Source of the DNA: Flavobacteriales bacterium
GTDB taxonomy: Bacteria; Bacteroidota; Bacteroidia; Flavobacteriales_F; PHOS-HE28
Assembly: GCA_018057455.1 (NCBI GenBank)
Contig: JAGPDT010000029.1
Coordinates: 1-36,346, forward strand
Direction of reading: 5' to 3'
DNA length: 36,346 nt
In this document: positions 1 through 36,346 of the stretch, piece by piece
How positions within the stretch are numbered: position 1 is the stretch's first letter
Layout of the letters: every line of letters begins with the position of its first letter
Program-made: the position numbers and the translations under genes
Notes under the pieces: generated by a model
Databases searched by the model: none
The model's input: the letters and a program-made list of their open reading frames with translations, nothing else
Told to the model about the DNA's origin: nothing

Positions 1-376
1 CCACGTTGGCACCGCGCTGGATGCCACGCATCTGTTCGCGGATGTTCGCCCCGCCGTACACCGGGACCACCTTGATGCCCGGCAGGTGCTTGGCGAAGTG
101 TTCGAGGTCCTTGGCGATCTGCACGCAGAGCTCCCGGGTGGGTGCCAGCACCAGGGCCTGGACATGCCGGACCTCCACATCGATGGCCTCCAGCAAGGGA
201 ATGCCGAAGGCGGCGGTCTTGCCCGTGCCGGTCTGCGCCAAGGCCACCACGTCACCCTGGCCTTGCAGGAGCATCGGTATCGTTCTGGCCTGTACGGGGG
301 TAGGCTCCTGGAAGCCGAGGTCGGTAAGGGCGCGTAGTATTTCGGCCCGGATACCGAGCGTTTCGAAGGAGGCCAT
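1..376 (-). CDS. DEAD-box ATP-dependent RNA helicase, N-terminal part (cut by window edge)
   Basis: The first 125 residues of a DEAD-box RNA helicase, an enzyme that unwinds or remodels RNA duplexes using ATP in the cytoplasm. Read on the minus strand from the ATG at 376, the protein shows the Q motif (LGFQEPTPVQ, then TIP), the Walker A/motif I segment AQTGTGKTAAF, motif Ia PTRELCVQ and the GG motif YGGANIREQ, in the right order and spacing. The DEAD box itself and the second RecA domain lie beyond base 1. The start is well placed because the Q motif normally begins within about 15-20 residues of the N-terminus and a good promoter box lies 49 bases upstream. Which paralogue (DeaD, RhlE, SrmB type) cannot be told from this part, so no symbol is given. 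Confidence 0.95.
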   Translation of the reverse strand, partial: MASFETLGIRAEILRALTDLGFQEPTPVQARTIPMLLQGQGDVVALAQTGTGKTAAFGIPLLEAIDVEVRHVQALVLAPTRELCVQIAKDLEHFAKHLPGIKVVPVYGGANIREQMRGIQRGANV

Positions 377-424
377 GGGAAGTTGAAGGGGGGAAATCCA
401 TTGCCGGTCTGGGCAACGGGGGCG

Positions 425-432
425 CAAAGGTA
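425..432 (-). promoter_or_regulatory. Bacteroidota -7 promoter box for the helicase gene
   Basis: On the minus strand this reads TACCTTTG, a full match to the Bacteroidota -7 consensus TAnnTTTG. It lies 48 bases before the helicase ATG in the 148-base divergent spacer (377-524). The -33 element is not clear: no TTG at the usual 17-20 base spacing, only TTC/TTT-rich sequence near 455-463. The placement supports a leader of about 45 bases. Confidence 0.6.
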
Positions 433-511
433 AGGGTTTGGGAATGAACGGGTGGAATGAAATGCAGGGCACCCGTCGGTAGGCGCCAAGGGCCGTGCGC
501 ACCAGCGCCCC

Positions 512-519
512 TACATTCG
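512..519 (+). promoter_or_regulatory. Promoter-like box five bases before the DUF4834 start
   Basis: TACATTCG differs by one base from the Bacteroidota -7 consensus TAnnTTTG. It ends five bases before the ATG at 525, so transcription would begin at or next to the start codon and give a leaderless mRNA for the DUF4834-YfhO operon. The same octamer occurs at 26775-26782 in front of another gene. Confidence 0.45.
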
Positions 520-524
520 CGGCG

Positions 525-782
525 ATGTACCTGTTATCGGCCAATGGCGCCTTGCGGACCATCCTCCTCCTGCTCATCCTATGGCAGCTTTTGCGGCTGT
601 GGATGAGGGTGCAGCAGGGCAAGCGCAACGGTAGCGGTGGAGCCACGCGTTGGAGCGCGGAGCCGCCGCGGCCCAAGGGCGATGTGCGCATCGAACGCCT
701 GGAAGAGACCGGGCACCGAGCCCCGCCCTTGGAGGCGGAGGACGCCGATTTTGAAGTGATCAAGGACAAACCCGACCATTGA
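525..782 (+). CDS. DUF4834 family small membrane protein
   Basis: An 85-residue protein with one hydrophobic N-terminal segment (about residues 8-24, ALRTILLLLILWQLLRLW) followed by a charged, Pro/Gly-rich tail that ends DADFEVIKDK. This build (one membrane anchor, a KGDVRIE segment, then an acidic tail ending in a D-[YF]-E-V-I-like motif) fits the DUF4834 family of Bacteroidota; no biochemical role is known to me. The ATG at 525 is preferred over a longer frame from 495 because it places the membrane segment at the N-terminus and follows a promoter-like box. Its stop overlaps the next gene's ATG by one base (TGATG), so translation is probably coupled to the YfhO protein. Confidence 0.75.
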   Translation: MYLLSANGALRTILLLLILWQLLRLWMRVQQGKRNGSGGATRWSAEPPRPKGDVRIERLEETGHRAPPLEAEDADFEVIKDKPDH

Positions 783-3604
783 TGAGCAATGTCTCCTGGA
801 AGAAATGGCTGCCTTACGCGTTGGCCATCGCGGCGTTCTTCGTGTTGGCCGTAGGCTACTTCAGCCCGGTGCTGGAAGGCAAGCAGCTGCGGCAGCAGGA
901 TATCACCCAGTACAAGGGCATGGCCCAGGAGATGGTGGAGCACCGCGAAGCCCACGAGGGGGATGAACCCCTGTGGACCGGCAGCATGTTCAGTGGCATG
1001 CCCGCCTACCAGATCGGCGTGCTGTGGCCGGCCAACGCACTCAACTGGCTGGAGTCGCTCATGCACGGTTTTCTGCCGCGGCCGGCCTCATTCATCTTTC
1101 TCTACTTCCTAGGCATGTTCATCCTGTTGAGTTGCCTGCGCGTGGATCCCTGGCTCGCGCTCATCGGGGCCATCGCCTTCGCCTTGTCCTCCTATTTCCT
1201 CATCATCATCCACGCAGGGCACAACAGCAAGGCCACGGCCGTGGGCTACATGCCCATGGTGCTGGGCGGACTGTACGTGTTGCTGCGCGGGCGCAAATTC
1301 CTGGGCGCGGCGCTGTTCGCTCTCTTCCTGGCCTTGCAGGTCCACGCCAACCACCTGCAGGTCACCTACTACCTGGCCTTGCTCCTGGCCCTCTTCGGCT
1401 TGGCCGAACTGGTACGCGCCGTGCGCGGTAGGCAACTGCCCGACTTCGGCACCCGTGCCGCGCTGGGCGTGGTGGCCATGGCCTTCGCCCTGCTGTGCAA
1501 CACCGGGTTGTTGTGGAGCACCTGGGAATACGGGCAGCTCACCACGCGCGGCAAGAGCGAGCTCACCATCGGACCCGATGGCGCACCCGACGTGGCCAAC
1601 AAGACCAATGGTCTGGACCGCGACTACGTGACGCACTGGAGCTACGGCAAACAGGAGAGCCTCTCCTTGTTGGTGCCCAACATCAAGGGCGGTGCCACCG
1701 GATCCATGATCCAAAGCCAGGAGGACTTGGCCGCCATCCAGGACCCCGGTTTCCGCAAGGCCGTGCTGGACATCTACCAAGGCGGTGGCTACGTGAACAA
1801 CTACTGGGGCGACCAGGAGTTCACCAGCGGACCCACTTATTTGGGCGCCGTGGTGGTGTTGCTCATGCTCCTGCTGCTCTCCGGCGCCGAGGCCCCTGCC
1901 CGCTGGTGGATGCTGGCGGCCATACCCGTGGTGGTGCTCATGGGCCAGATCGGCAGCCCGGTGGTGGTGGGCCTTCTGCTGATCGCCTACCTGCTGGCCG
2001 GTTTGTTCCTGTGGAAGGACACCCTGGCCTACGCGCTGTTCGCCGCCTTCGTGCTCACCCTGCTCCTCAGCTGGGGCAGCAACTTCATGCCCCTCACGGA
2101 TTTCTTCCTGGACCACGTGCCCGGCTACAACAAGTTCCGCGCGGTCACCATCATCCTGGTGATCGTGGAACTGGCCGCGCCCGTGCTGGGCGTGCTCTAC
2201 CTGCAGCGGCTCCTGGAACAGGGCAAGTGGGACAAGCCCACGGAGAAACGTTTCCTGCTCACCACCGGGGTGCTCGCCGTGGCGTTGCTGTTGTTGGCGG
2301 TGGCCCCGGCAAGTTTCCTCGATTTCTTCAGCGACAAGGAAGTGGCCCAGCTCAGCGCACAAGCGGCCACCGACCCCGGCACGCAGTCCTATATCGATAG
2401 CCTGAAGGCCCTGCGCACGGGCGTGGTCAGCGCCGATGCCTGGCGCAGCCTGCTGCTGGTGCTGCTCGGGGCAGGGCTGTTGTTCACCTTCGGCCGCCAA
2501 CGCATCGGCAAGGGCGTGCTGCTTGGCGGCATCGGCCTGCTGGTGCTCATCGACCTCTGGGGCGTGGACCGCCGCTGGGTGAACAACGACAAGGATGCCA
2601 AGGGGCAGTACATCGCCTGGGAAGACCAGAGCAGCAGCGACCGGCCCTACAAACCGCAACCTGCGGACATGGCCATCCTGCAGGCGGAAAGCAATGCGGC
2701 CACCGATGCCGACCACGAGCAGGCCTTGGCCCGGCTGAAGCAGGCCAAGAGCAAGCTCAGCGGCACGCAGCGCTTAGTGAGCAAGGAGGACGAAGTGTAC
2801 ACCCGCTTCGCCAGCCTGCGCCGCACCACCGATTTCCGCGTGCTGGCTTTGCGCGGCACCTTCCAGAGCACGCGGGAGAGCTACTTCCACAAGAGCGTCG
2901 GCGGCTACCACGGCGCCAAGCTCAAGCGCTACCAGGAGCTCATCGAGTTCCACCTCAGCCCGGAGATGGGCAACGTGATCGGCGCCTTCGGTGAGGGCGC
3001 CACCCTGCAGCGCATCGACAGCGTGCTGGCGCACCAGCCCGTGCTGAACATGCTCAACACCAAGTACATCATCTTCGCCGATGACCGGGCACCCATCCTC
3101 AACACCCATGCACTGGGCTCCGCCTGGTTCGTGGACGAGGTGCGCGAAGTGAAGAACGCCGACGAGGAGATCACCACCTTGGGCAAAATCGATCCGCGCC
3201 GCACCGCCATCGTGGATGCGCGCATGTTCGGCGAAGTGGCCGGGGCCGCCAAACCGGATCCCACGGCCAAAGCCTCCTTGACACAATACCGTACCAACGA
3301 GCTGATCTACAAGGTGAACAGCGCCAATGGCGGCGTGGTGGTCTTCAGCGAGATCTGGTACGGACCCGATTGGGTGGCCGAGATCGACGGCAAGCCGGTG
3401 CCGTACGTGCGTGCGGACTACGTGCTGCGCGCCATGAAAGTGCCCGCGGGCGAGCATACCGTGCGCTTCCACATCGTTAGCAAGCCGTACCTCATCGGTG
3501 GGCGCATCGCTTCGGTCAGTTCCTTTGTGCTGCTGTTGTTGGTGTTGTTGGTCATGGGGTTGGAGTGGAAGAAGGCGCGTGCGGTCGTTGAAAACCGTGA
3601 TTAG
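782..3604 (+). CDS. YfhO family large integral membrane protein
   Basis: A 940-residue polytopic membrane protein of the YfhO family. Members resemble GT-C glycosyltransferases and in Firmicutes are linked to glycosylation of envelope polymers; the exact substrate here is unknown. The first ~480 residues hold roughly a dozen hydrophobic segments beginning with YALAIAAFFVLAVGY, and more follow near 555-610. A soluble C-terminal domain (about 620-890) comes next, then a last helix (SFVLLLLVLLVMGLEW). The family signature near the end is clear: YGPDWVAEIDGKPVP followed by ADYVLRAMKVPAGEH, matching the usual YPGW...VDG...RA...VPAG pattern. The ATG at 782 is chosen over a TTG one codon earlier because it forms the TGATG overlap with DUF4834. 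Downstream lie a glycosyltransferase and a flippase, which supports a role in glycan assembly. Confidence 0.92.
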   Translation: MSNVSWKKWLPYALAIAAFFVLAVGYFSPVLEGKQLRQQDITQYKGMAQEMVEHREAHEGDEPLWTGSMFSGMPAYQIGVLWPANALNWLESLMHGFLPRPASFIFLYFLGMFILLSCLRVDPWLALIGAIAFALSSYFLIIIHAGHNSKATAVGYMPMVLGGLYVLLRGRKFLGAALFALFLALQVHANHLQVTYYLALLLALFGLAELVRAVRGRQLPDFGTRAALGVVAMAFALLCNTGLLWSTWEYGQLTTRGKSELTIGPDGAPDVANKTNGLDRDYVTHWSYGKQESLSLLVPNIKGGATGSMIQSQEDLAAIQDPGFRKAVLDIYQGGGYVNNYWGDQEFTSGPTYLGAVVVLLMLLLLSGAEAPARWWMLAAIPVVVLMGQIGSPVVVGLLLIAYLLAGLFLWKDTLAYALFAAFVLTLLLSWGSNFMPLTDFFLDHVPGYNKFRAVTIILVIVELAAPVLGVLYLQRLLEQGKWDKPTEKRFLLTTGVLAVALLLLAVAPASFLDFFSDKEVAQLSAQAATDPGTQSYIDSLKALRTGVVSADAWRSLLLVLLGAGLLFTFGRQRIGKGVLLGGIGLLVLIDLWGVDRRWVNNDKDAKGQYIAWEDQSSSDRPYKPQPADMAILQAESNAATDADHEQALARLKQAKSKLSGTQRLVSKEDEVYTRFASLRRTTDFRVLALRGTFQSTRESYFHKSVGGYHGAKLKRYQELIEFHLSPEMGNVIGAFGEGATLQRIDSVLAHQPVLNMLNTKYIIFADDRAPILNTHALGSAWFVDEVREVKNADEEITTLGKIDPRRTAIVDARMFGEVAGAAKPDPTAKASLTQYRTNELIYKVNSANGGVVVFSEIWYGPDWVAEIDGKPVPYVRADYVLRAMKVPAGEHTVRFHIVSKPYLIGGRIASVSSFVLLLLVLLVMGLEWKKARAVVENRD

Positions 3605-3665
3605 TTGTCAGTTGTTGGTTGCCAGGCTGGCGGCGACACACCTCCACGATCTGACAACTGACAAC
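3604..3665. repeat. Inverted repeat with 15-bp stem between YfhO and glycosyltransferase genes
   Basis: The arm GTTGTCAGTTGT (3604-3615) is perfectly complementary to ACAACTGACAAC (3654-3665). Three more pairs, two of them G-U, extend the stem to 15 bp (3604-3618 with 3651-3665) around a 32-base loop. The first arm begins on the last base of the YfhO stop codon. Each arm contains repeats of a GTTGTCAG-type unit. There is no T-tract after it, so a simple terminator is not well supported; an RNA-stability or attenuating hairpin, or a dispersed repeat, is as likely. Confidence 0.7.
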
Positions 3666-3692
3666 CGCTCCGGGACATAGCCCACCCAAACC

Positions 3693-4961
3693 ATGAAACG
3701 CGTCCTCATCATCACCTACTACTGGCCGCCCAACGGCGGGGCCGGGGTGTACCGGTGGCTGAAGCTGAGCAAACTGTTGCCGGGGCACGGATGGCATCCG
3801 GTGATCTGCACGCCGGAAAACCCGGAGGTGATCGCCGATGATCCCGGTCTGCTGAAAGATGTGCGCAGCGACATCGAAGTGGTGAAGCGGCCCATCACCG
3901 AACCCTTCAACGTGTACAAGCGCTTCACGGGCCGCAGCACCAAGGAGAAGGTGCAAGTGGGCTTCCTCAACGAAAAGAAACAAGGTGGTTGGAAGGAAGA
4001 CTTCGCGCTGTGGGTGCGCAGCAACTTCTTCATTCCCGATGCACGGGTGTGGTGGGTGCGCCCGTCGGTGAAATTCCTGAAAGAGTATCTGAAGCAGCAC
4101 CCCGTGGACGCCATCATCACCACCGGCCCTCCGCACAGCATGCACCTCATTGGGCTGGGCCTGAAACGTGCGCTGGGCGTGAAGTGGATCGCCGATTTCC
4201 GGGACCCGTGGACGGACATCGACTTCTACGCCCAACTGAAGTTGACCCGATGGGCCGATGCCAGGCACAAGCGCCTGGAAGGGGAGGTGCTGCGCGAAGC
4301 GGACAGGGTGCTGTGCGTAAGCTGGCACTGGGCGGCAGACTTGGAAAAGCTCGGTGCCAAGCACGTTGAGGTGATCACCAATGGCTACGATCCCGATGAC
4401 CTGCCCACCCCGCCGGAGCCGGTGGATGAGGCGTTCAGCCTGGTACACATCGGATCGCTTTCGCCCTCGCGCAATGCGCCGGAGCTGTGGAAGGCCTTGA
4501 AGATGCTCTGCGATGAAGATCCCGCCTTCGCCGCGAAATTCAAGCTGCGCTTCGTCGGCCCGGTGGACCACACCATTGCGGAAAGCGTAGCGGAGGCCGG
4601 GCTGGGCGCGCACTTGGAGCGCACGGGCCGGGTAACGCACGAAGAGGCCATGCGCCACATGCAACGCGCACGCGCCCTGCTGTTGCTGGTGAACGACACG
4701 CCCAACCTAATGGGCATTTTGCCGGGCAAGCTCTTTGAATACGTCAGTACTGGAAAGCCCATCCTCGGCGTGGGCCCGGTGGAGGGCGATGTGTCCCGCG
4801 TGCTGGACCAATCGCCCCACGCGGTGATCGACCGGCCCGGCCTGATGGAACAGCGCGAGCGGATCAAGGGCATGTTCACCGCACCGGAGAGCCGGCCCGA
4901 TCCGAGGTGGTCCAGGGCGGCCACGGCCCTCCAGGTGGGGGAAACTTTGGACCGGCTTTGA
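3693..4961 (+). CDS. Glycosyltransferase, GT4-like (GT-B fold)
   Basis: A 422-residue protein with the two-domain layout of GT-B glycosyltransferases, which move a sugar from a nucleotide donor to a lipid-linked or polymeric acceptor at the cytoplasmic face of the inner membrane. The N-terminal strand VLIITYYWPPNGGAGVYRW, the mid-domain motif WIADFRDPWTD (about 165-176) and the C-terminal LPGKLFEYVSTGKPIL (about 345-360) are typical of a glycosyl-transferase-4-like subfamily. Two further proteins in the window (33070-34335 and 34642-36042) have the same three signatures. It lies 88 bases after YfhO, behind a hairpin, and 28 bases before a flippase, so it probably belongs to that operon. Donor and acceptor cannot be inferred. 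Confidence 0.9.
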   Translation: MKRVLIITYYWPPNGGAGVYRWLKLSKLLPGHGWHPVICTPENPEVIADDPGLLKDVRSDIEVVKRPITEPFNVYKRFTGRSTKEKVQVGFLNEKKQGGWKEDFALWVRSNFFIPDARVWWVRPSVKFLKEYLKQHPVDAIITTGPPHSMHLIGLGLKRALGVKWIADFRDPWTDIDFYAQLKLTRWADARHKRLEGEVLREADRVLCVSWHWAADLEKLGAKHVEVITNGYDPDDLPTPPEPVDEAFSLVHIGSLSPSRNAPELWKALKMLCDEDPAFAAKFKLRFVGPVDHTIAESVAEAGLGAHLERTGRVTHEEAMRHMQRARALLLLVNDTPNLMGILPGKLFEYVSTGKPILGVGPVEGDVSRVLDQSPHAVIDRPGLMEQRERIKGMFTAPESRPDPRWSRAATALQVGETLDRL

Positions 4962-4989
4962 CGGAAGCCATGCGCATCTTGCGATCTGA

Positions 4990-6480
4990 ATGGGCATCGT
5001 AGCGCGCCAAGCCACATGGAACACCCTGCTCACCGTAGTGGGCATGGGTTTGGGCTTCGTCAACATGGCCCTGCTTTTTCCGCGGCTGCTCACGCCCGAC
5101 GAGTTCGGCCTCACCCGGCTGCTGGTGAGCGTGGCCGTGGTAGCGGCACAGATCGCCCACCTCGGCGGGGAGAGCACCGTGATCCGCTATTTCCCGTACT
5201 TCCGCGACAAGGCCAATGGCCACCGGGGACTTTTCGGCCTGATCCTGGGCGTGGCCACGGCGGGTGGCCTCATCGCCATGTTGGTGCTCGCCGTTTTTCA
5301 TGATCGCTTCGTGCTTTGGTTCAACGACGGCAGCGGCCTCTACCGGCGCTACGGCATGCTGGTACTGCCCCTGGTGATGGCGGAGGTATGGCTGCTGGTG
5401 CTGCGCGGGTTCAGCCGGGCGGTGCACCGCAGCATTGCACCCGTCTTTGCCCGCGAGTTCCTGTTGCGGGTGCTGCAAACGGCGCTGATCGCGGCATACG
5501 CGTTGTTGGACATGGGCTTCACCCTGTTCCTGTGGCTGTACGTGGCCACCTTCGCGCTCACCACCGGCGTGCTCCTGTTCGATCTGTGGCGCGCCGGTGA
5601 GTTCAAGTTGGGTCTGGGCAACATGCGCGTGGGCTGGCGAATGCAGCGCAGCATGGCCAGGTACGGCCTGTTCACCTTCGGCAGCGGGCTGGCGGCGATC
5701 GCGGTGGGCAACATCGACCAGGTGATGATCGGTGCCATGCTGCACAACGGCCTTTCCTACGTGGCCTACTATGCCGTGGCCATGTTCCTGGCCAGTGTGA
5801 TCATGCTGCCCGCACGGGCCTTGATGCAACCCGTGATCCCCTTGCTTGCCGAGGCCTGGAAGCTACGCGACCAGGCCACGGTACAGATGCTCTATCAGCG
5901 CACGGCGATCATTCAGCTGGTGGTGGCCGCGTTCATCTTCCTGTGCCTATGGGCCAACGTGGATGCCTTGTTCAGTTTCCTGGATCCCGTTTATGCCGTG
6001 GGCAAGCCCGTGCTGTTGATCCTGGGGGTCACCAACGTGCTGAGCCTTTCCGGCGGCCTCGGCGCAGGGGTCATCAACACCTCCCGCAGCTATTGGTTCG
6101 ATGCGGCAAGTGGATCGGTACTGCTCGTGCTGACCATTGTGCTGGACTATGTGCTGATCCTGCTCTGGGGCCTGACCGGGGCGGCCTGGAGCACCTTTTT
6201 CTCCATTGTGGTGGTGGTGGGCTGGCGCATCGTGTTCCTCTACCGGAAGTTCAAGTTGTGGCCTTTTGATGGCCAAACCCTGCGGGCTTCAGGCCTGATC
6301 TTGGTGATGTTTGCCGCCTTTGCGTGGTTGCCGCACCGCGGCCCTGTCCTGGTGGACATCGTCTGGCGCACCTTACTGTTGGGGGTGGTGTACTGGCCGT
6401 TGGTCCACTTGCTGGGCATTGCCCCGGAGGTGTGTGCGCAGGCATTGAAGTTGGTGCGCAACCTGGTCGGCAAGGCCTGA
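4990..6480 (+). CDS. Polysaccharide flippase (Wzx-like, MOP superfamily)
   Basis: A 496-residue, very hydrophobic protein with about 12-14 membrane segments spread over its length, starting GIVARQATWNTLLTVVGMGL. That N-terminal pattern (short cytoplasmic lead, then a helix ending in LLFPRLLTPDEFGLTRLL) is characteristic of Wzx/RfbX-type oligosaccharide flippases of the MOP superfamily, which turn undecaprenyl-linked glycan units across the inner membrane. Length fits the family (about 420-500). It is the last plus-strand gene of the first glycan operon and converges on a methyltransferase, with a hairpin between them. A second flippase lies at 31531-32895. Specificity is not visible. Confidence 0.9.
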   Translation: MGIVARQATWNTLLTVVGMGLGFVNMALLFPRLLTPDEFGLTRLLVSVAVVAAQIAHLGGESTVIRYFPYFRDKANGHRGLFGLILGVATAGGLIAMLVLAVFHDRFVLWFNDGSGLYRRYGMLVLPLVMAEVWLLVLRGFSRAVHRSIAPVFAREFLLRVLQTALIAAYALLDMGFTLFLWLYVATFALTTGVLLFDLWRAGEFKLGLGNMRVGWRMQRSMARYGLFTFGSGLAAIAVGNIDQVMIGAMLHNGLSYVAYYAVAMFLASVIMLPARALMQPVIPLLAEAWKLRDQATVQMLYQRTAIIQLVVAAFIFLCLWANVDALFSFLDPVYAVGKPVLLILGVTNVLSLSGGLGAGVINTSRSYWFDAASGSVLLVLTIVLDYVLILLWGLTGAAWSTFFSIVVVVGWRIVFLYRKFKLWPFDGQTLRASGLILVMFAAFAWLPHRGPVLVDIVWRTLLLGVVYWPLVHLLGIAPEVCAQALKLVRNLVGKA

Positions 6481-6487
6481 ACCCCTT

Positions 6488-6517
6488 CCACCGGGGCTAT
6501 CCGCTAGGCCCCGGTGG
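6488..6517. terminator. GC-rich hairpin between convergent genes
   Basis: A perfect 10-bp stem (CCACCGGGGC at 6488-6497 with GCCCCGGTGG at 6508-6517) around a 10-base loop. It lies just after the flippase stop and overlaps the last codons of the methyltransferase on the other strand. Neither side has a T-tract, so if it ends transcription it is not a textbook intrinsic terminator. Position between convergent genes is the main support. Confidence 0.5.
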
Positions 6518-7181
6518 GCAATTCCTGGATCGCGAAGCTCAGGTGACGGTCCGTTTCGTGCGTCAGGAGGATCAGCTCCCAGTTGTGCTTCACACAGAAC
6601 TCGTGGACGGCCTCCACCACGCCATAGCGCACACCACCGTCCCAGTTGCCGGTGATGTAGTCGTGCCCCGCGATGATGCCGCCCGGTTTCACCTTGGTGC
6701 GGGCCAGATCCAGTTCCGCAGCCGTCACTTCATACCCATGGTCGGTATCGACGTAGATCCAATCGAACTGCTGCTCCTTGAACCGGGGCAGAACGTCCGT
6801 TGAAAGCCCCAGGTCGATCACCACGCGGCCTTCGCCGATCTGTTTCCGGAAACGATCTTCCACGCGCACCCTTCCGGAAGCATAGCGCTCGCTGCCCCAG
6901 AAGTCAACGAGATGGAGTTTGTCGGGCTTGCAGATCTCCAGGATCATGGCGGAAAAGTCGCCGTATGCCACCCCCAGTTCGGCCACCTCGCCCCCTTTCG
7001 GGAAGGCATCCAGGAAGGCGCTCCTGTCCAGTACCACCCGGAGGTTACGGATGTGGCGTGCTTCCAATTCCACCAGGGGGATACGGCTGCTCTGCGCTTT
7101 CCGCACCTTGTTCAGCAGGCGGTTCAATGCGCGGTAGGCCGGCTTGGCCACACGCTTAGGAATCAGGTCGATCTTGGACAT
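6504..7181 (-). CDS. Class I SAM-dependent methyltransferase
   Basis: A 225-residue protein with a Rossmann-type SAM-binding domain of the Methyltransf_24 kind. Motif I is AELGVAYGDFS (67-77), the acidic end of strand 2 is LVDFWG (91-96), and the strand-4 region is WIYVDTDHGYE (141-151), followed by KPGGIIAGHDY (165-175). The D145/H148 and H173/D174 residues resemble metal-ligand positions of related sugar and O-methyltransferases. The first ~45 residues are basic with no signal peptide, so it should act in the cytoplasm. Context (flippase on one side, TylF-like methyltransferase on the other) suggests a sugar or glycan-precursor substrate, but this is inferred. Start at 7181 gives a natural N-terminus; it is transcribed divergently from the TylF-like gene. 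Confidence 0.85.
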   Translation of the reverse strand: MSKIDLIPKRVAKPAYRALNRLLNKVRKAQSSRIPLVELEARHIRNLRVVLDRSAFLDAFPKGGEVAELGVAYGDFSAMILEICKPDKLHLVDFWGSERYASGRVRVEDRFRKQIGEGRVVIDLGLSTDVLPRFKEQQFDWIYVDTDHGYEVTAAELDLARTKVKPGGIIAGHDYITGNWDGGVRYGVVEAVHEFCVKHNWELILLTHETDRHLSFAIQELPTGA

Positions 7182-7280
7182 CCACGGGAATCTGAGCGGC
7201 GCAAGTTAGTTTTCGACCCCCAAGCGCACGACCACCGGAAGGAATCCGGGCAGGGCACCTAACGGGGTCATCCTCTTCCC

Positions 7281-8060
7281 ATGGGAAACAGCATTGCGGC
7301 GAAAGTCTTGAGGAACTCCGGCCAATGGCTGCTGAAGCAAAGTGGCACTGAAGTGCGGGATCCCGCCTTGATGGACGATCCGGTGTTCACCGAACTGTAC
7401 GCGCGCTGTGAGCCGTTCACCATGACCTCCCGTGAACGCCTGTTCGCCCTCTTTTCCGCTTGCATGCATATCGTGGATGCAAAAATGGAAGGGGCATTTG
7501 TGGAATGTGGTGTCTGGAAGGGGGGAAGTGCGATGATGATGGCGGCCTGCCTGAAGCACAGAGGTATTATCGACAGGGACTTGTATCTCTTCGATACGTT
7601 CGAAGGCATGTCCAAGCCGGAGGACATCGACCGCACCTTCACCGGTGAGCGGGCCAGCGGAACATTTGAGCAAACAGCCATTGCGGAGGATGCGTCGGAT
7701 TGGTGTCGATCTCCGTATGAGGAAGTGTTGAACAACATGGCAAGCACAGGCTACCCTACGGAAAGGATCCATTTGGTCAAAGGCAAGGTGGAGGACACGT
7801 TGCCATCGGCTCTTCCCGCGCAGCGAATTGCGTTGCTCCGGCTGGACACGGACTGGTATTCCTCCACGCGGCATGAACTGGTTCATTTGTACCCCCGGTT
7901 GGTGCAACATGGCGTGCTCATCATCGACGATTTTGGCCATTGGGAAGGTGCCCGGAAAGCCGTGCTGGAGTATTTCAGCGAACACGGCGTCCACATGTTG
8001 CTGAACAGGATCGATTATACCGGACGCATCGGCATCAAGTCCGATGGACCGATGGGTTGA
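7281..8060 (+). CDS. TylF/MycF family O-methyltransferase
   Basis: A 259-residue member of the TylF/MycF family, Mg-dependent SAM methyltransferases first known for methylating deoxysugar hydroxyls of macrolides and frequent in bacterial polysaccharide loci. Visible hallmarks are FVECGVWKGGSA (motif I, 73-84), LFDTFEGMS (103-111), the LDTDWYSST segment (188-196) and IIDDFGHWEGARKAV (214-228), which carries the family's metal-binding acidic residues (D189 or D191, D216, D217). The protein is full length for the family and has no signal peptide. Its likely job is O-methylation of a sugar in the neighbouring glycan pathway; the actual acceptor is unknown. It converges on the SDR gene, with 17 bases between them. 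Confidence 0.92.
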   Translation: MGNSIAAKVLRNSGQWLLKQSGTEVRDPALMDDPVFTELYARCEPFTMTSRERLFALFSACMHIVDAKMEGAFVECGVWKGGSAMMMAACLKHRGIIDRDLYLFDTFEGMSKPEDIDRTFTGERASGTFEQTAIAEDASDWCRSPYEEVLNNMASTGYPTERIHLVKGKVEDTLPSALPAQRIALLRLDTDWYSSTRHELVHLYPRLVQHGVLIIDDFGHWEGARKAVLEYFSEHGVHMLLNRIDYTGRIGIKSDGPMG

Positions 8061-8077
8061 CCTTCGGCCAAAGGGGT

Positions 8078-8776
8078 TCAATTCGCCCTGTCGCCGTAGT
8101 AGGATGCCAACATGCCGCGCCAATAGTCGGCCGTGGGCCATGGGCGCACCGCGCGAGCGCGCCAGGATTGCTTGAAGGGGCCGTTGTCCACCGCGTAGCA
8201 AGAGCCTGAATCCACTTCTTGAACCTTCGCCTTGGCCTGCAATAGTTGCTCCATCGCGCCCACCAGTTCAGGCACCGGTACGGGCTGGTCCAAGCACACA
8301 TTCACCGTGTTTTCGCACAGCTTGGCCGCCGTGATCAACGGAGTGCAGGCTTCGGCCACCAGGTCTACGCCCATTATGTAGCGGCATGCCTTGGTTTGAA
8401 CGGCCAGGGTACGCCCGGCAAGTATGCAGTTGCGGATGTGGTTGCACAAGGTGTGTGGATTGGGCGTGTGCCCCACCACGTTTGGTAACCTGAGGATGAG
8501 GTGGTCCGGGAACCGTTGCCGGATCAATTCCTCCATCCGCAGCTTGTGGCGGATGTAGCCCGCGTTGCCGAGCAAAGGGTCGAACAGGCTGCAGGTGCTG
8601 AAGTAGACCAAGCGGGCCTTGGTGCCTCTTTGTTCAAGCAACAGGTTCCGTTCCCGGTCATAATCAGCCTCTCTGGCGGTAGATGAATTGGAAACGCCGG
8701 ATGCGAAAACAAGGACGCGTCCGTCCTCATGGAGCTGTTCAAATGCACGGGCAAGCAGGCCTGAACCGAGGATCAT
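8078..8776 (-). CDS. Short NAD-dependent epimerase/dehydratase-like SDR (copy 1)
   Basis: A 232-residue protein resembling NAD(P)-dependent epimerase/dehydratase-family sugar enzymes, but shorter than the usual 300-plus residues. It starts directly at the dinucleotide-binding loop (MILGSGLLARAF). Then come FASGVSNS, YFSTCSLFDP and YIRHKLRMEE, where Y-x-x-x-K fits the catalytic pair of the SDR superfamily, and the substrate-side RLPNVVG and NPHTLCNHI. A close paralogue lies at 23305-24018 with the same motifs. The upstream ATG at 8851 is rejected: the paralogues become alike exactly at MILGSG, and both have the box TTTCTTTG 6-7 bases before that ATG. The gene is divergent from a glycosyltransferase. 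Reaction (epimerisation, reduction or dehydration) cannot be told. Confidence 0.8.
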   Translation of the reverse strand: MILGSGLLARAFEQLHEDGRVLVFASGVSNSSTAREADYDRERNLLLEQRGTKARLVYFSTCSLFDPLLGNAGYIRHKLRMEELIRQRFPDHLILRLPNVVGHTPNPHTLCNHIRNCILAGRTLAVQTKACRYIMGVDLVAEACTPLITAAKLCENTVNVCLDQPVPVPELVGAMEQLLQAKAKVQEVDSGSCYAVDNGPFKQSWRARAVRPWPTADYWRGMLASYYGDRAN

Positions 8777-8783
8777 GGGGACG

Positions 8784-8791
8784 CAAAGAAA
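8784..8791 (-). promoter_or_regulatory. Promoter-like box before SDR copy 1
   Basis: Read on the minus strand this is TTTCTTTG, one base from TAnnTTTG, seven bases before the chosen ATG. The same octamer stands six bases before the start of the paralogue (24025-24032). Conservation of box and spacing between two diverged copies is the main argument for function. Confidence 0.4.
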
Positions 8792-8816
8792 GAAGAACGG
8801 GGTGAACCGGCTCATG

Positions 8817-8824
8817 TAGTTTTG
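8817..8824 (+). promoter_or_regulatory. Promoter box four bases before glycosyltransferase start
   Basis: TAGTTTTG is a full match to the Bacteroidota -7 consensus TAnnTTTG. It ends four bases before the ATG at 8829, so the transcript should start at or within a base or two of the start codon. No TTG is seen at the expected -33 position. Confidence 0.5.
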
Positions 8825-8828
8825 CCGG

Positions 8829-9896
8829 ATGGGGAAGGAAGCACAGGGCAAGCAAAGTCTGGTCTATTGCACCTCCGTGCTCGTATCCTTCGCGGCCAAT
8901 GACATCAAATTACTCGGCGAGCGCTTTGAAGTGGCCGTGTTCCATTTCAAGCCCAGTCGGAAATGGCTCACCCCGTTCACGTTCTTCCGCCAGTTCTTTT
9001 TCCTGGTCCGGAAGGCACCGCGCAGTTCGGTCATCGTTTGCCAGTTCGCCGGCTATCATTCGCTGCTGCCCTGCTTGTTGGGCCGCTTGTTCCATACGCC
9101 TGTGCTGCTGGTGCTTGGCGGAAGTGACTGTGTGAAGTTTCCTTCCATCGGATATGGGAGCTTCACGCGATGGCCTCTTGGCCCGATGACCAAATGGTCG
9201 TTGAAACTGGCGGATCATCTGGCCCCGGTGGATGAAGCACTGGTGGAAAGCGGCCATTCCTACACGAACGATCCACATGACCCACAGACCCAAGGATATC
9301 GAGGTCTCTTCCCGGATATCAGAACACCTTACACGGTAATCCACTATGGATACGATCCCCATCGGTTCCACTGTGATGTGCCCAAGGAACCCGGTTCGTT
9401 CATCACCGCGGCACAGATGAATGCACCCAACTTCCACCGCAAGGGCATCGACCTGATCTTCGCCATGGCCGACCGTTTTCCGCAGTGCCGGTTCACCATT
9501 CTGGGCAATACGCCCGCCATGAAGTATGAGCGTGTTCCCCCGAATGTGGAGCTGCACGGCTTCGTTCCGTACGAAGAGCTCCCCCAATTCTATGCGCGTC
9601 ACCGGTTCTACCTCCAGCTCTCCATCTGGGAAGGTTTCCCCAGCGCCCCGTGCGAAGCCATGTTGTGCGAATGTGTGCCGATCGTCAGTCCCGTGGCTGC
9701 TTTGCCAGCGATCGTGGGAGATACCGGCTTCATCCTGGACAAGAAAGACCCGGAACTTTTGCGACAGTTGATCGAGCGGGCCATGGCCGCCGATCTGGAT
9801 GCATTGGGGAAAAAGGCACGCCAGCATATCATGGACAAGTTTCCCCCGTCCGAAAGGCGGAAGTTTCTTGCATTGGTGGAAGGAATGGCCACGTAG
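8829..9896 (+). CDS. Glycosyltransferase family 4
   Basis: A 355-residue GT-B glycosyltransferase with a clear GT4 C-terminal domain. The E-x7-E donor-binding signature is seen as EGFPSAPCE (about 272-280), followed by PIVSPVAALPAIVGDTGFI. Other family features are the central AQMNAPNFHRKGIDLIF segment, with the typical 'knowledge of the group' turn before the nucleotide-sugar site, and ELHGFVPYEELPQFY (about 241-255). It lacks a signal peptide and should work at the cytoplasmic face of the membrane. The gene is divergent from SDR copy 1 and near two methyltransferases, which together look like a small glycan-decorating cassette. The start at 8829 is supported by the promoter box just upstream. 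The sugar donor is unknown. Confidence 0.92.
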   Translation: MGKEAQGKQSLVYCTSVLVSFAANDIKLLGERFEVAVFHFKPSRKWLTPFTFFRQFFFLVRKAPRSSVIVCQFAGYHSLLPCLLGRLFHTPVLLVLGGSDCVKFPSIGYGSFTRWPLGPMTKWSLKLADHLAPVDEALVESGHSYTNDPHDPQTQGYRGLFPDIRTPYTVIHYGYDPHRFHCDVPKEPGSFITAAQMNAPNFHRKGIDLIFAMADRFPQCRFTILGNTPAMKYERVPPNVELHGFVPYEELPQFYARHRFYLQLSIWEGFPSAPCEAMLCECVPIVSPVAALPAIVGDTGFILDKKDPELLRQLIERAMAADLDALGKKARQHIMDKFPPSERRKFLALVEGMAT

Positions 9897-9942
9897 CGTG
9901 GCCCAGCACGGCCCCGGCGCTTCCACACATTCCCCGGTCCGT

Positions 9943-11136
9943 TCAATGCACTGTTGCGAAGCGCCAAGTGAGGATTGCGGTTTGCCCCTTGGAAAGCAGC
10001 AAGGCGTACACCCCATCACCGCAGTCTTTTGGCAGGTCGATTGGCCTGATGCCTAATTGCCCTTGGCAGACGATGCGGCCGTTGGCGTCCAGGATGCGGT
10101 AGGCATCTGCCATGCCCGGGGCCCAACCGTTCAAGGTGATGCGGCCTTGTTGGAACACCGGATGGATGGTGGATGCCGTAGGGTTTTCATCGATGCTTAC
10201 CGGACCGCCCTTGTACTCCCAGAATTGGGCAGTGGCACCACTGCTGGTGCTTCCGGTGCCCATGTAGCCCGTGTCCCCGATGGAGAAGGCGATGGGCGTG
10301 TGGGCCCCGGCACCGCCAAAGTTGGCAATGGCCGTCCAGGTGTTGGCGAAGGGATTGTAGGCGTACATGTCCACCAGATAGGAGGATCCGTTCCATCCAC
10401 CGCCCGCGTAAGGAATGTTGTTCACCACAAAGGCATTACCCGTTCTACGGGCAGGTCCGGGCACGTCCGCGCGTTGGGCCCAGTTGTCCGTGGCCGGGTT
10501 GTATTCCCAGAAATCCGTGGAGTTCAGGTCGCTGCTGTTGTCATTTCCTCCACCGATGTACCCTTTCCCGTACACTGAAAAGTTGATCGGTCCGGAGCGG
10601 CCTGCGGCTGGAAGGCTGGCCTTTTGATCCCAGGAATTTGTTGCAGGGTCATATTCCCAGAGGTCGTTGGGATAGGGTGCCGGCCCATCACTACCTCCCA
10701 TAACGTACGCCTTGTTGTTCAAAACGAATACACCGGGAGAAGCACGTTCTACAGCAGGTAGGGAAGTTTTCTGGGTCCATGAATTGGTAGCGGGATCATA
10801 CGCCCAGAGATCATTGAAGAACGGTCCCCCCGAACTCAAGCGTCCAAATCCAACATAGCCGATCCCATTGATGGAGAATGCTGCGCCTTCCCGCCGGGGT
10901 CCGCCAGGGAAATCTGCTTTCTGGGTCCATGTATTCGCACTTGGGTCCCATTGCCAGAGGTCATCGAGATTGGTGCCATAGGCATCGGCACCAGTACAGA
11001 TGTACCCGTGGGTGGCGGTGCCGAATCCTACAGATCCCCAGCGTGCCTCACCGGCAAGGTTTGGTTTTTAGTTCCAGTATTGCGCGCTACTGGTTGCGGC
11101 GAGCATCAGGACGAGGATCGTAATGGTGTACTTCAT
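9943..11136 (-). pseudogene. Kelch-repeat secreted protein interrupted by one in-frame stop
   Basis: A 397-codon frame for a secreted kelch propeller protein, broken at codon 23 (TAA at 11068-11070). Before the stop is a complete signal peptide, MKYTITILVLMLAATSSAQ, then Y-W-N. After it the same frame runs on without further stops through about six kelch units: DLWQWDPSANTWTQK, DLWAYDPATNSWTQK, DLWEYDPATNSWDQK, DFWEYNPATDNWAQR, then MYAYNPFANTW and QFWEYK. The C-terminus (YRILDANGRIVCQGQ ... DGVYALLLSKG) resembles a type A sorting domain of the type IX secretion system. The stop falls where the repeat motif W-x-Q-K needs Q, so CAA has become TAA by one transition. The promoter is intact. Either a very recent pseudogene, a strain polymorphism, or a base-call error. 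Restart at a later codon would lose the signal peptide. Confidence 0.85.
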
Positions 11137-11159
11137 TGGGGTTCACATTGGGTATGGGT

Positions 11160-11188
11160 CAAATGTACAGGAAGGCAGATTGCGCCAA
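11160..11188 (-). promoter_or_regulatory. Bacteroidota-type promoter for the kelch gene
   Basis: On the minus strand, TTG (11188-11186), an 18-base spacer and TACATTTG (11167-11160) form a good match to the Bacteroidota sigma-factor consensus TTG-N17..23-TAnnTTTG. It lies 23 bases before the ATG at 11136. The promoter appears intact although the gene has an early stop. Confidence 0.65.
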
Positions 11189-11201
11189 TAACCAGGCTAC
11201 C

Positions 11202-11294
11202 TTAAAAACTCCGCCCAACCCCCACCACATAGCGGAACGACATATACTCGGCTTCCCCGGCAGGAATGTTGGAAAGCACCAACGGCATGTCAAA
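11202..11294 (-). pseudogene. Remnant: last ~30 codons of an M1-peptidase-like gene
   Basis: This stretch encodes FDMPLVLSNIPAGEAEYMSF then RYVVGVGRSF and a TAA stop. It matches the end of the intact M1 metallopeptidase at 14643 (FDMPLVLSALPASETEHVAF then RYVVGVGRSF) at about two thirds of positions. A 26-base piece (11206-11231) is identical to 14647-14672. Homology stops abruptly at the F of FDMP; upstream sequence does not resemble the peptidase. It is therefore a fragment of a duplicated or deleted paralogue, not a gene. The two copies lie in opposite reading direction to the PKD gene and bracket it. Confidence 0.85.
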
Positions 11295-11405
11295 GCAGAG
11301 GAAGCGGCGTTGGTACTCCGTAAAGGCCAATAGGGCATGATGGAGTCTTCCTTGGTATCGATGCCTGATCGTTGTATGTTGTGCGGCGTTCAGACATACG
11401 AAGCC

Positions 11406-14400
11406 ATGCATTTGCGCGAACAGACACCCTTTTTCAAACTAGCGTGGGCTTTCTGTATCCTAATTGGAACCACGTTATCTGCCCAGGAGAACAGCCACTG
11501 GTACTTTGGGCACCATGCTGGCATCGACTTCACCAATGGGACGGCTGTGGCAGAAACGGGAGGTTTGGACGCACTTGAAGGTACTGCCACGGTTTCCGAC
11601 CAAGGCGGCAATCTGCTGTTCTATACGGATGGTGTCACCATCCGGGACCGCAACAACAATGTGATGCCGAACGGCTCCAGCCTCATGGGAGGGGCCTCCA
11701 GTACACAGGCGGCGCTCATCGTGCCCAAACCAGGGGCTTGTGGGACCTACTATGTGTTCACCACGCAGGATCATATGCAGAATGGAGACTTCCGGTACTC
11801 GGTTATTGATATGTGCCTGAACAATGGCTTAGGCGATGTGGTGGCAGGGGAAAAGAACATCATGATCTCCACCCCGTGCGGGGAGAAGGTCACTGCGGTC
11901 CCGAATTCCTCCGGCACGGGCTATTGGATCATTACCCATGTGTTGGGCGGGAATGCATTCTTGGCTTATTCCCTTTCCAGCTCCGGCCTGAATTTCGTGC
12001 CGGTCACCAGTAGCGTAGGTTCCGTGCAAGGCTCCACTTGCCAGATCGGCCCCCTGAAAGCCTCCCATGATGGGACAAAATTGGTTTCCACAAATACGTT
12101 CTGCAACCATGCTGAGCTCTTCGATTTTGACGCGGCCACAGGTGTGGTGAGCAACCCGGTGGATCTGGCAGGCTTATATGGCCTTCCGAATGGTTGCTAT
12201 GGCGCGGAATTCAGCCCGAATGACGAACTGTTGTACATCTCCACGACATGGGCCGTAAATAGGCTTTACCAGATTGATCTGGTCAACTCGATCGTATCGG
12301 AGATCGAGGAAGGCCCGGGAGGCACCTATTCATTTGGAGCCTTGCAATTGGGTGCCGACGGTCGCATATACATGGCCAGGAAAGATGAAGCTTTTCTTGA
12401 TGTCATCGAATTTCCTGACATCCCCGGAACAGCATGCAGCTACCTTCCTGCAGGATTGACCCTCGCTGCCGGCACTACGAGCGATATCGGCTTGCCCTGC
12501 CTGATCCCGGCCACGGTCCTTCAAGCCGACAGCGGTACGATCACCGTTGACCTGGGGCCTGATACTTCCCTATGCGATGGCCCTGTAATCTTGGCCCCAT
12601 CGGCTGTTTGCGGCGACATCTTTCTGTGGCAGGATGGCACTGTGGCCAGTTCATTCACCGCGGCACAGCCCGGTATTTTCTGGGTGCGTGTCTCGAATTC
12701 CTGCGGTGTTGGTGCGGATACTATTGTGGTGGGCAATGGCGGCCAGGCCCTCGCAGATCTGGGGCCGGATACCACTTTGTGCCCGGGTGGCTCCATCGTA
12801 CTGTCGGTACCTTCCGGAGCGGACAGCGTGTTCTGGCAGGATGGAAGCACCCTTGATGAATTCACCGTCTCGCTCCCCGGCATCTTTTCGGTCCAGATCT
12901 TTAATGGTGGATGCATGGGGCAGGATACCGTGGCGATCTCCGCCCTGCCCCAGCCACAAGCCGGATTTTCTTTTTCCTTGGACACCTGTACGCGAACCGT
13001 CTCGTTCGTAAACACTTCGCAAGGATCTGCTGCACAGGCATGGGACCTCGATGACAATACCACGAGCACGGCATTAGCTCCCCAGCATACTTATTCTGCC
13101 CCGGGGGCGTATACTGTTGCATTGGTGGTGCAGAACGGATGTGGTACGGATAGTCTATTACAGGAAGTGGACATTCCTGACATCGGCCAGCTTCAATTGA
13201 ACGGCCCTGATACACTTTGCAGCGGCACCACTGCGAACTATGTGGCATCCCTGACCGGAACCAGCCCATCAAGCATCACTTGGTCCAACGGCTCCACGGA
13301 CACATTGGGCATCACATACGGCCCGGGCTCGAGCCTTTGGTTATCCGTTACGGTAGCCGCAGCTGCAGGGTGCATTCTGACCGACAGTGTTTTCATCACG
13401 CTCATGCCTTTGCCCATTGCTAATTTCACATGGGAAGCGCATGCATGTGGGACGCAAGTATTGTTCAGTGACCAAAGCAACTTCGCGACAAGTTGGGCCT
13501 GGAACCTTGGCAACGATTCACTTTCAACCGATCCAAGTCCTACGGGTATTTATGAGCCGCCTGGTTTGTATACCGTGGTGCTGGCCGCCATGAACGATTG
13601 CGGGAGCGACACGGCCACAGTGGACATGGATCTTACGCCACAAGGCGAGCTCGTGCTCAACGGGCCGACCGACCTGTGTGCCGATGAAACCGGCATGTAT
13701 GCAGTGGACTTTACAGGCAGTGATATTGCTTCGGTGGCATGGAGCACCGGTGATATTGGACTGAGCATGAACTACACGATCGCCGCGGACACGGTCCTTG
13801 CCGTTGAATTGATCGGAACGGACGGTTGCACGTATGCAGATACCCTTGCACTTACAGTACAACCCTTACCTGTTGCCAACTTCACTTGGAGCCAGAACGC
13901 TTGCGACTCAAGTATCCTGTTCACGGATGGTTCGATGCATGCCACCAGCACGAGCTGGGACCTTGGATTTGGGCAAAGCAGCGTGCAACCGGCACCTACC
14001 GGCCACTACCCCGGCCCCGGAAGCTACAACGTGCAACTGGTCGCGGCCAATTCCTGCGGGAGCGATACAACTGAACTGGCCGTGGTCCTTGATGGCATGG
14101 GCCAATTGCTGATCACCGGCCCGGCATGGGTGTGCAGTGATGAGCCTGTGTCGTTCACTGCCGAACTCAGCGGTACTGACATCTCGGGCATTATCTGGTC
14201 AACTGGTGACACGGTTCCAGCCATAGCCTTGGGCTTCGATAGCGACCAATTGCTCAGTGCTGCGGCAGTGGGTGCGGATGGCTGCCATTACTTGGCGAGC
14301 ACAACCATTTCCGTAATTGGTGCGGATGGAGATGACCTCAACTATGCGCCGAACGTGTTCACGCCGAACGGAGACGGGATCAACGAGACTTTTGCACCGG

Positions 14401-14612
14401 TCATGGTGGATCCGGGGGCATTTTTGGAAATGCTGATCTTTAATCGGTGGGGCCAAGAAATCTATTCCACCACGAACATTCAACATCCTTGGGACGGTCG
14501 CTTCAAGGGTGCCCCTGTACCCGATGGAACCTATGTGTACATCATGCGCTGGATGAACCGCTGCCGTGGAACACGTGAGGAGCGGCACGGCCATGTGACC
14601 TTGCTTCGTTAG
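11406..14612 (+). CDS. PKD/propeller surface protein with type IX secretion C-terminal domain
   Basis: A 1068-residue secreted or surface protein. The signal peptide starts at the ATG at 11406 (basic MHLREQ, then FKLAWAFCILIGTTLSAQ); 23 upstream codons in frame from 11337 are discarded because they would bury it. Next is a propeller-like domain (about 27-385) beginning HWYFGHHAGIDF, common in gliding-associated proteins. Two LGPDT-x-LC modules follow (near 380 and 455), then PKD-like units with DLDDN and CGTDS/CGSDT endings, including three ~153-residue repeats. The end, YAPNVFTPNGDGINETF ... IFNRWGQEIY ... GTYVYIMRW, is the CHU_C/gliding-motility-associated (type B) sorting domain that directs export through the type IX system. 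Role (adhesion or binding) is inferred from architecture only. It sits between two copies of an M1-peptidase gene tail. Confidence 0.93.
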   Translation: MHLREQTPFFKLAWAFCILIGTTLSAQENSHWYFGHHAGIDFTNGTAVAETGGLDALEGTATVSDQGGNLLFYTDGVTIRDRNNNVMPNGSSLMGGASSTQAALIVPKPGACGTYYVFTTQDHMQNGDFRYSVIDMCLNNGLGDVVAGEKNIMISTPCGEKVTAVPNSSGTGYWIITHVLGGNAFLAYSLSSSGLNFVPVTSSVGSVQGSTCQIGPLKASHDGTKLVSTNTFCNHAELFDFDAATGVVSNPVDLAGLYGLPNGCYGAEFSPNDELLYISTTWAVNRLYQIDLVNSIVSEIEEGPGGTYSFGALQLGADGRIYMARKDEAFLDVIEFPDIPGTACSYLPAGLTLAAGTTSDIGLPCLIPATVLQADSGTITVDLGPDTSLCDGPVILAPSAVCGDIFLWQDGTVASSFTAAQPGIFWVRVSNSCGVGADTIVVGNGGQALADLGPDTTLCPGGSIVLSVPSGADSVFWQDGSTLDEFTVSLPGIFSVQIFNGGCMGQDTVAISALPQPQAGFSFSLDTCTRTVSFVNTSQGSAAQAWDLDDNTTSTALAPQHTYSAPGAYTVALVVQNGCGTDSLLQEVDIPDIGQLQLNGPDTLCSGTTANYVASLTGTSPSSITWSNGSTDTLGITYGPGSSLWLSVTVAAAAGCILTDSVFITLMPLPIANFTWEAHACGTQVLFSDQSNFATSWAWNLGNDSLSTDPSPTGIYEPPGLYTVVLAAMNDCGSDTATVDMDLTPQGELVLNGPTDLCADETGMYAVDFTGSDIASVAWSTGDIGLSMNYTIAADTVLAVELIGTDGCTYADTLALTVQPLPVANFTWSQNACDSSILFTDGSMHATSTSWDLGFGQSSVQPAPTGHYPGPGSYNVQLVAANSCGSDTTELAVVLDGMGQLLITGPAWVCSDEPVSFTAELSGTDISGIIWSTGDTVPAIALGFDSDQLLSAAAVGADGCHYLASTTISVIGADGDDLNYAPNVFTPNGDGINETFAPVMVDPGAFLEMLIFNRWGQEIYSTTNIQHPWDGRFKGAPVPDGTYVYIMRWMNRCRGTREERHGHVTLLR
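13185..14330 (+). repeat. Tandem ~153-residue repeats within the PKD protein
   Basis: Three copies start at 13185 (GQLQLNGP), 13644 (GELVLNGP) and 14100 (GQLLITGP), spaced 459 and 456 bases. Each begins with this strand, continues through an Ig-like half (ITWSNGSTDT, VAWSTGD, IIWSTGD) and, in the first two, a PKD half (PLPIANFTW / PLPVANFTW to NDCGSDT / NSCGSDT). The third lacks the PKD half and runs into the sorting domain. Confidence 0.8.
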
Positions 14613-14642
14613 GCCGATCATGAAAATAAGCGGCTCCGGCCA

Positions 14643-17600
14643 TCAGAAACTCCGCCCAACCCCCACCACATACCGGAATGCAACATGTTCCGTCTCCGAA
14701 GCCGGTAAGGCAGAAAGCACCAACGGCATGTCGAAGCGGATCGTCAGTGGTTTGATGTCGTCCAAGGGTCCAAACTTTTTGATGGTGAGGGCCGCACCCA
14801 ACCCGGCATCCGCGCGGGGAAGGGCCAACTTCACCTGCGGGGTGCCTAGGTCGGTTACCGTGCGGTAGCCCATGGTGCCCACATCGCCGAAGAGGTAGAC
14901 GTCCAAGTGCAGATAATCAGCCAGCTTGCCGGGTCGGAAGCGCACCAAGCCGTCCAGATCGAGTTCGGCATTGATGGCCGCGCCCGTATTACCGGCGTAA
15001 GTGAGGATGACATTGCCCTCCGCATCCTTCTCCGGTGCCTGGTAGCCCGCGTAGCCGCGCAGGCCCAGCCCGCCGCCTTGCTGGAAGTGGTTCACGCCGG
15101 CCCCATAGCCCATCCAGTCGAAGGGCACAAAGCCGATGCTGCGGGTGTACTTGTCGGCCATCATGTCCTCGGGGGAGGCGCCGGCCAAATAGAGCTGGCT
15201 CTCGCGCGGCGTGGTTCCGCTGCCGTACTGCGCCAACAGCCGCGTGCGCAGGTTCAGCCTGCCCATGCGCGTGTTGTTCTTCGCGGTGGCGGCGGCTTGT
15301 GCAAACGGGTAGGCCGCGCCAATGCCGGCGGTGCGTACCTCAAGGCCAAGGGAGCCATTGCCTTTGTGCCAGTCGTAGCGGTGCTCCAGGCCGGTGTTCC
15401 AGGTGCTGTTCAGGGCGTGGAGTTCCCAGCGGTCGGGGTAAAGCAGGTAGGTGAGGTCCGCGCTGTCGCGCCGCAGCATGAACTTCATGTTGGTGTAGAG
15501 CGAGGTCTTGGTGAAGGGGATGTCCCAGTTGAAGCCGCCTTCGTATTGCTCCAGCCCGTCGAGCAGGCGTGCGGCCACGAATATGCTGGAGCCGTTCAGC
15601 CAGCGGCCGGTTCCGTTCTCGTAGCGGAAGTTGAGGCTGATGGGGTCGTAGGCCGTGTTCACGCCGCCGCCGGGGAGGCTTTGGCCCAGGCCGGTGTTCA
15701 GCCAGGCGCTGAACCACACCTGGTGCTTGTAGCGCAGGTAGCTGCCGTGGAAGTGGGCGCCCACCTTGAGGCCGTCATAGCCGTTGTACCAGAGGTCGGG
15801 CCTGGCGAAGCCTTGGTAGGTGCGCCAGTTGGGCCAATTGCGGATGTGGCTGTCGAAGGTGCTTTCAAAGGGGAAACGCAGGCTGTTGTTGAGCATGTTG
15901 GCGTCGCCCAGGCGGTAGCTGGTGTCGATGCGCACATCGGCGATGCCCGTGGGGATGTTCACCTCGGCGTAGTAGTCGCGTTGCAGCTCATCGAAGCCGA
16001 TCCAACGGGGCAGCACCGTGGCGCTGGTCTTCTTCACGAACCAGTTGTTCGGGATCAGGTAGTCGTAGGTTTTTCCGTCGTTGGCCTTCACGGCGAACTC
16101 GATGGGCATCTGCATGTCGCCGCTGCGGCGGAAGTGGATGCGCTGGCCGACGTCGGCATTGCGGTGCTTCACACCCTTCACGGCGTAATCCAGGCGCTTG
16201 CCGGTCTCGATCCACTGGTCGAAGAACCAGTTGAGGTCGGTCTTGGTGTAGTCGGTGAAGCTCTGGCGCATGTCCTCCATGTAGGGGTGCTTGAATTTCC
16301 ACTGTTGGAAGTAGTGGCGCAGCGCGCCGTTGAAGAGCGTATCGCCGAGCACGTATTGCAGGTTGAAGAGCATGGCGGAGGTCTTGTAGTAGACCATGCG
16401 GTAGCCGGTGTGGAGGCCGGAGAATTCGTCGCTGTGCACGTTGATGGGGGGCAGCTCGTTGCGCACGGCGGCACGCATGTAGCTGTTGAAGGTGAGCTGG
16501 TCCCGGGCCAGTGCCGGCCCGGTATAGCGCCGCTCGTAGGCGGTGGCGGCGGGCTCGGTCACCAGGGTGTCCTCGCCCACGTGTTGCATGCCCACGGTCT
16601 CAATGAACTGGGTGAAGCCCTCGTCGAGCATGGCGCGGTAGGTCTCGTTGTTGCCCACCATGCCGAAGAACCAGTTGTGGGCGATCTCGTGCATGAAGAG
16701 GGTGCGGTAGTCGGGTTCCTCGCCGCTGTCGAGGGTGAGCATGGGGTATTCCATGCCGTCGCGGGCATCGGCCACCACCATCTTGGGGTAGCCGTACATG
16801 CCCACGTACCCGCTGTGTGCGCGGATGCATTTGGCGGCGTATGCCGCGGCGTTCTGCCACTTGCTGGCATGCGGTTCCGAGGCCAGGGCGATGCACTGGA
16901 TGCCGTTCCATTCGGCCTCGCCGATGCGGTAGGTGGGGTCGGCGGTGAAAGCGAAGTCATGCACGTTCTCCGCATGGTAGCGCCACACCTTGCGCACGCC
17001 GGGCTGGTAGGGCGTGATCACCGAGGGAGGCGAGTTCCAGGGCTTGTCCTTGAAGTTGGCGATGTCCAGCTTCTTGCGCAGCTCCGGCGGCATCACCTCC
17101 TGGGGGTTCTGCAGCCAGCCGGTGGCCTCCACCACCATGTCGTTGGGCATGTCCAAGGCCACGTCGAAGGTGCCGAAGTCGCCGTAGAACTCATGGCCGA
17201 GGTGCTGCTGGGTGTCCCAGCCGGACTTGCGGTCGTACACGCTGATGCGGGGGTACCACTGGGTGCCGTCGAAGTGCTTGAATCCCCACTGGCTGTAGAG
17301 CTTCATGCGGCCCATGCCGCCCCAATGGGTGGTGAAATCGTACTTGAACACGGTGCTTTCACCGGGCAGGAGCGGCCGTGGGAGGGTCACGCGCAGGATG
17401 GTGTTGTCCAGTTCCAGCCGGGCCTGTAGTCCGTCCATGGTCATGGAGGGCACCCGGGTTCCGCGCTGCTGTTCCACTGGTTTGTTGCCGCGGCCGCTGA
17501 GTTGGGCCAGGTAGCTGTCGGGTTGGGCGGCGTTGGCGTAGAGGTGGAAGAAGGCTTCGCGCAGGGTGTCCGGTGAATTGTTCCAGTAGGTGAGTTCCAC

Positions 17601-17813
17601 GGTGCCTTGGGCGAGGTTCCCCACTTCGTCGAGCCGCACGTTCATGTTGTAGTGCACGTCCTGCTGCCAATAGCCGGGCCGTGGCGGGCTGTTCTTCCAG
17701 TAGTACGGGTTGTCGGCCTGCCGGAAGGTGTTGGGCGGGTGGAGGGGGTCGAAGGCTTGGGCGAAGGCTGTTCCGCAGAGCAGGCAGGCGAGCAGGAGCG
17801 TGGAATTCCTCAT
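14643..17813 (-). CDS. M1-family metallopeptidase with C-terminal outer-membrane barrel-like region
   Basis: A 1056-residue protein that begins with a signal peptide (MRNSTLLLACLLCGTAFAQ); the frame is open 47 codons further upstream, but the ATG at 17813 places the signal at the N-terminus. Residues about 20-620 are an M1 (gluzincin) aminopeptidase: DSGEEPDYRTLFM precedes the zinc motif HEIAH (375-379), and the third ligand E398 lies in LDEGFTQF, 18 residues after the last His. It would release N-terminal residues from peptides. From about 690 to the end the sequence looks like alternating strands of an outer-membrane barrel: GLGLRGYAGY (R919) resembles the VRGF/Y loop of Omp85 proteins, IKPLTIRFDMPLV a terminal strand, and the last residue is Phe (VGVGRSF). 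The enzyme is probably held at the cell surface or facing the periplasm. A remnant of a similar tail lies at 11202-11294. Confidence 0.9.
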   Translation of the reverse strand: MRNSTLLLACLLCGTAFAQAFDPLHPPNTFRQADNPYYWKNSPPRPGYWQQDVHYNMNVRLDEVGNLAQGTVELTYWNNSPDTLREAFFHLYANAAQPDSYLAQLSGRGNKPVEQQRGTRVPSMTMDGLQARLELDNTILRVTLPRPLLPGESTVFKYDFTTHWGGMGRMKLYSQWGFKHFDGTQWYPRISVYDRKSGWDTQQHLGHEFYGDFGTFDVALDMPNDMVVEATGWLQNPQEVMPPELRKKLDIANFKDKPWNSPPSVITPYQPGVRKVWRYHAENVHDFAFTADPTYRIGEAEWNGIQCIALASEPHASKWQNAAAYAAKCIRAHSGYVGMYGYPKMVVADARDGMEYPMLTLDSGEEPDYRTLFMHEIAHNWFFGMVGNNETYRAMLDEGFTQFIETVGMQHVGEDTLVTEPAATAYERRYTGPALARDQLTFNSYMRAAVRNELPPINVHSDEFSGLHTGYRMVYYKTSAMLFNLQYVLGDTLFNGALRHYFQQWKFKHPYMEDMRQSFTDYTKTDLNWFFDQWIETGKRLDYAVKGVKHRNADVGQRIHFRRSGDMQMPIEFAVKANDGKTYDYLIPNNWFVKKTSATVLPRWIGFDELQRDYYAEVNIPTGIADVRIDTSYRLGDANMLNNSLRFPFESTFDSHIRNWPNWRTYQGFARPDLWYNGYDGLKVGAHFHGSYLRYKHQVWFSAWLNTGLGQSLPGGGVNTAYDPISLNFRYENGTGRWLNGSSIFVAARLLDGLEQYEGGFNWDIPFTKTSLYTNMKFMLRRDSADLTYLLYPDRWELHALNSTWNTGLEHRYDWHKGNGSLGLEVRTAGIGAAYPFAQAAATAKNNTRMGRLNLRTRLLAQYGSGTTPRESQLYLAGASPEDMMADKYTRSIGFVPFDWMGYGAGVNHFQQGGGLGLRGYAGYQAPEKDAEGNVILTYAGNTGAAINAELDLDGLVRFRPGKLADYLHLDVYLFGDVGTMGYRTVTDLGTPQVKLALPRADAGLGAALTIKKFGPLDDIKPLTIRFDMPLVLSALPASETEHVAFRYVVGVGRSF

Positions 17814-17950
17814 CAGTGGGATAGCTGGGCGGGTGCAAATTACCCGAAGGTTCGGGAATTGGGGGCAGGGCGGCGTTTCGTCACGGGACCCGGGTCCGTG
17901 GCGGGCGTGTCCGGCCAACGGCCCATGTGGCGGCGAGGGGGTGCGCCCGC

Positions 17951-18907
17951 TCACGCGCGGCCTTCGGCGGGCTGCAGTTTCCTGCTGTGTTCGCGCCGTG
18001 CCTTGGCGATGCTGGTGTTCAGCTCATAACCGATCAGCAGCACGATCATGTTGAAGTGGAGCCAGAGCTGCACGGCGAGGATCACGCCGATGGAGCCGTA
18101 GAGGGCGTTGTAGTCGGTGACGTTGTTGAACACGAAGGCCAGTGCACGGGACAGCAGGAAGATGAGCCCGATGGCCAGCACGGCCCCCGGGGTGAACAGG
18201 TGGAACCGCCGTTGGCCGGGGCTGCCCGCGTAGTACAGGAGGGAGATGGCGACCAGCACGAGCATCACGGAGGTGGCCCACCGGACCAGGGTGAACCCCG
18301 CGCTTTCCAGGAAATGGAAATGATCGCCATGGTCGTGCAGGAGGGAGCGGCCCCAGGAGCTGGCCGTGAGCACGGCCGTGGCCAGCACGCACAGCAGGGA
18401 GAAGGAGAACATCAACAGCAGGCTCACCACGCGTTGTTTCCAGGGCCGGTACCATTCCGTAACGTAGGCACTGCGGCTGAAGCCCTGCAGGATGGCGTGC
18501 ATGCTGTTGCTGGCCAGGAAAATACCGAAGAGGAAGCTGACGCTGAGCAGGGTGCTGTGCTTGCGCAAGACCAGGTCGTGCAGCAGGCCTTCAATGAAGG
18601 CATAGACCTCTTGGGGCAGCATGGTGTGGAAGGCGCCAAGCAGCTTCACCTGGAAATCCGGGACGGGAATGAAGGGGATGAGGGTGAGCAGCACGATCAA
18701 GGCGGGGAACAGGGCGAGGAAGAGGCGGAAGGCGATGGCTGCGGCGCGGTCCACCAAGTTACCTTGCGAGAGGGCATGGAAGAAGAAGCGGGAGACGTGG
18801 TACAGGCTGAACCCGCCGAAACCGGGCAACACGATGCGCTGAAGCAGGCTGATGGCCCGGCGTACGGGCTTCATGAAGAGGAGCTTGCGCACGAGCTTGG
18901 CCGCCAT
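17951..18907 (-). CDS. YihY/BrkB family inner-membrane protein
   Basis: A 318-residue polytopic membrane protein of the YihY family (once called ribonuclease BN, an assignment since withdrawn; true function unclear). Typical family features are the N-terminal FSLYHVSRFFFHALSQG, the conserved RAAAIAFRLFLALFPALIV first helix, GIFLASNSMHAILQGFSRS, and the last helices YNALYGSIGVILAVQLWLHF and FNMIVLLIGYELN. About six helices are visible; the tail is basic. A longer frame reaching 19585 is only read-through into nadC sequence in another frame. The start overlaps the nadC stop by one base (TGATG), so it is probably translated after nadC by re-initiation. Confidence 0.9.
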   Translation of the reverse strand: MAAKLVRKLLFMKPVRRAISLLQRIVLPGFGGFSLYHVSRFFFHALSQGNLVDRAAAIAFRLFLALFPALIVLLTLIPFIPVPDFQVKLLGAFHTMLPQEVYAFIEGLLHDLVLRKHSTLLSVSFLFGIFLASNSMHAILQGFSRSAYVTEWYRPWKQRVVSLLLMFSFSLLCVLATAVLTASSWGRSLLHDHGDHFHFLESAGFTLVRWATSVMLVLVAISLLYYAGSPGQRRFHLFTPGAVLAIGLIFLLSRALAFVFNNVTDYNALYGSIGVILAVQLWLHFNMIVLLIGYELNTSIAKARREHSRKLQPAEGRA

Positions 18908-19752
18908 CAACCCATGGCTTTCAGGCTCAGGTCCAAGCTGGGCACTGAGTGGGTGAGCGCACCGACGGAGATGAAGTCCACCCGGCATTCGGCGTAGGTG
19001 CGGGCGGTGGCCAAGGTGATGCCGCCGCTGGCCTCGGTCTCGAACCGGCCCCCGATGAGCTGCACGGCCTTGCGCAGGTCGGCGGGTTGGAAGTTGTCCA
19101 GCATGATGCGTTGCACGCCGCCGGCGGCCAGTACCTGTTCCACTTCCATGCGGTTGCGTGTTTCCACTTCGATGGGGATGGCCAAGTTGTGTGCCTGCTG
19201 GTAGGCCTTGGCCCGTGCAATGGCCTGCGGGATGCCACCGGCGAAGTCGGCATGGTTGTCCTTGATCATCATCATGTCGTGGAGGCCCATGCGGTGGTTC
19301 ATGCCGCCACCGATGCGCACGGCCCATTTTTCGGTGGAGCGCAGGCCGGGGGTGGTCTTGCGCGTGTCCAGCACGCGGCAGCCCGTGCCCTCGATGGCCT
19401 CCACGAAAGCGCGGGTGAGGGTGGCGATGCCGCTCATGCGCTGCATGAAGTTGAGCAGCACGCGCTCCACCAGCAGGATGCTGCGGGAAGGGCCCTGGAG
19501 GGTGAAGGCGATGTCGCCCGGTACGATGTGCGCGCCATCGAGCAGCAAGGGGCGCAGGTGCAGTTCGGTGCTGAGGTGGCTGCAAATGGCCTGGGCCATC
19601 TCCACGCCGGCCAGGATCCCCTTGTCCTTCACCAGCAGGTGGGCCGCCCCCCGTGCGGTGGCGGGCACGGTGGCGAGCGAGGTGTGGTCGCCATCGCCCA
19701 CATCCTCGGCAAACGCCCGCTGGATCAGCTCTTCGGTTCCTTCGGGCAGCAT
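18907..19752 (-). CDS. nadC: Nicotinate-nucleotide diphosphorylase (carboxylating)
   Basis: Quinolinate phosphoribosyltransferase: quinolinate + PRPP give nicotinate mononucleotide, CO2 and diphosphate, the third step of de novo NAD synthesis, in the cytoplasm. The 281-residue length is standard. Signatures are clear: TSLATVPATARGAAHLLVK near the start, VLDTRKTTPGLRSTEKWAVR, then GGGMNHRMGLHDMMMIKDNH (R, H and K residues that contact quinolinate and PRPP), EVETRNRMEVEQVLAAGGV, MLDNF and EASGGITLATARTYA. Both ends overlap neighbours by one base: its ATG with the DUF4783 stop and its stop with the YihY ATG. nadA and nadB are not in the window. Confidence 0.97.
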   Translation of the reverse strand: MLPEGTEELIQRAFAEDVGDGDHTSLATVPATARGAAHLLVKDKGILAGVEMAQAICSHLSTELHLRPLLLDGAHIVPGDIAFTLQGPSRSILLVERVLLNFMQRMSGIATLTRAFVEAIEGTGCRVLDTRKTTPGLRSTEKWAVRIGGGMNHRMGLHDMMMIKDNHADFAGGIPQAIARAKAYQQAHNLAIPIEVETRNRMEVEQVLAAGGVQRIMLDNFQPADLRKAVQLIGGRFETEASGGITLATARTYAECRVDFISVGALTHSVPSLDLSLKAMG

Positions 19753-20156
19753 CAGCGTCCGGCTTCCATGCGCAATTGCTTCACCTGGAACACGTCGCCG
19801 TTCTTCTTCAGGAAGAAGGTCACCCGGAAGTCGCCGTTGGCCGTGGCCAAGTTGCCGATGTAATAGCTGTCACCGCCCCGGTTGGTGCCTTCATGCACGA
19901 TGGTGAGGCCCTTGGGCGGGTGTTCCTCGAAGAACTTGCGCAGGATCTGCTCGGCCTGGGCCTTGCTGTAGTAGTCACTGGCCGAAGGCAGGGCCATGTC
20001 CACATTGGCCACGAAGTGCTTGGCCAAGGCGGCGGCATTGCCCGAACCGATGGCCGAGACCACCTGGTCCTTCACGCCCGTTTGGGCCTTCAGTCCGCTG
20101 AAGGGCAGCGCGAAGAACAACAACAGGAAAAGGCTTGTGAGCGGGGCGTAGCGCAT
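19752..20156 (-). CDS. DUF4783 family small secreted protein
   Basis: A 134-residue protein with a signal peptide (MRYAPLTSLFLLLFFALPF to LKAQ) and a small alpha/beta domain: VVSAIGSGNAAALAKHFVAN, YYSKAQAEQILRKFFEEHPP, then strands including SYYIGNLATANGDFRVTFFL and FQVKQLRME. This resembles an NTF2/SnoaL-like cone fold and matches DUF4783, a Bacteroidota family with no assigned function that is often found next to nadC. The ATG at 20156 is chosen so that the signal peptide is N-terminal; an ATG 20 codons upstream is less likely. Its stop overlaps the nadC start (TGATG). The 162-base spacer to rlmH is divergent. Confidence 0.8.
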   Translation of the reverse strand: MRYAPLTSLFLLLFFALPFSGLKAQTGVKDQVVSAIGSGNAAALAKHFVANVDMALPSASDYYSKAQAEQILRKFFEEHPPKGLTIVHEGTNRGGDSYYIGNLATANGDFRVTFFLKKNGDVFQVKQLRMEAGR

Positions 20157-20283
20157 GCGAAGCAAGTTTGCAAAGAACGGGCCACAGTTGCACCCTTGCA
20201 AGAGCAGAGTTACCAACAGGCTGGAAGCGGCAAGTTGGCGGCCTGGGAAGGCATGCGGCAGGTTGCGTGCGGCGGGAGCAGGT

Positions 20284-20290
20284 TATTTTG
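20284..20290 (+). promoter_or_regulatory. Promoter-like box for rlmH
   Basis: TATTTTG resembles the Bacteroidota -7 box TAnnTTTG with one base fewer between TA and TTTG. It is followed by CCCCC and lies 28 bases before the rlmH ATG, in the 162-base divergent spacer (20157-20318). No clear -33 TTG was found. Confidence 0.4.
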
Positions 20291-20318
20291 CCCCCTGCTG
20301 GCGCTTGAACGCGATGCG

Positions 20319-20783
20319 ATGAAATTCCGGATGATCCTGGTGGGCCGCACCGAACGCGGGCACGTGGCCGATGGCCAGAAGCACTATGCGGACCGCATCC
20401 GCCGCATGGAAGGCTGGGAGGAGGTGGTGCTTCCCGAAGCGGGCCGTGGCGAGCCGGCGTGGCAGCAACGCACCGAGAGCGAGCGCATCCTGGCCGCCCT
20501 CAAGCCCGGTGAGAAGGTGGTGGTGCTGGATGAGCGGGGCAAGTTGCTCACCAGCCCGGCCTTTGCGGAGCGGCTGGGCACCTGGCGCGACCAAGGCGTG
20601 CGCGACATCGCCTTTGTGATCGGCGGCGCGTACGGCATGACGGACGCAGTACGCGAGCGCGCCGACCTGCTGCTGTCGCTCTCACCGATGGTGTTCCCGC
20701 ATCAATTGGTGCGGGTGCTGTTTGCGGAGCAGCTTTACCGGGGGCTTAGTATCTTGAAGGGGACGGGGTATCATCATGGGTGA
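20319..20783 (+). CDS. rlmH: 23S rRNA pseudouridine(1915) N3-methyltransferase
   Basis: RlmH, a SPOUT-class (trefoil-knot) methyltransferase that adds a methyl group to N3 of pseudouridine 1915 in helix 69 of 23S rRNA within assembled 70S ribosomes. The protein is 154 residues, near the usual 155-160. Diagnostic segments are YADRIRRMEGWEEVVLPE, VVVLDERGKLLTSPAFAERL (about 67-86), the knot signature FVIGGAYGMTDAVRERADLL and the closing SLSPMVFPHQLVRVLFAEQL, then YRGLSILKGTGYHH. The start MKFRMILVG is the family's normal N-terminus; a longer frame from 19653 is antisense to nadC and DUF4783. It is divergent from the DUF4783-nadC-YihY operon and precedes the MBOAT gene. Confidence 0.97.
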   Translation: MKFRMILVGRTERGHVADGQKHYADRIRRMEGWEEVVLPEAGRGEPAWQQRTESERILAALKPGEKVVVLDERGKLLTSPAFAERLGTWRDQGVRDIAFVIGGAYGMTDAVRERADLLLSLSPMVFPHQLVRVLFAEQLYRGLSILKGTGYHHG

Positions 20784-20815
20784 GGGGGGATGAACGGATG
20801 AGGGCCATATTTGCC

Positions 20816-20823
20816 TCAATTCG
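20816..20823 (+). promoter_or_regulatory. Promoter-like box five bases before the MBOAT start
   Basis: TCAATTCG shares the TTCG ending and the five-base distance to ATG with the boxes at 512-519 and 36123-36130, but its TA position is TC. A second candidate, TATTTG, lies at 20809-20813 region upstream. Either could drive MBOAT with almost no leader. Weak on its own. Confidence 0.3.
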
Positions 20824-20828
20824 CGCCC

Positions 20829-22271
20829 ATGCTCTTCGATTCCTCGGGATTCCTCCTCTTTCTGCCCGTGGTCTTCTTCCTTTACTGGTTCGGCACGCGT
20901 CGTTCGTTACGGGCGCAGAACCTGCTCTTGTTAGGGGCGAGCTACTATTTCTACGCTTGTTGGGATTGGCGGTTCCTTTTTCTGCTGGTCTTCTCCACCC
21001 TGCTGGACTATGTGAGCGGACTGAAGATCCACCAGGCCACGACCCAGCACTGGAAGAAGGCATGGCTGGTCCTGAGCGTATGTATCAACCTGGGTTTCCT
21101 GGGCTTTTTCAAGTACTACAATTTCTTCGCCGAGAATTTCGCGGCCCTGCTATCGGACATCGGCTGGGGCGTGAACCCCGTGCTGTTGAATGTGGTGTTA
21201 CCTGTTGGCATCAGCTTCTACACTTTCCACGGACTCAGCTACGTCTTTGACGTGTACCACGGTAAGGTCAACCCTGTACGCAACCCGGTGGATTATGCGC
21301 TCTTCGTCAGCTTCTTTCCGCTGCTGGTGGCAGGGCCCATTGAGCGGGCCACGCACCTGCTGCCCCAGATCCAGCGTCCACGTACATTTAGTAGGGTGCA
21401 GGCCGTGGACGGCCTTCGACAGATATTATGGGGCGTTCTCAAAAAGGTGGTGATCGCGGATAATTGCGGGGCGGTCGTGGACCAGGTCTTCGGCGATCCT
21501 TCGGCACAATCCGCATCTACGCTTCTCTTGGGCACCGTGTTCTTTGCCATGCAGATCTACGGGGATTTCTCCGGCTATTCGGACATTGCGTTGGGGACGG
21601 CGAGGCTCTTTGGAGTGGAGCTGTTGCAAAATTTTTCGTTTCCCTATTTCTCGCGGGACATTGCCGAGTTCTGGAGAAGGTGGCACATTTCCCTTTCCTC
21701 CTGGTTTCGTGATTACCTGTACATCCCCTTGGGCGGCAGCCGGGGGAACAATTGGAAGAGGGTGCGAAACATCTTCATCATTTTCCTTGTCAGCGGCTTT
21801 TGGCACGGTGCCGAATGGACCTTCCTTGCATGGGGTGGCTTGAATGCCGTGTACTTCCTTCCGCTATTGTTGGCTAAACGCAATCGCACGCACATGGACG
21901 TGGTGGCCAAGGGCAGGATGTTGCCCAGCCTGCGGGAAGTATTCCAGATGGGTTCGACTTTTCTGTTGACTTGCATCGCCTGGGTGTTTTTTCGTGCCAA
22001 GGACATGGAGGCCGCTTGGGATTATTTGAAGGGGATGGCCCGCCCATCGTTGGCTTCGCTGCCGGATACCAAGGGCCACGACACCCTTGTGTTGCTCCTG
22101 GTGTTGTTCATGCTAGTGGAGTGGCAAGGGCGCGAGGGAAGGTATGCGCTGGAACGGCTGGGGCTCTCATGGCCACGCCCCATGCGCCTGGCCTTTTACG
22201 GCACACTTGCGTGCTGCATCCTGCTGCTCATGAGACCGGGGCAGATGCCGTTCATTTACTTCCAGTTCTGA
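20829..22271 (+). CDS. MBOAT family O-acyltransferase (AlgI-like)
   Basis: A 480-residue polytopic membrane enzyme of the MBOAT superfamily, closest in build to AlgI, which passes acyl (usually acetyl) groups across the inner membrane for O-acylation of polysaccharide. Family marks are the N-terminal MLFDSSGFLLFLPVVFFLYW, PVGISFYTFHGLSYVFDVY, FPLLVAGPIERATHLLPQ, FSGYSDIALGTARLFG, FWRRWHISLSSWFRDYLYIP with H286, and SGFWHGAEWTFLAWGGLNA with the presumed catalytic H326. Length fits AlgI (about 470-520). The start at 20829 is the conventional MLF/MVF start; six extra in-frame codons upstream are dropped. The SGNH-like gene begins three bases after its stop, the typical MBOAT/SGNH pairing. It opens the second glycan locus. 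Confidence 0.95.
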   Translation: MLFDSSGFLLFLPVVFFLYWFGTRRSLRAQNLLLLGASYYFYACWDWRFLFLLVFSTLLDYVSGLKIHQATTQHWKKAWLVLSVCINLGFLGFFKYYNFFAENFAALLSDIGWGVNPVLLNVVLPVGISFYTFHGLSYVFDVYHGKVNPVRNPVDYALFVSFFPLLVAGPIERATHLLPQIQRPRTFSRVQAVDGLRQILWGVLKKVVIADNCGAVVDQVFGDPSAQSASTLLLGTVFFAMQIYGDFSGYSDIALGTARLFGVELLQNFSFPYFSRDIAEFWRRWHISLSSWFRDYLYIPLGGSRGNNWKRVRNIFIIFLVSGFWHGAEWTFLAWGGLNAVYFLPLLLAKRNRTHMDVVAKGRMLPSLREVFQMGSTFLLTCIAWVFFRAKDMEAAWDYLKGMARPSLASLPDTKGHDTLVLLLVLFMLVEWQGREGRYALERLGLSWPRPMRLAFYGTLACCILLLMRPGQMPFIYFQF

Positions 22272-22273
22272 AA

Positions 22274-23218
22274 ATGGGCAAGTTCCTGCGCGACGTTCTG
22301 CTGTTCGGCCTGCTGGGTGCGGCCATATATGTTGCGTTCCTTTTCGCAGCCGCCTTGCGGGGTGCCGGGGATGGCCCTTGGAACATCAAGTACCGGCCGG
22401 GTGAATTCGGGGGGCTTTGGGAACGGGTGCGGGACAGCACCATGCATCCCCCGCATGACCTGTTGATGATCGGCTCGTCGTTAGCTTATCGGGGCGGGGA
22501 TCCGCGCGTGTTCGCGAAGCATGGCTACCGGCTCTATAATTTGGGTTCCAGCGCCCAAACGCCGCTCCAGACAGAGGTGCTGCTCAAACGCCATTGGCAG
22601 CATGCCCGCGCCGATGTGGTCTTGTTCATTGTTACGGAAGATGTGTTCTGTCAGAAAGGATATGAGAGTTCTTTGGACCTCATTGCGAATGACCGCATAG
22701 ACCAATTAAGCCTGTGCATGGTGGCGCGAACCCCTAACATTGCCTTGCTGAACACTACCGTATATGCTGTGTTGAGGCACGCAGCAGGAACGGTAAGGCC
22801 AAGTGATCACAATTGGCCGGAAGGGAAGCATGACGTGTATGTGCCCGGAGGCTATGTGGAGCGAAAGGGTACAACCTTCAATCCCCGTCAATGGACTCCT
22901 CTTCAGGACAGCACACCACTGGTGATGCAGAAGGAGGCATTTGAGCGATGCCTGGAGTTTGTAAGGAAGCAGGGCGCACAACCGGTGATCATATCTCCGC
23001 CTGTGACAGACGGCTACTGGCTGGCTCCCGGGAAGTCTTGGGGACTCGCCTATTGGCAGTCATTGGCCCCATACTATGATTATAGCCGATTGCATCAGGG
23101 GCCGGACAGCCTATACTTCCAAGATGGACGGCACCAGAACCAACACGGCGTGGTCCGGTTTGATCGGGCCTTGGTGCAGGACCTTGTCAAGGATGGATGG
23201 TTGGCTCCGAAGGACTGA
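22274..23218 (+). CDS. SGNH-hydrolase-like partner of the MBOAT acyltransferase
   Basis: A 314-residue protein with one N-terminal membrane anchor (about residues 8-28, VLLFGLLGAAIYVAFLFAAA) and an exported domain that looks like a divergent SGNH/GDSL fold. Block I reads HDLLMIGSSLAYRG (S69 the likely nucleophile; the usual GDS is GSS). YNLGSSAQTPLQTE may form block II, and the C-terminal D284-x-x-H287 lies in QDGRHQNQHG. In alginate-type systems such a partner (AlgJ/AlgX class) takes acyl groups from the MBOAT protein and places them on the polymer. The gene starts three bases after the MBOAT stop. Sequence similarity to AlgJ itself is not obvious, so the role rests on motif order and pairing. 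Confidence 0.7.
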   Translation: MGKFLRDVLLFGLLGAAIYVAFLFAAALRGAGDGPWNIKYRPGEFGGLWERVRDSTMHPPHDLLMIGSSLAYRGGDPRVFAKHGYRLYNLGSSAQTPLQTEVLLKRHWQHARADVVLFIVTEDVFCQKGYESSLDLIANDRIDQLSLCMVARTPNIALLNTTVYAVLRHAAGTVRPSDHNWPEGKHDVYVPGGYVERKGTTFNPRQWTPLQDSTPLVMQKEAFERCLEFVRKQGAQPVIISPPVTDGYWLAPGKSWGLAYWQSLAPYYDYSRLHQGPDSLYFQDGRHQNQHGVVRFDRALVQDLVKDGWLAPKD

Positions 23219-23304
23219 GCGAACAGGTGGTCTGGCAATATGGCCGACCGGATCATGGACGAAGCAAGCGTGAAGGCGCCACGGCCCACTTTAGGTTGAG
23301 GTGC

Positions 23305-24018
23305 TCAGGACCTTGCCGGTGATGGGTCCCGATTTCCGTAATACTTCATGATGACCGGGCGCCAATCATCGGCCTCTGGCCAAGGACCAAGCCGGGCCGC
23401 ATGCCAATGTGCTTTGAAGAGGGCATTGTCCACTTGATAGCAGGCCCCTCGCTCTTCCTCGGCAACCGTGGCCTTTTCGCCCAAGGCAAGCTCCATGGCT
23501 GCCACTAGGTCAGGTATACGTACAGGTTGGTCGAAGCACGTATTCACGGTCATCCCCCGGTATGCATCATCCATGATCATCCCTTGGCAGGCTCCGAACA
23601 GTGTGTCCACGTCCATCAGGTAGCGGCATGCACGCAGGTGTACATGCAACGTTCGTCGCGCAAGTATGCTGTCCCGGATATGGTTGCACAATGTGTGCGG
23701 GTTGGATCCTGGGCCTATGATGTTGGGCAGGCGGAAGATGATGTGGTCCGGAAACAAGGCGCGGACCAGTTGCTCCATGCGCGACTTATGCAGGATATAG
23801 GCTGTCGAGCACAGGGAAGGGTCATAGAGGCTGGTGGTGCTGAAATACACCAGCCGGGCCGTGATGCCAACATGTTCCTTAAGCATCTGCTGTTCGCGCA
23901 GATAATCCGCATCCTTTGCCGTGGTTGAATTGGAGACCCCTGATGCAAATATCAGCGTGCCCGGCTCCTCAGCGAGAGACCGGAAGGCGGAAGCGATAAG
24001 GCCGGAACCGAGGATCAT
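23305..24018 (-). CDS. Short NAD-dependent epimerase/dehydratase-like SDR (copy 2)
   Basis: A 237-residue paralogue of the SDR at 8078-8776; roughly half of residues agree by eye. Shared blocks are MILGSGL-x-A-x-AF at the N-terminus, FASGVSNS, RLVYFST-x-SL-x-DP, the SDR pair Y-x-x-H-K (YILHKSRMEQ), NPHTLCNHIR, ACRY and VDN-x-x-FK. It is likewise shorter than usual for the family and has no signal peptide. The start at 24018 is preferred over the ATG at 24048 because likeness to copy 1 begins there and the same box precedes it. Here it closes a minus-strand run of methyltransferase, deacetylase and formyltransferase, 74 bases after the latter. Its likely role is sugar-nucleotide modification; the reaction is unknown. 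Confidence 0.8.
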   Translation of the reverse strand: MILGSGLIASAFRSLAEEPGTLIFASGVSNSTTAKDADYLREQQMLKEHVGITARLVYFSTTSLYDPSLCSTAYILHKSRMEQLVRALFPDHIIFRLPNIIGPGSNPHTLCNHIRDSILARRTLHVHLRACRYLMDVDTLFGACQGMIMDDAYRGMTVNTCFDQPVRIPDLVAAMELALGEKATVAEEERGACYQVDNALFKAHWHAARLGPWPEADDWRPVIMKYYGNRDPSPARS

Positions 24019-24024
24019 GGCAGG

Positions 24025-24032
24025 CAAAGAAA
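24025..24032 (-). promoter_or_regulatory. Promoter-like box before SDR copy 2
   Basis: Minus-strand TTTCTTTG, six bases before the ATG at 24018, identical to the octamer before SDR copy 1 (8784-8791). It would allow the SDR to be transcribed separately from the upstream formyltransferase. Confidence 0.4.
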
Positions 24033-24092
24033 GGCCGATTGGCGGCAAGTGCGTCCATGGTGTCCGGGATCAAGTGGCACCATGGCGGTGTG

Positions 24093-24857
24093 TCACCGCA
24101 CGCCTTGTACCATCCGGCGGTACAGGTATTGCCAAAGTGTCGGGTGGTACCATCTTACACTTCCGGCCGGACCCTGTATGCTCCGGACCCGGTCGTGCAG
24201 CACATCCTCCACGGCCTTGCATAGTAACCGGCTTCCGGCCACCACCTGCATCAAAGGATAAGTGGTGAAATTGTCCAGCGCGGCTGGGGTGATCGTTTCC
24301 TGGTACAGGATGGCGCCGGTATCAATGCCGGCATCCACCAAGTGTACGGTGACTCCGCAATGGTCGGGGTCGCGGTTGACCAGTGCCCAATAAGCCCCGT
24401 GGACCCCGCGGTACCGGGGTGTAATTCCGGCATGTGTGTTCAGTACGGGAACCTTCAGGGCGCCCAGCGTGCGTGCGGAAAGGATGCGGGTGCCGTTGAT
24501 CACCACCACTTGAGGGGAGAGTTCCCTCAGTTTGTCCAGGAGGTTCTCGCTGTTCACGCTTGGGGTGCGGGCCACAGTGCCGTCCGGCGGTTCCGTGGAC
24601 GCACCCGCCTGCCGAATGATCGCATCCCGCCGCGTGGATGAGATCCGGTACATCGGCCCGGCGATGAGCACCTGGAAAAGGACTTGCCCCAGCACCCGCC
24701 CCCATCCCAAGCGCTTGGCCCGCAACAGCACTGTCCGCAACCGCGAAGGTGATTCCTCGTAGATGAGGGAGGTGTTGTATTGTGTGGCCAATGCATGGTA
24801 CAGGATATGCGTGCTATCCTCCTCGCGGCCCACCAGCACCACACGTTCAGCTTCCAT
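24093..24857 (-). CDS. Formyltransferase-family protein
   Basis: A 254-residue cytoplasmic protein with the formyltransferase fold shared by PurN, Fmt and sugar N-formyltransferases, which move a formyl group from 10-formyl-tetrahydrofolate to an amine. The catalytic N-H-D set is visible: LNTHAGITPRYRG gives N140 and H142, and VDAGIDTGAIL gives D179. The N-terminus (VVLVGREEDSTHILYHAL) starts like a Rossmann subdomain, but residues 34-100 form an atypical basic insertion. It is too short for Fmt (about 310) and its setting in a glycan locus favours a sugar substrate over purine synthesis. It overlaps the deacetylase gene by 11 bases, which suggests coupled translation. The acceptor is inferred, not shown. 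Confidence 0.85.
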   Translation of the reverse strand: MEAERVVLVGREEDSTHILYHALATQYNTSLIYEESPSRLRTVLLRAKRLGWGRVLGQVLFQVLIAGPMYRISSTRRDAIIRQAGASTEPPDGTVARTPSVNSENLLDKLRELSPQVVVINGTRILSARTLGALKVPVLNTHAGITPRYRGVHGAYWALVNRDPDHCGVTVHLVDAGIDTGAILYQETITPAALDNFTTYPLMQVVAGSRLLCKAVEDVLHDRVRSIQGPAGSVRWYHPTLWQYLYRRMVQGVR

Positions 24858-25869
24858 GTGCCTGCGCGATTGACCGGGAAGCCACCTCGCCCATGGTCAG
24901 GCTTTCCATGCCTTGGTCACCACGTAGGCGACCATAGTGCTCGAGGACCTTTCCTAAGAAGGCCATGTTTTCCTCCAGGTTGCGTCCGAAGTTGTGCGGA
25001 TGCCACCACAGGTGGAAAAGAGTTCCAGTGCATGCGGCATGGTCCATGGCCTTTGTGATCCGCCTCAAGCGCAGTCCTTCCAGCCAGCGCGTGTGCTTGT
25101 TCCAAGGTCGAAGGAACCTGCTGGACGGAATGTTCACCGGCAGCCCTGCGGAAACATTCGGCCAAGGATGACAATTGTGTCCTGTGAGGTTGATCCACGT
25201 GTCCAACAGGCGCACTCCGCGCCGTACCAGGGTCTCCTCCTCACTGCTTTTGGCCACTTGGGCCCACGAACGTTCATTGCCCCGGTATGCTTCAATGCCG
25301 AACTGCCGACAGATGTTCAGGTAGGCCGGGTTATACTGGTTCCGGGGGAACACCAAGCTGCGAAGCGTGATCCCCATCCTGCTGGCCGCGTGTACCGCAG
25401 CCGCCATGTCCGCTTCAAACTGTGCAGGTGTCTGGCCTGCTTCCAAGCAGTAGTAATGGGAGAAGGTGTGGCAGCCCACTTCATGGCCGGGATGGGCCAG
25501 GAGCCGGCTGAGCAGCGCATGGCCGAAGTGGTAGGGGTCGGCCTCTTCATTCACCCCGACCTGATCGAAATGCCCGTTATACGGCGATAGATGACCATGC
25601 ACATACGTGGGTCGGATAGTGGGCAGACCGGCCATCATGCTTTCCCTATCCCGGTGGAACAGTAAGCCCACCGTGGCGAATGTGGCTTTGACCTCGTATT
25701 GGTCGAAGCACTCCAGCATGCGCGGTATGGCTGTACGCCCTCCCCGAATGCTATTACCGTAACTGTCCACCGTGCGTTTGTCCCGTACGCCCCATAGCAG
25801 CTCAAGGTCGAGTGAAATGATGAAGCCTCCCGGCGCACGGGGTTTCGGCGGTTTAGGATGAAGGGCCAT
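24847..25869 (-). CDS. Polysaccharide deacetylase family protein (CE4/NodB-like)
   Basis: A 340-residue NodB-homology (CE4) protein; the family removes N- or O-acetyl groups from sugars with a metal ion. Motif 1 is ISLDLELLWG, giving D21 and E23 (the D-x-E variant instead of T-F-D-D), and motif 2 is GCHTFSHYY with H134 and H138, the usual metal-binding histidines. FPRNQYNP looks like motif 3. There is no signal peptide or membrane segment, so it should work in the cytoplasm on a precursor, as NodB does. A start at 25911 is also possible; it would overlap the upstream gene by 23 bases, while the one used here leaves a 19-base gap. Its 3' end overlaps the formyltransferase by 11 bases. Confidence 0.85.
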   Translation of the reverse strand: MALHPKPPKPRAPGGFIISLDLELLWGVRDKRTVDSYGNSIRGGRTAIPRMLECFDQYEVKATFATVGLLFHRDRESMMAGLPTIRPTYVHGHLSPYNGHFDQVGVNEEADPYHFGHALLSRLLAHPGHEVGCHTFSHYYCLEAGQTPAQFEADMAAAVHAASRMGITLRSLVFPRNQYNPAYLNICRQFGIEAYRGNERSWAQVAKSSEEETLVRRGVRLLDTWINLTGHNCHPWPNVSAGLPVNIPSSRFLRPWNKHTRWLEGLRLRRITKAMDHAACTGTLFHLWWHPHNFGRNLEENMAFLGKVLEHYGRLRGDQGMESLTMGEVASRSIAQAHGS

Positions 25870-25888
25870 TGGCAGGGTTTGCGGCCGG

Positions 25889-26770
25889 TCAGGGTGTGGC
25901 TGGCTTGACATAGGCGGCCTTCAGGCTGTCCCCTATGGCAAAGGTCGTCAGAATGCCGTTGGCCGAGGCCTTTGCAAACCTCAAGTACCAACTGGCCTCC
26001 AGCTTTCCCCGCAATTTCTCTTGCACTAGGTGGGCCTGTTTCCGACCTTGTTTACCTGTGGTCCGCTTGGTCTTCCATCGTTCAATGCTGATCCCGGTGG
26101 TGGCCAACCAGGACCGCCTTAATCCCTTGGCAGTGAGCAGTGCGTTCATGGTGCGGGGCGTAAAATAGTTGAGGTGCTCCGGATAGCTTGCCACATTCCA
26201 ATTGCCGGGGTCGGCATGGCGCGCAATGCAGTTGAAGTTGGGAACGGTGACATATAATAATCCGCCCGGCCTGAGGAGGGTGAGCATCTTGTCGATTTCA
26301 TCCGAGGGATCCACCAGGTGTTCAACAACTTCAAAGGTGCATACCACATCGAAGCTTTCCGGTGCGAAGTCCGTAGGGTTCAGCACTCCTTCCTTCACCG
26401 GTATGCCCTTGGCCTGGCAGGCCTTAATGGACCTTTCCCCGAATTCCGTGCCTTGCACCTGCTATCCGGCCCGCATGGCCCGGTCCAGGAAATGGCCGCC
26501 CCCGCAGCCGACATCCAGTATGCGGCCCAGTCGGCGGAAGGCCGCGAAGCGTTGCAACAGTTCGTCGTACCTCAACAGGGTGATGGGTGAGACCGCATCA
26601 ACGTATGGATAGGAGGCGTAATATTCCGCGAGTTCCTTCTTGCCCGGCTTCAGGCTGGCATAGACCAGGCCACATTGGCGGCATTTTACCAGATGTTGGG
26701 CCGCAAATGGGGCCAGGCCTACGTTGTCGGAAGCACGGCACACGGGGCAGGTGCGGGATGTTGGCCTCAT
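25889..26770 (-). pseudogene. Zinc-ribbon SAM methyltransferase interrupted by an amber codon
   Basis: A 293-codon frame for a class I SAM methyltransferase split by one TAG at 26462-26464 (codon 103). The N-terminal part has a Cys4 zinc ribbon (CPVC ... CRQC near 8-35, then GLVYASLKPGKKELAEYY) and motif I, ILDVGCGGGHFL. After the stop the same frame resumes with QVQGTEFGERS, FDVVCTFEVVEHLVDP (motif post-II), LRPGGLLYVTVPN and NYFTPRTMNALL, up to a normal stop. Related enzymes often have a tryptophan or similar residue here (A-G-W-x-V-x-G-x-E), so TGG to TAG by one transition is the simplest explanation. No other damage is seen: recent loss, polymorphism or base-call error. The ATG at 26770 is chosen because the zinc ribbon follows directly and a promoter-like box stands four bases upstream. 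Confidence 0.85.
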
Positions 26771-26774
26771 TGGG

Positions 26775-26782
26775 CGAATGTA
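26775..26782 (-). promoter_or_regulatory. Promoter-like box four bases before the methyltransferase start
   Basis: Minus-strand TACATTCG, the same octamer as at 512-519 and one base from TAnnTTTG. Four bases separate it from the ATG at 26770, so the message would be leaderless or nearly so. It is one of two opposing boxes in the 94-base divergent spacer. Confidence 0.45.
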
Positions 26783-26852
26783 GTGTGCGGCTGCATCGGC
26801 CGACAGGGGCGGCCAAAATGGTTGCACGCCAAGGAAATTGGCCGGGAAAGGC

Positions 26853-26860
26853 GACATTTG
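26853..26860 (+). promoter_or_regulatory. Promoter-like box four bases before the membrane-protein start
   Basis: GACATTTG keeps the TTTG half of the Bacteroidota -7 box but has GA in place of TA. It is four bases before the ATG at 26865, the same distance as in other genes here. Weak alone; its position is the argument. Confidence 0.3.
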
Positions 26861-26864
26861 GGCC

Positions 26865-28325
26865 ATGTCGTTGGTGTGGCTGATGTACTATGGAGATGTG
26901 GGCATTGCCCTTTGGGAATGGCTCCTTAGCATCATGTACCTCATCGTGATCTACATGTATTTCGGCCGGCTGAAGAATATGCGGCAGAAGCGGCAGCCAG
27001 AATATCGGCACTTCATAAGAGGGCTGTTCGCGAAGATGATCGGGGGGGCCGCGTTCGCATTGATCTACTTCTACTACTTCCAAGGTGGCGATACGCTCAT
27101 GTATTTCTACTCGGCGGTCTCCATGACGAAACTGGCCACGGCGGACCCGGCGAGCTTCATGCAGGTCCTGTTCGGCGCGAACGATGATGCCCATCTGGCC
27201 ATGTTCGCAGCACTGGATGCCAGACCTTACGGATACATGTATTTCGATCCTCGGAGCTTTATGGTCATACGGCTGATAACACCCTTGGTCTTTCTTTCTT
27301 TCCGCAGTTACCTTGTTACCACGCTCCTGTTCTCCAGTATTTGCTACATTGGCATTTGGCGCTGTTACCAAACCTTCGTGGGCTACTTCCCCTCATTGAC
27401 CAACAAGTTCGCCATCGCCTTCCTGTATATACCGTCCGTGATCTTTTGGGGGTCCGGGATCATGAAGGATACCTTGACGATCAGTGCGGCCTGCTGGTGG
27501 GTGCATTGTTTTGACAAGGTCTTCTTCAAGAAGGATGAGCTGCTTTACAACATTGCTGGTCTGGTACTGGCCGGTGTGATGCTCATTCTGCTGAAACCGT
27601 ACATCTTCATGGCTTTGATGCCGGTCACGTTCCTATGGCTCCTTTATTACAAGGTGGTGAAGCTGCGGAATGTTTTGCTTCGGCTGATCGTCCTGCCGCT
27701 GTTCATGGTGATCTCGGTTGTGGCATCCGTGGCCACGCTCCGGTCCTTGGGGGATAGCTTGGGCAAGTTCAGCCTGGACGAGGCGCTCATTACCACGAAA
27801 GTGCTCCAGGAGGATATGAAGCGCAGCGAACAATACGGTGATAATTATTTCGATATCGGCACGATTGATGGGACTATGGCGGGCACCTTGTCGAAATTTC
27901 CGGTTGCCGTCAACGCCGCTCTCTTCCGGCCGTATGTGTGGGAGTCGCACAATTTGGTGGTGTTGGTCAGTGCCTTGGAGAACGCCTTCCTCCTGGGTCT
28001 TTCCCTACTGGTGTTGTGGCAGACACGCATCTGGTTTTTCATCCGGTGCATCCGAAGGAATCCCATGGTAATGATGTGCATCGTGTTTTCGTTGGCCTTC
28101 GCCTTCATGATCGGCCTTACCACGCCCAACTTCGGTGCCTTGGTCCGGTTCAAGATTCCCTTAGTGCCCTTCTTCGTTAGTGCACTCTTCATCATAGCAT
28201 ACCTGAACAAGATGCGCATCCACGCGAAATTGAGCCACAAACGCTTCGATCTGGTGGCCTATATCAAGGGAGAGCCGATCCCGGCTCCTGTACGCCGCGT
28301 TCCGATTGTCGTCCAAGATCAATGA
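26865..28325 (+). CDS. Polytopic membrane protein of polysaccharide loci, candidate polymerase-like
   Basis: A 486-residue protein with about 10-12 membrane segments, not assigned to a named family here. It starts MSLVWLMYYGDVGIALWEWL; a TTG nine codons upstream also opens the frame but lies before the promoter-like box. A recognisable element is FLYIPSVIFWGSGIMKDTL (about 190-208), a P-S-x-x-F-W-x-S-G-x-x-K-D motif I know from membrane proteins of Bacteroidota exopolysaccharide loci. A long soluble loop follows (about 310-360, SLDEALITTKVLQEDMK...). The locus has glycosyltransferases and a flippase but no other polymerase candidate, so a Wzy-like role is possible, by inference only. Its stop overlaps the next glycosyltransferase start by four bases (ATGA). 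Confidence 0.75.
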   Translation: MSLVWLMYYGDVGIALWEWLLSIMYLIVIYMYFGRLKNMRQKRQPEYRHFIRGLFAKMIGGAAFALIYFYYFQGGDTLMYFYSAVSMTKLATADPASFMQVLFGANDDAHLAMFAALDARPYGYMYFDPRSFMVIRLITPLVFLSFRSYLVTTLLFSSICYIGIWRCYQTFVGYFPSLTNKFAIAFLYIPSVIFWGSGIMKDTLTISAACWWVHCFDKVFFKKDELLYNIAGLVLAGVMLILLKPYIFMALMPVTFLWLLYYKVVKLRNVLLRLIVLPLFMVISVVASVATLRSLGDSLGKFSLDEALITTKVLQEDMKRSEQYGDNYFDIGTIDGTMAGTLSKFPVAVNAALFRPYVWESHNLVVLVSALENAFLLGLSLLVLWQTRIWFFIRCIRRNPMVMMCIVFSLAFAFMIGLTTPNFGALVRFKIPLVPFFVSALFIIAYLNKMRIHAKLSHKRFDLVAYIKGEPIPAPVRRVPIVVQDQ

Positions 28326-29596
28326 AGGAACAAGGGTGCGTGGTGGTGATATGCGGCCATGGGATAGGGGATCCCTTGGTCTCTACCCTGATGCTGGATT
28401 ATGCCTTCCGCTTGCAGGAACCTGCGGAAGACAAGGGTCGGCCAATGTTGTTCTTCACCGAGGAAAGCGACACGGCCGTACTGGATGCCGGGCTTGCCGA
28501 ACGGATGCGGGAGGCGGGAATCACCTGGGTGCCGCTTCGATACCACTTGGCCGGTCCACAGTTTCTCCAGCGCCTGCGCAATGCGGCAGTCATTCTCACA
28601 AAGGGTAGGTCTTTCGCCAAAGGCAACCGTCCTGCAACGGTAATCGGGTTCCTGTCCATGGCAGGGTCCTATGCCAGCCTGTTGCGCTCGCTGGGTTTCA
28701 AGCGGTTCATTCTCGTAAGTTTTGAACCTCACAGCAGGTACATGGAGGAACTGGGCGTGTGGCGGAAGGGCTCGTTCAAGGTCAAGCTTGCCGCCTGGTT
28801 CGAGCGTCGACAGGTGCGCAATGCCGATTACCTCATTTCCCCCACCCGGGCAGGGGTAGCGTACGCTGAACAGATGGGAAGCCGGGCCCACGTTGCCATC
28901 CAGGGTGTTACCGTGGATGTGCAGGCCAACGCTCGGCGGGAGCAGGCAGGACGCGGCATGCGGGAGCGGCTTGGCCTCGGAGGAAAAGTGGTGCTGGCCT
29001 ATGCGGGGAAATTCAATGGGCTCTACTACAGCGAGGCGGATTATGTACGCTTCATGGCCGCCACCTGCGCCATGGATGATCGGGTTCACCACCTGGTGAT
29101 CACTTTCCCGGAGCACGCATCCGCGATCCGGGCAGCGGCCTCCGGTATGAAATTGGATGGGCGGTTTACGCTATTGGATCCTGTGACACCACAAGATCTT
29201 CCTTCTTACCTGTCGGCTTCCGACATCGGTGTGCTGGCGGTTCCTCCTACACCTTCGCAGGTCTATCGTACACCGGTGAAGAGCGCCTTATACTGGGCCG
29301 CGGGGTTGCCTATGATCATTCCAGAAGGGGTTTCCGATGACTGGTGGATCGTGCGCGACCGAGGCTTGGGCTTGGTAGTGCCATGTTTGGGGCAAGTGCC
29401 CGAAGAGGGCTTTAAGGGCTTGGTAGCCGAGGTGGCGGGTCCCGGCGTGGGGAGGCTGCGGGAGCGTTGCATACAGACAGCCATGGAATTGCGTGATACT
29501 GCAGCCATGGTGCGCCTGCTTCGGGCTGCCTTGTCAGGCGAATGGGCGGAGCAAGCTGCGGAGGGCGCGGAGCGGCTTCCTCCGGTGCAGCCATGA
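28322..29596 (+). CDS. Glycosyltransferase, GT-B fold
   Basis: A 424-residue protein with two Rossmann-like halves. The N-terminal part opens VVVICGHGIGDPLVSTLM, and the C-terminal part has KVVLAYAGKFNGLYYSEADY (about 222-241), FTLLDPVTPQDLPSYLSASD and IGVLAVPPTPSQVYRTPVKS with the following ALYWAAGLPMIIPEG. This layout is typical of GT4-like enzymes, although the E-x7-E motif is not obvious. It is translated from an ATG inside the stop of the membrane-protein gene (ATGA), so the two probably act in one pathway. Its last 63 bases overlap, in the opposite strand, the end of a GT2 gene. Donor and acceptor are unknown. Confidence 0.85.
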   Translation: MKEQGCVVVICGHGIGDPLVSTLMLDYAFRLQEPAEDKGRPMLFFTEESDTAVLDAGLAERMREAGITWVPLRYHLAGPQFLQRLRNAAVILTKGRSFAKGNRPATVIGFLSMAGSYASLLRSLGFKRFILVSFEPHSRYMEELGVWRKGSFKVKLAAWFERRQVRNADYLISPTRAGVAYAEQMGSRAHVAIQGVTVDVQANARREQAGRGMRERLGLGGKVVLAYAGKFNGLYYSEADYVRFMAATCAMDDRVHHLVITFPEHASAIRAAASGMKLDGRFTLLDPVTPQDLPSYLSASDIGVLAVPPTPSQVYRTPVKSALYWAAGLPMIIPEGVSDDWWIVRDRGLGLVVPCLGQVPEEGFKGLVAEVAGPGVGRLRERCIQTAMELRDTAAMVRLLRAALSGEWAEQAAEGAERLPPVQP

Positions 29597-30355
29597 GGCG
29601 ACCATCACCCGCGTGCTCCGCCGGCGGAAATGGCGTAGGTCCTTCTTGTCTGCCCAGCCTTTCTGCACAAGCCAGCGGTGTACGTACCGGTAGGATTTTT
29701 CCATACCCGCCAAATCACCGGTTGAACTGTGCGGCGATCGGCGATAGAGCAGTACAGGCTGGTCCACATGGTCGTATCTGCGGCCGGGCTGGCTGTACTC
29801 CATCAGGAACATCAGGTCCTCGATCTGCGAACTACCCTCTTGGAACCGCACCGGCGGGCAAACCGGCCAGCGCACCAGCCAAGTGATGCCGCCGAAACAA
29901 CTGCCCGTGAGCTTGATCAGTTCCTCGAATGGCGCACCCCGGAATGTTGGCCGGAAAGTCAGCAGCTCCTTGGTGAGGGTTTCATCCATTTGCACCATCA
30001 GGCCGTCTGCAATGTCCACTTCAGGGTAATTGTTCAGTAGGTCGAGGCGCACGGCTAAACTATGCTCCGGCAATACATCGTCGGCATCCAAGAAGCCCAA
30101 TATGGAACCTGTGGCATGTTCCAACCCCAAGTTGCGCGCGCTGCCGATCCCGCCATTGGCCTTGTGGAGCAGGCGGATGCGCGGGTCTTGAAAGCGGGAC
30201 ACTTCCTGCACTGTCCCATCGGTGCTGCCATCATTGACCACGAGCAATTCCCAATGCGGATAGGATTGCGCCAGCACCGACCGGATGGCCTCCGTTATGT
30301 GCTTCTCGGCGTTGTATGCCGCCATGACCAGGCTGATCAGCTGCGGTTCTGCCAT
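29534..30355 (-). CDS. Glycosyltransferase family 2
   Basis: A 273-residue GT-A enzyme of family GT2, which uses nucleotide-diphosphate sugars with a divalent metal. Features in order: ISLVMAAYNAEKHITEAI (7-24), LLVVNDGSTDGTV (37-49), KANGGIGSARNLGLEHATG (65-83) and the metal-binding FLDADD (88-93, D-x-D). The second half holds IEDLMFLMEYSQ, placed like the usual catalytic ED motif. It has no membrane segments. The start overlaps the stop of the upstream glycosyltransferase by 19 bases, indicating co-translation, and the 3' end overlaps a convergent glycosyltransferase by 63 bases. It is the last gene of the minus-strand run from 36042. Confidence 0.95.
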   Translation of the reverse strand: MAEPQLISLVMAAYNAEKHITEAIRSVLAQSYPHWELLVVNDGSTDGTVQEVSRFQDPRIRLLHKANGGIGSARNLGLEHATGSILGFLDADDVLPEHSLAVRLDLLNNYPEVDIADGLMVQMDETLTKELLTFRPTFRGAPFEELIKLTGSCFGGITWLVRWPVCPPVRFQEGSSQIEDLMFLMEYSQPGRRYDHVDQPVLLYRRSPHSSTGDLAGMEKSYRYVHRWLVQKGWADKKDLRHFRRRSTRVMVASWLHRRKPLRALRSLLRPFA

Positions 30356-31473
30356 CGGGGGGCAAGGGCTTGTTCAACCCGGGTCAATTGTGCTTCAATG
30401 GTCCGGGACCGTGCAAAGGAACTGCGGGCTGCCCGCACATCCGCCGTATTCCAATCGTCCAAATTGGCGAGCACCGTGGACAAGAGCGCGGGATGATCCC
30501 ACCGGTGGCGGGCCATGGCGATCAGTTTCGGGGGCATTCCTTCATATTCCGACGTGGCGGAGGCCACCACCGGGTTTCTCGTGGCGAGGTATTCCAGCAG
30601 CTTGTGGGGATTGGAAAGCTGCTGTGGCCATAGGTCGGCCCGGTAGCACAAGAGAAGCACATCGGCCCGGTACAGTTCAGGTATCAGCTGCTTCAGTGGC
30701 ATGAAGCCGGTGAAGATGACGTTCGGGGATGCCGCCACGCGTTTGAACCACGGGTCGGTAGGGGCAGGTGTACAGGGGCCGATGAACCGGAAGTCCACGG
30801 TGGGATGGCCGGTCACTTCTTGGTGGATTACCTCCCAGTCAAGGAATGGGATGGCCATATTGCCGGCGCAGGCTACCACGGGCCTTTTATCCACAGGCCG
30901 GGGGGCTTTGTCGGGGTATGGTGTCGTCCAGCGACTATCCAACCCGTGGCCCAGGTTGAGCAGGGGAGTGGTGGAAGCCATCTGACGCAGTGGCCTGGCA
31001 ATGGCATCGGATGTGGTGAGCAACAGGTCGGCATCGGCAAAGGCGCTTGATCCGGCTTCCAGCATGAACAGGTCAACCGGATGGCGTATTACGATGCGCC
31101 CTTTTTTGGGCAGCTGAAGCAACCGGGTGGTATCGAAGCTCCAAACCAGATCCACTTTCTGCCCGGCCCACGCCTCGATCCGCTTGATCGCACGGGCACT
31201 ATACCACTGCTGTACCCTTATAGGCATCCGGTTCACGCCCCGTAGCCAGTGGGTTTGCACCAAGTGTTCCACAGGACCACCCTGTGCCGCGCCGTACAAG
31301 GGCGCGGTGCCTGGCGCATCGAGCCACAGCACCCGGTTGCCACGGGCAGCCAAAGCCTCGGCCCAATGATGTTTACTCATCTGCAGACCAACCCAAGGGT
31401 CGGGGCTGATCAGCAGTATGCACCGCTGGCGCAGAAGGCCGGGGAGGCTGCTTTTCGGGGTGGGGGAGGCCAT
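30337..31473 (-). CDS. Glycosyltransferase, GT4-like (GT-B fold)
   Basis: A 378-residue GT-B protein. The N-terminal strand is CILLISPDPWVGLQMSKHHW, followed by ALAARGNRVLWLDAP. The C-terminal domain shows FRFIGPCTPAPTDPW, VIFTGFMPLKQLIPELYRAD (about 250-270) and LSNPHKLLEYLATRNPVVAS (about 288-307), the K-x-x-E-Y segment that precedes the donor site in this group. The ATG at 31473 is used; another in-frame ATG at 31521 lies nine bases after the flippase stop and cannot be excluded, but adds 16 residues with no family likeness. It lies between a flippase and a GT2 gene in one minus-strand operon. The transferred sugar is unknown. Confidence 0.88.
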   Translation of the reverse strand: MASPTPKSSLPGLLRQRCILLISPDPWVGLQMSKHHWAEALAARGNRVLWLDAPGTAPLYGAAQGGPVEHLVQTHWLRGVNRMPIRVQQWYSARAIKRIEAWAGQKVDLVWSFDTTRLLQLPKKGRIVIRHPVDLFMLEAGSSAFADADLLLTTSDAIARPLRQMASTTPLLNLGHGLDSRWTTPYPDKAPRPVDKRPVVACAGNMAIPFLDWEVIHQEVTGHPTVDFRFIGPCTPAPTDPWFKRVAASPNVIFTGFMPLKQLIPELYRADVLLLCYRADLWPQQLSNPHKLLEYLATRNPVVASATSEYEGMPPKLIAMARHRWDHPALLSTVLANLDDWNTADVRAARSSFARSRTIEAQLTRVEQALAPRWQNRS

Positions 31474-31530
31474 GGTGTGGGTGGACAGGTGGTAGCAAGG
31501 TCCGTGGCTTAGCACGGGCAACGCAATGCA

Positions 31531-32895
31531 CTATGCCGGCCCGGCGTGCGGCATTATGGTATCTGTGGCACGGCGCGTGAGAATCAGTACCAAGGCGATC
31601 AAAACGCAACTTACAAAGGCATTACCCCACACGTATAGCCTAATGGCATCTATAAAGGGAAGATCCGTCATCAAGGTCCAAGCGATGATACCAACGCGAA
31701 TGATGAGGAAGAGGCCGTGTATGGAAAGGTATGCCCACTGCGCACCGACCACGCGAAATACGGATGCCACCGGTTCTGCGACCAGACGGCAGTAGTAGAA
31801 CAGGCAAAAGCTGGCCGTGATCGTGCCTGCGAGCGCCCACCGGTCTTTGAACAGAAAGACGAACACAGGTTCCGCGGACAATGCGATCGTCACGAATGGT
31901 ATGATGCCGACCACTGCAAGGATAAGAACCATGCGGTTGGTAAGTTGTGCCAATGCCTTGGGTCCCTTGTCGGCAAAGGTCTGCGCGGCCTTTTGATAAA
32001 ACGCGCTGGAAATGGAATTGCCGAACAGGCGGAGGGGGATCTCCAGCAGTGCCATGGCCAATGAAAATTGCCCGAACGCGGCCAGGCCGAAGTGCTTGGG
32101 AATCCACCATAAGGGGGCTTGGTTGGCGATGCCGGCCAAGGCTACTGCGGGCAGCTCATATTTCGGAAAGCCGCTGTATTTGCGGGCCACGCGCCAAACT
32201 TCGGTGCGGCTCGGCACGGGCCTGGCCCACTGGGGCGGGTCGCGCAGGATCAACCTGTTGTTGAAGAACAGTTGAGCCGAGCGGCTCAGGAATTCCGCCA
32301 GCAGGAGGCCAACCGCGCCGCTGCCCCACACCAAGGCATAGCCGATGGCCACCAACTTATTTCCAAACGCATTCAAGCTTCCGAACACGAAGTTCTGCTT
32401 GTATCGCACACGCGCAAAGACCATCTGCTGGCTGGTTTGCGCCCACGCGGAAACAACGATCAACAGAGGGGCTACCAAGGCTAACAAACCCAATGCCGGC
32501 AGCCCAACAGCAGTAAGGAGGCCATTGCCGCCGATCAGCAGGACCGTGAAAAGGACCAGTGCGAATGCAATCGGCAGATAGTTGCTGAGTGTCCGCAGCC
32601 CTTGGAGTTCATTTTCGTCACGCACCAGCAGCATGGCGCGGTCATATTGCAGGGTGGAGTATGGGAGGCATAGCAAGGCAAGGCCCATGACAGACCCCAT
32701 GGTCCCGTACGCCGCGGGATCATACAGGTGCATGATCACCGGGGTGAAGATGAGCTGTGCGGCGAAGGTGGCCATGTTTCGGCCGCTGATGAAGGAAATG
32801 TTGGCGGCAAAGGACCCTTCCTTGAACGACGGTAGCGTCCGGCCGTAGAGATGGCGTCCCTGGGTTGTGCCCCGCTTGCTTGACTTCATGTCCAT
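31531..32895 (-). CDS. Polysaccharide flippase (Wzx-like, MOP superfamily)
   Basis: A 454-residue polytopic protein of the lipopolysaccharide/oligosaccharide flippase group. The N-terminus has LPSFKEGSFAANISFISGRN followed by the first helix (MATFAAQLIFTPVIMHLY) and DPAAYGTMGSVMGLALL, the classical Wzx opening; 10-12 further helices follow, including QFSLAMALLEIPLRLFGNSI. It would turn the locus's undecaprenyl-linked repeat unit to the periplasm. The frame is open to 33000, but the extra 35 codons are Cys/His-rich and unlike the family; ATGs at 32895 and 32889 are both plausible. The 174-base gap upstream (32896-33069) may hold a promoter (TACATTTC lies there on the minus strand), though this is weak. 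Confidence 0.92.
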   Translation of the reverse strand: MDMKSSKRGTTQGRHLYGRTLPSFKEGSFAANISFISGRNMATFAAQLIFTPVIMHLYDPAAYGTMGSVMGLALLCLPYSTLQYDRAMLLVRDENELQGLRTLSNYLPIAFALVLFTVLLIGGNGLLTAVGLPALGLLALVAPLLIVVSAWAQTSQQMVFARVRYKQNFVFGSLNAFGNKLVAIGYALVWGSGAVGLLLAEFLSRSAQLFFNNRLILRDPPQWARPVPSRTEVWRVARKYSGFPKYELPAVALAGIANQAPLWWIPKHFGLAAFGQFSLAMALLEIPLRLFGNSISSAFYQKAAQTFADKGPKALAQLTNRMVLILAVVGIIPFVTIALSAEPVFVFLFKDRWALAGTITASFCLFYYCRLVAEPVASVFRVVGAQWAYLSIHGLFLIIRVGIIAWTLMTDLPFIDAIRLYVWGNAFVSCVLIALVLILTRRATDTIMPHAGPA

Positions 32896-33069
32896 ATGCC
32901 GGAACCACGCATGGAAGAAGAGAAGGTAAAGGAAGTAATGGTGGCAGTGGCGGCTTGGGCCTTGGCTTGGAAATAGACCTTCCGGGCACAAGCATACCAC
33001 CTTCCAAGTGAAATGTAACGCAGGGAGAACCTTGTAGCCATGCCGTTGATTGTACGAATCGGTCGTTTC

Positions 33070-34335
33070 CTATGCTTCCATCAACGCCACCAAGTGCTTG
33101 GATAGATGATCCAGTATCACCGGCCCGGTGTCGAAATTGGTGTCCACAAGGATTGGTCTTTCACCGGAGATCAGCTTAGGAAGCTCCTTCTCCACTTCTT
33201 GGACGGTAATGGATACGCCGAGCCGGTTTGATTCGATGAAGCGGCTGATCCTGCCTGGTGCCCCGACATGGACCACGGGTATCCGTTGGTGGAAAAGCTC
33301 GTTGAATTTCGTTCCCAAATAATTGCGGTTCTCGTCGGGGATAAATACCAATGCGGCATCAGCATCGGCAATGTGCCGACCCGCTTCCCGGCCGTTCACG
33401 ACCCCATGGAAACGGATGCTCCCTTCCAGCCCGACCTGCTCCACTTGTTGACGGGCATCAAGAACCTCGTTGGGCCTGGCATAAATGTCGAACACGGGCG
33501 GTAGTCCACCGGGTTGCATGTTGCTGAGGATGCGTCGAAAGGTGTTTATGACTGCATCCATGTACGCGTGTCCATCTTCCTTTCCGCGCCAGGAACCGGC
33601 GTAGATCAATCGCCTTGGCGGAGAATGTCGTTCGAAAGGGTTGGCGGGAATGTCGTCAGGATCCACGGCATGCGGGAGCTCGTGGTACTTGTGGGCATGT
33701 TGGGGGTAGGCCGAACGGAGGTGCGCGACCATGTCCGGGCTGGGGGCGGTCACAATATTGGCCATCTCCATCACCAGGGCTTCCATGGTCTTTTCCTGCG
33801 CCATGCGGCGGGGGGATAAACGTTGAATGTCATACTGGCGTCCCCAGGTCCAAGGGTCGCGCAGATCTGCCGTCAAGTGCAGCTCTGGGTGGCGCTTCTT
33901 CAGTTCGGCGGCATGGACCAAGAGGCGGAACGGCGCGCCGCTGGCGATGATGTGCCGGATGGGATGGCGCGCGATCAATTCTTCCGCCTTGCGCATGAAC
34001 ACGGCCCTCCAAAAAATGGCCAAGTCGATATGGTTGCCTTGGGTAAGGTGGGGCAATACCTTCATCCATGCCCGGTAGCGCAGGTCGTTCCACACATGCG
34101 TGCGGTCCCATAGCGTAGCCACCTTGGGATAGCGGCGCGGCAGCGGGTATAGATGGATGCGGTCGTGCTTCACATCTTCGGTCCAAGATGAACCGGCGCG
34201 GCCGGGCACAGCCTCGGCACACAACACATGCACGTGATGGCCGGCTTGTGCCAAACCCTTGGCGTATTTGGCCCAGCGCCTGCCGCCAATGCCCAAGGCC
34301 GGCGGGAAGGTGTAGCATGCCAGGAGAATATGCAT
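33070..34335 (-). CDS. Glycosyltransferase, GT4-like (GT-B fold)
   Basis: A 421-residue GT-B protein of the same subfamily as those at 3693 and 34642. Its N-terminal strand is ILLACYTFPPALGIGGRRW, the mid-domain motif is LTADLRDPWTWG (about 162-173), then LIYAGSWRGKEDGHAY and IRFHGVVNGREAGRHIADAD (about 320-340), and the donor-site segment is NYLGTKFNELFHQRIPVVHV. No signal peptide or helices: it should work at the cytoplasmic side of the membrane. It lies 67 bases downstream of a flippase-like remnant and 174 bases upstream of the intact flippase. The donor sugar is unknown. Confidence 0.9.
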   Translation of the reverse strand: MHILLACYTFPPALGIGGRRWAKYAKGLAQAGHHVHVLCAEAVPGRAGSSWTEDVKHDRIHLYPLPRRYPKVATLWDRTHVWNDLRYRAWMKVLPHLTQGNHIDLAIFWRAVFMRKAEELIARHPIRHIIASGAPFRLLVHAAELKKRHPELHLTADLRDPWTWGRQYDIQRLSPRRMAQEKTMEALVMEMANIVTAPSPDMVAHLRSAYPQHAHKYHELPHAVDPDDIPANPFERHSPPRRLIYAGSWRGKEDGHAYMDAVINTFRRILSNMQPGGLPPVFDIYARPNEVLDARQQVEQVGLEGSIRFHGVVNGREAGRHIADADAALVFIPDENRNYLGTKFNELFHQRIPVVHVGAPGRISRFIESNRLGVSITVQEVEKELPKLISGERPILVDTNFDTGPVILDHLSKHLVALMEA

Positions 34336-34402
34336 GGAGGATCGATGCTTCAGGCTTGGTGGGAGGTGGGGGCCGTGGTTGCTGGTTCCGGTATCGTGTG
34401 CT

Positions 34403-34642
34403 TCATGCGAGCGTTTCGTTGAGTGCGGGGGACTTTGCGGTCAGTTCCTTAGCTCTCTTGAATTCAGGGTGGCTTCGTAGCTGCAATTGCCTGAACCCGG
34501 TTCGGAGCTGTGCACTTGCTTCAGCAGGGATACTTGTGACCACGGCGTTGCGGCCCAATACCATGGATTGGTTGTAGGCGAAACTCCCTTCTTTGAAGGA
34601 AGGTAACCTGCGGGCAAGGCTCTTTCGCCATTGGCTTCCCAT
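34403..34642 (-). pseudogene. Flippase N-terminus remnant (chimeric short ORF)
   Basis: A 79-codon ORF whose residues 11-34 (RRLPSFKEGSFAYNQSMVLG then RN) match the start of the intact flippase at 31531-32895 (RTLPSFKEGSFAANISFISG then RN) at more than half of positions. Beyond GRNAVVT the sequence (SIPAEASAQLRTGFRQ...) is hydrophilic and unlike any flippase in all three frames, and the ORF ends without a single membrane helix. It looks like the 5' end of a second flippase gene whose body was lost by deletion. Its ATG overlaps the upstream glycosyltransferase stop by one base (TAATG), so it may still be translated. A real small protein with a borrowed N-terminus is the alternative. Confidence 0.65.
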
Positions 34643-36042
34643 TAGTCCAACCCGCGGTTGAGGTCTTGCCTTTGGCCTGCGAGCATGGTTGTGATCGCTT
34701 GGGCCAGCCTTGCGGTTTGGGCTTGGCGAGACCCCTGTTCGATAATTGGTTCATTCCCCTCGAAGTGCGGCCGGCCGTCAACGCGCCATTCCCGGAACCA
34801 TCGTTCCAACTGAGTTGCGGCAATTTCGATGTCCTTGGTCCCTATGCCTATGTTGCTGTCCCTGATCAAGCGTTCCATCACGCCCTGGTCCGTTGGTAGC
34901 AGGAGTACATGCCGATGGCAGCCCAAATAGTCCATCAGCTTACCAGTATACCCCCCATGTTGGCCGACGTCGAAGACAATGAGCACGGCGCTTTCAGCAA
35001 TCCGGTGATAGTTCTCGGATTCCGGGACCCGCTTGGCCTCGATCCGAAAGTCGAATCCCTGCAGTTCTTGTTTGATCAATGCAATCTGTCCGGCATCTTG
35101 GCAACCATACATGCGCAGGTCCACCGTGGCTTGTTCGGCCCGTGAAAGCCGGCCCATGAATGATCGGTAGGCCCGGGTGAAGGGCAGTACATCCTGCCAA
35201 GGGTAGATGCGGCCGGCATAGGTGATGCAAAACCGATCCCGACGGATGGCCGTTCTGTCCCTGTTCAGTTTTTCCGGCAAATAGCCATTTCGTATTTCAA
35301 CGCCTTGAGTACCGCTGACGAATTCCATTAACTTTTCCAACAAGGGCAAGCTTACAGTAGTGTGCATGGCGGTATGCCGCGCCCAGCGCCGATGGTACAA
35401 GTGCTTGAGGCGGTATATCAAGCGTTCGCTCCACGCGGGTGCCCGTGTGGCCATGAGGGTGCGTGTATCAAAGAGGTCCCGGAAATCGGCGACAAAGGAT
35501 GTTCCGGAAACCTTGTTGATCCAGGCCCCTAGTGCGATGTGTTCATCCGGTGGAGCCGTGCCGATCACCACGTCATATTTATTGGAGCGAAGGTGTGTCT
35601 TCAAGAACCGTTTGTAACCCTTGTGTACATCAATCAGATGCAAGTTGAAGGAGCCCGTAACGCAATGGGAAAAGCTCACAATGGCGGACCAGAAAGGAAC
35701 CTCCAAGCTGACTTGTACTGCCCGGTAGTACCAGGAGCGGTAGCGGGGCACGCGGTAGACCGTGCATCGTTCCCAAGTATCATGCTCAACGGGTGTGCCT
35801 TGTGGATACCAAGTGGATTCGCCGGTACGCGCATCCCGGGTTGTGGTCAGCACCGTTACATCCATGCCATGGTCCGGTAGATACCGGGCGAAACCCTCGG
35901 CACGAAAAGCGGAGATGACGTTCATGGGAGGGAAGTGGAAGCTGATCAGCAGAACCCGGATAGGAGTTTTTCCGGTTGTGTCCGTGATCGTTCTACGCTT
36001 ATTCTGCGACGTAAAGAAGTGAAAACCCTTATACATTATCAT
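34642..36042 (-). CDS. Glycosyltransferase, GT4-like (GT-B fold)
   Basis: A 466-residue GT-B protein and first gene of the minus-strand run ending at 29534. After a ~28-residue polar leader come VLLISFHFPPMNVISAFRAE, YDVVIGTAPPDEHIALGAWI and FVADFRDLFDTRTL (about 184-197), the D-F-R-D motif shared with the proteins at 3693 and 33070. The C-terminal half has FCITYAGRIYPWQDVLPF and YTGKLMDYLGCHRHVLLLP in the donor-site position. The ATG at 36042 is used; another two codons on (36036) is as good. The downstream remnant starts on its stop codon. Sugar specificity is unknown. Confidence 0.9.
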   Translation of the reverse strand: MIMYKGFHFFTSQNKRRTITDTTGKTPIRVLLISFHFPPMNVISAFRAEGFARYLPDHGMDVTVLTTTRDARTGESTWYPQGTPVEHDTWERCTVYRVPRYRSWYYRAVQVSLEVPFWSAIVSFSHCVTGSFNLHLIDVHKGYKRFLKTHLRSNKYDVVIGTAPPDEHIALGAWINKVSGTSFVADFRDLFDTRTLMATRAPAWSERLIYRLKHLYHRRWARHTAMHTTVSLPLLEKLMEFVSGTQGVEIRNGYLPEKLNRDRTAIRRDRFCITYAGRIYPWQDVLPFTRAYRSFMGRLSRAEQATVDLRMYGCQDAGQIALIKQELQGFDFRIEAKRVPESENYHRIAESAVLIVFDVGQHGGYTGKLMDYLGCHRHVLLLPTDQGVMERLIRDSNIGIGTKDIEIAATQLERWFREWRVDGRPHFEGNEPIIEQGSRQAQTARLAQAITTMLAGQRQDLNRGLD

Positions 36043-36122
36043 TGAGCCATGCTTATTCTGGCGCTGCAGTTTTCCTTGCTGGACTCACTGCTTTGGTTGT
36101 CGCTGTACAAGCCTTTAAGCTC

Positions 36123-36130
36123 CATCTTCG
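36123..36130 (+). promoter_or_regulatory. Promoter-like box five bases before rdgB
   Basis: CATCTTCG keeps A at the second position and ends TTCG, two bases from TAnnTTTG, and ends five bases before the ATG at 36136. Similar ending and spacing to the boxes at 512-519 and 20816-20823. Weak alone. Confidence 0.3.
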
Positions 36131-36135
36131 CCCCC

Positions 36136-36346
36136 ATGCAACTCCTCCTCTGCACCGGCAACGCCGGCAAGATAACAGAACTGCGCGCCATGCTGCCGCC
36201 TCACTTGGAACTACTGGGGCTGCGCGATGCCGGCCTGCCCACCGATCTGCCCGAAACCGGACACACCTTCGCCGCCAACGCCCTGCAAAAGGCCCGTTTT
36301 GCCTTTGAACGCACGGGCATGCCCTGCATCGCGGATGATTCCGGCC
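36136..36346 (+). CDS. rdgB: RdgB/HAM1 non-canonical purine NTP pyrophosphatase, N-terminal part (cut by window edge)
   Basis: The first 70 residues of the RdgB/HAM1 (Ham1/ITPase) family, which hydrolyses XTP, dITP and ITP to the monophosphate plus diphosphate and so keeps deaminated purines out of nucleic acids; cytoplasmic. The signature pieces are all present: LLCTGNAGKITELRAML at the N-terminus (the [ST]-x-N-x-x-K nucleotide loop), ETGHTFAANALQKARFAFE, and CIADDSG with the metal/catalytic acidic pair. The remaining two thirds lie beyond base 36346. It is divergent from the glycosyltransferase at 36042, separated by 93 bases, and is a housekeeping gene that marks the edge of the glycan locus. 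Confidence 0.95.
   Translation, partial: MQLLLCTGNAGKITELRAMLPPHLELLGLRDAGLPTDLPETGHTFAANALQKARFAFERTGMPCIADDSG

Follow-up and report, generated by a model that had tools for sequence, protein, structure and literature searches.

A family M1 zinc peptidase fused to a predicted Omp85-type outer-membrane barrel in Bacteroidota

Does a long gene of a Flavobacteriales bacterium (contig JAGPDT010000029.1) encode a zinc peptidase built onto an outer-membrane barrel and, if so, on which side of the membrane would the enzyme work and what is the barrel for? The initial annotation of the window, the whole 36,346-nucleotide stretch of DNA that was analysed, suggested an M1 aminopeptidase fused to an Omp85-like barrel, displayed on the cell surface by its own membrane anchor. 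Here, we consider the gene and its peptidase, the predicted barrel, and the fate of both parts among relatives.

The gene and its M1 peptidase

The open reading frame lies on the minus strand, with an ATG at 17813 and a stop at 14643-14645, and encodes 1056 amino acids. From N- to C-terminus, the protein has a signal peptide, an M1 zinc peptidase and a barrel region, about 390 residues long, with a C-terminal Phe. Alignment A1 comprises 61 homologues with 71-41% identity to the window protein, and AlphaFold2 was run on this 61-row alignment, for the whole chain and then for the barrel alone. The gene and the features upstream of the barrel are:

14643..17813, minus strand, complete gene for the fusion of M1 peptidase and 16-strand barrel (1056 amino acids plus stop; full-length homologues)
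17760..17813, minus strand, signal peptide, residues 1-18, with AFA before the cleavage site and Q after it (by eye; signal peptidase I type, no conserved lipobox)
16878..17669, minus strand, M1 N-terminal beta domain, residues 49-312 (model; PDB M1 matches begin at residues 46-51)
16194..16877, minus strand, M1 catalytic domain, residues 313-540 (PF01433 at 370-534; model and PDB matches)
16677..16691, minus strand, HEIAH zinc site, H375-H379 (third ligand E398 at 16620-16622; invariant in 61 homologues)
15864..16187, minus strand, beta-sandwich linking peptidase to barrel, residues 543-650 (model)

Both ends of the protein are as first described: the N-terminus reads MRNSTLLLACLLCGTAFA up to the putative cleavage site, followed by Q, and the C-terminal residue, F1056, is Phe in 58 of the 61 aligned homologues. 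A Pfam scan matches Peptidase_M1 (PF01433) at residues 370-534 (E 3.4e-17). In the whole-chain model (pLDDT 88.1, pTM 0.85), as in the PDB matches, residues 49-650 correspond to the N-terminal beta domain, catalytic domain and beta-sandwich of an M1 enzyme. The best matches of the full-length model are tricorn F3, IRAP, ERAP1, LTA4H and the two-domain Deinococcus M1 (Z 26-28). The helical C-terminal domain usual in M1 is absent from the modelled fusion; the beta-sandwich is also retained in M1 paralogues of about 640 amino acids that have no barrel.

The gluzincin site, initially read as complete, is indeed intact, with H375-E376-x-x-H379 and E398 forming the HExxH-X18-E pattern of family M1. 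The GxMEN exopeptidase motif appears as the variant DGMEY, in which E355 is invariant, and the candidate for the catalytic Tyr, assigned by sequence position and not by superposition, is the invariant Y475. Conceivably, the M1 part could have lost its enzyme function and now bind peptides, or act as a chaperone, for the barrel, as the M1-like part without catalytic residues in genomes G215 and G688 might suggest. We consider this very unlikely, however, because the zinc ligands, the Glu, the candidate Tyr and E355 are invariant in 61/61 rows of A1.

There is a vanishingly small chance that an assembly or frame error joined two genes. Nothing speaks in favour of such an artefact, and it is refuted by independent genomes, down to 41% identity, that carry the identical junction. 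A single copy (L267, G480:C27) has an in-frame stop that breaks the fusion, intact apart from this, into pieces of 448 and 628 amino acids, through either decay or sequence error.

The 3' end of the gene looks like a recurrent insertion site. About 100 bp of it are repeated in the window (11187-11300 and 14643-14753, minus strand); the repeat covers the last ~31 codons and is 72-77% identical in protein. The 3.3-kb insert between the copies carries a PKD/CHU_C gene (type IX secretion) on the plus strand, at 11337-14612. The gene end of one relative (L082) passes straight into the kelch region with no insert. In G201/L067 this position is occupied by another insert, of 0.44 kb, which likewise is flanked by a 108-bp copy (92%). 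A plasmid search gave no match.

The barrel and its orientation in the membrane

Because M1 matches alone fill the list returned by the full-length fold search, the barrel was folded and searched by itself. The resulting AlphaFold2 model has 16 strands (mean pLDDT 90.6, pTM 0.87), which span residues 666-1052. The features assigned to this region are:

14646..15818, minus strand, predicted 16-strand Omp85-type outer-membrane barrel, residues 666-1056 (two models; PDB matches)
14985..15215, minus strand, loop 6 between strands 11 and 12, residues 867-943 (models, alignment)
15051..15062, minus strand, LRGY motif, residues 918-921, R919 invariant (alignment; Omp85 (V/I)RG(F/Y) motif, PMC7644211)
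14964..14966, minus strand, E950 on strand 12 (Glu in 58/61, Gln in 3/61; PMC7644211)
14877..14891, minus strand, FGDVG on strand 13, residues 975-979, corresponding to Omp85 FxDxG, D977 invariant (alignment, PMC7644211)

Searches of the PDB with the barrel alone (Foldseek, VIA-align 2) returned TamA, BamA, Sam50 and FhaC (best E 1.2e-8). All of the best 50 rows are BamA, TamA, Sam50 or FhaC, with Z 18.0-20.3 over 265-313 residues, making Omp85 structures the closest fold. The initial annotation had sought a closed 16-strand barrel with R919 in loop 6 as support for the fusion, and named a soluble beta-sandwich or propeller as the outcome that would speak against it. The proposed fusion is upheld by the model, which has 16 strands and places R919 between strands 11 and 12, and neither soluble fold was predicted for this region. 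The 12-strand barrel with central helix of type Va autotransporters does not describe this protein, with its 16 strands and long loop 6.

Loop 6 of Omp85 proteins folds into the barrel and bears the motif (V/I)RG(F/Y), the Arg of which contacts the Asp of (F/G)xDxG on strand 13 in all Omp85 structures; in CdiB structures, a Glu on strand 12 steadies this Arg (PMC7644211). In the fusion, the longest strand junction is loop 6, with 77 residues between strands 11 and 12. It contains the GLRGY element that had been noticed at the outset, the motif itself reading LRGY with L in place of V or I, and its R919 is invariant in the 61 aligned homologues. Strand 13 carries F975-G-D977-V-G979. All three contact partners (R919, D977 and E950) are present, and the contact itself is predicted.

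The profile searches that had been proposed against Omp85- and POTRA-type models turned out differently from the fold searches. No Pfam or NCBIfam model matches the barrel within residues 621-1056, none of the 61 homologous barrels matches PF01103 or another curated barrel family at E 0.1, and a Pfam scan at E 1 detects no POTRA domain; residues 49-650 are occupied by the M1 domains. A profile of the barrel alignment has no match among PDB sequences at E 10, and its resemblance to the BamA of relatives is slight and does not extend beyond the last strands (hhalign in local mode, E 7e-4, Prob 26). The genome of the window also has separate PF01103 proteins. Because neither a PF01103 nor a POTRA match is found, we file the predicted barrel as an Omp85-type fold of a divergent branch, and not as a classical member.

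Outer loops of outer-membrane barrels are usually long and variable. In the alignment, junctions after odd strands have a mean of 19.8 residues (11.5 without loop 6) and the larger spread, whereas those after even strands are nearly fixed, with a mean of 6.3 residues and a small spread. Sixteen strands place both barrel termini on one side. Given this even number of strands, and the long and variable odd junctions against the short even ones, the N-terminal peptidase is most likely periplasmic, within the cell envelope and not on the surface. There is a precedent in the patatin domain of PlpD, which was long thought to be exported and was then shown to be periplasmic (PMC11116518).

For patatin-Omp85 proteins (type Vd secretion), it was once proposed that the enzyme is carried across the outer membrane by way of, or together with, the barrel of the same protein. 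The general analogy with these fusions and with autotransporters would favour such surface display here, but we regard it as quite improbable. When a barrel has 16 strands and its odd loops are long and variable, its N-terminal side faces the periplasm; in addition, loop 6 should occupy the lumen, and the enzyme domain of PlpD is itself periplasmic (PMC11116518). Thus, the surface-displayed enzyme of the initial annotation finds no support, as strand parity, loop lengths and the PlpD case all point to the periplasm.

Distribution of the fusion and loss of the peptidase

The residues H375, E376, H379, E398, Y475, E355, R919 and D977, plus several further barrel residues, are invariant in the 61 homologues; as this holds down to 41% identity, the features of the peptidase and of the barrel are not due to chance. 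The same architecture occurs in 13/13 genera among 30 near relatives (full-length or partial match). Homologues are found in many Bacteroidota genome records, mostly metagenome-assembled, and most align end to end; the record titles name Flavobacteriales, Chitinophagales, Saprospirales, Bacteroidales and Cytophagaceae. The barrel profile matches 41 of the 45 genomes of the order (one genus code). In a class-level sample it matches 204 of 395 genomes (87 of 196 genera); a genome nearly always has a single match and, of the matches listed, the usual one lies in an open reading frame of about 1050-1130 amino acids. In a phylum-level sample it matches 70 of 395 genomes, most matches being reading frames of 400-470 amino acids. 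In one order the fusion is hardly ever missing, and it is common across a class of Bacteroidota.

The fused barrel belongs to the same family as stand-alone barrels of about 420 amino acids (hhalign Prob 100, E 1.5e-47). These are encoded by separate genes in other families, at 400-470 amino acids, and families f21 and f56 contain both forms. The stand-alone barrels seen at L010-L038 and L184-L211 are of this size and have no Pfam model; at several f23 loci the gene stands just before acetate kinase, after NUDIX and GreA genes (names by eye). The same genera also have a second M1 paralogue of about 1000 amino acids (L174 (G000:C119), L175, L176 and L313-L330). Its C-terminal region is a remote homologue of the barrel (hhalign Prob 97, E 5e-11), and the LRGY loop is absent from those of its sequences that were read. 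A different fusion, of 1093 amino acids, has a long N-terminal part with TolB-like propeller repeats (by eye) before a PF01103-matching barrel (L182, G201:C1:1899000-1905000).

In several lineages the barrel is kept and the peptidase is not. Family f41 (G215, G688) retains an M1-like part from which HExxH is gone, with an intact barrel. In f44 (G218), about 220 residues that lack an M1 match stand in place of the N-terminal part; a beta-sandwich remnant may be among them (by eye), and the barrel is again intact. In f48 (G514, G541) only signal peptide and barrel are left; the relative G222 has the full fusion, and no M1 match occurs in the 7 kb around the G514 gene. Well-supported branches of a 72-row unrooted tree force four changes between M1-active and inactive or missing states, of which three lie inside the fused clade and the fourth sets apart the stand-alone clade. 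The f41, f44 and f48 losses fall at different places on this tree, each outside the stand-alone clade. Most lineages have a peptidase that retains all of its catalytic residues, and for this reason we do not regard it as dispensable there.

The idea that the barrel serves only as a membrane anchor, the whole role given to it in the initial annotation, fits poorly with its persistence where the peptidase is gone. Under that explanation a scavenging aminopeptidase in the periplasm would digest peptides where they enter across the outer membrane. The invariant catalytic residues of the 61 homologues, a fusion conserved end to end, and the barrel-like region of the second M1 paralogue, remotely homologous and lacking the LRGY loop in those sequences that were read, are all in its favour. 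However, conservation of the barrel extends to lineages that have no peptidase (f48, f44) or only an inactive form of it (f41), and to a large family in which the barrel stands alone, and an anchor leaves the invariant R919-D977 pair unexplained; we therefore hold this explanation to be possible but doubtful. Because the barrel persists in lineages whose catalytic part has become inactive, been lost or been replaced, it is probably more than an anchor, with a function of its own.

Proposed function and comparison with known systems

We favour, with a probability of roughly 0.55, an outer-membrane protein of Omp85 type whose periplasmic M1 aminopeptidase acts at the inner face of the outer membrane. 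In this scenario, the precursor would first be exported by Sec, and the C-terminal third would insert as a 16-strand Omp85-type barrel. Loop 6 may plug the lumen through the R919-D977/E950 contact, as predicted from fold and motif. The N-terminal two thirds, the family M1 zinc aminopeptidase, would remain on the periplasmic side, next to the inner face of the outer membrane, as the topology suggests, where they may trim N-terminal residues of peptides or unfolded polypeptides. The fusion, the intact catalytic residues, the Omp85 fold and motif, the conservation and the repeated peptidase loss beside a retained barrel come out of the computations; we infer the membrane side, the substrate and activity, and any coupling of peptidase and barrel.

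An assembly or translocation activity of the barrel is suggested by analogy only with Omp85 proteins. Taken further, the protein could be a single-chain assembly or translocation factor with its own aminopeptidase, gained or lost by lineage, in which the barrel would handle incoming polypeptides and the M1 domain would trim their N-termini or clear stalled chains; this we think unlikely. In the favoured scenario, which is a best guess, the role of the M1 domain could be either quality control of barrel clients, of the kind that the separate M48 protease BepA performs at BAM (PMC13067283), or peptide scavenging. The gene neighbourhood offers no clear functional lead: at roughly half of the loci (32-34/67), nadC and a YihY/BrkB gene are located upstream in the same orientation.

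Annotation sees only an M1 peptidase in this widespread protein. The natural series of fused active, fused inactive, peptidase-deleted and stand-alone forms provides a comparison for the role of an Omp85-type barrel without POTRA domains, and lets one ask whether proteolysis is coupled to outer-membrane assembly.

With other M1 aminopeptidases (PepN, LTA4H, tricorn F3, the two-domain Deinococcus M1) the fusion shares the N-terminal beta domain, the catalytic domain and HExxH-X18-E. It differs from them in that the helical C-terminal domain is absent and an outer-membrane barrel is predicted after the beta-sandwich. With BamA, TamA, Sam50 and FhaC it has in common the predicted barrel fold, RG(F/Y) in loop 6, FxDxG on strand 13 and the Glu on strand 12, but it has no POTRA domain and its sequence similarity to them is weak, at profile level only. 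BepA, an M48 metalloprotease that acts at the BAM complex (PMC13067283), is likewise a zinc peptidase at the periplasmic face of an Omp85 machine. This likeness is one of analogy only, as BepA is a separate protein of a different peptidase family.

Omp85 barrels without POTRA have been described before, as the subfamilies 'Metallo' and 'noNterm' of Heinz and Lithgow (2014, PMC4104836), who define the 'Metallo' class by PF00149, termed metalloprotease there, and in whose main text the word 'peptidase' does not occur. The barrels of both subfamilies resemble that of the fusion in having no POTRA domain; 'Metallo' has an N-terminal metal-dependent domain and 'noNterm' has no N-terminal domain. 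Since PF00149 is the family of calcineurin-like phosphoesterases, the 'Metallo' class is probably not a protease fusion. The open-access literature searched contains no description of an M1-Omp85 fusion, which is weak evidence of absence, and we expect that the proteins are surely in public databases as M1 peptidases.

The closest parallel is offered by the patatin-Omp85 proteins, PlpD of Pseudomonas aeruginosa and FplA, which likewise combine an N-terminal soluble enzyme with a 16-strand Omp85-type barrel and have the enzyme on the periplasmic side, as we suspect for the fusion. PlpD has a POTRA domain and a lipase, whereas the fusion has an M1 peptidase, no POTRA domain, no patatin domain in the Pfam scan, and a barrel unmatched by PF01103. 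What is new is the recognition of the architecture, its spread and its repeated decay, and not the principle; with it, a peptidase joins the few enzymes that are known to be fused to barrels of Omp85 type.
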